A DNA stretch of 64,000 nucleotides from Macrocystis pyrifera (taxonomy: Eukaryota; Sar; Phaeophyceae; Laminariales; Laminariaceae), in the NCBI GenBank assembly GCA_031763025.1, contig JASSKH010000010.1:4397901-4461900 (forward strand). Direction: 5' to 3'. Below, piece after piece: positions 1 through 64,000 of this stretch; the stretch's first letter is position 1, and each line of letters starts with the position of its first letter. Below the pieces are notes generated by a model that saw only the letters and a program-made list of their open reading frames with translations, was not told the DNA's origin and ran no database searches. The position numbers were made by a program, and so were the translations under genes.

Positions 1-1279
1 GTTGAAAAAACACGGAACCAACCAAACACCAATATTTTGCTTTTTGAGCTCTACCTAACGAAACCCAGCTCTACGAGTACTCGTAGGCAGACTGTGCCTG
101 TCCACAGCAACGAGCGTTCAGGCCATGTCCCTGAGACATGCTGCAGGTGGTATTATCAGGCCCACCCTCCTACTGATGAGGGGGCGGAGAAGAAGCAGGA
201 GAAGATCTGCTGTAGTTGTTTGTACAGCAGTAGTAGTGGTGGTGGCACTGCTAGAAGCTCTGTTTACACGTCAGGTTGCAGATTTTCGTCTTCAAATTAT
301 GAGTTTGGAACCGGGAAACACATGTACGAAGGGTTCACACACAAGCCGAGCGTACTGCGACGCTGACCCTGGCCTCGTGTGTCCTACTGCTACTGCTGCT
401 GCTGTTTTGCTGCTGGAGAAACACTGCTGCTGTAGATGCTGTACATCCGCACAAGCAAGTAGTAGTGGTGGCACCTGCTACGAGACAGCTCTTTCTGTTG
501 GACAAATCATTTCAGATGTAGATTTCTCGTCTTCAAATTATGCCGAATTTCAACCAGAAAACACTGCTGTTGGAAAAAAAAAGAAAAAAACATGTCAGGT
601 GTGTGTTCTTTCTACCCGTCGACATCCAGCACACAACCAGTCACAATGTCCGTGCCGATTCTTGAATTCCCGAGAGATACGATACGAATAATAAGTTCTG
701 TGGTCACACAGCAGTACATATTTTTCGTCTTCAAATTATTATGCCGGGTTTTGAGGTGGAAATACCAGGATACACACGACAAAATCCAGTACCTGGTATT
801 TGTTACAGGTGTGTGCGTACTGCTGTGCTGTCTTTGTTTTTCATATATCAACAGCAGGAGAGGCCAAGATATAGGTATTAATAGTAGGTACAAGGCGCTT
901 CGCTCGTAGCCCGCTACGCTCGCTCAGGAAGGAAAAGTACATCAAAATTATGCGAAGCGGACAGAGGTCCGTGATTGAATATTATTATTGTTTTTTTCAT
1001 GACTGCTGTAGTTGCAAACTGGCGACTTGATAATGCCAAGAGTCCCGCCGCCATGCTTCAGGAGAAAACAGCTCGGACGCCACATACGCTTCGCGACGCG
1101 GGCGGTTTTCCGCTACGCTCGCTCACATGTCGTACGTACGTAGATATACCCGAGCGAGGTAGGGTATTTATTAATTTTCTTCTTTAGACACACTCTGTGT
1201 CTGTACTCGTATGTACGAAAGATAAAGAACAGCACGGCACAGCAGCACAGCAAAAACAATGAAAATAATATTTAAACGG
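1..1279. other. gene-free stretch with diverged dispersed repeats
   Basis: I recognise no gene here. A short motif ending TTCAAATTATG recurs at about 283-301, 525-542 and 721-739, so the segment looks like degenerate units of roughly 200-240 bp. Bases 600-720 resemble 50,905-51,020, and 802-871 resemble 16,405-16,462. The 15-mer CGCTACGCTCGCTCA occurs at about 911 and 1,110. The open frames are short, low in complexity and carry no domain I know. It is probably dispersed-repeat debris. Confidence 0.5.
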
Positions 1280-1284
1280 AAAAA

Positions 1285-1719
1285 TGTGGATACCATGTCC
1301 CCGGAACCAACACGCCTACCCATATAGTCGAAACCCCCGCATCCTTAGAGAAAGCTCTTCCAGAAGCTTTGCTCGGGGAACTCGGGAGATTGTCATGTCT
1401 GGATCTCGCCACGGAGCCTTCTCCTTCACGTTCCGCTGACGGATCCTCAGCGGCGGCTATTCTGTCTAGCGGATTCTCCGCAGCGGGACGTAGCAAGGCC
1501 CCGCTGAACTGTCCTTTGACCCGAGCGCCGTGAGAGCAACGATGATTGCTTGCCCCTCGGCTCTCACTCCTCATGTCTCCCTGTCTGATCTTGTCATCGG
1601 GCTGCTGTCTCAGCCCGAGCTGTTCTACACTCTAACCGTCGTAGTTCAACAGTAAGAACACTCTGCTAACGCAGAGAGACGGGGTCACGCCCCACCGGCG
1701 GTATCGACTACGAATCTTA
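1285..1719 (+). repeat. 5' LTR of element 1
   Basis: Direct repeat of 8,834-9,256. It starts TGTGGATACC and ends CGAATCTTA, so the 3' terminus is TA, not the usual CA. Relative to the 3' copy it carries a 12-bp insertion near 1,512 and scattered substitutions. I see no convincing TATA box. Confidence 0.93.
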
Positions 1720-1740
1720 TTGGCGTCTGACGGCAGTTGA
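1720..1740 (+). other. probable primer-binding site of element 1
   Basis: One base after the LTR the sequence reads TGGCGTCTGACGGCAGTTGA. A TGG start directly after the 5' LTR is what a site complementary to a tRNA 3' CCA end looks like. I could not assign the tRNA. Confidence 0.55.
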
Positions 1741-1793
1741 TTACCAACAGCAAAAGTCGATTCGAGTCGAAGAGTTGAAATACAGCAGGAAGT

Positions 1794-2282
1794 ATGTCAC
1801 ACAGGGAAGCACAACGTTCTTCTGGCACAGAAGAAAGCAAGGAGGACAGCCTGGAACCCTCCGACGCCTCTGGCCCCGACGTCTCCATAACCACGATACG
1901 GACTCGCCTCACCCACATCGTCAACCGCGAGCTGGAGAGGATGGAGAACGGAGAAATTGAGGTCTTAAGCGAGTAGCACAACGGCATGCTCCAACAATTG
2001 TTACAGTCTCCCCGGAACCAACGCCAGCACCGTCAGCATGGCCGCCAGCAAGGAGGCCGCAACGGGCGGAAGCAGCACCCGACGACCCACCAGCGGAAGC
2101 CTCGCCCCACTGCACCTACGATAGGTGTGAGAAACCGGTGGGCCACTGGGAGTCGACGTGCCTTCAAAAGGCACGCGATATCAGTGGACGTCACCAACGA
2201 TCGTCAGGATCGTCCAAGCGTGACCGTTCCCCTTCTCCTCGCGTCAACCTTCGCCACCGCAGCCGCCGCAACGACCGTGACC

Positions 2283-2319
<37 letters not shown>

Positions 2320-2365
2320 TGACCGCAGGAGCCAGGCGAGCAACGCAGCTGGGGACGGCAACTGA
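1794..2365 (+). pseudogene. gag remnant of element 1
   Basis: The frame starting at 1,794 (MSHREAQRSSGTEES) has a plausible gag N-terminus but stops at 1,976. In another frame, at about 2,111-2,160, there is a zinc-knuckle-like Cys/His cluster (spacing about C-X4-C-X5-H-X4-C). A basic stretch, then a run of Asp coded by a GAC microsatellite at 2,284-2,322, and a stop at 2,365 follow. The whole region is far shorter than a usual gypsy gag, which has roughly 300 or more residues before the knuckle. A large part is therefore deleted or never belonged to this copy. Reading needs at least one frame change. Confidence 0.6.
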
Positions 2366-2533
2366 CGTGGCCCAGCTGCTGTAGCGCTAGCAGCAGTAGG
2401 GACACACCTTGCTACTGATACGGTAGGCAAGGTTAGCGCGAAGAGGAAACTCTCCGCTGTAGCAGTAGGTACTAAGTCTGTCGTACCGAATGTCTTTGTC
2501 AATGATGGGAGTAACCAGCGAATTGATCGTGGT

Positions 2534-5500
2534 TTGTTGTCTGTCAAGAGTGTCCTTGTCTCAGGTCGGAGTAATGGCGTGTCCAGTTCGCATCGTCCGC
2601 GCAAGCGGGTGACGTTTGCTGATGACACCCGTGTGTCTGCGTGTGTGTCCGAATGTAATCGTAGTGCACGGCGGTCACGCCACTCTAGTCATGTCCTGGC
2701 TGTCCCGGGTAATGCTTACCCAGAGAAAAATAATAAGACAACTGTGTGGCATAGCTCGATGCTAGCGCACAGATCCCATCCTTTTTCTTTGTCTTTCTCG
2801 TCTCGCAGAGTGCAGATTTCTGGCTCTGTGGATAACTATCCAGTGCCCGCAATCACTGTTGATACTGCTACTGATATTTCCGTTGTCTCTCAAGCTTGGT
2901 TGATGTCCCACCCAACCTTGCGTTCTGTCACTATTCAACCTGTCCCACCAACCGCCGTTGCCTTGCGAGCAGCGAATGGTTCGCCGTTGGATATTTTAGG
3001 GTTCGTAATTTTTCACTTACCCTCAGTACGATCACGCACGAAGTCGAAGCGTTGGTCGTACCTTCTCTTGGTCCCGATTTAATACTCCTTGACAACAATG
3101 TCATGTCTAATTTTGGAGCCGTCCTTGATTGGGAAAACCAAACTATGTCATTTGCATCTGCTGGTAAATCTATCCCAGCAGTTCATCGTAATAGCAACCC
3201 TGCCTATCGCCCCGCTAACCCCTCCACTGCCTCTTCCCGCGACCCAAATCTGTCCGTCGCTGCTGTCCACCATGATGCAGTAGGAGTAGATGTAAGCTTG
3301 CGCGAACGTGTCGATCTTAAACCTCGACACGAGGCTCTTGTCGTAGCTTTTACTGATTGTCCCCCTGTCCAGGATTCTACTGTTGTCATAGAACCTCGAA
3401 TAATGTCTGAGCTTGAGTTCTTAGAATCAGGTAGTTCGTCGGTGTTCGAGAAAATCATTGTCGCTCGCACCCTCGCTACTTGGTATGCTGCTGACGGCTC
3501 AGTAGCAGTGCAACTTGCAAACCCGTCCTCTGATGGTGTTGCACTTCCGATTGGTTTATGTCTTGGTCAGTTATTCACTGTGTCAGTAGTGACGCCTGAT
3601 CAATTACATGTGAACGCTGTTGCGAAAACTCCTAAATCAGTCGATGAACTCGCTCAAGCCAAATCAGAGCTTGAAGGTCCCTTGTCCAAAGCATTCACCG
3701 ATACTAAGCTTTTACCTGACCAAAAAGCCGCTGTCATTGATTTGTGCGCCCGGTACCGTCCTGTCTTTGCTTTGTCTATGTCAGAGCTTGGTCGTTGCAC
3801 CAATGCCGAGGCAACGTTTCCCTTGCCTCCTGACACCCGTCCTGTAGACCGTGCTTCGTACAGTGCCAACCCTCGTGCTACAGCTGTCATTGATAATTGT
3901 GTCCATGACATGCTAGAATGGGACATGATTGAAGAGCGTCCTAGCCCGTGGGGTAGCCCGTGTACTCTTGTCGCAAAGAAGAACGGTAGCCCTTGTTTCT
4001 GTGTTGATTATCGTCATACCCTCAACCGACATATCGTCCGTAAGAGCTGGCCCCTCCCGAACCTGGATTCCTGTCTGGATGCAGTAGGAGGCGTCAAGTT
4101 TCATCTCTACTGCCGATGTCCTCAGCGCGTTCTGGCAACTGCCCGTTGCAGAAGAGCACATCGACCGGACAGCATTCGTCACTCCTACTGGCAAGTTCTG
4201 TTTCAAACGTATGCCTTTTGGAGTTTGTAATGCCCCGTGGTTGTTTCAACACATGATGTCTGTCACTTTTGGCCACATTAGTCCAGAATCAGGTATTCTT
4301 ACGTATATGGATGGTATTATTTGTCTTAATTCTACGTTCGAAGCTGACCTGAAATCCCCTGAGCAAATGTTCTCAGCGTTGCAGGCAGCAGGCCTAACCT
4401 TGAAACCGAGTAAACTTCAGTTCGGTCAGAAAGAAATCGAGTACCTTGGCCACGTTATTTCGGAAAAAAGGCATTTCAATCAGTGCCGACCGTATCAAAG
4501 CCATTCTCGCCTGCCTGAGCCTGAGTGTATCAAAGATAATCGCGGATTTTTAGGTACACTCCATTATGTCCGCCGTTTCATAGACGGTTACGCTGAAATC
4601 ACAGCGCCGCTGGTTGAACTCACTCGTAAGGATTTTGTCAAAAAGACCGCTTTCAAGAAGGCTTTTGGGCCCGCGCAACTTGAAGCTTTTGCTCGCGCTA
4701 AACGCGCCCTAACCTCTGCGCCGGTTCTCAAATACCCGGACTTTACTCGAGAGTTCGTTGTCCATACCGATGCTTCAAAGGCAGGAGTAGGAGCATTTCT
4801 CGCTCAACCCTCACTCGACGGTAGCTCCGATTCTGATCTTGACATCATCGCGTATTACAGTCACCGCTTTTCAAAAATCCAACGTCATTATAGTGCGACC
4901 ATGAAAGAGTGTTGTGCTGTGGTCTGGGCTGTCACCCACTGGCGTCCTTACCTATGGGGTAAGCATTTCGCTTGCTGTACCGACCAAGCACTTACGTACC
5001 TCTACAAAATGCAGGATACCTCTAACATGTTGACCCGATGGGCAATGGCACTTCAGAATTACGATTTCACAGTCAAACATGTCGCAGGCAAATTAAATGT
5101 TGTGCCTGACATGCTGTCTCGTGCTTTTAGTGAAGTGAACGGGGAACCCATCCCATCCGAGCCCAGATTGGCCGCGATTTGTCGAAACGTTCCAATAGAC
5201 GGACCTTACTATCCACCGGGACCCCGCGAATATGAATTGTCAGCTTCTAATTTGCACGATGTAGCACCTGTCGAAAGCGATCGTGAATTGTTCATGAGCG
5301 CAGTGTCTGTCTTCCCTACTATAGATCCCGCGAAACTTGTCGATCTACAGAAAGAGGAATTTTGTCAGTACTTTGAGTATCTCCATGCGCCCACACCGGC
5401 CCCACTCCCTCCTACAGAATCTAAGTACACGATGAGCTACTTCTTTTTAAATGAAGGATTGTTATTTCGGTCTTGTCTTCCTGGTCATCTAAGGAAGCGT

Positions 5501-6946
5501 AGCACTTTCCGAGATCAACTGGTAGTGCCTACATCTCTCCGAAAAATTGTCATTAATTCGTGTCATGACTTACCAGCGTCCGGAGGTCACTTAGCTTTTA
5601 AAGCAACGTTCGATACTATTCGAGATAGATTCTGGTGGCCGACAATGCCCACGGATGTCCGTACTCATATCGAAACTTGTCTGTCTTGCCAACACCGTAA
5701 GTCATCCCACCGCTCGCCAAAGTTGCCTGTGGGACACCGCCCTGTCATGCGTGCATTCCAATGCGTCGCAGTTGATCTTGTCGAGTATAAGAGTTTGTCA
5801 CAAGGAAATCGTTTCATCCTTTCGGTCATTGACCATCCAACTCGATTTGTCATGTTGATAGCGATCAAAGATAAAGCGGCTCGCACGACAGTTCGTCATT
5901 TGATCGAACGCGTGTTCTCGGTGTTTGGTTCTCCAGAAACTCTGCATTCCGATCAGGGGACGGAATTTGATAATCAACTTGTCAAGGAATTGCAGTCAGT
6001 TTTTGGGTATAAGAAAACCCGTACAGCAGCCTTTCGTTTTCAGGGCAACTCTGTCTTAGAGCGAGTTCACAGCACTGTCCACAATATGTTGGCTATGTAT
6101 AGCAACTTGTCGTTCGATAATTGGGCAAAGCTGTTACCCTTTGTCCAATTAGCGCACGACACCGCTTACTCGACCACTCTCCAGGAAACTCCTCATTTCC
6201 TCATGTTTGGACGCGCAGCTGTACTGCCTGTCGATCTCATTCTAGGAGTACCGTCCACCTCCGCACCGCAAACTCAGCTCGATTATTCGAAACAAACTGT
6301 CGCAAACTTGCAATTTGCATACGAGCTAGCCCGCCGGAATCTTAAAGAGCGAGCAGGTAAGCAAGCGGCTGTCAATGAGACCCTGTCATTTCCAAGTTTT
6401 AACACTGGTGATCAAGTAGTGATCCACCGCCCATACAACGAAGCTGATGGTCCCAATCCCAAATTGATCAGCCCTTGGCGTGGACCGTATACCGTACGAG
6501 CGCAAATGTCCCCCGTCATATATCGTGTCACTAAAGATGGCAACCCAACCGAGATTACTGTCCATCTAGGCCGGATGAAAAAGTACTTTGTCCCTCTGTC
6601 TTCCCCTATCCCCGACCTTGATGCGCTCGACGACTTGTTTTTGGGGACCACTCTCCCAGTGCCCGATCTTGAAGCCTCCTTGTCAAAATTTACGATCGGT
6701 GCGTTCATAGTTGAGAGTATTGATGGACACAAAAGGGGAGTAGGAGCAGCATCTCTGACTAACTTTCAGCACCATCTCAAGCTTGAAGGTTATCCTACCC
6801 AAATGGGCATATGGCGTCATGTCAACGCCCTTCCTCAATGGAGAGAAATGCTTGCTTCCTACCGTGCTGCAGTATTGTCGACGGACTCCTCAGCGTTTAA
6901 CCCCCCTCCGCGGAAATCTCGTACTGTCCCCGCGGATGTACCGTAG
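2534..6946 (+). pseudogene. frameshifted pol of element 1 (PR-RT-RNase H-INT)
   Basis: Three open segments in alternating frames. Segment 2,534-3,082 carries an aspartic-protease-like VDTATD site. The frame changes near 3,010-3,030, and 2,896-4,230 holds the end of the protease and the start of the RT palm. The frame changes again near 4,110, and 4,211-6,946 holds the rest. Two compensating indels lie near 4,460-4,530, just after the motif EYLGHVISE. The RT catalytic box reads YMDG instead of YMDD, so a metal-binding Asp is lost. RNase H shows HTDAS and CTDQAL. Integrase shows an HHCC zinc site, the DDE residues (VAVDLVE, HSDQGTEF, VLERVHS) and a WRGPYTV GPY/F module near 6,476. The ORF ends at 6,946. 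Confidence 0.92.
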
Positions 6947-8821
6947 CACCTTTACTGGGCTTAATTTTGTCTTGTTCTTAGCGCTTTCTTTTCTGTCTCA
7001 TCAGTTTGAGCAAAAACTGATGTTTGCCCTGTGCTACTGGTTCCATCATTTGTCTAATCCTCCTCCTACAGGAGTAGATTATGTTTCGGTGATATCACCG
7101 CATGGCTTGTCATTTGTCCAGTGCGAGTACTGCGCACTTTCTGTGTTGTCTTCACCCTCCGTGGTGAGTTTTGTACGGTGCACACTGTGTACCGTAGTAT
7201 AGTTGACTTTTATGTTTTCGGCATCCAACTCAGTGGGAGGTCATGTCATCATCTGATCCCAAGACTGAGTTTGGTTTCAAGTGCTAGGTTATCTAGTACT
7301 GTAGACCTACTAATAATATAATCACCTTCTCACCTCGTTAGCAGGGGGGGTGATCCATAGGTCTAGTGGAGCCAAGAAGAGTTTGTGTTTTAGTGTGCGT
7401 GCCAACTTGTCAGCGGTTTCGGTGTACTGTCATCGCGAGTCTACTCGTGTTGTTTTTCAAGTTGCTGCCCGCAGTGCCCTGTGTAGATTTTTTTTTTTTT
7501 TTTGTAAATCGTCTTGTTTTTTTTTGTCTCTTATGTATTCAAGACGATGTACATAGTATTGAAATGCCTTCCACATACACGTGTAAGTATCGTACCAATT
7601 GAGGTTAATACCCAGTGGCGCGATGTCCTTCATTAGTCGTATTGAATCCCCACTCCCATCGCTTCATGGGGGGTCGTTCTCAGGTTTTGATTACATAGAT
7701 ATATGTATATGTGTTTTCAATTGTAGGGCAGTTGTCTTTTAGTACTACTGTAAAAGGTACTCGGCACCATCGCACACCAGTGGAGGGATATGATAATAAT
7801 ATACCCAGCGTTCGCGCACGCCATTTGTCATTGAGAAGATATGCCTCGTTCTGTTACACTCTGTCTCAATACAGATATGAACGAATCATGGCATATATCA
7901 TGTGCCCGCTTGTTGCACGCTTGTCAAGTCATCCACTGCACACTCTCATAATGTCGCATGATCGAAGCATTGCTTCTCCATGTCTGTTGTGACACTTATG
8001 CCAGTCAACTCGTCGCTTGTAGTCCAACACATTGTTCTGTCTTCAGTAATATCTGATTTGATTGTATGCGACCCTCAAGCAACTTAATACTGTGGAAAGC
8101 GGTTTATTTTGTTGTACTTTTGTCACCGCCCAAGTGATTTTAAACTAAACTTGAATTCTGATTCGGTCTCGAACACCCATCAGATGACAAGCGCAGCTTA
8201 AATATCCAAACTGTCCTTGTCACAGTATTAAATACTTGATATTGTCTCCGTCAGGTATGTCGTCAAATTGCTTTTCAGCACTCGCGACCCTGTTACGCCT
8301 GTCGAGCCTTCACAGCCATGTTGTCCACACGACGAGTGAATACTCAGTCGTGTAACGTGCGTCTTATTAGCATACTGTGTTAATAAATCCCGGGATACTC
8401 TACTGTCGTTGCTCGCGCACGTTTTTTGTCCAGGATCAATAATTCAATGTCTCTTGTCGTAATCCACCAGCTGGCCAGCCACAGTGCGATGTGTATTGAA
8501 CATATCGTCTGTGAAAACGGATTACTCTTTTGTCATCGCTTACCATTTTTCTGTCCGATCCTATGTCCGGATATACATCCGACTGTCTACGGTACTGCAG
8601 CAGATTTGTCTGTCCTGCTGTTATGTTTATCATTTACTATGATATGTCTGGCAATTATATGTATATTTTTTGCCTATTCAAAATGAGTGTGCGTAACTCT
8701 AGTCTTTTAAGCGAATCGCCTTTTGAGGAATACAATGTCGACTAGTAGACGTGTTGTCACTCTTGTCTCTGATTCCATTGCTTTCGAGTTTTGGTGGACT
8801 TCGAGCTCTATCACCACTAAA
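6947..8821 (+). other. long non-coding 3' region of element 1
   Basis: About 1.9 kb between pol and the 3' LTR with only short open frames and no envelope-like or other domain I recognise. It is AT-richer than pol and includes a T-rich run at 7,489-7,503. A G7 run followed by TGAT at about 7,345-7,353 resembles the real polypurine tract and could be a secondary or ancestral one. Confidence 0.6.
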
Positions 8822-8833
8822 ACTGGGGGGTGA
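8822..8833 (+). other. polypurine tract of element 1
   Basis: ACTGGGGGGTGA sits directly before the 3' LTR start TGTGG, the expected place for the plus-strand primer of reverse transcription. Confidence 0.75.
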
Positions 8834-9256
8834 TGTGGATACCATGTCCCCGGAACCAACACGCCTACCCATATAGTCGAAACCCCCGCATCCTTCGAGA
8901 AAGCTCTTCCAGAAGCTATGCTCGGGGAACTCGGGAGATTGTCATGTCTAGATCTCGCCACGGAGCCTTTTCCTTCACGTTCCGCTGACGGATCCTCAGC
9001 GGCGGCTATTCTGTCTAGCGGATTCTCCGCAGCGCGACGTAGCAAGGCCCCGCTGAACTGCGCCGTGAGAGCAACGATGATTGCTCGCGCCTCGGCTCTC
9101 ACTCCTCATATCTCCCTGTGTGATCTTGTCATCGGGCTGCTGTCTCAGCCCGAGCTGTCCTACACTCTAACCGTCGTAGTTCAACAGTAAGAACACTCTG
9201 CTAACGCAGAGAGACGTGGGATCACGCCCCACCGGCGGTATCGACTACGAATCTTA
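8834..9256 (+). repeat. 3' LTR of element 1
   Basis: Direct repeat of 1,285-1,719, 423 bp. The following bases AAAAA match the 5 bp before the 5' LTR and define the target duplication. Confidence 0.93.
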
Positions 9257-9261
9257 AAAAA

Positions 9262-10153
9262 TCTGAAAGAAAAAAAATCTCCGCCCCCTTTCGTGTAATA
9301 ATATACTGCCTGATTGAAACACCTTACACCGGTCAAAAAGAAAAAAAAAGAAAAATAGAAAAAAAAACTAACAGCAGAGCTTCTTTCTCAGCCTCGTACA
9401 CCGCCCGCCCCTCTCGCAACGATCTCGCCACCGATTCGGTCCGGGCAAAGCTTCCCTCACTCTCCGCCACAGTGAGCCCCGTCGCCCGCCTCGCGTGAGG
9501 CCCGGTGCTCACCGTGGCCGTGGTTCGCCAGCTCGACAATGTTGGTGCTCAGCATCCGTACCTCTCTCTTTGAGCTCCAAGCCCGGTCGCAAAAATAAGC
9601 ACCGCTTGAATGTTATCTTGCAATCCCGAACGACCCTTATAAACTCGTAGATACTCTACCAGAAACCACAAATGGAGGCCAGACAGAGCCCATTCATGCT
9701 TCCCTCGTGTCTCGAGGCACACGCGACGCCTTGCCACGAAACCGGCGACCACGCTCCTTGCAATCCCCTCTCTATCGGCCACCATCCGCCAACACCCGCG
9801 ACGGCGCCGGGTTCGCCCGCGATGCCGTGCTCGGAGTACACGCACGCACACGAAACGAAATAAGAAAAAAAGGAAAGAAGGACTGAAAGTGCCAAGAGAA
9901 ATGGAGAAAACAAAGACCCGCTGGAAAGGTCCGGCAAGTAATAATAATCCCAAGTGGGAGCTCTGAGAGACCAGGGATGCACCAACCGAGCACGCTCAGA
10001 GATCGAGATATCTGTAAGTAGTTCTATGTAGATGTTCGTTCGTGTTGGTTCAGCACAACAAAACAGAATAATCCGTATTCGCCAAGCGTGACGCATAGCA
10101 GATATGACTACTGCAGGTATTACTGAGGTCGCGCCTCATTACCACCAATTACT
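9262..10153. other. gene-free stretch
   Basis: An A-rich run at 9,336-9,370 is followed by mixed-composition sequence. Minus-strand open frames of 134 and 146 codons (9,549-9,953 and 9,656-10,096) overlap each other and show no domain or compositional sign of coding that I can defend. Confidence 0.4.
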
Positions 10154-10940
10154 AGTACGCACAGGGAGGGTCAGGTCAATGCCAAGTGGTGCAGGAAAAA
10201 TGCAATACAATGCTGAGTTTCAGTTCTCAGTTTTTGAATCTCTGTCTCACTCGCATTACTATTGACCAACTTTTACTTGACATTTATGGATTTTTTTACG
10301 ACGTTGTTTCGGTTTTTTTTTCGGCGATCTCTGAAGCTGAAAAATCAGAACCGTCTATTATTATGGGGCAGGAAATCATCGATACTTTTGATCTTAGTTC
10401 CTGGAGGGGGCAGAAGTCAGCTCAGTTCTGAGAGGTTTCTCACATTTCTCAGAACTGAGATTACTTGCATCTTGTGTACCATAGTACTGCTGCCCTTTAT
10501 CTGCCCAGTTGCCAAGTACCCCATACCCACGCCGAAGTATCATACATACCAATCTACGGCGAGCTGTACCTACTGCCAACGGTGCTTGTGCAGGAGAGAT
10601 GGCCTCTCCTTTTCAGATGAAAGCGATAGCAGCAGTAGCAACAGCAGCACAACAGCACCACTGGTGGTGGCGCTGCTGCTGCTGTGTGCAGACGCAGCCG
10701 CAACACCAGCAGCAGCAGCAGCACTACCGAAGCAGCAGCAGCAGACAACATGTCAGCGTGCAGTATCCGCCCAAATTACTGCGAGTACAGGACGCGTTAC
10801 GCGTATTTATACCAACCAATATACATACGCGCATTATCTACACTGGTATGAAATACTCTATCTTGACTACAGGCAGTAATCGCAGTATATATTCCGAGAT
10901 GCTGCGAGTATGAGCAGTATCGAACACCTGATACCTGATG
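10154..10940 (+). repeat. dispersed repeat, copy A of the B/C family
   Basis: About 760 bp closely similar to 17,577-18,309 and 18,415-19,173. It lacks the TATAAATA-bearing upstream part that B and C share. It contains a CAG-rich stretch and an inverted repeat with a 13-bp perfect stem (10,421-10,433 with 10,447-10,459). After the unit a short piece matching the start of the Y module (GATACCTGATAC) is still visible, so A is a truncated piece of the same composite repeat. Confidence 0.85.
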
Positions 10941-13900
10941 GGCTCAGGGACCATAGGTAGGGGTCCCGAAATATATATAGATTGTTCGCGCGAAGCGCGA
11001 AAAAAAATATAAAGGCGTTTTTGTCGGGCGAGCTACAATACCAATTACTTGAAAATAGTGGGAAAAAATAAGAAACCGGAATGCTGGTCGAGTCCGAATT
11101 TCTTATTTGTCAAAGGTACGTTATATACTGAGTTCAGTATAACCGCATTCAATTATCTCATTTTCCTGTCATTTACTCTTACAGTGGGCTCCTTTACCTG
11201 TGTTCTGGTATAAGGCAAGATTCTGTTTTCAGCGTCAAAAGTTGACTTCATGTATTAGTGCATATCTGTTCGAGATAAACTCCGATTGCGAAACGGTTTT
11301 TTTCACGTTGGATTACCTGGTACTTTCCGGATAGACTAGCAGTACCGGTATATTTGTTGCAGGTGAATGGCTGCGGGGGTGTCGTCGCAAACATAGGCAA
11401 CAAAAAACTAGAAAATACATTCTGTACTACTGCAGCTAGCTGCTGCTCTAGAATTTTATCTCTGAGGACACAGAAGGATCACACAAGAGATACTCTGCGC
11501 AACGTGACCGATGGAAGTGGTATCTTGTATAATATACTACTATGTTAAATATGGATGCATGGAGAGTTGTCTGGTGGTGTAATGACGAAGTTCACTGCAT
11601 TTTAGACAACACACAGAACGCAGAGTCATCGCCTTCGGTCTTCTCCAAAAAAACATACCAGGCACAATACACGGAAAACGTCAAAACGTGTGTTAAGAAC
11701 AAGACGACTTCAATCGCCAAATGTATTCAGCAGCAGCCAGTGCTACACCAAATCCTTCACGTTAGCCCATGTTAAACGTCAGTGACAACTAAAAAGAATC
11801 GCCTCTGCGACCACGCCAGCCATATTTACGAGTCGTCGTACGACCCACGGACGAAAGGGAACTTGCAAGGAGGAAATTCAATTGTCCTCTGCGTTTCGGC
11901 GAATACATTTTCCGTCCCTGGGCCAGGGTCAGCAGGCACGATGCGCCGTTGCTCGTCCAATTATGGGTCCAGGGTCGATCTGAGACCACCCACCCTCGCG
12001 GTGCGTGCACTCCTGGCAACTTCCGGATTCCTCCATCGGTGTACGACCGCTATCCCCTCCGCTCACCCCCCCCTGGCGATATCCATCCGCAATGCGCGGA
12101 CTCAGATATTTGCCCCTGCCCCCACCGTCCTGGCGGCGACCATGGATGGCGCCAACGAATCCCGCATTGAGGGGTTGGGAGCAAAACTTCGAGGCGCGGC
12201 CACGGCAGTGCTTGAAATCTTGGTCAGTGCTTGCTGCATCACCCCCCTGACGACTCCACGGCGACTTTCATGATCGGGAGCTATCCGCGTTTCTCAGACA
12301 CCGAAGCATAGCTTTGAGGTTGGCTGGCTATCTTCCTGTTGATGGCAATGGCGAATGGAGAGTGCAGAGATACCGGCGGTAGCCCTGAATATGAGGGACG
12401 CAATAAGAAGACAAGAACAGTGTTGCCACCACAGCGGTGATTGGTAGTGGCCCGAAAACGACTTCGAAGCGTGTCCGCAGATTCAAGTGAGTAGCCACTC
12501 TTGTTCATCCGAAAGGTACGCGCATTTTGACACAGTTTACATACCACATTATAGAAGTTATATTACGACAGTAGTACCGCTATCTATTTGTTCAGGCAAG
12601 CTAGCTAGCCATCTCCCTGCCAACAAAAGTACTCCCCATGCCTTCGCACGACTCGTAACCGAGAGTAGGCTGCCAACACACGCACTGAAGTTTGCAAGCC
12701 TCTACATGTTGTTTGGATAGTTTTACAAGCATCTATACCCGCCGCTCACCAGTATATCCCTGTCGCCTGGTCCCATTAGACCCTCGACTTTGTCGTCTTA
12801 ACCAAGGGCGAGACCGATCCACTCGTTGCCTGATCTGGCTCCACCTGCAGCGTCGTCACCTTCATCATCAGTGTTATCTGGCGATCAAATGGAAAATCAT
12901 GCCGTCCACGCCAGATGAGCGAATAAGACAGCGAAACCGAAGTCTCAATCACACGAGAGGGCTACACAATATCGTTCGCTTGCATCAGAAATGTCAGACT
13001 CCACCATACGCAAAAAAAAGTAGAATATTTACACGCATGCCGCCATCCTTACGTTAGAGCTCCGGCAAACGACAAATGACTCACCTGCTCGCTTTGCGGT
13101 GTTGCCCGTAAGAAGGTCCTCGTTGTTGAAGTCGCCATTGCCTCCGCACCATAGTCCAGCGGTGGCTTGTAAGATTCCGCCTGCGGATGATATACATGCC
13201 CAGCAACGCCAAATAATCGAAAGACGGTTCAGCAGACTCTGGCCGTGTATTGTCTTGGCATACACGCCCCCCCCCCCTCCCTCCCTCCCTCCCTCAGCAA
13301 ACCCTCCTCCTTCCTGGGCAGCACGCTCGCCTCTACGGCTGCATGAAATCCCTCGTCACCGTCTGCTGCGATTTCCTGCAGGTGGGAGATAGGGCGCCGG
13401 TTCCGGGCGCTGCGTCCCGGCCTGCGGCAGTAGATATCGCATGTCGTTCTGTGCAACGCTTTCTCGTTGCTTGCCCGGCCTTTCATGACACAGGTATTGG
13501 CGGCGACCTGGCGTACAGGACGAAGGCACCTAGTGATGTTTCCCTCATGATCTTGACCGCTCCCCACAGCCCGACCAGCTACGTCCGAGCTTCCCCGTGA
13601 CAGAGAGCTTCACGCGCGGAGAGTAGCTGGTGCTATACAGGCGCACCTGTTTCGCGGATAGGGCATATACGAGACCTGTTTCTTGGAGAGGGGCGTAGAC
13701 GAGGGCGGGAAGGACGAGGGTACTTCTGTGTGTAGCACTTGAGGGGCGCTGGGCGTTACGGTTACGTATTGCAGTACCGACATACCTGGTATTCGATAGA
13801 GCTTTGACCGGCCACCGTATTTCCTCGATAATTTTTAAACCGGGGGCCAGGTCCTCAGGTGCAGGGAACGCAGAGGCGACGCGATGGCGCACTTCGAGTC

Positions 13901-14632
13901 GACCATCGTTTTGCACAGAATGACCGAGTTGAAGGTATCATATAACCTTAGTCCCGTTGTGTGTCGTTGAGACGAGCGCTCGTACAGCGGGTGAACGGAA
14001 TGGCGCTGTTCGGCAACTGCTTCCCCAGCAGGCATGCCGTCATGGCGGCGTATTATCGAGACGACTATGCTACCAACTTCAACTTAGCGAGCGGGCGCAA
14101 GTGCAAGGTATTCGCCGCTTCTACGCCGCAGTTGTTGAAAGCCTGCGCTGCATCCGTTTTGATCGCGATGCTAGTCAGCGCAAGGGGTCCATCGAGCAGA
14201 AAGGCGGTCGCCGTGCAAGTTAGTGCAAAGACAAAAAAAGAGTACAGGTACTCCTGCCACAAAAAAGGGACACAGGAAAAAACGTACCCAGATATTATTT
14301 GTCATGGCAATCGTGGTTGGCTACGCTCACCTTAGTCGATCCTCGAGAGCAGTAGGGAACGTCTCCTGTGAGAACCCAGAAGGGACCCTCTGCAAGTGGA
14401 AGAGGAAGGGCGTGCCGCGATGGGGGAGTGCATTGATGGAGACGGACGACGGACGACCGGTCGAGGCGATGTCGAGTCTTGTAGAAAAAACAAACTGCGT
14501 CACTCGTTCTGACGAAACAGGCAAGTCTGCTCTTGACCACCGTGATAACACTGGCAAGTTGGTACCGGTAGTTGTTTAGCTACGCTCTGGATCAAGCCTG
14601 TAACATAAAAACAGAGTAATACAACCCCCAGT
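10941..14632. other. 3.7 kb without a recognisable gene
   Basis: I see nothing I can name. GC rises at about 11,800-12,500 and 13,030-14,580, where several overlapping open frames occur on both strands, for example 11,782-12,273 and 13,961-14,335 on plus. None shows a known motif. Exons of an unidentified gene or an old element cannot be excluded. Confidence 0.35.
13267..13295. repeat. C-run and CCCT microsatellite
   Basis: A run of ten or so C is followed by four to five CCCT units, a simple low-complexity tract on the plus strand. Confidence 0.9.
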
Positions 14633-14727
14633 TCACTCTGTGAGTACAACAGAATGGGCGGCTTCAAGCCGTTGCCCCCATAAATCCTGAGCCTGGTCTC
14701 GTAGGAGAGCTCGAGCTGCCTGGTCGG

Positions 14728-14970
14728 CTGCTTCCTGCTGCTGCCTGGTCGGTTGCTGTTGCTGCTGTTGCTGCTTCTGTTGCTGCTGCTGCTGCTTCTG
14801 CTGCTGCTTGCTGTCGATAGTGCTGGCACTGGTGCTTCTGGCTACAGCGGCCTTCTCGTTGAAGTCGGTTGCTTTGCGGGTGCTGCTGCTGGAGGCCGTT
14901 GGTACTCTTCCTGGCACTGCTCCTCCTCTTCGGCGTCTGGAGCCTGACACCGAGAGCTCTGACTGCCTGG

Positions 14971-15008
<38 letters not shown>

Positions 15009-15054
15009 GCTGCTGCCGCTGCTGCTGCTGTGCCGCTACTGCTCTGCTGCCGAT
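14728..15054. repeat. CTG/CAG-rich trinucleotide region
   Basis: Interrupted CTG repeats on plus (CAG on minus) cluster at 14,745-14,815 and 14,970-15,050. The minus-strand frame 14,633-14,950 reads poly-Gln followed by an Ala/Gln/Arg-rich, helix-prone tail. It could be a low-complexity exon, but CAG tracts give open frames by composition alone, so I do not call a gene. Confidence 0.7.
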
Positions 15055-15286
15055 GATGTGTTGGCGCCGCGAGAAAGGTGCCGCTCGTACACGAAACTTG
15101 ACAGTCCAGTGAGCGGAATTCGAGCCTCGGGGTGATTTCGGGGTGATTTTGGCCTCTTGGCCAATATAAATCGTCGTAATCAAAAGTCGTAATCTATCTC
15201 GCTCGGTAAACCCCTTATATTATCACGTATTGACCAATAGGAATGCGTCGTAATCAAGAAAAATGCCCTACCTTTTGTCGCTGTGC

Positions 15287-16349
15287 CGATACCTGATACC
15301 TGGTACCTGATATCGATCGGCAATACGGAACAACCTGACAACCGCAAAGTACACTGCTAACATGGGCAGAATTCTCAGTGTGAACCCCTTATTTTTCAGG
15401 TCGGATATACGTGAAGCACACGAAGCACAATATCCATCCACAGCACCACAGAACCCCAACATACTGCGAGCACTCGCAGTGGAAGCAAACAGTCTCGAAC
15501 CGTCGATTACCTCCAGTAGTGGTCGCGGAAAAAACTTGACGTGTTTTCACCAGAAGATGGTAAGGCGAACATCTTATCTTCCAGTATACCGGTACCTGGT
15601 ACCAAGGATCGTATCTTCAAGCGGGACTACAGTATCTTAAATTTCTTTTCGTAGATATAGTACATGCCTGGTAGCTGGATATGATTTTTTTCAAAGTGAA
15701 AACCGTCTGCTGTGAGTACGACCGATTGAGTGGTTGAAAGTCAACTTTGGAGGCTGCGTGATTGCGTGATACGTCAGACACGCTAATCGGGCGCGCTTGT
15801 TATGGATATTTGGTTTAGCTTCGTACATCTTCCAAGTAGAACGCCTCTGAACTACTGTACTGCTGCTGCAGTAGTAGTACTTGTATCTCAATGCGCCTCC
15901 AGAGATCAGACCTTGCAGCAGTAGACAGTCCGAGCATGTACGACCACGTTTGATATCCTCCGATGCGATTGGTCGGTTTTTCTTATCGAACTCACAACAC
16001 TCTGCGAATTAATACTATTTAATATCTACCTTCCAACAACCTTCAATCAAATTCGACCGGCGAAAACAAAGCTTTGTACGTACATATTCGAAGTAGAACG
16101 CCTCTGAACTACTGAACTACTGTTGTACCGCTGCTGTAGTAGTACTCGTATTTCAATGAGCCTCCAGAGATCAGACCTTGCTGCAGCAGTAGACAGTCCG
16201 GGCTTGTACGACCACCCTGTGTGATATCCTCCGATGTGATTGGTCGGCTTTTCTTGTCGAACTCGCAACACTCGGTCGAATTCATACTCTTCAACAACCT
16301 CCATTCCATTCCTCTGGCGAGAACAAATGACGTGCCGATATATAAAACA
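15287..16349 (+). repeat. Y module, copy 1
   Basis: About 1.06 kb closely matching 19,188-20,248, beginning CGATACCTGATACCTGG. Inside it a unit of about 260 bp is tandemly duplicated: 15,828-16,086 and 16,087-16,320 share the stretch around AGTAGAACGCCTCTGAACTA and the CCTCCAGAGATCAGACCTTG block. It ends at a TATAAAACA sequence where copy 2 continues straight into module Z. Confidence 0.88.
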
Positions 16350-16882
16350 GCCTGCCTGCAGAAAATACGAACATCACCTCCTGTGCTGTTGGATCACCTT
16401 CTGCTATTTTACAGGTGTGTGCTTGCTGTGTTTTTCATATATCAAGAGCAGAAGATGCCAAGAACATGTACGATAGTGAGATTCACCAAAAACACGTACT
16501 TGTACGTCAAGACCTGCTGCAACATTTACAGGGAGTATTCAAAATTTCCAGCGTCTTGGTGTGTATGTCACGTGTGAACTGCTGTAAACCAACTTTCGAC
16601 TGTCTTGTGTACCCCGGCCCTCACGTGTCGATCTGCTGTTTCAGTGCGCGAAATGGTACTGGCCGAAATCAATTGGAAATCGAACCAGCTGTAAGTATTA
16701 TCGTCTCGTCGACCCTGGTGGCATCCAGGGGAGTCTCTGGCCAGTAGTCAATCGCGAGGGAAATAATGGAAAACGCGCGCGGTTCACGCAGCTTGCAAAG
16801 TTGAGTATCGACCGATCTGCCGATCGGCTGAACTCACGGCTGACGTGCTTTCTTAGTTTTTGGTAAAAAAAACAGAAAAAAC
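16350..16882. other. segment between Y and Z present only in copy 1
   Basis: These 533 bp separate modules Y and Z here, whereas Y and Z are contiguous at 20,247. The flanks share a short AAAACACC/AAAACCACC microhomology, so either copy 2 lost the segment by deletion or copy 1 gained it. Part of it (16,405-16,462) resembles 802-871. No coding signal is recognised. Confidence 0.7.
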
Positions 16883-17455
16883 CACCAAATATATCACCGG
16901 GATATCCAACGATCTGGTACCAAGAACGGCGCGATACCTCGAGAAGGCGCGTGTAGTCGACTCGCGAAGAGAGAGGGGCAAGGGAAGGCAGCCACCGAGT
17001 AAGGCAAGACCGAGGGGGTCGAACAGGCCGATGGCGGCCGGCAAACCAAGGGAGTCGGGAGGATAAAGCGGTAGCATCAGCAAGGCCGAGAATCGAACCT
17101 CGGAGAGAAAAGAGCCAAGATCAAGTCTGTCTCTCTTTGCGGAGCAACAACAGCGAAACAAATCTCCAGGACCGCGAAAAATAGAACCTCCGTGTCTCCT
17201 CTCCGCAGCAAATATCCCTCGAGTTCGGGGTAGCCGCGCTCGTCGGCGGCGCGAGACTCCGAGACGCGCGCACGGGAGAACACCCGGCGGAGGCCGGCTC
17301 GCGCGACCGTCGAGGAAAGCGGTCGAAAAAGCAAGCACGAAGGCAGGGAAGCGAAGGCGTCCGGAGTCCCAGACAAAGTTGAAGACAAAATCGGAATTTC
17401 AGGGTTCGCTCACAGCGGCCGAGAAGGCGGAGAAGGATTATACATATATTTACAA
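16883..17455 (+). repeat. Z module, copy 1 (unoccupied copia target)
   Basis: Matches 20,247-20,349 joined to 26,410-26,880. At 16,981-16,985 the sequence AGGGA is single and uninterrupted, which is the pre-insertion state of the copia element. A 161-codon minus-strand frame (16,853-17,338) is partly kept in the other copy, but most differences change the amino acid, so I see no sign of selection on it. Confidence 0.88.
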
Positions 17456-17472
17456 CAGCTCCGCATGGGTTC

Positions 17473-18310
17473 CTGCCGGCACCCATGCTCCGGATAGGGA
17501 AATATACCTCAGTTCCAATTCGTGATTACTTTTCTTAAGCAATATAAATACACCATTCGATCTTATTGATAGTACGAACAGGATCAAGTCAATGCCAAGT
17601 GGTGCAGGAAAAAGGCAATGCTGAGTTTCAGTTCTCAGTTTTTGAATCTCTGTCTCACTCGCAGTACTATTGACCAACTTTTACTTGACTTTTATGGATG
17701 TTTTTTACGACGTTTTTTTTTTTTTTCGGCGATCTCTGATGAAGCCGAAAAATAAGAACCGTCTACTATTATCGGGGCAGGAAATCGTCGATACTTTTGA
17801 TCTTAGTTCCTGGAGGGGGCAGAAGTCAGCTCAGTTCTGAGAGGTTTCTCACATTTCTCAGATCTGAGATTACTTGCATTTTGTGTACCATAGTACTGCT
17901 GCCCTTTATCTGCCCAGTTGCCAAGTACTCCATACCCACGCCGAAGTATCATACATACCAACCTACTGTGAGCTGTACCTACTGCCAACGGTGCTTGTGC
18001 AGGAGAGATGGCCTCTCCTTTTCAGATGAAAGCGATAGCAGCAGTAGCAACAGCAGCACAACAGCACCACTGCCGTTTGCAGACGCAGCCGCAACACCAG
18101 CAGCAGCAGCAGCACTACCGAAGCAGCAGCTGCTGCAGACAACATGTCAGCGTGCAGTATCCGCCCAAATTACTGCGAGTGCAGGACGCGTTACGCGTAT
18201 TTATACCAACCAATATGCATATGCGCATTATCTACACTGGTATGAAATACTCTATCTTGACTGCAGGCACAGTAATCGCAGTATACATTCCGAGATGCTG
18301 GGAGTATGAT
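17473..18310 (+). repeat. repeat unit B
   Basis: An 838-bp unit directly followed by the similar unit C. It starts CTGCCGGCACCCATGCTCCG, has a TATAAATACACC box, a T/C-rich part, an inverted repeat, a CAG-rich part and ends near GAGATGCTGGGAGTATGA. One arm of the inverted repeat carries a change (AGATCTGAG), so its stem is imperfect here. Confidence 0.9.
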
Positions 18311-19173
18311 CTGCCGGCACCCATGCTCCGGATAGGGAAATATACCTCAGTGCCAGTTCGTGATTACTTTTTCTTAAGCAATATAAATACACCATTCGAT
18401 CTTATTAATAGCACGAACAGGATCAAGTCAATGCCAAGTGGTGCAGGAAAGAGGCAATGCTGAGTTTCAGTTCTCAGTTTTTGAATCTCTGTCTCACTCG
18501 CATTACTACTGACCAACTTTTACTTTACTTTTATGGATTTTTTTACGACGTTGTTTTGTTTTGTTTTTCGGCGATCTCTGAAGCCGAAAAATCAGAACCG
18601 TCTATTATTATCGGGGCAGGAAATTATCGATACTTTTGATCTTAGTTCCTGGAGGGGGTAGAAGTCAGCTCAGTTCTGAGAGGTTTCTCACATTTCTCAG
18701 AACTGAGATTACTTGCATTTTGTGTACCATAGTACTGCTGCCCTTTATCTGCCCAGTTGCCAAGTACCCCATACCCACGCCGAAGTATCATACATACCAA
18801 CCTACGGCGAGCTGTACCTACTGCCAACGGTGCTTGTGCAGGAGAGATGGCCTCTCCTTTTCAGATGAAAGCGATAGCATCAGTAGCAGCAGCAGCAGCA
18901 GCAGCACAACAGCACCACTGGTGGTGGTGCTGCTGTGCTGCCGTGTGCAGACGTAGCCGCAACACCAGCAGCAGCAGCAGCACTACCGAAGCAGCAGCAG
19001 CAGACAACATGTCAGCGTGCAGTATCCGCCCAAATTACTGCGAGTACAGGACGCGTTACGCGTATTTATACCAACCAATATACATACGCGCATTATCTAC
19101 ACTGGTATGAAATACTCTATCTTGACTACAGGCAATAATCGCAGTATATATTCCGAGATGCTGCGAGTATGAG
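18311..19173 (+). repeat. repeat unit C
   Basis: Second tandem unit, like B but with a longer CAG/GTGGTG part. Its inverted repeat is intact (18,669-18,681 with 18,695-18,707). Fifteen bases after it module Y begins, giving the order B-C-Y-Z. Confidence 0.9.
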
Positions 19174-19187
19174 CGGTATCGAACTCT

Positions 19188-20248
19188 CGATACCTGATAC
19201 CTGGTACCTGATATCGATCGGCAATACGGAACAACCTGACAACCGCAAAGTACACTGCTAACATGGGCAGAATTCTTAGTGTGAACCCCTTATTTTTCAG
19301 GTCCGATATACGTGAAGCACACGCAGCACAATATCCACAGCACCACAGAACCCCAACATACCGCGAGTACTGGAAGCAACAGTCTCGAACCGTCGATTAC
19401 CTCCAGTAGTGGTCGCGGAAAAAACTTGACGTGTTTTTCACCAGAAGATGGTAAGGCGAACATCTTATCTTATTACAGCAGTATACCGGTACCTGGTACC
19501 AAGGATTCTATTTTCAAGCGGGACTGCAGTATCTTCAATTTCTTTTCGTAGATATAGTACATGCCTGGTAGCTGGATATGATTTTTTTCAAAGTGAAAAC
19601 CGTCTGCTGTGAGTACGACCGATTGAGTGGTTGAAACCCAACTTTGGAGGCTGCGTGATTGCGTGATACGTCAGACACGTTCATCGGGCGCGCTTGTTAC
19701 GGATATTTCGTTGACCTTCGTACATCTTCCAAGTAGAACACCTCTGAACTACTGTACTGCTGCTGCTGCAGTAGTACTTGTATCTCAATGCGCCTCCAGA
19801 GATCAGACCTTGCAGCAGTAGTAGACAGTCCGAGCATGCACGACCACGTTTGATATCCTCCGATGCGATTGGTCGGTTTTTCTTATCGAACTTACAACAC
19901 TCGGCCGAATTAATACTATTAATACCTACTTTCCAACAACCTTCAATCAAGTTCGACCGGCGAAAACAAAGCTTTGTACGTACATATTCGAAGTAGAACG
20001 CCTCTGAACTACTGAACTACTGTTGTACCGCTGCTGTAGTAGTGCTCGTATTTCAATGAGCCTCCAGAGATCAGACCTTGCTGCAGCAGTAGACAGTCCG
20101 GGCATGTACGACCACCTGTATGATATCCTCCGATGTGATTGGTCGGTTTTTCTTATCGAACTCACAACACTCGGTCGAATTCATACTCTTCAACAACCTC
20201 CATTCCATTCCTCCGGCGAGAACAAATTACTTGCCGATTTATAAAACA
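19188..20248 (+). repeat. Y module, copy 2
   Basis: Matches 15,287-16,349 with scattered substitutions and small indels, including the internal tandem duplication. It passes directly into module Z at a CACCAAATATATCACC junction. Confidence 0.88.
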
Positions 20249-20349
20249 CCAAATATATCACCGGGATAGCCAACGATCTGGTACCAAGAACGGCGCGACA
20301 CCTGGAGAAGGCGCGTGTAGTCGACTCGCGAAGGTAGAAGGGCAAGGGA
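20247..20349 (+). repeat. Z module, copy 2, left part (interrupted by copia)
   Basis: First 103 bp of Z copy 2, ending in AGGGA (20,345-20,349), the 5-bp target duplication of the copia element. The right part resumes at 26,410. Confidence 0.9.
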
Positions 20350-20594
20350 TGTTCGTTTGGATCGTTCCAGCAGCGACGGTTACAACTGGTAGAGGGTTGC
20401 GTATATCTTCGCAGGCGTTATTATGAATTATACCGTGTGTTCACGAGGAGAGTTTGAGCACTCCGTTCTGTGCTCCGAGCTACGAGCTAGGCTCCGCTCT
20501 CTCTCCCCTCCTCTGTCCTCTAATACAACGACTATAAAAACAACTCATCAGACCACGTGGTGGTCAGGGCATCCAGGCTTGGACTCTACGAACA
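20350..20594 (+). repeat. 5' LTR of copia element
   Basis: Starts TGTTCGTTTGG and ends CTACGAACA. A TATA-like box CTATAAAAAC lies at about 20,530. A sequence resembling an initiator-tRNA primer site (TGGTACCAGAAGCC) lies about 30 bp past the LTR; that distance is unusual, so the primer site stays uncertain. Confidence 0.95.
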
Positions 20595-20643
20595 CACTAC
20601 TGGAGTGTCTTGAACGTTTGAGGTCTGGTACCAGAAGCCCACG

Positions 20644-21105
20644 ATGCCCTCGAAGGGATCGGCTCAAGAAGAGCACGATTCTCCGAGTGACGTTGAAACG
20701 CTACGACGCGAGGTCAAGCTGGCGATGGAGAACAGAGAGGCGTCGATGCTGAACGCCATGAGGGAAATGATGGCCGAGTTCACGAGGAACAACGGCCGAT
20801 CGGAGTCCGGCAGCGCTGTGAGTAGCGCTGCTGCAGGGGAGAGCCCACAAGGGGCAGTACCCACTGCTGTAATAGAGATTGCAGCAGAAGAAGAGACAAA
20901 TTTGCGTGAGGGCGCCTTGCCAGATTTGGGAGCAACTGGACGCGGAGGCACTGCGTTGCCTGTCGAGGTTGGCCCACCGAGGGGTGAGCCAGACCAGCAT
21001 GGGAGGACAGGAGGATGGGGTGCATACCCCGGCGGTGAGTTGGGTGGTGGATTTGATCTGCCTCTATCGCGCGCCCTTCAAACACACTCCTGTGCCATCG
21101 TTTAG
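20644..21105 (+). CDS. copia gag, N-terminal open frame
   Basis: First ATG after the LTR (MPSKGSAQEEHDSPSD), 153 codons, acidic and helix-rich at first. After about residue 80 the frame at 20,879-24,115 becomes the more protein-like one, with the conserved gag start following PFKHTPVPSFSG. The two frames differ by +1, so an indel or a recoding site near 20,880-20,900 is needed to join them. I think an indel is likelier because the tail of this ORF is low in complexity. Confidence 0.65.
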   Translation: MPSKGSAQEEHDSPSDVETLRREVKLAMENREASMLNAMREMMAEFTRNNGRSESGSAVSSAAAGESPQGAVPTAVIEIAAEEETNLREGALPDLGATGRGGTALPVEVGPPRGEPDQHGRTGGWGAYPGGELGGGFDLPLSRALQTHSCAIV

Positions 21106-24100
21106 TGGGCTAAAATCTGAGTTCAACCCCTGGACAAGAGATGCTCGGTATTACGCTAAAGGAGTTGGTTTCTTGTCTGCTTTCGTGTCGGATCCACCAC
21201 AGTACATTCCCGTAGGGGAATTAGACACCGAAAACTCGATGCTTGTCGCTAGGGGGTTTAGCTGCGAAAGTGTGCACAGACATACACTGGCATGGAATTG
21301 CCTGTCGACGGCCCTCAAGAGCAAGAGCGATGAAAGCATTTTGCACCGGTGTACCTCGCCGAGGCAAGCGTGGGACGCTCTCCTTGCATGGTACGGCCCT
21401 CAGACGACGGGGGCCAAATCAGACCTCTCCCGACGCCTTAACAGTTTTAAGATGGCGCCAGGGAGCAACCCCCTCGAGGAGATGGGCAGGGTCGAAGATC
21501 TTGCCGCGGAAATGCGCACAGCAGGAATGGCAGTAGACGACCACATGCTGTACACCATCTTTATTGACGCTCTGCCTGCCGAATACGAGGTGGAGGCTCG
21601 GAACCTGGCATCACGTGACAGCATCGGCCGAGATGACATCATCAAGGCTGTTCGAGAACGGCATCACCGACGTTCTGCAAACAGGAAGAAGGGGTCCAAC
21701 GCTGGCCACACAGGCCATGCTATTTACGCCGACGGCGGCGGAGGCGGTGGCGGTGGTCGCGGGAAAGGTAGAGGAAATGGCAAAGAAAAAGGTCGACGAC
21801 GGGGTCACGGACGAGGCGGTAGAGGCTCCAACGAGGACGGTGGTGGCTCGGCCGCGGCTGCTGGTGGCAATGGCAGCACCGCCAAAGCCGCCAGTGGAAG
21901 TACTCCAGTGGGCAAGTGTCACAGGTGTGGCAAGAAGGGCCATTGGAGGAGCGAGTGTACGGCGAAGCTATGCAGTCGATGTCAGGGACGCGGGCACTCT
22001 GCCGATGCCTGTCCTATGTCCACGGATCGATGCAGTCGATGCAACGGGCTGGGGCACACTGCTGATGTCTGCCCCTCATCGAAAGAAGAAGCTGTCATGG
22101 CGGTGACGAGTAAGGATGGGGCAAGGGACGACGACGCGGGAAAAGGTACGGTCCAGGCCTCAGCTTTCAAGGCCGAAGAGACAGGCAAGTGGAGCGATGG
22201 TTCGGGGGAAGGGGAGTCTGCTTGGCAGATAGGAGACGAGGCTTGGATATGTGATAGTGGTGCGTCTACTCACATGACGCCCTCCGCTGACTGCATGATC
22301 AACTATAGAGAATGCAACTTGACTCTCCGAATCGCTGACGGATCCACCCGAGCGATCGAAGGTTACGGTGACGTGAGCGTTGTCTTTCGGTCCGGAAACG
22401 GTCCCGTGCAAGTGCTGCTTACGAACGTTGCGCACGTGCCGGATCTCCGCTACCACTTATTTTCCCTGCCCACTCTCGTCAAAAACGGCCATACTTTCGA
22501 AGGGCGCCCCACGGGGGTTGTAGTCAGGCTCAAGTCAGAGCGTTCGATCGTGTTTCCGTTGAGTGGGACCCTCTACAGCCTGTACGGCTACCGGGTCGAC
22601 CGCAGTTGTGGGGAAAATGCCTGTGCTGCACTCGCCCCGGGGCAACTGCCCAAAAAGTCTGCGACAAACATCAACGATTTCCACTGCGCGGCTGGACACT
22701 CCCACGAGGAACTACTTCGCAAGAGCGCGGAGCAGCAAGGGATTGTCCTCGAGGGAGAGCTGCTGGAGTCCAAAGGGTGGTCCATGGCAAAGGGTCTCCG
22801 CAAAGGTATCAAGCAGTCCACACACACACGAGCAGATAAGGAGCTCGGGAGAGTTTTTGTGGATTTGAGTGGACCAAAGGTGGTAGAGTCTCTTTGGCGG
22901 AAGCGGTATACTCTCATCGTGCGCGACGATTTTTCACGATATACATGGGTGTACATTATGCGCCACAAGTCGGACGCCGCGGAAATGTTCGAGCAGTTCC
23001 TTGCGGATTCTCGTGCAGACGGTGTCCCTTCTACGGTGGTAATCGTCCGATCTGATGGGGGTGGTGAATTCCGCGGGGGAAAGTTTGGCGACCTGTGTGG
23101 ATCACAAGGGATCAAGCAGGAATTCACGACGGCCGACAGTCCCCAATTCAATGGAGTAGCAGAGCGCGCCCTAGGTTTGATTGAGACGGCCGCAATGGCG
23201 GGCCGAATCCAGGCTCAAGAGCTTTTTCCTGGCGCGAAACTCCCGGCCACGACGTCGTTGTGGGCGGAAGCGTCCCACTGGGCGTGTGACGCCTTGAACC
23301 GCACAGCAACAACAGCTAACCCGCAGAGCAAGTCGCCGCATGAGATGTGGCATGGTAGCCCCCCCCCGGTAGTACTACTGCCCTTCTTCAAGCCTGGCTA
23401 CTGCAAGGTGAAGAGGGAAAACAAGTCACAGGCGAAAGCGCAAGAGTGCTTTTACCTTGGCTCTGCAACAAACTACCCCGGAGACTCAGTACGAGTGTTG
23501 ACAAAGAACCACATTGTGCTAATAACGCGCAATGTCACCTGGCAACGCGTGTCGCGTGCACCACCTGTACCTGCCCAGGCGAATGACTCCCTGTCTACGG
23601 AAAAGGGGGGGTCAGAGGCAGACGACGTGAGCACGTCGGATCGAGGTGGTGGGGGGATGGTGGATGAGCTGGACGACGGTCTGGCTCACTTGAACGACCT
23701 CGACGTGACATGGGGTTTTGAACTGGACGCGTTTATGCAGGAGCGCGCACAGCAGGCACCTGCCGCCGGCGAGGCGGCGGCGGCGAAACACCCGAGACGA
23801 TGGCTTCGTCTCAAGGGGGCGCAGTGGATGCCTCCTCGGTCCCGACAGGGAGGGCCGAAACAGCCGAGACGATGGATTCGTCTCAAGGGGGCGCCGTGGA
23901 CGCCTCCTCGGTCCCGGCAGAGAGGGCCGGAAGCGACCCGGACGCAGCATCAGCCTCCGACACCGTCCAAGGGAACGGTGAGGATCCCCCCGCGGTCCTG
24001 TTGGGGAGGAACGCACACGAGCTCAGCAGCTGGGGCCGGCTTCCCCCGACAGTACGGGGCCGGACCCGGGGTCAGAGCCAACGCCTGGAGGGTGAACCTG

Positions 24101-24115
24101 CTGTGCACCAGGTAA
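20879..24115 (+). CDS. copia gag-protease-integrase polyprotein
   Basis: A 1,078-codon open frame. The start given is only the beginning of the open frame; translation probably enters from the gag ORF at 20,644. Gag (UBN2 type) spans about 21,080-21,670. A Gly-rich basic linker is followed by three zinc knuckles C-X2-C-X4-H-X4-C at about 21,917-22,075. The protease site is CDSGAS at about 22,255. The pre-integrase zinc region begins DFHCAAGH, but where a C-X2-C pair is expected it reads SKGWSMAKG, so the second half of the zinc site seems lost. The integrase core has the DDE residues in VFVDLSG, RSDGGGEF and NGVAERALG. The end of the frame (after about 23,800) is a shadow of the RT frame. Confidence 0.9.
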   Translation: MQQKKRQICVRAPCQIWEQLDAEALRCLSRLAHRGVSQTSMGGQEDGVHTPAVSWVVDLICLYRAPFKHTPVPSFSGLKSEFNPWTRDARYYAKGVGFLSAFVSDPPQYIPVGELDTENSMLVARGFSCESVHRHTLAWNCLSTALKSKSDESILHRCTSPRQAWDALLAWYGPQTTGAKSDLSRRLNSFKMAPGSNPLEEMGRVEDLAAEMRTAGMAVDDHMLYTIFIDALPAEYEVEARNLASRDSIGRDDIIKAVRERHHRRSANRKKGSNAGHTGHAIYADGGGGGGGGRGKGRGNGKEKGRRRGHGRGGRGSNEDGGGSAAAAGGNGSTAKAASGSTPVGKCHRCGKKGHWRSECTAKLCSRCQGRGHSADACPMSTDRCSRCNGLGHTADVCPSSKEEAVMAVTSKDGARDDDAGKGTVQASAFKAEETGKWSDGSGEGESAWQIGDEAWICDSGASTHMTPSADCMINYRECNLTLRIADGSTRAIEGYGDVSVVFRSGNGPVQVLLTNVAHVPDLRYHLFSLPTLVKNGHTFEGRPTGVVVRLKSERSIVFPLSGTLYSLYGYRVDRSCGENACAALAPGQLPKKSATNINDFHCAAGHSHEELLRKSAEQQGIVLEGELLESKGWSMAKGLRKGIKQSTHTRADKELGRVFVDLSGPKVVESLWRKRYTLIVRDDFSRYTWVYIMRHKSDAAEMFEQFLADSRADGVPSTVVIVRSDGGGEFRGGKFGDLCGSQGIKQEFTTADSPQFNGVAERALGLIETAAMAGRIQAQELFPGAKLPATTSLWAEASHWACDALNRTATTANPQSKSPHEMWHGSPPPVVLLPFFKPGYCKVKRENKSQAKAQECFYLGSATNYPGDSVRVLTKNHIVLITRNVTWQRVSRAPPVPAQANDSLSTEKGGSEADDVSTSDRGGGGMVDELDDGLAHLNDLDVTWGFELDAFMQERAQQAPAAGEAAAAKHPRRWLRLKGAQWMPPRSRQGGPKQPRRWIRLKGAPWTPPRSRQRGPEATRTQHQPPTPSKGTVRIPPRSCWGGTHTSSAAGAGFPRQYGAGPGVRANAWRVNLLCTR

Positions 24116-25851
24116 GGATGGATGAAGGAGCCGCAGACGCGCTGCTTGCGGCAGCGTACGAGTCGTGGACGAAGCCTGGGAGTATGCTGGATCGTACGCC
24201 CTGGACGACGGAGGACGCAGTGGCTTTGATGGCCGGAGGACCTGCTGCGGAGAGCAAAGGGGAGTTGAGCGTGTGCATGCCGAGTGGTTTCCCGGAAGAC
24301 GTAGAACCGCCCCCACAGTCCGTAGCAGATGTAGAGCGTTCTCAATACAAAGCGGCGTGGCACGAGGCCATGAAAATTGAGTTGGACGGTCACAAAACGA
24401 CCGGTACGTACGAAGCCGCGACACCGCCAAAAGGGCGGAAACCTGTAGGTGCGAAGTGGGTGTTTACCTGCAAGACGGATAAGGATGGCTTGATAGTAAA
24501 GACAAAGGCCAGACTTGTGGCTAAGGGTTTTAGCCAGGTGCAGGATGTAGATTATTTTCAAACGTTTGCACCAACTCCCTCGTCAGCGTCAGTTAAAATT
24601 CTGGCGGCTGTTGCAAATGAATATGGTTTAAAGATTTTTCATCTAGACGTCGCACAAGCTTTTGTTCGCGCGAAACTCGACGCCGAGATATACATGAAAC
24701 TGCCCGGTGGGTGTGGTGACATGTCAGGAAAGATCGTCCGCCTAAACAGATCACTGTATGGTCTAAAGCAGAGCGGACGGCATTGGGCCGGATTATTGGT
24801 AGAGACCGTGGTAGAGTACGGAATGGAGCAGTGTAGGTCTGACCCGTGTGTGTTTCGCATGGTTGTGGACGGTAAGGTAGAACTGATCATGGCCGTTCAT
24901 GTAGATGACCTCGTGATCGCAGGATCGGATGAGACATGTAGAGATTTCCATGCCGCGCTAGCTATGAAATTTCCCACGAATAACCTCGGCGAACTGACTT
25001 GGTACACTGGTTGTGCTTTCAAACGCGACTGGGAACTGGGGACATTAGAGATTACGCAGAAGGCGTTCATTGAGAGCATGCTGAATCGTTTTGGTGTTAA
25101 CTCATCCTCTGATATCCCCGCGACCCCCGGTGTGGAACTAGGTCCAAGAGAAGAGGGCGAACTTGGAGGAGACTGGCCGTACAGGGAGGCTGTGGGCAGC
25201 TTAATGTGGCTTTCGACCATGACGAGGCCGGACATCTCGAACGCTGTACGTGCTGTGGCGCGCCACTCCCACAACCCAACGGAGAGGCAATGGAAGGCAG
25301 TTTTGAAGATTATGGCTTACCTCCACGGGACCAGGTTTATGGGATTGACTTTTGTACGGGGCTCGGGTTTGGATTTGACTGCGTATAGTGATGCTGATTA
25401 TGCGGATAAGTCGAACGATAGGCGCTCGGTATCGGGGACGGTTACCCTAGGGGGTGCGGCCGTCAGTTGGGCAAATAGCACGCAGAGGTGTGTTACGTTG
25501 TCGACGGCAGAGGCAGAGTATGTCGCCCTGGGTGAAGGGGTGAAGGAAGCTTTGTTTACGGGCGCGGTGTTGTCGTTTATCTGTCCAGAGCTAAGCGGAT
25601 CATGTGTCCAGGTTTTCGAGGATAACCAGGGGGCCATAGCGTTGGCTGAAAACCCTCTTAGTTCTGCTCGGAGTAAGCATATCGACCTGCGTTTTCATTT
25701 AGGCAGAGACCTACTTAGTGCTAAGAAGATCGACATTCAGTTCGTAGCTTCGGAAGAGCAGCACGCGGATATTTTGACGAAATCCCTTGCTGCGACCCCT
25801 TTTAAGTCTCATCGTAGGTTCTTGTTGAATCTGCCTTTGGAGGGTGAGTGA
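23800..25851 (+). CDS. copia reverse transcriptase-RNase H
   Basis: A 683-codon frame, -1 relative to the integrase ORF. It opens with a twofold 66-bp tandem repeat (SSQGGAVDASSVP). The RT_RVT2-type domain starts around WHEAMKIEL, with GAKWVF, ARLVAKGF and the catalytic box VHVDDLVI. RNase H has YSDADYA, STAEAEYVAL, EDNQGAI and SKHIDLRFH, so all catalytic residues are visible. The frame switch probably lies in the GCG-repeat at about 23,769-23,786, where one missing or extra base would join both ORFs. Confidence 0.92.
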   Translation: MASSQGGAVDASSVPTGRAETAETMDSSQGGAVDASSVPAERAGSDPDAASASDTVQGNGEDPPAVLLGRNAHELSSWGRLPPTVRGRTRGQSQRLEGEPAVHQVRMDEGAADALLAAAYESWTKPGSMLDRTPWTTEDAVALMAGGPAAESKGELSVCMPSGFPEDVEPPPQSVADVERSQYKAAWHEAMKIELDGHKTTGTYEAATPPKGRKPVGAKWVFTCKTDKDGLIVKTKARLVAKGFSQVQDVDYFQTFAPTPSSASVKILAAVANEYGLKIFHLDVAQAFVRAKLDAEIYMKLPGGCGDMSGKIVRLNRSLYGLKQSGRHWAGLLVETVVEYGMEQCRSDPCVFRMVVDGKVELIMAVHVDDLVIAGSDETCRDFHAALAMKFPTNNLGELTWYTGCAFKRDWELGTLEITQKAFIESMLNRFGVNSSSDIPATPGVELGPREEGELGGDWPYREAVGSLMWLSTMTRPDISNAVRAVARHSHNPTERQWKAVLKIMAYLHGTRFMGLTFVRGSGLDLTAYSDADYADKSNDRRSVSGTVTLGGAAVSWANSTQRCVTLSTAEAEYVALGEGVKEALFTGAVLSFICPELSGSCVQVFEDNQGAIALAENPLSSARSKHIDLRFHLGRDLLSAKKIDIQFVASEEQHADILTKSLAATPFKSHRRFLLNLPLEGE

Positions 25852-26165
25852 GGGGTATGAGCATTATTCGATGAGTACCATGTTTGAGTGATGCGAGGAA
25901 TAATTTGTCAGATCGCCAACCCTGCGCTACTTTGAGGGGCATGGGGGAGTAGAGCACCGCTTGGCATTTTATTTTCTGGCCATGGTCATCGTTTGGAATG
26001 CGGCCGTTGTTTCAATTGCAATGGTTTGGAGTACATGTGTTATACAGGGGGTTTTGACCCTGTGGCCGGGTTTCCTCCTGCGGGACCGTCGTTGGCTGTT
26101 CTTGGGTCCTGGCAAGTCTTGAATATCTTGTCGGTCTCGTCACTGCTGTGAAGAGCGAGGGAGGG
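25852..26165 (+). other. copia 3' untranslated region and polypurine tract
   Basis: About 300 bp without an open frame. It ends in the purine-rich GAAGAGCGAGGGAGGG (26,150-26,165) directly before the 3' LTR. Confidence 0.8.
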
Positions 26166-26409
26166 TGTTCGTTTGGATCGTTCCAGCAGCGACGGTTACA
26201 AGTTGTAGAGGGTTGCGTATATCTTCGCAGGCGTTAATATGAATTATGCCGTGTGTTCACGAGGAGAGTTTGAGCACTCCGTTCTGTGCTCCGAGCTACC
26301 AGCTAGGCTCCGCTCTCTTTCCCCTCCTCTGTCCTCTAATACAACGACTATAAAACAACTCATCAGACCACGTGGTGGTCAGGGCATCCAGGCTTGGACT
26401 CTACGAACA
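26166..26409 (+). repeat. 3' LTR of copia element
   Basis: Matches 20,350-20,594 with about seven differences, including one A fewer in the TATA-like box. It is followed by the AGGGA target duplication. Confidence 0.95.
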
Positions 26410-26880
26410 AGGGAAGGCAGCCACCGAGTAAGGCAAGACCGAGGGAGTCGAAGAGGCCCATAGCGGCCGGCAAACCAAGGGAGTCGGGAGGATAAAGCGG
26501 TAGCATCATCAAGGCTGAGAATCGAACCTCGGAGAGAAAAGAGCCAAGATCAAGTCTGTCTCTCTTTGCGGAGCAACAACAGCGAAACAAATCTCCAGGA
26601 CCACGAAAAATAGAACCTCCGTGTCTCCTCTCTACAGCAAATATCCCTCGAGTTCGGGGTCGCCGCGCTCGTCGGCGGCGCGAGACTCCGAGACGCGCGC
26701 ACGGGAGAACACCGGTCGGAGGCCGGCTCGCGCGACCGTCGAGGAAAGCGGTCGAAAAAGCAAGCACGAAGGCAGGGAAGCGAAGGCGTGTGGAATCCCA
26801 GGCTAAACTCAAGACGAAATCGGAAGCGAATGCTGCGCTCTCAGTCGTCGGGAATCATTGTATATATATTTATATATCCA
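26410..26880 (+). repeat. Z module, copy 2, right part
   Basis: Continuation of 20,247-20,349 after the copia insertion, matching 16,981-17,455. The first five bases repeat AGGGA. Confidence 0.88.
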
Positions 26881-29120
26881 GGTAGGTGTGGTCACCCCTA
26901 GACAGTGAACATTTCTATACATACGGTGGTTTCTTGCTTGGCGCCTAAAGCCGACCTTCCGACCCGAGAACCCTGATCTGAACCCGAACCCTAAAAGTCG
27001 GTGATCAGATGCTGTGCATGGTGAGACTCTCTCGTAAGTTGACTCGGTCAGCTTGCGTGCTGTCCTTGGAAAGGCTTGCTAATTGAACCGAAGTGTCCCG
27101 TGACTTTCAAATTTGCCACATACATATCACCGATCCAAGTGTGAGCAGTGAGCACCGATTGCTGTGATACTAGGGTAGATCGGAGATACTAATCAGCGCG
27201 TCCCGTTCAGATTTGATGACGGAGTCGTTGGTTTTGTCGATCGATGTCTGCCGAGGATCCTCGTAAAAGTTGTCTCCAGTCTCTAGACAAAACCTGCCAG
27301 AACAGGGGCTATCGTATATGCATTGCGCGGCGGGAATTTGAACTCCGCAACAGTTGCCGGCGTCCCCGGTGGCATGGTAGGTGGTCCGCGTGCCTACTAT
27401 TATTTATAAGATTTTTTTTTTCGTGGATTCGAGTCTCACCGAGTAGGATTTTTCCTGCAAAAAATATATGTTACAAGGTTCCCCTCCGGGAAGTGCCTAG
27501 GGGAGTGGTGCAAGAACGAAACAATAATAATACTCGGGTGTAATACCTGCAAACCTGTTTAAGACAAACTGCATCCCGCCCATCATTATTAATGTGAGGA
27601 AGAACACGCGCACATATTTTTGAGGACAGAAGAACTGCTGTACTGCTGCTGTTTGTGGAAAAAGTGTTGGATCATTGCTTGTAGTCAACATAAATGGAGG
27701 GTATCGGTAGGACGGGTACTGCTACAGTATAGGCCCGCTCCTAAGAAAGTGCCCAATAAGAACATAATGCTCACTTTTGTCAGAACGCAAAGAAAAGTGG
27801 GTAAAGAAAAACGGCTCTGTAGTGAACTCTACACTAAATCCGGTAGAATAGCCTAATAGTATGCTCATGACAAGGTTGTTTCAAGATGGCGCCCCAATAA
27901 GAATCTCAGGCTTGTCCATACTGTACCCATTCGGTTGACTGTACTAATCACACCGCTATACTACTACTATTACTCTGTTCGCTGTAGGAAAAGCCCGGTA
28001 GTGTACAGCTGCATCAAACGTAGGGTAAACATCAGTCAGTGCTTCGTCGTACGATAATTGTGCGAACGACGTATTAATAGTGTACATGACATGTTATTTA
28101 CCTGGTGGTATGAGAGAGCTTACACTGGGGGCAGGAATCGATTCCACTTCTTGGATGCCTAGAAAAAAAAATTAAAAAAATGCCTGCAGACTGCAGCAAG
28201 CCGAGCAAGAAGCTGTGTGCCTGGTGCGTAGCAGCCTACATGACAACAACAACGAGCAACAGGTACTCGTGGGCACATGCTTGCTGACTGCTGGCCTCTC
28301 CGCTGCTGCGAGCATCGCACCACTGCTTCAGTGTTGCCGCTGCTCTGCTGCTGTCTATCTATAACAAAAGCAGAAGAAGAGCACACCAGCAGCAGTAGAA
28401 ACCAATTTGTACCGTCACACATCAACTATGTCAGGAGACATGTCAATCAAGGCAAAACGTGAACTGTCAAGGGTGTAGGGCCGAGTGTTTTATACTAAAA
28501 CCTACCTACAGTAGTAGTATTTTGGTGTCAGTCGAGGCATGTCAAGGCAAAATTGTTTTCCGTCATGGGCTAAAAATTATGTCTCATATGACATCTTTAC
28601 ACAGCAAGCACAGACAGGGTCTGATTAACCAACCACCGTACAGCGCGGCTCTACCACACGTGCATGGTGTTGCCGACTGTCGATGCTGTAGTTAGCTGGC
28701 GGTCAGCACGCTCTCTGCGCTGCTGGTGTCGATGTCTGTTGCCAGAGTCACACTGCTGTGTGCAACAGCCCCAACATGTTGTACGATCGCACGATCGCGC
28801 ACAGCGTCACACAGAGAGAGGTGTGTTGTTGCGGGATGATCGATCTCAGGGTCAGAAAAAAAACAGCTGGACATATCAATACGGCGCAGACCTACGTGCA
28901 CGTAGACCTGCCACACGTACCCGTGGCTGCCCACTGTGCTGCTGCTGCCGCTGCTGCTGCTGCTGCCGCTGCTACTGAACGGCAGGGTTGTAGTGTTGTA
29001 TGCAGCTGGGGCTCTCTGCTCTGCTGGTGAATTTGATTGTCTGTTGTCTGTGTTGTGTGTTGTTAGCTGCTGTATTGAATTGTCTGTAGTATTCAGAATA
29101 AAAAAAATGGTACTGGTACA
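26881..29120. other. 2.2 kb without a recognisable gene
   Basis: Short open frames only. It contains CTG-rich patches at 28,300-28,350 and 28,935-28,980 and one dispersed repeat (28,464-28,553). Minus-strand frame 28,692-29,360 is long because of repeated sequence and shows no domain. Confidence 0.4.
28464..28553 (+). repeat. dispersed repeat, inverted partner of 40,884-40,973
   Basis: About 90 bp (GTCAAGGGTGTAGGG... TTTTGGTGTCAGTC... CATGTCAAGGCAAA) that recurs in reverse complement at 40,884-40,973, somewhat diverged. The two lie on opposite sides of the 29.5-40.8 kb element. Confidence 0.75.
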
Positions 29121-29276
29121 TACTACAGCAGCACATGAACAAAAACGAAAAACATGACGACATTTCAGAGGTACGTACGTACAAAATAAGGCCACTCGTA
29201 CTACAGCAGCACATGAACAAAAACGAAAAACATGACGACATTTCAGAGGTACGTACGTACAAAATAAGGCCACTCG
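29121..29276 (+). repeat. perfect 78-bp tandem duplication
   Basis: Two identical 78-bp units, 29,121-29,198 and 29,199-29,276, each containing GGTACGTACGTAC. Identity implies a recent duplication or assembly of a slippage product. Confidence 0.93.
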
Positions 29277-29531
29277 TACTGAAACCAGAGAAATCGTCTT
29301 GTCCACTCCCGCCGAAAAAAAAAAAACTTTTGAGCGCCGGCCACGAGCTTCAGAGTGCACAGATCGCGCCGAGACCTAGACCAATGTGTCCGGCCGGGTT
29401 TCCCGTGTCCGAGTACTTAATTTTTTGCCGAAAAGTGCTCGTGCGAAGAGAAAAGTTGGCAAAAAAAGTACGAAAATTTGGTAAACACACGTATACATAT
29501 TAATCGTAGTAGCAACATTCGAGGGTACTAC

Positions 29532-30052
29532 TGTTACAGCAGGGTACAGCTCTCAGACCCTAAGAAGGACCTGCGCTCGTTAGATCTCTGAGGCCGGCTC
29601 ACCTGTTGTTTGGGAGTTCGAGGAAGTGCCTTCAAGCAGTAATGATCAGGTCACGCAAAACGTGGATCGATGCGATGCGGTAGATGCAAGCAGTCAGCGT
29701 GAACACTCAACGAAGCACCACAGACACGATGACGGGCACGACGGGCAAGGCAGGGCCCAAGGGGATGGGGGTCGATAGGACAGGTATCACAGATCACTTG
29801 GCTTTGACTTTCTTTCTTCTCTTGGTGGTGTTTAGTAAACACCGGGTGGTCCCGGAACCTCATTACTGGCTCTGTACCCGAGACCGAAGGCGTTCCCACA
29901 CCGGGGATCCTCCCTGCCCCTATAAGATCCGCCCAGAGGATGCTAATCAAAGCTTGCCCTCTGCCTATCGAATAGACCCGACGCGCGACACTGATCAGAA
30001 CAGCTGTCTCACGCCGTATTATCCTCCTCGAAGCACTGTCGGCGCTGCAACA
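29532..30052 (-). repeat. 3' LTR of element 3 (left copy)
   Basis: On the minus strand it starts TGTTGCAGC and ends GCTGTAACA. Identical to 40,278-40,798 by eye. The minus strand carries a weak TATA-like CTTATAGG at about 29,920-29,928. Confidence 0.96.
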
Positions 30053-30064
30053 CCCCCCCTGCCC
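30053..30064 (-). other. polypurine tract of element 3
   Basis: On the minus strand GGGCAGGGGGGG directly precedes the 3' LTR. Only about 120 bp separate it from the integrase ORF stop. Confidence 0.8.
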
Positions 30065-30173
30065 GACGCAGCATGCGCCGGAGCAAAACGGGCCCCCCCA
30101 GCAGCCGAATGCTTCTTCTTCCCCTCTGCTAATCGGCTCACCGCTTCCGTTCCCCGCTTGTTGCTGACGGGGG

Positions 30174-33100
30174 TCATCTCTGGCCCGCGGTGCTCCGGTG
30201 TTCCTCGATCCCGCGAGTCACTTCGCTGCGGTTAAGCTCCTCCCAATCTCCGTCAGGGTATCTCACTCGCCAATACGGCTCCCTAAAGTCGTACACCTTT
30301 CCTACCGCCGCTCGACTCACCCCATCAGCTCCAGCAAACGACCGCCTGACCTGCGTCCCCGTCGGAAAGTCCTGCAGCGCTCTCGTTCGCACCCCCTGGT
30401 CACGCTCTTCCTTCGGTAGTGGTTCCGGCGGCCGGGGGCGGCAGTCCTTTCCCTTGTACACTTCCCAGAGGGCATGGAAGACGTCGAGTTGCAGAGGGGT
30501 GAAGCTGTCCCTCACTTCCTGTTCAGGTAGCCACTCTGACTCCACCCCACTTTGGTACCGGCCTCGGTACTGCCATTCCCACCCGGTCCCCGTGCTCTCC
30601 ATGGCTCGCCGGTCCGTCAGGGTATAGAGCGGCACCGCCACCGTCGAGGTGTCTGCCAACCCCAAGTCCGCGCCCCATGCCAGATGCGCGAATTCGTCCT
30701 CGAAGGCATGGCGCAGATGCTCCGGCCGCACGTGAAACTCCTTAATGTTGGCAGCCGAAACCGTTCTCCTCCGGGTCCGGCGGCCGCTCATTGTCGCCTG
30801 GTAGCTGATACCCGGCTGTGCAATGGCCGTCACCCGCCACGGCCCCGTCCAGTGTTCATGTGCCAGTTTGACGTGAGTGCCCTCCCGCGCCATCTTGCTG
30901 TCTGCCTCCTTTACCAGCATCAGGTCTCCCACTCGCGCCCCTTCGCCTGGAGAGTGTCGCCTAATGGCCGCATTGTGGCGTACGCGTCGCTTGTTCTTGT
31001 CCTCCTGACGCTTCTTCAGCATTGCCCGCAGTTCCACGAACGTCTGGTGTCTCTCCGCCACGAAATTGTCGAGCCCAGTGCGGAAATTTTCTCCGTCCAG
31101 CGCAGGAGTAAGAGCATCCAGGTTTGTGCGCGCATCACGGCCAAACAGAATCTTGAAGGGCGTCCCACCTGACGGGAGACGCGGGTCCGGCGTAGTTCTT
31201 TGAATCCAGCAAGCCGCGCTTACATATTCGTCCCACCTTGCCGGCCAGGATTTGCAAAGCTCTGCCAAGACCTCCTGAAGCCAACCCCCCATCCTTTCTA
31301 CGGCTCCTTGACTACGAGGGTGGTCCGCAGGACCATGATCCAGCTCCACCCTGAGCCACTGGCACAGGTGGGCGACCACCTTAGCGGTGAACTCCCCCCC
31401 GGCATCGCTCCTAATCGACAGCGGCACGCCAAACGTGAGCAACAGCTCCAGGAGTTTCCTCGCCACTCCCACCGAATCCTTAGACTCCAGCGGGTACGCA
31501 AACAGGAACCGGCTGGCCCGATCCACCACTACCAGCAGGTACCTATTTCCTGCACTGGATACCTGCTTCATGTCCTGGAGGTCCATCTCAAGCACTTCCC
31601 AAGGCCACAATAACCGAGCAGGCATCATGGCCACGCGTTGACTCCGGGCCCTTTTTCTCCTCCTGCAACCGCACGACAGTACGTACTCCCTGACGTCCTG
31701 GGCTACTGTCGGCCATCTGTACTTGCCCTTAATCAGCAGCAGGGTCCGCGCAACTCCCGGGTGGCCATAGGTACTGTGCACGAGTGCCAGCACCCCTGGC
31801 ACTAATGCTCTCGGAATGGCCAACTTCGGTGCCTCTCCCCGAGGCGCGCTCCACAATAAGTCGTTGTCGTCGAGAACGTAGTTCGCCGTCCCTTCCGGTG
31901 ACTGCCTGTCACCTCTTCCTCGCAATCGGCCCCAAATGGGGCCAAGTCGCGCGTCCTCCCGTTGCCGTTGCACCAGCCGTGGCTTATCACGCAACACTTC
32001 CGCTACCTGGTCGACCATGGAAGGAAGGGGTCCCGGGTATTCCGAGTATTCCGCTCTCGGTGCTCGCCGCCTCGGCTGGGGCTGTGCTCTGGACTGTGGC
32101 GGCGAGTTTTCCGTGGGCTGTATCTGCGATGCCGACGGCAGTGCTGTCGGGGTCGTCTGTGTAACAAGCGGCCTTGGCACCTGCGCATGCTGTTCTGTTG
32201 ACCTTCTTCCCGCTACGCCCGCTCTGGACCTCGTGACCGCCGGCGTTACTTCGGCTATGTCCTCCTCGAAGAGCGCCTGCAAGCCTTCCAGCGATTTAGT
32301 TCCGTGAAGCTGCTTCCCCCTGGCTTTTTCTATCAACAGCCCCTTTGCCCACAACCCCGACAAGGCCTCTCTCGCCATAGGTGGCAATGAAAAGTCCGCC
32401 AATATCGCGGCCGCTGCTCCCCTGCTGACGGTTGGGGGCACTCGGTAGTCCGCTCGTCCGGTGGCGAGTTTTTTGTATTCCGCAAAAGTCAGCTCGTCTG
32501 CTTGGTCGATATCGCTTGCGTCCGAAGGGTGCGGTATGTACGTTCCTTCGGGGGGTTTCTCTCCCATAATGTGCGTTCGAGTGATGGAAATGATTGGATC
32601 ATCAAAAGAAAAGACCCCCCTCTCTTCCACGCCTCGCTTGAGGAAGTAGGTTCCCCTCCTCCCCAAGAATCTACCTAGAGATGTGCACCCTGGGTCGCGC
32701 TTTTCTATATCCCTCCTCCACTCTCTCAGCCTCTCACCTTCCCTTTCGGGCCTCCCGCTCCTCACGCCGACAGCGAACGCCTTCCTCTTCCCCGACGGAA
32801 CCCCCACGATGTCCGCCGCCATTTCGACTGTCTCCACCGTACACGCCGCTTCCTTCAACGCAGGCAGCACTACCTGCCCCCACTCCGTCGATCGAAGTAA
32901 ATTCGGGTAGCATTCCAGCAGGAGAAGCCTGGCCGTCGAATCAATGAAGGCCCTCACGATATTCGTTGCCAAGGTTGCTGCTCCACCGGGCCCCCGCTGG
33001 CCTGACGTTCTGGATGCATCTCCCATCACGACGCTCGGGCTCAAGTCGTTCAAGAGCCTTTTGCAATCTTCCCCCCCTGGTTCCGCTCTCACCAGTCGAA

Positions 33101-33194
33101 CTCCTTGGTCCAACCCGTTCTCCCTAACGCACTCGAGCGCTCTCCAGTCGTGGTCGGTGGCACCCTTGACTGCGACCATCTCCTTCGCCGCCAT
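30174..33194 (-). CDS. methyltransferase-like, integrase, chromo/Tudor-like ORF of element 3
   Basis: 1,006 codons from the first ATG; the frame is open further upstream past the G10 run, so the true N-terminus is probably supplied by a -1 shift from the preceding pol ORF. Residues 1-290 match the C5 cytosine methyltransferase layout: motif I completed by the upstream G run, an ENV-like LLECYPNLL (VI), ADIVGVPSGKRKAFAVGVR (VIII) and a motif-X-like SLPPMAREALSGL. Motif IV, normally PCxxFS, reads GDASRTS, so the catalytic Cys appears to be Ala. Integrase follows: zinc site HSTYGH...CGC (about 472-505) and DDE in LEMDLQD (537), IRSDAGGEF (595), QGAVERMGG (631). A GPW variant of GPY/F lies near 783, a chromodomain-like YRGRYQSGVESEWLPE near 870 and a Tudor-like WRVRYPDGDWEEL near 970. 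Confidence 0.93.
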   Translation of the reverse strand: MAAKEMVAVKGATDHDWRALECVRENGLDQGVRLVRAEPGGEDCKRLLNDLSPSVVMGDASRTSGQRGPGGAATLATNIVRAFIDSTARLLLLECYPNLLRSTEWGQVVLPALKEAACTVETVEMAADIVGVPSGKRKAFAVGVRSGRPEREGERLREWRRDIEKRDPGCTSLGRFLGRRGTYFLKRGVEERGVFSFDDPIISITRTHIMGEKPPEGTYIPHPSDASDIDQADELTFAEYKKLATGRADYRVPPTVSRGAAAAILADFSLPPMAREALSGLWAKGLLIEKARGKQLHGTKSLEGLQALFEEDIAEVTPAVTRSRAGVAGRRSTEQHAQVPRPLVTQTTPTALPSASQIQPTENSPPQSRAQPQPRRRAPRAEYSEYPGPLPSMVDQVAEVLRDKPRLVQRQREDARLGPIWGRLRGRGDRQSPEGTANYVLDDNDLLWSAPRGEAPKLAIPRALVPGVLALVHSTYGHPGVARTLLLIKGKYRWPTVAQDVREYVLSCGCRRRKRARSQRVAMMPARLLWPWEVLEMDLQDMKQVSSAGNRYLLVVVDRASRFLFAYPLESKDSVGVARKLLELLLTFGVPLSIRSDAGGEFTAKVVAHLCQWLRVELDHGPADHPRSQGAVERMGGWLQEVLAELCKSWPARWDEYVSAACWIQRTTPDPRLPSGGTPFKILFGRDARTNLDALTPALDGENFRTGLDNFVAERHQTFVELRAMLKKRQEDKNKRRVRHNAAIRRHSPGEGARVGDLMLVKEADSKMAREGTHVKLAHEHWTGPWRVTAIAQPGISYQATMSGRRTRRRTVSAANIKEFHVRPEHLRHAFEDEFAHLAWGADLGLADTSTVAVPLYTLTDRRAMESTGTGWEWQYRGRYQSGVESEWLPEQEVRDSFTPLQLDVFHALWEVYKGKDCRPRPPEPLPKEERDQGVRTRALQDFPTGTQVRRSFAGADGVSRAAVGKVYDFREPYWRVRYPDGDWEELNRSEVTRGIEEHRSTAGQR

Positions 33195-36058
33195 GAGACC
33201 ACCTCCCCCCCCCCGCAGCAGAGCACCACGGCGACTGGATGCTCCTCGGCTGCGGAAGTTGTGGCGGCTCTCTCAGTGTCTGCGTCGACGGCTCCGCCTG
33301 GGGTAAAAATTACGCTTGCCGCAACCGCCGCGTTTTTTCCCGTTGGCTTGTTCACCTCGTCTGCCCCCAGTTCGCTGAGCAGTACGCCGTCGAGCACCGG
33401 TCCCTTGGGGCCCCGGTACGTGGTCCTCGTGGAGGGATCGTCTGGGAAGGAGTCATCGATGTCCGTGCGCGGCGCGTCGTTCGGCGGCAGCCTCGAGAGG
33501 GCGTCCGGCAGCTGGTGGTTTGCCCCCGGTCGCCACTGGAGGTCGATGTCGTGCTCCATCAACCTGAGCGCCCACCGGTGGAGTTTCGACGAGAGGGCCT
33601 GGCTCTTGAACAGCCACGTGAGCGCGGAGCAGTCGGTGAACAGAACGAATCTCCTTCCCCACAAGTACGGTCTGAAATGCTGGATGGCCCACAACACTGC
33701 CATCACCTCTAGCTCGGTTGCGGACCGTTTGGCATCCGTCCTTGACCACCGGTGGCTCGCGTATCCAACGACACGTTCCTCTCCCCTGGTGTCCTGCGTA
33801 AGCGCCGCTCCCGCACCCAGCTCGCTGGCGTCCGTATGCAGTTGAAACGTGGCCTCCCAATTGGGCAACGCCAAAATCAATGGCGATGTGAGGAGCTCGA
33901 TCAGCGCCTTCAGAGCCTTGTCCTGCTCCACCCCCCACGGCACCCGGAGCCTCCTTGCCTTTTTTGACGCGAACCGCTTGTCCCTGAGTAGGTCCGAGAT
34001 AGGCGCCACGATCGAGCTGTATCCGGGCACAAACTTCCTGAGGTAGCTGCCCATGCCCAAAAGTGACCTGACCTCCTCTACCGTGTTAGCGCGAGAGAGT
34101 CTGGCCACCGCTTCTATCTTCGTTTTTGACGGTTGCACGCCCAGTCTGCTGACAACCATGCCGACGAACTCCTGCTGCGGAGCGCACCAAGTCGATTTGG
34201 CCAGGTTCACCGACAACCCAAATTGCTGGAGCCGCGCCAGCACCTTCTCCACCAGATCCACATGTCCCTCGACGTGTTTGGTGTGGATGATGATGTCGTC
34301 AAGCCAGTTCTGCACGCCTTTTCCTTTTAGCGGACCCAGAGCCTCCCCCACATAGGCCGCGAAGCCGGAAGGAAGGGTCTTCAGCCCAAAACCGCACCGG
34401 TTGAATTCCCACAGCTCCCCATGGGCGTCACGAAACGCGGTCTTGTGCTTGTCTTCCTCGGCAATTTCCAACTGGGTGAAACCTGACGCTAGATCAATGG
34501 ATGTGAAGCACGTGGCGCCCCTCATGTTGTCGAAGATGCTTGCGATATCCCCCAGCCCTCCGCTATTGGACTCCAGCAGCGCGTTCAGCCCTCGATAATC
34601 CTGACAGACCCTCGCCGTGCCATCCTTTTTTGCCACAACGACGCAGTTTGCTGCCCACGCTGACTGCGACCGGCGAATCGTCCCCGCTTTCTGTTGCTTC
34701 GCCACCTCGCTCTGGATCATGGCCGTTTCCTCCGGCGAATACCGTCGCTGTTTTGCTGCGTGGGGCGTGCAGCTGTTGTCAGTCAGCGGAAGCTGCAACT
34801 TAGCTCGATTGCAGGCCGGGACAATCTTCGGGTTCACCGGGAACACATGGCGGTACTTCTCCAACGCTCGAATCAGGGCTTCCTTCACTGGGGCACTCGT
34901 CTGAGCGATGTTGGCCAACGACAAGTCCACCCCGTCGGCGTCCGCCCCCTCACCTGCGCGTTCCTCCGGCGCCACCAGCACTGACTGTTCCTTCATCTCC
35001 GATGTGCCTTCTGCCTGCACGACGGGGTCTAATAGCATCCGCATCCGTTCCTTGTCCCTCGTGTTGACGGCGTAAATCCGAGCAACGACCCCGCCCTGCT
35101 TCAGCGCTAAGGGTACTTTTGAACGGTTCACCACTTTGCACTGGAGCGGCGTTCCGGGGTGCCACCACTGCGCCCCGCGCGCGATCCCCAACTCTGCCCC
35201 CGTCTCCATGTCGTATGAAGCCTTCGGTTCCACTACCACCAGCTGCCTGTCTTGGGGCTGGACTCCCTTGGCATAAGCATCCACCTGCGCGCTGACGAAA
35301 CCCGGTACCACCGTATGTCGGGCTGGACGTAGTTCCCATTGTAGGGTGCCATCGTCCTCCCAGGCCGCTGAGCCCTCGCTTAGTTGTGTGCGCGGCTCGG
35401 TTATTTCCGCCGGCTCTCCCTCTCCACAGGGTGGCTTGACGGCGCAAAATTGCTCCCACGTTGCCGCGTTCCCGGTCGCCACTGGCTCCACTTCTGCCCT
35501 GCTCGGTTGGACAGACGCCTGCCAGCTCACCGCCTTCCGCTCCGCCACCTTTGACGAGGAGGCTCCCGTTGACGAGATGAAGGGCACCCAAGGTGACTCT
35601 GGTGCCGGTTTGAAACCTCCCCCGGCCGCGAAGCTGATAGTGCTGCCATTCTTTCTCAGGAACGCCGCTCCTATGATAAGGCCGTACGGGAGGTCCTCCA
35701 CCACCCGCACCAATACCTTGCGCACCCTGTCCTCCGGGCTGAACACCAGCGGGAGCTCGCACGACCCGGAAATTTTCATTGGCGGGACTGCGCTGCCCGT
35801 GGGGTTGGCTGCCCTCAACCACCCCTGTCCCCTCGGGCTCATCATCGATTGCCCCCCTCTTCCACTGCGTTCGACGGAGCGTACGAATGCCGCGGAAGAG
35901 TAATTTCCACCCCCTGCCCCCGTGTCGACCAGCACCTCCACTGGAATGCGGCAACTGGTTCTGGTGTGGTGCCACACGAATGCGCGCACCCACACCTGCT
36001 TAGCCCCCGCTCCCACGGCTGCCACGCTGCTTGGGGTGTCCACATCTAGGGCGCTCAA
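33089..36058 (-). CDS. protease-reverse transcriptase-RNase H ORF of element 3
   Basis: 989 codons counted from a TTG that is merely the first start-like codon. The frame is open back to the gag TGA at 36,233, so it is probably made by readthrough. Aspartic protease site LVDTGAGGG lies near residue 47. RT has VCQDYRGLN (about 485), FTSIDLASGF (about 520) and the catalytic box NWLDDIII (about 586), a W-for-Y variant with both Asp kept. RNase H has LHTDASELG, TELEVMAVL, FTDCSALTWL and DALSRLP. After RNase H the frame reaches VAVVLCCGGG, the start of a methyltransferase motif I, then becomes unlike that family and stops at 33,089. It overlaps the next ORF by about 100 bp in the -1 relation. Confidence 0.93.
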   Translation of the reverse strand: MSALDVDTPSSVAAVGAGAKQVWVRAFVWHHTRTSCRIPVEVLVDTGAGGGNYSSAAFVRSVERSGRGGQSMMSPRGQGWLRAANPTGSAVPPMKISGSCELPLVFSPEDRVRKVLVRVVEDLPYGLIIGAAFLRKNGSTISFAAGGGFKPAPESPWVPFISSTGASSSKVAERKAVSWQASVQPSRAEVEPVATGNAATWEQFCAVKPPCGEGEPAEITEPRTQLSEGSAAWEDDGTLQWELRPARHTVVPGFVSAQVDAYAKGVQPQDRQLVVVEPKASYDMETGAELGIARGAQWWHPGTPLQCKVVNRSKVPLALKQGGVVARIYAVNTRDKERMRMLLDPVVQAEGTSEMKEQSVLVAPEERAGEGADADGVDLSLANIAQTSAPVKEALIRALEKYRHVFPVNPKIVPACNRAKLQLPLTDNSCTPHAAKQRRYSPEETAMIQSEVAKQQKAGTIRRSQSAWAANCVVVAKKDGTARVCQDYRGLNALLESNSGGLGDIASIFDNMRGATCFTSIDLASGFTQLEIAEEDKHKTAFRDAHGELWEFNRCGFGLKTLPSGFAAYVGEALGPLKGKGVQNWLDDIIIHTKHVEGHVDLVEKVLARLQQFGLSVNLAKSTWCAPQQEFVGMVVSRLGVQPSKTKIEAVARLSRANTVEEVRSLLGMGSYLRKFVPGYSSIVAPISDLLRDKRFASKKARRLRVPWGVEQDKALKALIELLTSPLILALPNWEATFQLHTDASELGAGAALTQDTRGEERVVGYASHRWSRTDAKRSATELEVMAVLWAIQHFRPYLWGRRFVLFTDCSALTWLFKSQALSSKLHRWALRLMEHDIDLQWRPGANHQLPDALSRLPPNDAPRTDIDDSFPDDPSTRTTYRGPKGPVLDGVLLSELGADEVNKPTGKNAAVAASVIFTPGGAVDADTERAATTSAAEEHPVAVVLCCGGGEVVSWRRRRWSQSRVPPTTTGERSSALGRTGWTKEFDW
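33205..33214 (-). promoter_or_regulatory. G10 run at the ORF junction, candidate -1 frameshift site
   Basis: Ten consecutive G on the minus strand, read GGG GGG GGG G in the RT frame. Moving back one base here leads into the methyltransferase/integrase frame, which is open across the run. The protein motif it encodes (glycines of motif I) is shared by both sides. Programmed slippage, a one-base deletion, or a homopolymer assembly error would all look alike. Confidence 0.6.
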
Positions 36059-36202
36059 CGCGAAGTTGCTGTACTGCTGCGCCGGGGCGCCCTCGTCGTT
36101 GTTGGCGCCGCCCCCACCCTTTGTCGAAGCGGCGTCGTAGGTACTGCGTCTCGCCTCCTCTTCCTGCCGACCCCGCGTTTGTTGCTCACTTTGGCTGCTG
36201 TT

Positions 36203-36225
36203 CCCCAGGAAAGAACCTCCTGGGG
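36203..36225 (-). promoter_or_regulatory. stem-loop after the gag stop, candidate readthrough signal
   Basis: On the minus strand CCCCAGGA, a 7-nt loop GGTTCTT, and TCCTGGGG form a perfect 8-bp stem. It starts 7 nt after the TGA stop of gag (36,233-36,235). Gag and pol are in the same frame with no other stop between them. This resembles the gammaretroviral arrangement, in which a structure about 8 nt downstream promotes stop-codon readthrough. Confidence 0.6.
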
Positions 36226-36232
36226 CGCGTCT

Positions 36233-38128
36233 TCAGGCCCGCAAGACACGCGAGGCGCCTGCGGCTGCCCCGCCCTCCTCGGCCGTGTACGCGCTCAGCA
36301 TTTCGAGTGCCGTCAGCATACCAGGCTCTAGCTGCAGCGCTTGCGTCGGGGTGGTCTTGCGGGGGTACAATCCGTACGGCACGATGTCCTCGTCGTGCGA
36401 GAAGCGGCACCTTCCTCCACCGGCAGCGCTCTTGTGGGGGCAGTCGGAACCCCTCGCATGAAAAAAACAGACCCTACGCTGGCGCAAGGCGTTGATAATC
36501 ACCCTGTCTTCGGCATCCGGGCTCGGTAGCTCGTCCCATTCCTCCCTGTGGTCCGTTGTTTCTCGGTTGCTACTGCCCGGGCGGTCGTTTCTGCCACCTT
36601 TGCGGCGTACAAACGGGGTTCCATGTGCACCCGGGGTGGAAGCGCGGACGTTGGAAAAGGACGCGACGTTTGAGCGATCGTCGACAGCTTCCTCCTCCAC
36701 GTCCTTTCCCTCTTCCTCCTCGCCCTCCGAGGATAATTCCCCGTCTACCGCAGCCAGCGCCGCGCACGCGCTGTCCCGGAGCGCCTCTACCTTCTTCCTC
36801 CACGCCTTGGGTAGTTCCCTGGTGCGCTGTTTACCTCTTTCCTCCCATTCCTCCCTCGACGGAAACCCCCTCGTCTCGTTCTGCCCCAGGGGCAGCCGCT
36901 GACTCTGGGTTAGCCCCGCTACGCTGCCTCGGCTCCGTCCCGTCAGGGGTGCCACGGCTAGGGGGTAACGACTGCACCGGGTGAGCAGTGCATTGATCAA
37001 GCCGTAGAATATGCCGTGAGAGACTTCTCCGCGGTGTACCATGTACGGATCCAGAGGTTTACCGGCGTCCACGTGTACCGGAGTAAGATATTGCTTAACC
37101 TCAGTTCCCACCTGGATAAGGAGGGATTCCATCCCATTGCGATCGGAGGCGCTGGTAAAGAATAGATTTACCGCTCGTTCACAGAGCTCTGCCACCTTCC
37201 TCCCCGACACATACCTCCAAAAGTGGACCTCTTCCGACGTGTGCGGCCTCGCCTCGTCTGCTGTTGCCGCGCGAACATGCAGCACCAGCCGGCGGGCTGC
37301 GGCCATCCACGACTCCCCTTGGATGAGCTTTATCTCCGTGAGTGCCGCCTCAGCCCTCTTCTGCGCCTGCCCTGAATGCGCTACCTCGGCTACCAGGATC
37401 CGGCACCACTCCTTCGTCGTGACTTCCTCGAAGGGAATGTGGCAAAAACCCCCTTGTACGAGAGGTACCTCCACCGTAGAGTGCGGGCGCATCAGATCGC
37501 GTGTCGCCAGGGTGTCCGCGATGAGCTTTCCAAAGCACTCGACTCTCCACGGCGTCAGCCTATCTGCTCGGGGCCGGGCAGGATTGATCCCGTCGGTGGA
37601 GAACTGGTCTTGGGGCATGGCCCACGCCGCCCCCTCGACCTGTGACATGATCTTAGTAAGCTTGTCGACGAACAGCACTGGATCGTTCCTCCATGAGAGC
37701 TCGCCCTGCGGTGCCACAACCAGTCCCACGAAACCATCTTGGCCTTTTATCAGTCCCATGTCGCCTACGATCTTGCTCACGACCCTTTGGGCCTCTTTCG
37801 AACTGCTGGGTTCCAATGCCCCCAGGTGAGTTGCGGTCTGTGGCGGTGCTACCCCCGTCGGTTGGGGCGTCTGTGCGTGGCTCGACTGCCAGATCCAGGG
37901 GGTAGGACGGGGGTAGTGCTGGTATCGTGCTCCATGCTGCCCGACGTATGCTGATGGTGCGGGCTGAGGCTGGCGTAACGTTTGCGCATGGGGCACCTGC
38001 GTGGGCGAGTAGTGTGCGCGAGAATACCCCCCCCCCATGTTACCCAGACTCCATGGATGCGCTGCGTAGCCAATCGGGTGTGGTGCCAGGCTTGTTGCCG
38101 GTGCCGAGCGTAGTGGCTGCGCCGACAC
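36233..38128 (-). CDS. gag of element 3
   Basis: 631 codons from a GTG that is only the first start-like codon; the true start may lie upstream, through the CAG tract. It has a Pro/Gln/Tyr-rich N-terminus, a helical capsid-like middle without a motif I can name, a Glu-rich acidic patch (about 490-510), and near residue 560 a CCCH-type finger (CFFHARGSDC...CRFSH) in place of the usual CCHC knuckle. A G10 run at 38,027-38,036 codes glycines after NM. It ends in TGA, in frame with pol. Confidence 0.85.
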   Translation of the reverse strand: MSAQPLRSAPATSLAPHPIGYAAHPWSLGNMGGGYSRAHYSPTQVPHAQTLRQPQPAPSAYVGQHGARYQHYPRPTPWIWQSSHAQTPQPTGVAPPQTATHLGALEPSSSKEAQRVVSKIVGDMGLIKGQDGFVGLVVAPQGELSWRNDPVLFVDKLTKIMSQVEGAAWAMPQDQFSTDGINPARPRADRLTPWRVECFGKLIADTLATRDLMRPHSTVEVPLVQGGFCHIPFEEVTTKEWCRILVAEVAHSGQAQKRAEAALTEIKLIQGESWMAAARRLVLHVRAATADEARPHTSEEVHFWRYVSGRKVAELCERAVNLFFTSASDRNGMESLLIQVGTEVKQYLTPVHVDAGKPLDPYMVHRGEVSHGIFYGLINALLTRCSRYPLAVAPLTGRSRGSVAGLTQSQRLPLGQNETRGFPSREEWEERGKQRTRELPKAWRKKVEALRDSACAALAAVDGELSSEGEEEEGKDVEEEAVDDRSNVASFSNVRASTPGAHGTPFVRRKGGRNDRPGSSNRETTDHREEWDELPSPDAEDRVIINALRQRRVCFFHARGSDCPHKSAAGGGRCRFSHDEDIVPYGLYPRKTTPTQALQLEPGMLTALEMLSAYTAEEGGAAAGASRVLRA

Positions 38129-38151
38129 CCGTTGTTGCTGGTGTGCTGCTG

Positions 38152-38249
<98 letters not shown>

Positions 38250-38333
38250 CTGCTGCTGGTGCTGCTGCTGCTGCTCTGCTGCTGCTGCTGCTGCTGGTGC
38301 TGCTGCTGGTGCTGCTGCTGCTGCTGCTGCGGG

Positions 38334-38384
<51 letters not shown>

Positions 38385-38530
38385 TGCGGCAGCTGCTGCT
38401 GTTGCTGTGGCAGCTGCTGCCTCTGTTGTGAGAGGTGCTGCTGCTGCTGCTGCTGGTGCTGCTGCTGCTCCTGCTGCTGCTGCTGCTGGTGCTGCTGCTG
38501 TGCTGCTGCTGCTGCTGCTGCTGCTGCGGG

Positions 38531-38578
<48 letters not shown>

Positions 38579-39203
38579 TGCGGCAGCTGCTGCTGTTGCT
38601 GTGGCAGCTGCTGCCTCTGTTGTGAGAGCGACGACGGCCGTTCCCTTTGATGTTCTGGCGACGGGGACTGTTGCTGGCTCCGTACCGACCTCCCCTTCTT
38701 GCTGCGGCGGCGGCTCTCCCGGGGTGCACTGCTGTGGCTGCTGTGGCTTCGGCGGCGACGGCGTGCCTTTTGATCGCGGCCGCGACTGCGGTGGCGGCTT
38801 CGTTCCTTGCTGTCGCGGTTGCGGCCGTGGTGAAGACGGCGGCGTTCTTGGCTATCGCGGCTGTGGCCACGGCGGCCGCTGCGTTTTTTTTTTTTCCGTC
38901 GCTGCCCCGGCCTCGGCGGCTGCGGCGCTCGCTGCTGTCGCGGCTACGGCTGCGTCGGCGTTCCTTGTGGTCGCGGCCGCGACTGTGGTGACGACGGCGG
39001 CGTTCTTGGCTAGCGCGGCCGTGGCCACGGCGGCCGCTGCGTTTTTTTCTGTCGCTGCCCCGGCCCCGGCGGCTGCGGCGCTCGCTACTGTCGCGCCGCT
39101 CCTGCCCGCTGCTAGAGCGGCGGCCACGGCTACGAGGACCGCTATCCTCCCGCTCCTGGTCGCGACCACGGCCGTAGTTACGAGATGGGTAGGGTTCGCC
39201 CAT
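38040..39203 (-). CDS. Arg/Ser-rich ORF upstream of gag in element 3
   Basis: 387 codons. The N-terminal third is rich in RS, RR and SR repeats (RRSRRGRGSDRKKRSGRRG appears almost twice), like the RS domains of splicing factors. A poly-A run on the minus strand (T12 at 38,884-38,895 on plus, against T7 in the first repeat copy) shifts the second repeat into Ala-rich sequence. Poly-Ala and poly-Gln from the CAG tract follow, and the ORF stops at 38,040 just before the G10 run. Relative to gag it is one frame off. It may be the broken N-terminal part of gag, or a separate leader protein. Confidence 0.5.
38145..38632. repeat. nested CTG/CAG expansion in element 3
   Basis: About 490 bp of nearly pure CTG (plus) with interruptions. 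A block of about 110 bp (GGTGCTGCTG... GTTGCTGCGGCAGCTG... CTGCCTCTGTTGTGAGAG) occurs twice, at about 38,323-38,432 and 38,519-38,628, so a triplet expansion was itself duplicated. It reads Gln, Ala, Ser or Leu/Cys depending on frame. Confidence 0.93.
38815..39100. repeat. tandem repeat of about 165-190 bp in the Arg/Ser region
   Basis: The stretch around GGCGGCGTTCTTGGCTA, GCGTTTTTT and CTGCGGCGCTCGCT occurs twice in tandem (about 38,838-38,980 and 38,995-39,100). The copies differ in the T-run length (12 against 7). Confidence 0.75.
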
Positions 39204-39384
39204 GCCCTCCCCCTCCTACGCTGTGGACGCGTTCGAGAAGATGACCGCTGTTGCTGCGGTTACCACCGCGGTCCTGGTCGTTGTCACTCCCCCGGTCGCT
39301 GCTGCTACGAAATGGCCCGTCGCCCCGCGTACTGCCTCCTTCGCCGGAACGGACGTCCTCGTTGGTGGCGTGGCTGTCGTCCAT
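39178..39384 (-). CDS. short N-terminal ORF before the Arg/Ser ORF
   Basis: From ATG at 39,384 (MDDSHATNEDVRSGEGG), 68 codons, acidic then Ser/Arg/Asn-rich. It overlaps the start of the Arg/Ser ORF in another frame near GGGGGAGGG. Composition is similar to the following ORF, so it could be the real gag start with an indel at the G-rich stretch. Confidence 0.35.
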   Translation of the reverse strand: MDDSHATNEDVRSGEGGSTRGDGPFRSSSDRGSDNDQDRGGNRSNSGHLLERVHSVGGGGHGRTLPIS

Positions 39385-40277
39385 GTTTCTCCAATTTCCT
39401 TCCCTTTCCTTTCTGCGGTCTGCTGTACGGTTTACCCTGCGTGTACGCTCGGGGCATTGTATGACCACACAGAAAAAGGAGAAAAAAAAAAGGAAAGGAC
39501 ACATGTATGTGGTTGTATTTTGAACATATATTCACATGCGGTCAACATCGTTCACAGCCCTTGTGTTATTTGAGATTGTCTGCGTGTCAGGTGGGAAAAA
39601 AAAAATAGTGTTAGTGTTTTCAAATTCTTGGTCCATGCTTGGCCTGAAAGCGAGTTACGTGTTCGTAAAAAAAAAAATGTGTTATAAATGACCTCGCTCT
39701 TGGACGGCATCAGTACAGCAATAGGTTCTACATGATTGGTTACCGGTGTCACCTAACCCGGGCGAACGGCATACGAGACTATGCATGTATCAGTACGTAC
39801 GGCGCCTTTGGTCTGTCGACACCTGTCGTGTGCATTTGTTTTTGAAGATTATATGTGGTCAATAGCATGCAGTCATTTATTAACGAACGTGCATGTGTGT
39901 GAACATGTACAATGAGCAGGCAAACGAGCACGGGCAACAGGCAGACGGAGCACGAGCAACGAGTATGCCTGCATGCATTGACCGAGCACATATCTTCAAA
40001 GCAATACAGAACGAACAGGCGAAGCGCCGTTGGCAGCGTGCACACATAACAGCATTGCAAGTATGGCCATAATGCCAGGCGGGCAAAACAAAAACATGCA
40101 TACGAATGTGGGTGTACGAGAGTGTATATGACTAATATACGAGATCAATGTGAGGTGACGCATGAGCATGCATGATAGCATCATTCCCCCGATTTTGCAA
40201 ACTCTTCGGATCCCCTGCAACTGTTTTGCAGACACTCCGATCTCCTGCAATGCACTTCGATCAGCCTGGGTTCATCA
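39385..40277 (-). other. 5' leader of element 3
   Basis: About 0.9 kb between the 5' LTR and the first ORF, without a recognisable gene. Directly after the LTR the minus strand reads TGATGAACCCAGGCTG, the place of a primer-binding site, but it does not match a tRNA end that I know. Confidence 0.6.
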
Positions 40278-40798
40278 TGTTACAGCAGGGTACAGCTCTC
40301 AGACCCTAAGAAGGACCTGCGCTCGTTAGATCTCTGAGGCCGGCTCACCTGTTGTTTGGGAGTTCGAGGAAGTGCCTTCAAGCAGTAATGATCAGGTCAC
40401 GCAAAACGTGGATCGATGCGATGCGGTAGATGCAAGCAGTCAGCGTGAACACTCAACGAAGCACCACAGACACGATGACGGGCACGACGGGCAAGGCAGG
40501 GCCCAAGGGGATGGGGGTCGATAGGACAGGTATCACAGATCACTTGGCTTTGACTTTCTTTCTTCTCTTGGTGGTGTTTAGTAAACACCGGGTGGTCCCG
40601 GAACCTCATTACTGGCTCTGTACCCGAGACCGAAGGCGTTCCCACACCGGGGATCCTCCCTGCCCCTATAAGATCCGCCCAGAGGATGCTAATCAAAGCT
40701 TGCCCTCTGCCTATCGAATAGACCCGACGCGCGACACTGATCAGAACAGCTGTCTCACGCCGTATTATCCTCCTCGAAGCACTGTCGGCGCTGCAACA
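40278..40798 (-). repeat. 5' LTR of element 3 (right copy)
   Basis: Identical to 29,532-30,052 on base-by-base reading. It is followed outward by the CTAC duplication. Confidence 0.96.
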
Positions 40799-40883
40799 CT
40801 ACAGAGCCACCGGGGCGACAGGCTACTATTAATATCAACACCAAAGATACCAAGTGACAGGTTTTTTACACCCTAACAGACAG

Positions 40884-40973
40884 CCACTTTGCCTTGACAT
40901 GCGTTGACTGACACCAAAATAATATTCATATTATAGGTACTAGTCTTAAACATTCAGCCTTACACCCTTGACC
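40884..40973 (-). repeat. dispersed repeat, inverted partner of 28,464-28,553
   Basis: Read on the minus strand it follows 28,464-28,553 through the blocks GTCAAGGGTGTA, TTTTGGTGTCAGTC and GCATGTCAAGGCAAA, with moderate divergence between them. Confidence 0.75.
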
Positions 40974-41785
40974 ATGTGAATGTACGATATTGATGTAGAA
41001 ATACCCGAAAATGTTATTAAAACATGTTGGAATAAAAACTACCTGGATAAGGGCCTTTCTTGTCGAGGACCTTTTTTTCAATTTCATTTTTTTACGTTCA
41101 ATTTTCGTTTCCATCGGATTGGCCGAAGAGTGAATCACCAAGCAGGCGATCTCAAGGCAACTAAAAAAATAAATCCGTTTTAGTGAAAAGTCTTGGGGGA
41201 GTTTTTTTCGCGTGTTTTTTATTTTAATTTCCAATTTGGGAGTTAATCCGTCTTGATGTGGCATGTTCATGGTGGGCCAACACCCCCCGTGGAGTCTGCG
41301 GTGATTCTTGGCCGCTTCGGTGACCACGACCGATGCGATAAAACGCGAACCTCAACGAAAGGCGGCCGAAGCAATAGCCGCGCCCACGCCCACAGACCAT
41401 ATAGCACATCCTACCCCGGCGGTGGCGCCTCCAACAAAGTCACACGGCGGCCGCAAGCCCAGTTTTTGGGCCTGCTTGATCGGCCAACCATTACAAAAAC
41501 CGAGCAAACGAGCAAAAAAACAGAGGATACGCTCGAGAACTTGATAACTGCATCACCGTTGCTGTTCCGCACGTGGCGCTTGAGGGCTTCCTCCGCCCAA
41601 GAGATCCTGAGAGTGATAGCTTCCTAGTACGCGCATTCTGGAAACTGGCTTGTAGTTGCAGCAGGCCGTGTGCGCTCCAACGCCAGCAAGTAAATCAAAA
41701 CGAGAAGAAACCGACAGGCCGGGCGCTTACAAATCATTGTGGGGATATTGCGCTATGTGGCATACCGTAAGGCGTACCGTTGCAC

Positions 41786-41995
41786 AATGTGGGGGTAAAC
41801 AAAAATCATGTAAAGACATTGGACGATGTAGGATATCGTTAGTATTACCGAATTGAGAGGCTGTCGACAACTCGCGGGGTTTGCTGCTTTGTTTATTGTC
41901 TCCACATGTTTGGTTTTAGGCCCATACGGTGGAAGAGGGGAGTCCCGGCCACCTTTGAAGCTATGCCCGATACACAATATCATGGGCTATGGTCT
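41786..41995 (-). repeat. diverged dispersed repeat, copy D1
   Basis: Similar to 52,028-52,215: shared blocks include AAGACATTG..CGATGTAG, TCGCGGGGTTTGCT and GAGTCCCGGCCACC. On the minus strand both copies have an open frame with a comparable peptide (GGRDSP.. against GDRDSP..), so it may derive from an old coding element. Confidence 0.65.
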
Positions 41996-42190
41996 ATGTC
42001 TTGACTGAAACAGCGAATAATACCAATATGATGCACACCAATTACTCCACCCCATGGGCTATGCTTCATGTATCAAGTAAATAGCGAATAATTCCGTATG
42101 GTGCACACTAAATACAGCATTCAAAATACAGCACCCCATGGACTATACTCGGTATGTCTCCAATAGCGAACGATGCCGTACAATGACGCC
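41984..42190 (+). repeat. degenerate tandem repeat, three units of about 72-84 bp
   Basis: Units start at 41,984, 42,056 and 42,140, each with GG(G)CTAT, ATGT, TAGCGAA or CAGCGAA, CCGTA or CCAATA and, in the first two, TGCACAC. The third unit is the most diverged. Confidence 0.7.
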
Positions 42191-45100
42191 ACATAGATAA
42201 CTCTTCAGTTGCCGAAACCCATCAGCGAGAAACAGTTGTGCAACTCGATCATAGCACGCCTCGTTCAGGTTTGACGTAATATAGGGTGCCTTTATCCTGC
42301 TTACCCCTCCAGTCTCAATCTCCACACCGTCCCCCCTTTCCTCCGCGTTCCTTCCCCCGGGCCCCTTTTCCCTTCTCTGAAAAAAAATGTTTGTTTTCTT
42401 AGTTATTTTTCATATTTACCCCAGGGTACAATTTTCGCGGGGCAACACACCGCAAGTCTCAGTGTACTCGTCGGCGCATACAACAATTATAGGGGAAGGG
42501 CGCCTAAGTGTCGGTTCATCTTCCTTTACTTGCGTTGACGCTGTTGTCGAAGTTCATTCGGCTCTTTCGCAGGGAGCCTGTTGCTTCGCTCTGGCAGACA
42601 GAGCTTTCCTTGTGACAGCTGGGCTACTTTTCGCGCATAATGACTTCGCACGCACCTATTGCGAGGAGAAGCGGTGTCATCCAGGGACACCAGGCGCTTG
42701 CAGGAGGCGATTTCCATTACAGCGGTGGAATCAGGAGGGAGTGGTGGTGGCAGGATGGGCCTGTTGATACGTGAGTTAGTACACAAGTGCCCCTTCGGCT
42801 TGCGGTATGGCTCGCCGCTACCATGAGAACTCTACATCAACAATCTAATTCACACCTACAAATAGTGCGTCGCAGATATGACGACTACTACAGCAGACCG
42901 TTGGCGAGCGTTGGTGACGGTAAGATGTCTGCGGGAAAGGTACTTTCCTGTACTCTTCAGAATTTTGTTTAGCTTGTGTGATATATTGTTGTGGACATCA
43001 CGGCTAGTTTTCCTTCGAACTCGAATCTACCTGGCTGTAATGATTGCGAGCAGGTTCCTAGGGCATTGGTCTGTATCCCCCTCCAGGAAGGCCGCGCGTT
43101 GCTGGTTACTGCTGGTCACTGCGTCACGGAGTTTAATTACATAGAGAGAATGCGAGGTTGTTTAGATCGGGCCAGCGAACAACTAGGGACCCCTGTCAGT
43201 GTAAGAAGTAGGATATGTATTTCACTAGACCCATCGCAATGTTATACGTATATCGTCTGTGTCAAACTTATGGCAAACCTTGTGCTTAATGTTTGCTCTC
43301 AACCTGTAAAATAAACACGCCGCTGGCGAACTTATACTGGGCCCATCGAGCATCTGATGCTTCTGCTGCACTCTCCGTACCGGTGAGATCATAATTGTGA
43401 CTGATTTCTCTGGGCGGCAAGTTACAGTATTGTTATACGGGAAATATACGTACAGTAGGTTTGCCGTGGGGTTCGGTGATGGAGCACCGCGTTTGAGCGC
43501 CCCGCTTCCCTTTCTGACGACCATGCGGTACGAGTACGGACGCACTTTTCCCTATGTATTACGTGCAGCGCGTCTCTATTCACAGCGGCAAAAGACAAGC
43601 GGCGGTAGTGTATCTAGAGCGCCTCACGGTAGTGGTTACCGTGGTAAGTAACGCGGCACCATCAAACGCTTTTGACACCCCGACGCGTGCGAAACTATAA
43701 CGGTACGCAGGGGCATATAGCACTTTGTTCCGCCAAACTATTTCTGAATGATGTTGGACTACTATTAATAAGAGCGCTTTGCGTTGTTTTTCGTGATACG
43801 CTTATGATAGGCTTTGGAATTGTCCATCGGGTCGCACCATTAACTTTTAGTTTTGGTCAATATCAGTCTTCCTACCGGAGGTATGAAGCTCCCTTGAGGT
43901 CGGCCGAGGAGCCCCAGGAAGCTTAGGGGCTACCTCGTCCGTAGCATGACTTCCCCCCTTCGAACTGTCACGCGTCTGTCCGGGTATATTTTTGTTCACG
44001 GGCGGGACTGAGACATGGTTTGCGAACTACTCTGCCTCCAGCATACTCACAGCCCGAACCCAAATAAGGGGCTCAAAACGGGAGCAAAATGGCTTAGGGT
44101 TGGAGGCCGTACGTACTCGCCGTACTTTTGCTATGTTTGTACGTAACTGTACAGCGGGACAGAGATTGCTACTGGTATACATCAAAGCAGTACATTTGGT
44201 GTCGTGTCGTGTCCTCCTGACTTTCTGTCTGTCTGCCTGCCTGTGATAACTTCATGCTCCCACCGCGTTATACCTGCCCTCTCACGGTAGATACCCCGAA
44301 AACCGATATCGCAACTGTCCAGCACGAGGCCATTTGCCACGCGTGATAGGGACATTGTTTGTTGCAGACGCCTAACCAACGAGATATTTTGGGTGGTAAC
44401 CCGCCTAATGCTATGAATAGCAGTAGTGGCGGGGCTGGGCTTTTGCTCATGTGCGCATTGATCGTCAACAATATTTTGTTTCGGGTACGATGTCTGTGCA
44501 GCAGGAGATAGTGTGTATTGCGTATTGATTGCACGTCTTCGCACTCATCACGTTTGCGGGCTGCTGTACAAGGGGTTGGACTGCTGGAGGCGAGCGACTT
44601 GGTCATTGGCCTCAGCGCTGTTTTATTCCTGCATTTGATGTACGCAGTTAGCTTTGACATTCCTCTCGCGAATTTGAGGGCGCAGCTGAGCTTACCTGCG
44701 TTTTCGAATGTCGCGGTCAACGGGATATGCGTAGATTGTTCTATTCGGCCAAGACGTTCTTTATACCAGGTATACAGTAGTACCACGTAGAACGTGGTGC
44801 CCATACTGCAAGTTAAGCAAAGTTTTTGATCGGCCTGATGCACAGGGCGAAGGGAATCGATGTTTTCTAAGCACTGGATGAGGCAAGCCCTACGACGTAC
44901 GAGTAGCGCACTCTATGCGACATGCGACTCCTGGTTCTTCAATAACGCTGACACAAAGAGGCATGCCAGGCATTATGTTGCACCAGGTCTGCGATACTTG
45001 CAGCGAACTCAACCAGGCGGGTAATAGCCCCGGCTGCAAGTGCTTGACTCTCGCTTGGTAGACTGTCTTGGAGTAAGCTCAGCAGCCCTATCCGGCCTCA

Positions 45101-48100
45101 TAAGACACGACGAAGGCGGCGCAGTCACTCCCGCATGCACGGAGCTTGACTAGATCGACTACCGACCGTCTTTAAAAATCCCGGGAACGGTCATGCAATG
45201 GGTCTGTTGGCTTATAGGTGGGCGGAGTTGGAGTTTCGCGCTTTGTTCTTCAATTTGAGCTACTATAGTATCCCGTAGCACAAAATATTCCCTGAAATTG
45301 GATTATGAGGAGCTCTAGAATTCCGTATAGGCATGGGGCAACCCTCACGAGTCTGTCGGATTCGTCCGGCACCACTTACTTGGAAACCTGTGGTGGAAAA
45401 ACACGTAATTGCACCTTGTGGCAATTCTGGATCAGTCTTCCTTCGTACGAGTATTTAGGGTCTGACGACTTTGGATAGAGTCCTACCTACCCCTGACTGA
45501 TCATTGGCGATGTCGCTCTCTCGTCCATGCACGCCTTAATAAATTGCAGTACTCGAGAGACTGCACGGACCACGTTGCTTCGACGGTGGACTGCGACGAG
45601 CTGGCCAAGGCTATCATGGAAATGGAGGGTCGGGTTGATCTGTCCAGTGCGATCCAATACATGCAAGGTTGATATGCGGGACTCTTGTTTATGTTGAGAA
45701 TGCAACACGTAGTGTGATGGCAATGGAGGCGTTGAAAATAATGGCAAGGGCGTGTCCAGCCTCTCCACCTCGAGGGTTCCCGAGCCTACATTGTGCGTAA
45801 CGGTAATGGTTCGATGGGCCTCTGTCCGCAGCACCTACCTGGTACGTCTAGGTACCATTCTACAGTAGTTCTAGGAGGTTGCCATAAAAGCTACTTGGCC
45901 GATTTCCATCGCAGCTAACAGCATACGTATTCGTTGGTTACGTGTTATCTCGTTGCTATTGGAGTAACTGAACGAAGAGTATACCAATGACACATAAATG
46001 CATTCGATCCAACCCGGACAGCGCCGCAGAAAGCACGTCAATACAATTTGGGCATCAACTTTTGAGGATGTGCCCAACCAGAACTAAAGCAATACAGTAG
46101 GGATGACAATATCGATATGTGACTGCCTGACCCCTCAATGTTCACAGTTGTCGATACCCCCACCGACGGTTTCCTCCTTCCGGCATGGTGTTCGAAACCG
46201 CTTCAATGGAAAGGCATACTTCACGTTGTAGCCGGCGCGGTGGCGTTTCAGTCGACAGCGCCCAAGCTGCCAGAATGTACATGCTCTCGTGGCCGGCGAA
46301 CTTCTTCCTTGGCTTCTTGATGACGCTTCAACACCCATGGTCGACGGAGGATGACCCTGCGGGCGAAGACCTTGAAAAAACCAAGTCGCTGATGACAGGC
46401 GTTCATACCGTAATTGTTGTCTACTACTTCAAGGTGAGCTATTTGCTTATTTACGAAGCACACATGTGCATGTTGCATAGGTATACTGGGGGTAGATGGC
46501 GTGTATACTGGTAGTATACTGTATGTACTGGCGAATCGATGCATGTAGGCGACACCTTGCGTGTCCTTTTCCCACTGTTATTCCGGTTTTGTTTATTGTG
46601 TCCGTGTGGGGGTTTGACGCACACCGGTGTGGCGAGATGGTTGATCCGACAGCGTCGTACGCGTATGCAGCATTTCACCTGTATCTGCTTCAGGTTCGAG
46701 CTGTGGGTTCGACGGCGTTCGTCGCATCAACTATGTACATGGTACCAGCGTTTCAATCGTCTTTTCGATCGACGCTTTACACATACGACGGGTACAGGCA
46801 CCGACAAATGCCAAGCGCGGCCTTTGTCAGCCGTCTCATGGGAACCCGAAGAAATACGAGTTGAATTATCACAATATATACTTGAGTGTCGTACAACCCG
46901 CTACTGCATCGTGTGCTATTAATAGTTCGTGCACAAACTCCGTCGCCCCTAACCCTAGAGGGTCGGGTTGAGTTGTGTGGTCGGTGCTGTCGTGTCCTTT
47001 TCCACTCGTACGTGTTTTCCATCTTCATCGACCCGCGACCTTTTGAACGTGCCTTTCGCTCTCTACGTATGTACGAACGCATTCACTGTTTCGTTTTGTG
47101 TGTGTTTTGGCAGGTTTCTTGGTCGTACTACAAACGGAGGGCTGATCACCACAGTGCCCGCGACGGTGTTTAATCGAACGTGGTGCACCAGAGGCAGCCC
47201 ATGGTTCCTATGAATATCGCTTGAATTGACGCTAACATTTCGCTTAATATTCAGAGATGATCTACAGTATTGTTGGATCACAATCGAAGATCCACACAGC
47301 TTAGTATCCCCCAGGTGTACTATATCCCGGTCCAGAATACCACGGTCGTTTGTGTGTTTTTTTATTCCAGAAAGTAGCATTTTGACGGTTTCGCTTCCTC
47401 TTGAGCGCGATCCATTATATTTATATTTGATAGGCCTTTTATATTTGTGGTGTGAATGCGTTTGAGATCCCGGTTGTCCACCTCAATTATTTTAGCATCT
47501 ACTGTAGTCTTATGCTGTCGCGGGCAGTCCGTTTGTTGTGGGTTTGGGTTCGATTCCTGGTGACACCACACGTATTTAGCATGCGTCAGCGTTTGATAAC
47601 CGGGCGTTATTGGGGTTAGCGTCTAGGGTTCAAGGCCATGGCGGCGTGTAGGGCAAAGGAAAACCGCGAAAATCGCGTGCCTGGAGTCGGCTGCTTGAGC
47701 TGCAAAGGATACGAGTTGTTCGATAATCAGCGCTGGTGAATTTGATTTTATTTCAGAAGATACTTCGCAGCTACAGTAGCCGACATACATCTGGGGCTGG
47801 AGCTACTTAACTCTGTCGACGTGGACGACAACGTCGAATAGTTCGAGTAGTTATTTAAGTGGATGCGATCGCGGAATATAGGGCTAACGAGAAATGTCGT
47901 TAAGGAAACTAAGCCAATCAGAAGAGAGCAGCGGTTTCCACGGTCGAGCAGAAAGACACCGCTACTGAACGCCGGACAGTGGAACGGAGGGTGTGATGTC
48001 AGTATACATATTCTTTCGTAATCTCCATGTGTACAGACCGGCGAGAGACAGTGCGTAAAGAGGATAATGTCGGTTTTATGCAGTATGACCAGGTTTAAAA

Positions 48101-48333
48101 ATACCTGGTATCTACAGATTCACAACGGAAACAATGGGTGTGTTCTCGACACGTCGAGGTCATCGCAATCTGCGCGATGCGACTGTGATATTATGTTTTG
48201 GTTTCTGCTTCGAAATAGCGGCTCAACAGCAGCATCTTCAAACAAGTAATATTCTACGTAGCAAGTATCTACGTCGCGAGAGAATTTCCATACCTTCGTC
48301 CAACCTTTTATTATATGGTAACACCTAGGGAAC

Positions 48334-48356
48334 AGCAGGGCAACCCTTGCCCTGCT
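48334..48356. repeat. perfect 10-bp hairpin
   Basis: AGCAGGGCAA, loop CCC, TTGCCCTGCT. It is an isolated inverted repeat with no gene beside it that I can name. Confidence 0.7.
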
Positions 48357-51300
48357 CTACAATCTCCATATTCACAACGGAAACAATTGTGTGGCATGTC
48401 CGTCTGACCCCCTATGTTATTGCCCAAACTCGTGACAGGCGTGATTTTTGACCAGATTTTCAATCACGATGCGTCAAACGATCCAAGCAAATGGATCTCC
48501 GCTCGACCACGAGTATCGATAGGCTGAACGAGGTCGTTTTGCGCCAACTCCCGCGTTCTAGCACGCGGTGTGTTGATATCGGCCATTCAGTTGAAACATC
48601 CGCCTCCCAAGTCATCTGTGTACAGTTTATTCACATTTATTATATATTCTACAAGAGCATGCACTATGAATGTGAGAGTCGAAGTCTACCTTCCAAACGA
48701 CTAGAGGGACTGGCGTGTTTGCACACCCCCACGCCCATTCGTCTCATCCGCACTTTGCACAGCTAGTCTTTCCTGCTCCTAAGCGGTTCTTTTCAATCGT
48801 CATGAGGTTTTCCTGTTCACATCCTCGACGATCAGGCTGTCTACTACCAACGCCAATCTACGCCGCTTTCTTCGGCAGTATCACCAGATATTACATACAT
48901 ACTAAGTAGGATACGAGTCTCCTTTCTGCCCGGCGCGCTCATCAGGAGGCTGCGAGGACTCCCGAACAGAAGTAGCAACTATTAATGGAGATATATTCAT
49001 ACTCCATCAAGTTGGAGCTGCTTGCTAGCTCAGTAGGTATCATGTTCTTGAACCAAAGCACAATCTGGAGTCCGTCTGGTTGTTCAGCGTAGGCCTCAGC
49101 TCCATTGAGGGGTCGCGGTGTATTTAAGTCAGCAATATACCGAGCACGTGGTGCTATGGCATACCTGCAAGTGTGCGGTTGTATTTCAAAACGTCGAGGT
49201 GGGTCCGTGTGTACCTCACCTTCTTTCATCAAGTCAGGGGGAAATGGCCAGGGGGTTCGATCACCGCACATAGTGTTCATCGTCCTAAGCATTGGTTGTC
49301 TTTGAACGGTTATTTTGCACATGCAACTACTGTAATTACTGCTGCTGACATCCGGGACATGGTCGGTCTGCATGGTCAGTCTAACGGAAAACCGGCGTCA
49401 ACAATTTGGGGCATTTTGCGGGAGTACAAATAGGTACTCTCAAAAGTTTTGCTTTCATAGGCGGGCATTGGGGGGAGGAGAGAGTGGCAGTTCGGCGTCT
49501 TTTAGGGGGGGGACCAAGTCCCAGGAACAGGCGCGGGTTCCCCCATTTCCCCTCCTGGAGATGGACGCCAGGAAGACGTTCAGAAGTGATCAATACGAAG
49601 CAGAGACGCCGTCAGCACAGCAGCAGCCTGCACGTACGAATACGCGTCGATGCTCAATTGCCGGGGTAGGGCAGGGTGATTTAGACCCGATAGCGGACGT
49701 GAAGCCTCATGCATACAACTCATCCGTTTTACGCTTCCTGAACGTTCTTGGAGGTGGGGGAGAAAACGGTGAAGCACGTGGACCACAGCGCCGCTAACAA
49801 GGCCATCAGTAATCCGACGGTCAGCAACAAGTGTTGTAGATTCAGGCAGAGGAGGGGAGGGAGGTGGTTTCATGTTAAGCACGTCCGTATTCGTGTGTCC
49901 AGTGCACTCAATGGTCTGATGGACAGGGCTGGGATGGATTCACGGGTGGGCTCTCATGTTAGCAGGATGCACGGGTTACATGAAGACATGGGGTATAATG
50001 CTGAAGAATGAACGTAACGTGCCTTCATTGTTTATATTTCGATTGCATTGCCATGATCGATTACTGAGTCTTAGTAGAGAAAGATTCCTCCGGATGCATG
50101 TATCGCAGCTTCCTGCAATCCCCTGAGTATCTTGACCACCCTATTTTACCGTCTTTTTCTCCCTACGATGATACCAGCCGGGTAACTAGTACGGCCTACA
50201 GTTGTCTCGGATGAACAATCCTGCGATTGGTACCGTACCATTTGACTCCTCCGACCTAACTCAAGCAGAATAATAACGAAGAAATAAAATCTCCACCCCT
50301 CCCTTCGAAAGCAAAATGAGAGGGCGGGGCGGCAGAAAGGAAGGCACAAATACCAGGCGTCGCTGGACAATCCAGTGACAACCTCACACGCCCGCTCGTA
50401 CTCGCAACAGGACCTCGTGCTTACTCGCGCCCGGCGTGGAATTACTATCGTGCACGCGATCTTTCTCCAAAGGAATGTTTGCTACGTTTAGAACGCACGT
50501 CAACCTAGACTCTACCCCAGTCCCCGATACAGACATGCCTCATTCTCTCTACCAATAATCTCTGTTTGTTTGGTACTCTGGTTGCGAAGACCGTTACTTC
50601 GTCTCCAAACGAAACTACCCAGTATTGCGGCACCTCCTGGGTACACATGAAACGCACGCGGGAGAGAGTCTCATTTGTCTCTGCGTACACCAGACGGTTA
50701 CGCACAACCATCACGTACATCTCGTACTCCCAACAGCTTGCCCACCAGAATAACGAGCTATTTCAACTTTGCCCGTAATTGTTTGTAAGTGCATATTACA
50801 CCAGAGTACTTGGTATATTGCGGGCTAGGGGCGGATGGAACCAAGTTATCCCTGCCTTATGCTACTGCAACGACATGACATCAGATGAAGAGCGTTCGGT
50901 TTGTGTTCGAGAGTGTTCTTCATATTAGATGGTTCTTTCTTCCCGTCGAAATCCAGCACACGCATTGTCCATGCCGATTCTTCATTCCTGGAGAGACACA
51001 GACCCTGTGGTCACAAACCTATGACACAGACATACGCCTGTACATTGTAATGTGGTGTGCAGAGTAGGCAAATCAATGTCATGTCCTCGTACTGCATACG
51101 GCAGGAACGGCTTAAACATTCTAGCATGCCGAGCGCTGGCTGAGTGTCGCACGTCCGTCCTTTCACTCTCGTTTTTCCTTCTCATATTCGATAAAAGATA
51201 TTGCCTTTTCAGCATGATTAGCATGCTTATTTTGAGCTGAAGTTCGCCATCCGAGATGCCTGACAGCATTCCAAGCGCCTATCGTTCGACTACCGGTATT

Positions 51301-52027
51301 GAAGTCCGAAACATACATCACCAACACACATACACCGCCCTAATGCCAAGAACCACCCTTTTTTAAAATACCTTACACGGTGTTCATTGGTTACGCCCGG
51401 CTTCCAAAGTTATTTGTGGTAATCAAGCAAGCGTGATTGTGCCACTGTACGTTACGTCCTGCTGTAGCAGCGGAGTCCCGTGAGACCTCGTGGCTTCTTC
51501 AGATATTTGCGACGACAGACAGCCGGTATAAAGACCCTGTGAGTATATACAAAATCCAATGCTCTGAAGACGTCGTACCCAACACGTTCGATTCGCAATC
51601 AACACTATCCGCTACGTGGTTAGAGGTAATAATACGTAATCTTGATAGAGCTCTGGTATACTGTTGTTAATGCCTATAAGGTCCTGTGGTGCAGGGCCAA
51701 AAGTTCGATGTGTGATGGAAGGCCTTCGCGAGGTTTCAACCAGCGGTTTCATGTGTTTTCGTTCACACGCCAAAACTAGTAGTCACGGCGAGCATAGGCT
51801 CCTGCTCCACCGCCGTACTCGACGGAGCACTGGTGTCGACATTAGCACGGGCTCTTCCCTCGTAATATAGTCTCATCTTGTAGTAGGACCAACACACCTT
51901 CCAACATCGCCACTGGCTGGCATTGGTCAAGCGTTAGGAAGAGAAGGCCACATGCGGACACTCCGCTGACACTCATTGGGGGCCACACGACCTTTCAAGT
52001 TTTCTACACTGCACGCTCCCCCCGTTC

Positions 52028-52215
52028 CAGATTGTGGGCGTAAAAAAATGATTTGTAGAGACATTGAACAACGTAGCACAGCATGAAGCGTACGAAACTG
52101 AGGCGGTGTCGGCATCTTGTGGGGTTTGCTACATTTTCCAATGTCCTCGCAAGGAGTATTTTGAGGCCACATTATGCAAGGGCAGTAGGGAGAGTCCCGG
52201 TCACCCTTATATCCA
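52028..52215 (-). repeat. diverged dispersed repeat, copy D2
   Basis: Partner of 41,786-41,995. The shared minus-strand open frame continues for 99 codons here (51,927-52,226). Confidence 0.65.
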
Positions 52216-53483
52216 CAGTATAGCACCGTCTACACACTGATACACTGCAACTCTGCCTACAGTAACTGGTTTGCACGAACCGTATTCACCGTGTATACAT
52301 ATTGAACGTGTTTGTAGGGATCTCCCTTCTTCCCATATACACTTGTGTCCGACCTGGTCTGGCCAATACTTCGCTTCTTGTCCTTTTCCCTCCCTTTCGT
52401 AACACATATGCGGAGGGACAGAGCGGGCACCCTTCCCCTCTCTCTCTCCCCCCCGCTACTACTGCTCGCACCCTCGGTTTTTATCGCGAGAACCTTTATC
52501 TCTCACGACGTCATGTATATACCACGTATCCGGTATGTAACAATTGCGTGTCTGAATGCCATGAAAGAACACATGTCCCTACCATACGTTACACGCACCC
52601 TGAAGTAGTAGACGAGAAAGCATGTTTTATGAGCCCGGAGACTCCACCACTGTCCTCCGGCACGTGGTACGTATTCGTCAATAAGTTTATGGTTAGTCCC
52701 CCGCCCACACCCTAACGACGACGTTTGCTGGCTAGGACAGGATGTACACTCTCACAGCCCTCGTATTTATACTGTTTTGGGAAACGGCCCACATACCTAC
52801 AACATCCGCCAGGATGGTTAAGGCACTTTCAAAATCCCACGATTTCAGGCACGACGATGCAAGTAGGCGAATGGGCCTGGTCGGATACACAGCTGGTGGA
52901 CGTGGGAGTGGCGGGACAGGGAGTAAAGACCGACCGAAAGTCGCTCTAGCCAACCCTGCACCTGTAGTCGGGTGGTTGCTTATTTCGGTACTGTCGTACG
53001 TACTGTAGTGACTTAAGCCGTTTGCGTCCCATGTGCAGCGCTACAAGAAACTATAGGTGCACGTACGAAGAGATACGATGACAGATGACAAACACTAAAG
53101 TCGAAACATTGACAAACACACAGTGACTATACATTTACCAGGCACACAAAACGCAGCCTCATGTTTGCGTGGCAGCGTGCAGCATAGGACAACAATAGCG
53201 TATATGCTCACACGCGTGTCGCACAACTCCTGGCGTTGCGGCTCCGACATGTGGCGTAACAGCCACCAACGACTCATCCCAAGGTAGGGGTTTCACATGT
53301 TTGCCTTTTGAGGCAGTATTGTCTGACCGGTTGAGCTCAAGTGAACAACTACTGGTTGCAGTTGTATTACGTGATACTTTTTACTACAGTAGTATACTAG
53401 TTTTTAGGGCTAGCGCATAACAACGTTTGGTCGGGTTGCGCTAAGAAGCTCTTTCGAAGTCATGACGTGGGTGATACATTGAG

Positions 53484-53635
53484 CTCCTCACGTGAGGAGT
53501 TTAAACCATAGGGCATCACCCCTAGAGGGGCATATTGCTCCAACCTGTAGCATTGTGGTCCGCGTTGCTTCGTGTGGAGGCGTTCTACGTTAGAGGTTCA
53601 ACCTAAATTTCGGAGGCTCCCCGCTTGAGGAGCTC
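53484..53635. repeat. two hairpins of the GAGCTCC family
   Basis: CTCCTCACGTGAGGAG at 53,484-53,499 is a 16-bp perfect palindrome. GGCTCCCCGCTTGAGGAGCTC lies at 53,614-53,634. Between them, GGCATCACCCCTAGAGGGGCAT (near 53,513) is the reverse complement, nearly, of a block at 58,058, so a larger mobile unit may be involved. Confidence 0.6.
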
Positions 53636-55726
53636 TACACCTCATCCATAAACTGACTTCAGCCAAACTAAAATTGCATCCCGATGAGTAGTCCCGAGGC
53701 CCAAGTATACAATTAAGTTCTTTTTCGAAACAAGATTGGCATTCAAACGAATTGAGGTTAAGGAGCTCCGTCATTCAGGAAATGCTTTAGCGGAAATGTG
53801 CTACCTCTATTGTAGAACTCGTCCGCGGCCGTTGTGCTGAAAGTGAAATCGGCAACGTCTATGCCTCCTTTTTACGTTGAATCTCCCATAAAGGGCTCAT
53901 CGTCATGCATTGTACCTGGTATACAAGCACGACCTGGTTCAAGCTGAATTCAGTTCATGTGTCAACCGTCGAAAATTCACGCCGCTGAGTATGGAGAGAT
54001 GGGCCATGATTTTTTGCACACCTGTTTTGTGAGCCCCTGTCGACAGTTTGTACCACCGTCAGTTTCGGTTGATATATGGAGTTCCTCGCGTCGTGAAGAG
54101 GCTCAGATAAATCAGGTGGTACCCTCGTGGACAGCGGGAGTTCGAGTAGCTTCAGATCGTGCGGCAGTCTCGGCTGGAACATTACGGACCGTTTTTCTTG
54201 AACCAGCCTGTTGAACACATCCTCATCATCGGCATGCCAGAGACGGTTGAGACACTGTGCTTCACCACGACAATTACGGCTCTCTCCGGGTGTAACAACT
54301 GGAGACAGATCGAACGAATCTGTTACATACTGCTCAACTGAAACCTACGGGTACGGATCGTGACACAGATATATTTGTCGAAGCCTACCGTAAACAGAAA
54401 CTTGATTTTCTTGATGACCAAAACGACCTTACTCTGCACGTATAGCACCTTCGGAAGAGGAAGGAGTACAGCGATATTGCCCTCGATTGTCTCCATACTC
54501 TCTTTCGGCTTCCCGTCGCTCGCGATGGAAGCAAACGTCCCACTGCAGCTTTGCGTGTACTGCATTCGACGCGACGTGCACGATCGACGACAGCACACAA
54601 CATTGGCCGGGCAGGCAGGTGAAAGCTTAGCTGCAGAGCTCAACACGAACCTTCAACGTAGCCGTCAGTATAGACACGAAACAGTTTAGGTGTGAAGCCA
54701 AACCCGGCGTATCTTATCAACGCAACACTACAGTATTCGCAAAGTTGGGGCAACGCACGTCAAGGTGACAGAGTCATCTTACTTCTCACAGCGTTCTCTT
54801 CCCACAGGCAATGTATGTACATAAACTACTTCGGGCATCCGCCCCACCACGGCACGGAGGAACAACCTCCGGGAACCCCACCTCTCCACATAATATACTA
54901 CCTGCCAGGACCTTCAACTCTGAGGCATATTCCGTTTGTCCTTCACTTGGGTTTTGCCTCTACAAGACAAAGGAGACTGACGAAGAAGCTTGGGCCCCCA
55001 CGTCTACTTTGATACACAGGTGGACGACCCCCCCCCCCCCTCCCCACTTCTGGGTGTAAATCACAAGGCCCGCAACAACCCTGGCATCCTACAGGACGAA
55101 AACACTTTTATGAGTCAATCTTCTTCACGCCAGGTCCCCAGGAAACAGAAAACGTTGGCACATGGCGCAGCCTTTCGTACGTTCTTGACCCCTTGCCGAA
55201 ACGAAACCAAATCCGGCAAGGTCCCCACAAAGTGCGTGGAATCGAACCTTACGAAATCGCCCATATATGGGACTTTGCAAGCCACCTTTCGGAACGTAAA
55301 AAAACTACCGTAAATTCACTACAACTTGGGCGGATCTGAGCCTCGCGCAACCGATATTTTATCTTGACGCTTAATGCCGCCTCTCGACGGATAAGAAAAC
55401 AATGTTTTCGTTTGTCTAGAATCTCGGTGTGTTTGGGCCAGACGTCGGAGCACGGGACCCACGTGTCTGGGCCCAGAGGTTTGGCGGAAGCTCTCGTTTC
55501 CACCGACTTGATTCCGTTCAGCAGAATGACGACGCGTGGCGTGCATCAGTATACCTCTATTCCGTTCCAACATTAATCTTCGCATCGAAAAATCCATTTG
55601 TACATGCTGTAGGTTCGATACGAAGATACATATAACGTTTTCTGCATTGGATATAATGCTGTACGCGCCGAGCATCCGAACTAACAAATGCGAAACGTGA
55701 AGTTTGTCTCGCCACGACGGATCTAA

Positions 55727-56376
55727 CTCGCATGGGCATGCTACAATCGGTTCAAACGGGAGGTGTATGATATGGTGGATGCCTCACTCACTCTAAAGGT
55801 GGGCATGCCAAAGGCCGAGGAGATGGAGACCCTGCTGGTCTGGAGTATGAAGTGGACTCTTGGGCAGGAGCACTTCACTGATCTCCGAACAGGACACCAC
55901 AAACTACTCCTACGGATCATTGGCTTCCAGCGCAGACGACGCACTGACCACTTCATGTCGTACGCCAAGGCCCTCAAAAAGGCACAATGCGAGAGCATTG
56001 AGACGACCATCCGCGAAGGATTCCTTCTCTTTGCGGAGGCCGTACAGCGGACGACCAATGAGCGGCTAACCCACCGGGTGATGTTTGGGACGATGGTTGG
56101 TGGGGAGAACCCAGGACCAGGCCGACGAGGAAAAAACTGGGCACAATGTCTAGCAGACAACGTCATGGTTTTTCAAGCCACCGAGGGGTCCACGGAAAGC
56201 TCCCTTTTGCTGTTCGGAGTAGACTCAGTGTTATGGCCGGGGGCGGCTGAGAAGAGAGAAACGTTGTACCGGGGGTCGTCGAAGCGGCGGACTGTTTCAT
56301 GGCGAGGTGGCACAGGGACGAAGCGCAGAGAAGTCGGCTGCGCCACGCAGCTGAGGACGTCAAGAGCGGCGACAAG
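55727..56376 (+). pseudogene. C-terminal fragment of a non-LTR retrotransposon (LINE-like) protein
   Basis: Open after a TAA at 55,724, with no RT catalytic core, so it is 5'-truncated. The peptide has the pattern typical of the tail of LINE-type RT proteins in algae and other protists: WTLGQEHF, HHKLLLRIIGF, RTDHFMSYAKALKK, CESIETTIR, ERLTHRVMFGTMVGG and GKNWAQCL. After about 56,255 the family-like reading continues in another frame (ARWHRDEAQRSRLRHAAED), so a frameshift is present. This is family recognition from memory, not a search. Confidence 0.7.
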
Positions 56377-56412
56377 GGGAGCGGGGGGGGGGGTGGGGGG
56401 TGGGGGGGGGGT
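56377..56412. repeat. G-rich low-complexity tract
   Basis: Runs of 11, 6 and 10 G separated by T. They end the LINE-like reading frame. Confidence 0.9.
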
Positions 56413-57100
56413 GTAGCCGTACCGATGCAGCTGTCAACGAGCGCAAAAAGGAAATGATAGATCGGGTAGCTAGGTATCGGTTCGACTAGCTCTCGACGCC
56501 TAGCAGATTATGTTTGTTTCTTGTTGAGTTGTTCAATGGGGGGGGGGAGCGCGACAGAGGAAGTACTGACACCTAGCACCGCTATTGGCGAGAGCAGGAA
56601 CGAGACGGCAAAGGGTGCGGGCTGGGTTCCCGAACCGATCTTCTTGGTCAGACGGGCACCTAGGTTACTATCACCGCCTGGAGTACGATGTTCTCTTTTT
56701 TCGCCCTTCTCTCTCCCTTCTTGCTTTTGGTTTTGTCTCTCCCTTGTTTCCTTTCCCCTCCCTACCGTCCTTGCGACGGTATCTTCCTCTCCTTCGCGTT
56801 GCTTCGTCCGCGCAGCAACTATCTGTCCTTCCTGAGTACGTATGCTTTCCGTCTAGAAGCCTTTCTGATCCCCTTGCGTCATCTGTATCCTGTTCTGTTT
56901 CAGATTTTTTGCTTGTTTTATTGTCCGCTTGTTCTTATTTTCTGCTCTTGTTGGTGTTGTTGCGTCTCGTACCCGGTACGCTGGCATTTCACTTGCTTAC
57001 CCATGAATTTGAGATTAGTTTTAGCTTTTGGTTTTCCTCTGTCTCACAGTCTGTGGCCACAGAATTAGTGTATCTCTACAATAAGGAATCAGGATAGACA
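56413..57100 (+). other. probable 3' tail of the LINE-like element, pyrimidine-rich
   Basis: Strongly T/C-rich from about 56,690 to 57,060, giving a 170-codon frame full of Leu, Ser and Phe that I take as compositional. It directly follows the LINE-like fragment and may be its 3' untranslated region. No poly-A tail is evident. Confidence 0.4.
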
Positions 57101-58088
57101 CTGGGTTTACTGATGAAGCTGAGCAGAAAGGGTGTTCTGTTGTGAAAACAACGCACACACATAAAAAAACATCTTCGTATGCCCCATGTTCGTCGAGGAG
57201 ATGCCACGCGACGAATCGACCGACAAACGGAAGTGCGTATACCTGTAGCTACCCTTTCCGAAAATATGCACGTAGGGTATCCCCACTGGACCGAGTTTTC
57301 ATGGACACGGAGACGGTATTAGGTTCATACTACGCCTTCAATAACCATGGCTGTCCACTCTCACGCTGCATCGCCGACGTGGCGCAACATGATGAGTACT
57401 GAAGCAAACAATTGTGCTCGGCAGGTGCTAGTTACTCCATGACTCTTCGCGATGTTTTCGCAGGTGATAAAACTGCCCCAATGCGGCTTCGGCAACGGCC
57501 CCGCAATGAACCTACCATGCCGAGTGATGGTACCTTTCTATGCATTTTTCACAACGAGAGAAATCGGCAAACTTGGTGCAAGGTCCATTTTGGGTACATT
57601 CTGCAATAAAACCGAGGGCTGTCCATTTAGCAAAGGGTTCACAACGTAGCCCGTAGGTTGGTGTCACGTAGAGAGCGGTTATTCATGTACACCCTTTTAG
57701 AAGAGGCGGTTGTATATAACCCGGTAGAGAACGACTTCGTCGCAGAGTTGAACTCCAAGCAGGTAAGAAATTGTGATACACCGCGGGGGATGGGGAGCAC
57801 CGTATCCTTGAAGGGTTTTCAGGCGAAAAGTAAGGTATCTCAAGAAAGGCAGTATCCAAAGTTTCAGATACGCCGGTAGTAGGTGTCATACCGGTGGTAG
57901 GTATCTCCGAGGTACTACCATGTGTGCTGGCAGTGTGCGGTGGCGCAAGGTGCGGCTGACCACGCCGGTTTTAAAAACCAGAAACAACCTGCATAATAGT
58001 CGGGCCCATCGGCCTGTACCATGTTCTGCCTCATTGTTAAGTGGCACCCATGAGGAATGCCCCCTTTAGGGGTGGTGCCATATTTCCT
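57101..58088. other. gene-free stretch
   Basis: Short frames at 57,142-57,402 and 57,452-57,649, with similar strings (NNHGCPLSR and NKTEGCPFSK), are the only hint of coding. I do not recognise them. Confidence 0.3.
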
Positions 58089-58110
58089 GAGCTCCCCACA
58101 CCAGGAGCTC
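58089..58110. repeat. hairpin of the GAGCTCC family
   Basis: GAGCTCC, loop of 8, GGAGCTC. It lies about 65 bp before the MITE-like element, the same arrangement as at 61.8 kb. A weaker relative is at 58,350-58,372. Confidence 0.65.
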
Positions 58111-58175
58111 AACATCGCACCCGAACCATGGCTCTCATTTTTTTTGCGAAACACAATACACTTTTCTATGCGATA

Positions 58176-58281
58176 TTACGGCAGACCGTAGCAAATGGGA
58201 CCTACGGTACACACAAAAACCCGTATATTTACCTATATTTACTGGCAATATTTGGTCCCTATTTACTATGGTACCCCGTAA
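58176..58281. mobile_element. MITE-like element 1 (TA-flanked)
   Basis: A 106-bp inverted-repeat element: TTACGGCAGACCGTAGCAAA at one end, the complement of ATTTACTATGG..CCCCGTAA at the other, with TA on both sides (58,174-58,175 and 58,282-58,283). About 31 bp of imperfect terminal inverted repeat and an AT-rich middle, with no coding capacity. TA flanks suggest a Tc1/mariner-type source. Confidence 0.7.
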
Positions 58282-58803
58282 TACCGTAGTGTGAAAAAAA
58301 GGTATTCGTCCTGTAGTTTTTTCAAATCAATCTGACCGGGATACCAGTTGTTGCTCACATGAGGAGCTCAACCTGAAATGGAAGAGTGAGCAAAAAAACG
58401 GTATACCCTTGTCATGGAAAGAGTCTTTACGAGTACCACCCTTGATATATTTGGGTACATCGTCAACATTTTTGTATTGCTATACCCGAGTATGTATGTA
58501 TAGGTGACCACTGGGGTGCATTCCGAGACGTCGGGGCGACGAACATAACACACAGCAACCACGTGCAAGAAGGAACATGTATTAGTCGGTTGATGAGCGG
58601 TACTACGTACGGCTCACCGACGACAAGTTCAGGTGGTTAGGAGCTTGTACCGTATCAGGACGCTGACGTTTCGATCGAGGGATTTTCGGATTGATAATTC
58701 GAAATATACTTCGACGTAGATGATTTGAAATCTTTTTGGAATTTCCTTGATTGTGTATGCTTTGATTTTGGTACTTGTGGCATTTTCTGAGTATTGGATA
58801 CTT

Positions 58804-59075
58804 TGTTATGGTATCCCCTCTCCCCTGTTGCGGCGTTGTGGGTTGTAGCAGTCGTCTCCTCACCATATCTGGCAGGCGTCATCGCCTGCCTTTCTGATGA
58901 GAGCCTCGCCCGTTCGTTGCGAAGACATCTGGCGAAGCAAACAGTTACACATACAAGAGCTTATAACATCGTCAATCACCTCGTGTGAGTGACCAGAACA
59001 GAACCAAAGGCATCAATCTGCTAGCAGTAGTCGGCCCCTAGGTCCATACGTCCTTACGCTTAACACTGGCGTCGA
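58804..59075 (+). repeat. repeat R, copy 1
   Basis: About 270 bp similar to 59,313-59,578, sharing TGGTRTCCCCTCTCCCC, the block AGAGCTTATAACATCGTCAA and GTGAGTGACCAGAACAGAACC. The spacing of about 509 bp suggests a degenerate tandem unit of that length. Confidence 0.8.
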
Positions 59076-59312
59076 CGACAGGACGCTTTTGGCACCTGTT
59101 CGAGGTCTGATGTTTTTGTTCCGCCGACAATTTGGCGTTTCACTCTTGTAGTCTGTGTCCACGGGTAATCGGGCACAGCCTTGCAAGCTAGTGGCGTGGG
59201 TGTGGGTTGTGAAATGCCGGATCTTCGTTCCATTCTCCGAATTCTCTGGATTGTTTTGTTCATGCCTGAGTTTTCTATGAATCTGCATGTACCACCCTTC
59301 AGGGTGGACTAG

Positions 59313-59578
59313 TGTTATGGTGTCCCCTCTCCCCCAAAGCGGCGTTATAGTTTGTAGCAACCGTCCCCTCATCATACCATCGCCTTCCTTTCTGATAAGC
59401 GCCTCGCCCCTTCGTTCCGAAGACATGTGGCGAGGCCAACAACCACTAACACAAGAGCTTATAACATCGTCAAGCACCACGTGTGAGTGACCAGAACAGA
59501 ACCAAAAGCATAAACGTGCTATTAATAGCAGTAGTCGGTCCCTAGGTCCATACTGCCTTACACTTAACACATTGCTAT
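59313..59578 (+). repeat. repeat R, copy 2
   Basis: Partner of 58,804-59,075, with substitutions and small indels including an ATTAATAGC insertion near 59,522. Confidence 0.8.
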
Positions 59579-60570
59579 GCGATATCACTGCTACTGTCTC
59601 AAGAAATGTTCGTGCCCAACTCTGCTTACGGCGTTTTGGGGACGAAAATCAAAAGTGATCGTGAGCGACCACTCCACAATTCAAATTCAGGACGTTTTTG
59701 ATGGCACCCAAAGCTTCGTGAGCGACAACTACACAGTACAAACTTAAGACTTTTTTAGTGTCACCCAAAGTTCCATGATTTGTGCCAAATCATTTCCTCC
59801 GTTGATCGCCATTTTTATGGCTGTAAAAAACTCGAAACGGTGGAAACGTTCATCTGAAGTAAGTCGCGGGGGCATCACTTTTCGAGTACGATTGCGTTCG
59901 GCTCGAATGGAGTCCTGGTTGCGATGCATCAGAATCGACTGCTTTCGCATGTACGTGACGGACTGATTCGGGACTACCCTCACTGCTGCTGGACTGCTGC
60001 TGTTGGTAGGGTAAGACCGACTGCGCGTAATCAAAACCACGGTGGTCCTTATGATCGAGTGCGGATACTCGCTGTTGCTGTTACGTACTAGAGAAATTAC
60101 AACTGTGCTTAAACATGGAGCGATTGGAACGCTAATGTCAGCCTCTCAAGCGCACTGAGGGGCATACAGCCATTCAGTGATACGAGTCTCAAGGCGGAAA
60201 ACCGGGACGTCAAGCTGATGATCTAGAAGGACCCGGACTTTGGCTAGGCAGGGCGTTACAGGAGCGGCTGCGGCGCGCCTGCCAAAGCTCTCGGGGAAAA
60301 CAAGAAGGTATTTAGACCAGGGAGAAGTCCTGGGCAGATTTAGTGCTCTGTTTACAACCAAACGACCTCGCACAACGACGCCGAGTGCTATGCGCAAGGG
60401 GCTCCGCGCCCACGGGTGGGTACTACGGACACGGCTGCTGCGATGGGAGCTCAAACCCGCCCCTATGACATCGAAAATAAGCCGGTTGATAACTTTGACG
60501 ACGGCTTTGACAAGGGCTTCGTATTTTAGCTTACGAAAATACAACACGGACCCCCTGCCAGATTAGCGGT
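59579..60570. other. gene-free stretch
   Basis: Overlapping open frames on both strands (60,240-60,566 plus, 60,146-60,547 minus), neither with a motif. A short CTGCTG patch at 59,982. Confidence 0.3.
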
Positions 60571-60574
60571 CGCC

Positions 60575-61020
60575 TTACCAACGCGGGGTCGCCGGAAAGG
60601 CGTTTCACGGGACCGCTGCGAGCAAAAGTGCTTGAGATTGCCGGGAAGACAACTTTCGTCATTGCTACAGCACTGTTTGACGGGACTGCCTGATCATCCG
60701 GAGTCGCCGCACTAAAAGCAGAACCGTGGGGTCGCTGGAGTGTCTTTTCGGAATCGGGCCACGGTATCATCTATCTATTGGGATTTGCCGAGAAGGATGT
60801 CTTCTGGAATCGTCGAATCGTCATCGATCGTTTAGGGCTACTGGATCATCGCTTCTGGGGTCGCTGGACATCGTCACGTGTAAGAGCTGCTAGAGCATCG
60901 CTTCGGGGGTCGCTAGACAACATCTGCATCGCTTTAGTGTTGTTGAAACATCGGTTCCGGGGTCGCTGGGCAATATCGGAATTGCTGCGAGGGATATCTG
61001 CATCGCGGAGTCGCGTCCAT
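60575..61020 (+). repeat. degenerate tandem repeat around GGGGTCGCTGG
   Basis: The string GGGGTCGC(T/C)(G/A)GA recurs at about 60,583, 60,732, 60,857, 60,918 and 60,959, often preceded by CATCG(C/G)TT. Units of about 60 bp are clearest in 60,840-61,010. Confidence 0.6.
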
Positions 61021-61817
61021 TTGACAGCAAGATTTATTCGCCTCGCACTACGTAGTACCACAATTTTTCTTGGTTTGGGGGTGCGGGAGAAACATGGTTC
61101 AGCTACCAGTCTATGTGTGCAAGATTTTTTTTTGTAGTAGCACCGCACGTCTTCTTTGAGCGGGGGGGCGGGAGGAACGTAGTAGGCTGCTACGTGGTTA
61201 TTTCTATGTTCTTGGGTAACAAACTGATCATGGAAATATTGTTATATATATGCATTGGTAGCGACAGCATCGGCGGCGCGACCATGATGACGGCAACAGC
61301 AAACTCAGAGGGGCAACCGGACCCAACAGCATAAACGGCAATTAACTATGGAGAATAGGACGAACAACATGGGAAAATCAAATAAAACGACGAGACGCAT
61401 GAACTATATCGTAATATACAGGCTTACGACCAGGACTACCCACCAGGACTCGGAGGAGAAGGCAAAGGCGCGTAGCAACGAGGGACGCATCCAGCGTCTA
61501 TGTTTATCAGACGCCCGAACAGTGCGGCGAGAACAGGAGATGCGGCAGGAGCGGGGACGAGGGCTACAGCTGCCGCTACTGCCGCCGCTGCTCCGATGTT
61601 ATCGGGGAATCGGACAGCCACGAACCTAAATGCAAGCTGAGAGCGAGAGTTGAATGTATACAACATTAACTATTGCCGACCAGACCCAGGGCGGATCTAA
61701 CCCCTTCCACGAACCCCGCCCAGCTCATGTTGGATGGTGCAACCGACGATACCTATTTGTCTTAGAGGGGTAGCACCTAAACAACGTGTTTGTCTTATAG
61801 GGGTAGCACCTAATCTA
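61021..61817. other. gene-free stretch
   Basis: No gene recognised. Near 61,765 and 61,800 the phrase AGGGGTAGCACCTAA occurs twice, about 38 bp apart, and resembles the AGGGGTGGTGCC block at 58,070. Confidence 0.35.
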
Positions 61818-61850
61818 CAGTAGGCTCCTCGCTTAAGGAGCTCTACTGTA
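61818..61850. repeat. long hairpin of the GAGCTCC family
   Basis: ACAGTAG-GCTCC pairs with GGAGCTCTACTGT, 12 bp with a single bulge around the loop TCGCTTAA. It lies about 20 bp before MITE-like element 2. Confidence 0.75.
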
Positions 61851-61871
61851 AGTAAGGCATTAACACTGTTA

Positions 61872-61975
61872 TCACGGAGGACCATAGTAAATAGCACCTA
61901 CGGTAACACAAAAACCTACATATTTCCCTATTTTTACTAGCAAAATTTGGTCCCATTTACTATGGTCCCCCGTAA
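61872..61975. mobile_element. MITE-like element 2 (TA-flanked)
   Basis: 104 bp, related to 58,176-58,281 along its length, same orientation. Ends TCACGGAGGACCATAGTAAA and CCCGTAA, flanked by TA at 61,870-61,871 and 61,976-61,977. Confidence 0.7.
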
Positions 61976-61977
61976 TA

Positions 61978-64000
61978 GCAAGTCGCCCGAAAACCGATTT
62001 TGATTAAAACTGATAGTACGACCCGATGGACCCTCCCAAATCCTATCAATAGGACGCTCATCACGGAAAAATATTGGAAATCACTACCGTAGTAATGACA
62101 CTCCAACGGTATTGGGTTAAAGAACCCGGTCAGTCCCAGTGACAGTTTAGCCAACAGGTGTTAAATATCTCATTTCCAACCCCAGAGTATGACTCTGTGC
62201 TGTGGACACGGATGTGCTGACCCACCCCCGAGGATCAGCCCAGCCCTTTCAAACCCGACACAGGGGTGTTCTTGGCCGCTCCTACGGCGGGAAAAAGCCG
62301 GAGGGTCCCCCGAGGACCGGTGGAACTGCTGCACGTACCGCGGCAGTATATATACCGTACACAAACCTCAGGTAGATCTGCACCATCCCTAGTATGTTAC
62401 GGTCGTACTTCATATTTTCTAGGCCACCTTCGCAGCCTGTGCCCCCATGCGCCCATGCACGGGAGCATCGTAAACCAAGGCGCCTTCTGGGATACGTTTC
62501 TCATACTTCTGTCGGTTCCCGACCCGTTCTATTCTCGGTTAGTTTAGTTGCGGCAATACAGCTAGTAACTCCTTGGCCAAATACGGGCGCCACGGTAGGC
62601 GTAGCAACCAAGATGTGTTGAGGCTACTTGCTTGAGTAGCTCGATACCTCACCCGGTAATCGAGACCCTTCATAGATATACTGAAAGCTAGGACCGACAC
62701 ACTACGGTACGGACGGACTACCGCAGGCAACCGCACCGAAACACTTGGTACAAAGGCACATCGGTATTGATAATTATTCTTGCATGTGGCAGAGGCAAGC
62801 ACTTCAGTCGATGTCAACCGACTGGTAAAGCATGAGCTTCGAGCTCGAAAGAGCTGATGATGAAAGAGATGGCACTCCAAGGCCTTGTCGTTGATTATTG
62901 CGGTCTCCCAGAGGAGACAGGTGGGGAGAGAAGGAGAGTGGGCGAGTGAGCCTTGTGCACGTGTGTCGCATCTCGATCTAGAACTCAAAACAAAAATACT
63001 GCAGAGGGACCCCGGACCCTCGAAATGCAGTGTAACCTCAAAACTAAAACAAGCAAAACTCGGGAGAACTCAGCCTGTTTTTTCGGGGTTCTACAGTTCC
63101 ACCGCGTACTGAACCGTAACAAGTAATCCCGCATTCTGAACAAACTGCTACTCGTATGACAGCTCAGTGTACTGTTGTACTCTACGAACTATATCAACAG
63201 ATGACTAGCTATGTCCCGACAGCGAACCGATAGGCTACTGACTACTGTTATTGTTGTTGTGTAGCAACTGACTACTGCCAACGCTGCTGTTGCGTAACAA
63301 CGTAGCTATCCTTAATACGACCTCTCGATGGATGGGACATAAAGCCAAGTTGCTGTTCAACTATCAACCTGTTCAACTATCAACTCGAATCGTCCAATTA
63401 TGTTACTTCTCTGCGTTACATGCCATAATTCCAAGATGCACACAACAATACATTTAATTGTTGCGGGGGGAATGCTGCTGGCAGGAACCAATTCGGTATC
63501 TACGAGTAATATAATATGATATGTGTCTAAAGGAAAGACATGAATCCAAGCAAACAAAACAAAACATATTCTGCTGCTTTACTATACGTATTGTACCTAT
63601 AAATACGTGCTCTTGCATGGTTAAATGCGAGTTTACCAGTATTCTATACTAGAATCATCAGACGTCAACTATATCCCGATCATGTAATCGATCAAGAATA
63701 AATTAACCTTCCAATGTATCTCCCCAAAACTATCTGACTCTGGTTACTTGGTTAGAGTGTTCGTCTGAACTACTTGTCTGCAAATTAACGAAGTGGAATC
63801 CATTGCTATGTCGCAACAAAGTTTCATTACTCCTTTGCAACGTCGAAACAACTTCAACTGCTCCTGCTTCGCTTTCGACGGGTGATCAATCCTTCTACAG
63901 CTGACGCAAAAAACTACAACGCATAACCTGGCAACGTAAAGGCATACTACTGATGTGACGGGTTTGACGCATGGAATAGCATGCAAACCGAAAAACATCA
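61978..64000. other. 2 kb without a recognisable gene
   Basis: Short frames only, with no known motif. One hairpin of the GAGCTCC family lies at 62,632-62,652. From about 63,100 the sequence becomes AT-richer. Confidence 0.35.
62632..62652. repeat. hairpin of the GAGCTCC family with compensatory changes
   Basis: GGCTACTTGCTTGAGTAGCTC: compared with GGCTCCTCGCTTAAGGAGCTC at 61,823 the C to A change in one arm is matched by G to T in the other, keeping the stem. Confidence 0.65.

Follow-up and report, generated by a model that had tools for sequence, protein, structure and literature searches.

Within the window, by which we mean the whole 64,000-nucleotide stretch of Macrocystis pyrifera DNA that was analyzed, a Ty3/gypsy LTR retrotransposon carries a segment of about 300 amino acid residues between RNase H and integrase. 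We consider it probable, at roughly two chances in three, that this segment is a captured C5-cytosine methyltransferase domain that has become a non-catalytic, constrained part of Pol, likely a cofactor- or nucleic-acid-binding module beside the integrase. The initial annotation of this DNA had proposed a C5-methyltransferase-like domain at this place. A derived domain of that kind is what the profiles and many copies support, whereas the working enzyme that the proposal implied does not stand, as the PCQ motif is missing.

The element occupies 29532..40798 on the minus strand and was delimited by its identical LTRs, target-site duplication, and pol domains. The two LTRs are 521 nt long, run from TG to CA, and show no difference between the 5′ copy (40278..40798) and the 3′ copy (29532..30052), suggesting that the insertion is recent. 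Reading of the flanks gave the target-site duplication CTAC at 29528..29531 on the left and 40799-40802 on the right. An exact 78-nt tandem duplication lies just outside the element at window positions 29121-29276. On the minus strand, the coding part begins with a gag-like ORF of 872 amino acids (36233..38851), which has a long poly-Gln/Ala/Ser simple sequence at its N-terminus and a CCCH-like finger, CFFHARGSDCPHKSAAGGGRCRFSH, near its C-terminus; this ORF gave no Pfam match at E ≤ 0.1, and no CCHC knuckle of the usual pattern turned up when it was scanned for one. Pol ORF 1 (33089..36232; RVT_1 and RT_RNaseH) contains the protease motif DTGA (DTGAGGGNY), reverse transcriptase (RT), RNase H (33554..33937; PF17919/PF17917), and the start of the methyltransferase-like domain. 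That domain (32352..33238), supported by hhalign and phrog_363, continues into pol ORF 2 and is followed by the H2C2 zinc-binding domain of the integrase (31653..31817; PF17921), the integrase (INT) core (31317..31598; PF00665), and a weak match to a C-terminal Tudor-like domain (30216..30359; PF21743, E 2.6e-4), which at 21.2 bits is below the curated cutoff of 27.2. The LTRs, the short duplication, and the order protease-RT-RNase H-INT are those of a Ty3/gypsy element.

Homology of the segment was assessed by comparing profiles with hhalign. The C5-methyltransferase profile used for this had seven rows, M.HhaI and six phage enzymes. Against it, a 17-row profile of the element family scored 58.5-59.6 over 146 columns, and motifs I to VIII aligned in order. 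Controls for the 17-row profile were far lower: 60 column shuffles had a mean of 14.5 and a maximum of 20.4, the reversed profile scored 15.9, and a 5-row adenine-methyltransferase profile gave 12.1-14.9. The P0002 row in these runs lacked motif I, and with a longer P0002 row that includes it the score was 59.4. Five unmodified open-frame sequences alone scored 53.0 (maximum of 100 shuffles, 23.2), and the rows of family 1, to which the window element belongs, and of family 2, some of them read-through, separately found the same C5 region with scores of 38.7 and 36.5, respectively. An 88-row element profile scored lower, at 42.2 (maximum of 100 shuffles, 20.7). When single C5 enzymes (n = 7) were compared with the element, the scores ranged from 13.0 to 38.2; two of the seven, L073 and L075, were no better than the element's own RT (13.7) and INT (17.0) and are thus at background.

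The signal was unevenly distributed along the segment. Motifs VI-VIII carry most of it, scoring 45.1 alone, and motifs I-IV alone scored 21.1-21.9, with a maximum of 19.2 among 100 shuffles of that piece; the motif I-II part aligned to motifs I-II of M.HhaI and was weak when scored alone. A two-row alignment (score, 44.6) reached position 294 of the 327 residues of M.HhaI, and the C-terminal half, when taken alone with the peptide proposed as motif X, gave no score of its own. This peptide, SLPPMAREALSGL, is where it had been placed (32352-32390, minus strand), but its assignment to motif X found no statistical support of its own. A family-conserved stretch at 32550..32612, FSFDDPIISITRTHIMGEKPP, resembles a target recognition domain (TRD) by eye only, with no independent profile score. 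As a whole, the comparisons point to a remote relationship with C5 enzymes that spans motifs I to VIII.

Searches of profile and sequence databases gave a mixed picture. In a scan of PHROGs, a library independent of these profiles, phrog_363 (DNA methyltransferase) was the top match for all six element sequences, with E-values of 9.2e-4 (the best) and 0.067 for the unmodified sequences P0001 and P0002, 0.18 for L003, and 2.1e-5 and 0.038 for the read-through rows L051 and L052; L009 was the sixth. The phage C5 enzymes L069 and L076, used as positive controls, matched phrog_363 at 7.4e-55 and 1.7e-36. A phrog_363 search of the whole genome returned two matches at E ≤ 0.1, namely, an exon of the host DNMT2 and a family-2 copy (E 0.097). 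The Pfam DNA_methylase profile, which the initial annotation had put forward as a check, went against it: PF00145 matched none of L003, P0001, P0002, L009, and the read-through L051 and L052 at E ≤ 10, single-frame copies included, and none of the window ORFs at 0.1, whereas L069 matched at 4.4e-99. Searches with the segment returned no NCBIfam match and no PDB sequence below E 0.39, and none of the 13 pattern matches in an IMG/VR scan encodes a relative. The weak PDB matches, among them mitochondrial RNase P with the best E of 0.39, were regarded as chance matches.

These results leave some room for a different origin, in which the segment would be a lineage-specific domain with another Rossmann-like or unknown fold, its motif order having arisen by chance or convergence. 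The silence of Pfam, NCBIfam, and PDB, the unmatched C-terminal half, and the two single C5 sequences at background would all be expected on such an account. However, the profile score far exceeds those of the shuffles and of the adenine-methyltransferase profile, motifs I, VI, and VIII and the motif IV place occur in order, and phrog_363 heads the PHROGs matches in six of six cases, which makes a non-C5 origin unlikely. From its sequence, the segment is likely a remote relative of the C5-cytosine methyltransferases.

The motifs themselves indicate what kind of relative this might be. All of the peptides quoted in the initial annotation were located on the minus strand where it had put them. 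The glycines likened to motif I and the Asp/His/Asp stretch after them were borne out, because CGG...TDHDWRAL.C, covering the glycine-rich loop of motif I and the acidic end of strand 2 in motif II, is invariant across five sequences and aligns to motifs I-II of M.HhaI. The M.HhaI stretch concerned holds cofactor contacts. Family comparison showed the motif II region, TDHDWRALEC.R.N (33117..33158), to be the most conserved stretch; the mean number of identical residues among five sequences, one row of which (L052) is read-through, was 4.47 for motif II, 3.93 for motif I, 3.38 for motif VIII, 3.00 for motif IV, and 2.64 for motif VI, compared with 3.02 overall.

The catalytic motifs have fared differently. 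The motif IV position, PSVVMGDASR (33009..33038) by alignment to C5 enzymes, is without PCQ and reads GDASR in family 1, GHACR in family 2, GNTSR in P0002, and GNVG in P0001. No PCQ was seen in the 65 printed rows for copies of the element, which stand for 59 distinct places and are in some cases gapped or garbled at this motif, nor within the domain of any of 83 database proteins, many of which are fragments missing these motifs; the sole PCQ string among these proteins is in the proline-rich linker of P0003. Similarly, ENV was found in none of the 83 proteins, many being fragments. The peptide suggested to stand where ENV is expected, LLLLECYPNLL (32895..32927), does align to the motif VI position, and the E is kept in family 1 (LECYPNL), in P0001 and P0002, and in a few family-2 rows, including L054, but ENV itself is lost, and most family-2 rows read LQCTSHL without the E. 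The proposed motif VIII, VGVPSGKRKAFAVGVR (32760..32807), aligned in order, and GVPSGKRKAF, GVPYNRKRTY, and GVPSTKRKTF retain the pattern of GVPQxRxR, although the Gln has gone. As none of the sequences examined has PCQ and one family has also lost the Glu of ENV, the segment can likely hardly perform canonical 5-methylcytosine chemistry. A working methyltransferase of the usual kind was rejected on the state of motif IV in these sequences.

A methyltransferase that is still active with changed chemistry or a changed target, such as RNA, protein, or another base, would combine a kept cofactor pocket with a different catalytic residue. Motifs I-II being the most conserved part of a segment under constraint would suit such an enzyme, as would the Cys in the family-2 GHACR near the motif IV place. 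The motif IV and VI positions, however, vary among families in the residues given above, with E or Q in motif VI, so that no shared replacement catalytic residue was seen, and we hold an enzyme of this kind to be improbable. The CpG ratio was 0.915 in the element and 0.947 in the segment, compared with 0.994 elsewhere in the window, and this small depletion speaks against 5-methylcytosine only. The motif pattern appears to be best read as that of a pseudoenzyme whose cofactor pocket has been retained, because PCQ has been lost from motif IV and, in one family, the Glu from motif VI, while the TDHDWRAL.C stretch is the best kept.

In the host genome, a PF00145 search found one locus, at C193:13118874-13122797, comprising two exons (L077 and L078) of a DNMT2-like gene that carry the motifs PPCQ, ENV, and TFTKGYG; the initial screen of this search let through just two candidates, so that others may have been missed. 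The retrotransposon domain is invisible to a genome search with Pfam DNA_methylase, and such censuses can therefore miss similar domains. Brown algae are described, in the accessible part of one report (PMC13076208), as lacking DNMT1, DNMT3, and DNMT5, with DNMT2 excepted. Schizocladia is reported to have retained both DNMT1 and 5-methylcytosine. Against a simple picture of no methylation stand a Saccharina japonica methylome with approximately 1.4% of cytosines methylated, a low 5-methylcytosine level (PMC6916402), and the mention of DNMT1 orthologues in early-branching brown algae (PMC12344493), both as given in the accessible parts of these papers.

Selective constraint on the segment was compared with that on its neighbors in Pol. 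The pN/pS ratio of the segment, pooled over 34 copies, was 0.43, compared with 0.40 for RT-RNase H and 0.27 for INT. This is a DNA-level count against L003, for which 38 of the 41 loci given were matched, the family 2 loci L009-L011 being the probable misses, and four more were dropped because one of the three regions was covered to no more than 60%. As the counts include neutral changes after insertion, the ratio understates constraint. For RT-RNase H, the segment, and INT, respectively, the values were 0.60, 0.32, and 0.25 in the 14 youngest copies and 0.38, 0.45, and 0.27 in the 20 older copies. The segment is thus constrained about as strongly as RT. A captured domain without function, decaying in Pol as a passive relic or spacer, might be suspected from the loss of catalytic residues and from a sister family that manages without the segment. 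Yet the segment's pooled ratio differs little from the RT value for these copies, stops summed over the 34 copies numbered 21 in its 302 codons as against 39 in 422 for RT and 30 in 380 for INT, and 48 columns are invariant among five divergent sequences; we consider a relic quite improbable.

The segment is present in many copies and in at least two families of the M. pyrifera genome. A search for other copies in the host, which the initial annotation had suggested, gave 98 matches with the window segment as the query, pieces of one copy being counted separately, and the P0002 segment gave at least 153. A profile search of the database, in which 8000 candidates were scored, found 80 proteins among the matches listed. 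By contrast, three sister gypsy families of the M. pyrifera genome, represented by four loci (L084, L085, and L086/L087), lack the segment. The RNase H tail motif in L084-L087 is the same as in the carriers, and the methyltransferase-like segment is missing. With tblastn, the best E-values of five segment queries on these loci were 0.07 to 1.2, and a family profile search of them gave no matches, whereas four carrier loci used as a positive control were matched at E 8e-139 or better. The gap from the RNase H tail to the integrase is 219 residues in both L086 and L087 and 248 in L085, compared with 554 in L003. In L086/L087, the RT is 72-73% identical to that of the window family, and the flanking linker is kept on both sides.

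A tree of RT and INT, rooted on L085 by choice and with INT only in the P0001 row and RT only in the P0002 row, placed the carriers in a clade with a support of 96; L086/L087 fell inside it, beside P0001, with a support of 48. The simplest account of this tree is one gain and one loss; given the chosen root and the poorly supported node, other histories are conceivable. Family copies lacking the segment had been named in advance as evidence that would count against the domain. Such copies turned up in sister families only. None came from the family of the window element, for which the segment itself had served as the search query.

The two pol ORFs of the window copy overlap across a long homopolymer within motif I (33205..33214, minus strand), and the initial annotation had joined them by a −1 step. 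Comparison of run lengths and of the open frames of other copies identified this join as a homopolymer lesion instead of a frameshift mechanism. In four other copies, an open frame of 1459-2019 amino acids runs across the domain without a stop, P0001 and P0002 read through the homopolymer site in one frame, and the run length is unlike that of the window in all 15 other distinct places matched by a script pattern (28 loci given). Among the 98 genome matches, 55 start at query residues 17-21, where the frame common to the copies starts, 15 start at residues 1-3, where the window's shifted frame matches upstream too, and 28 start further in. Because other copies are single-frame, the pol frame break is a lesion of the window copy and not a mechanism of the family; it is perhaps a recurrent one, given that the C212 copy has the same 1032-amino acid stop-free second ORF as the window copy. 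Programmed −1 frameshifting within motif I, regulating production of the integrase half, has in its favor the overlap across the homopolymer and the 15 of 98 matches in which the upstream shifted frame recurs, but against the shared frame start, the single-frame copies, and the variable run length it is barely credible. The single-frame copies refute it for the family as a whole.

The preferred reading, a captured domain turned into a non-catalytic part of Pol, may be set out as follows. The ancestor of one gypsy lineage would have captured a C5-cytosine methyltransferase domain and placed it between RNase H and integrase, as suggested by the profile comparison, the tree, and the sister families without the segment. 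The domain would then have lost canonical catalysis, with the loss of PCQ and, in one family, of the ENV Glu, and it is retained in Pol under purifying selection, presumably without a catalytic role. Since the motifs of the methyl-donor pocket are its best-preserved part, it has most likely kept the ability to bind AdoMet or the product of AdoMet, and it probably binds nucleic acid. Its specific role in Pol is a guess: it might serve a structural or binding purpose beside the integrase in cDNA handling or integration and, together with the C-terminal Tudor-like domain, might form an integrase assembly that contacts chromatin and DNA. The more pointed suggestion, that a brown-algal retrotransposon lineage keeps a cofactor- and DNA-binding pseudoenzyme ahead of its integrase to steer or gate integration, is tentative, and we would put it at clearly less than even chances.

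If that suggestion is true, the pseudoenzyme would be what remains of C5 DNA methyltransferases in a clade from which their loss has been reported, the host lineage being described in the accessible part of PMC13076208 as devoid of DNA cytosine methyltransferases with the exception of DNMT2. Capture of working DNMTs by retrotransposons is known already; in the kelp element the catalytic residues have been lost, yet conservation is at about the level of RT. The element offers a testable case of a selfish element turning a methyltransferase into a non-catalytic module, and for comparison one genome holds sister families that carry the domain and others that lack it.

A degenerate C5-methyltransferase domain in brown-algal elements was unreported among the literature matches listed, a search that took in subscription papers and preprints only in small part. 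In the accessible description of Gypsy-10_Ec32 from Ectocarpus (PMC12477816), a brown-algal gypsy element has a C-terminal Tudor domain, for which the match in the window element is weak, and that description mentions no methyltransferase-like domain; the two elements are likened by description. Gypsy-10_Ec32 has a homologue in Tribonema. Capture of DNMTs by gypsy, DIRS, and LINE elements has been published, with functional residues conserved, according to the accessible text of PMC5890265, and the initial annotation was right in recalling that algae are among the reported cases. KnitGypsy-Dnmt3 of Klebsormidium nitens is, on the same partial text (PMC5890265), also a Ty3/gypsy element with a C5-methyltransferase-type domain in Pol under purifying selection, but its domain is recognizably Dnmt3 with conserved functional residues, whereas the kelp domain is invisible to Pfam and has no PCQ. 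SymbioLINE-Dnmt and SymbioDIRS-Dnmt3 of Symbiodinium are likewise retrotransposons with captured DNMTs, and they differ, as far as that text (PMC5890265) goes, in being LINE and DIRS elements with conserved key residues in a host that is mostly CG-methylated. The kelp element therefore does not join the retrotransposon-borne DNMTs with conserved functional residues, since its domain, although it lies in Pol, has lost its catalytic residues. The host DNMT2-like gene belongs to the same C5-methyltransferase superfamily, a likeness read from motifs, but differs in that its catalytic motifs are present. DNMT3L is a catalytically inactive relative of the DNMTs that has retained a function, namely, the regulation of DNMT3; it is a host protein, whereas the kelp domain is part of a retrotransposon polyprotein, and the PF00145 search of the kelp genome gave the DNMT2-like locus alone.
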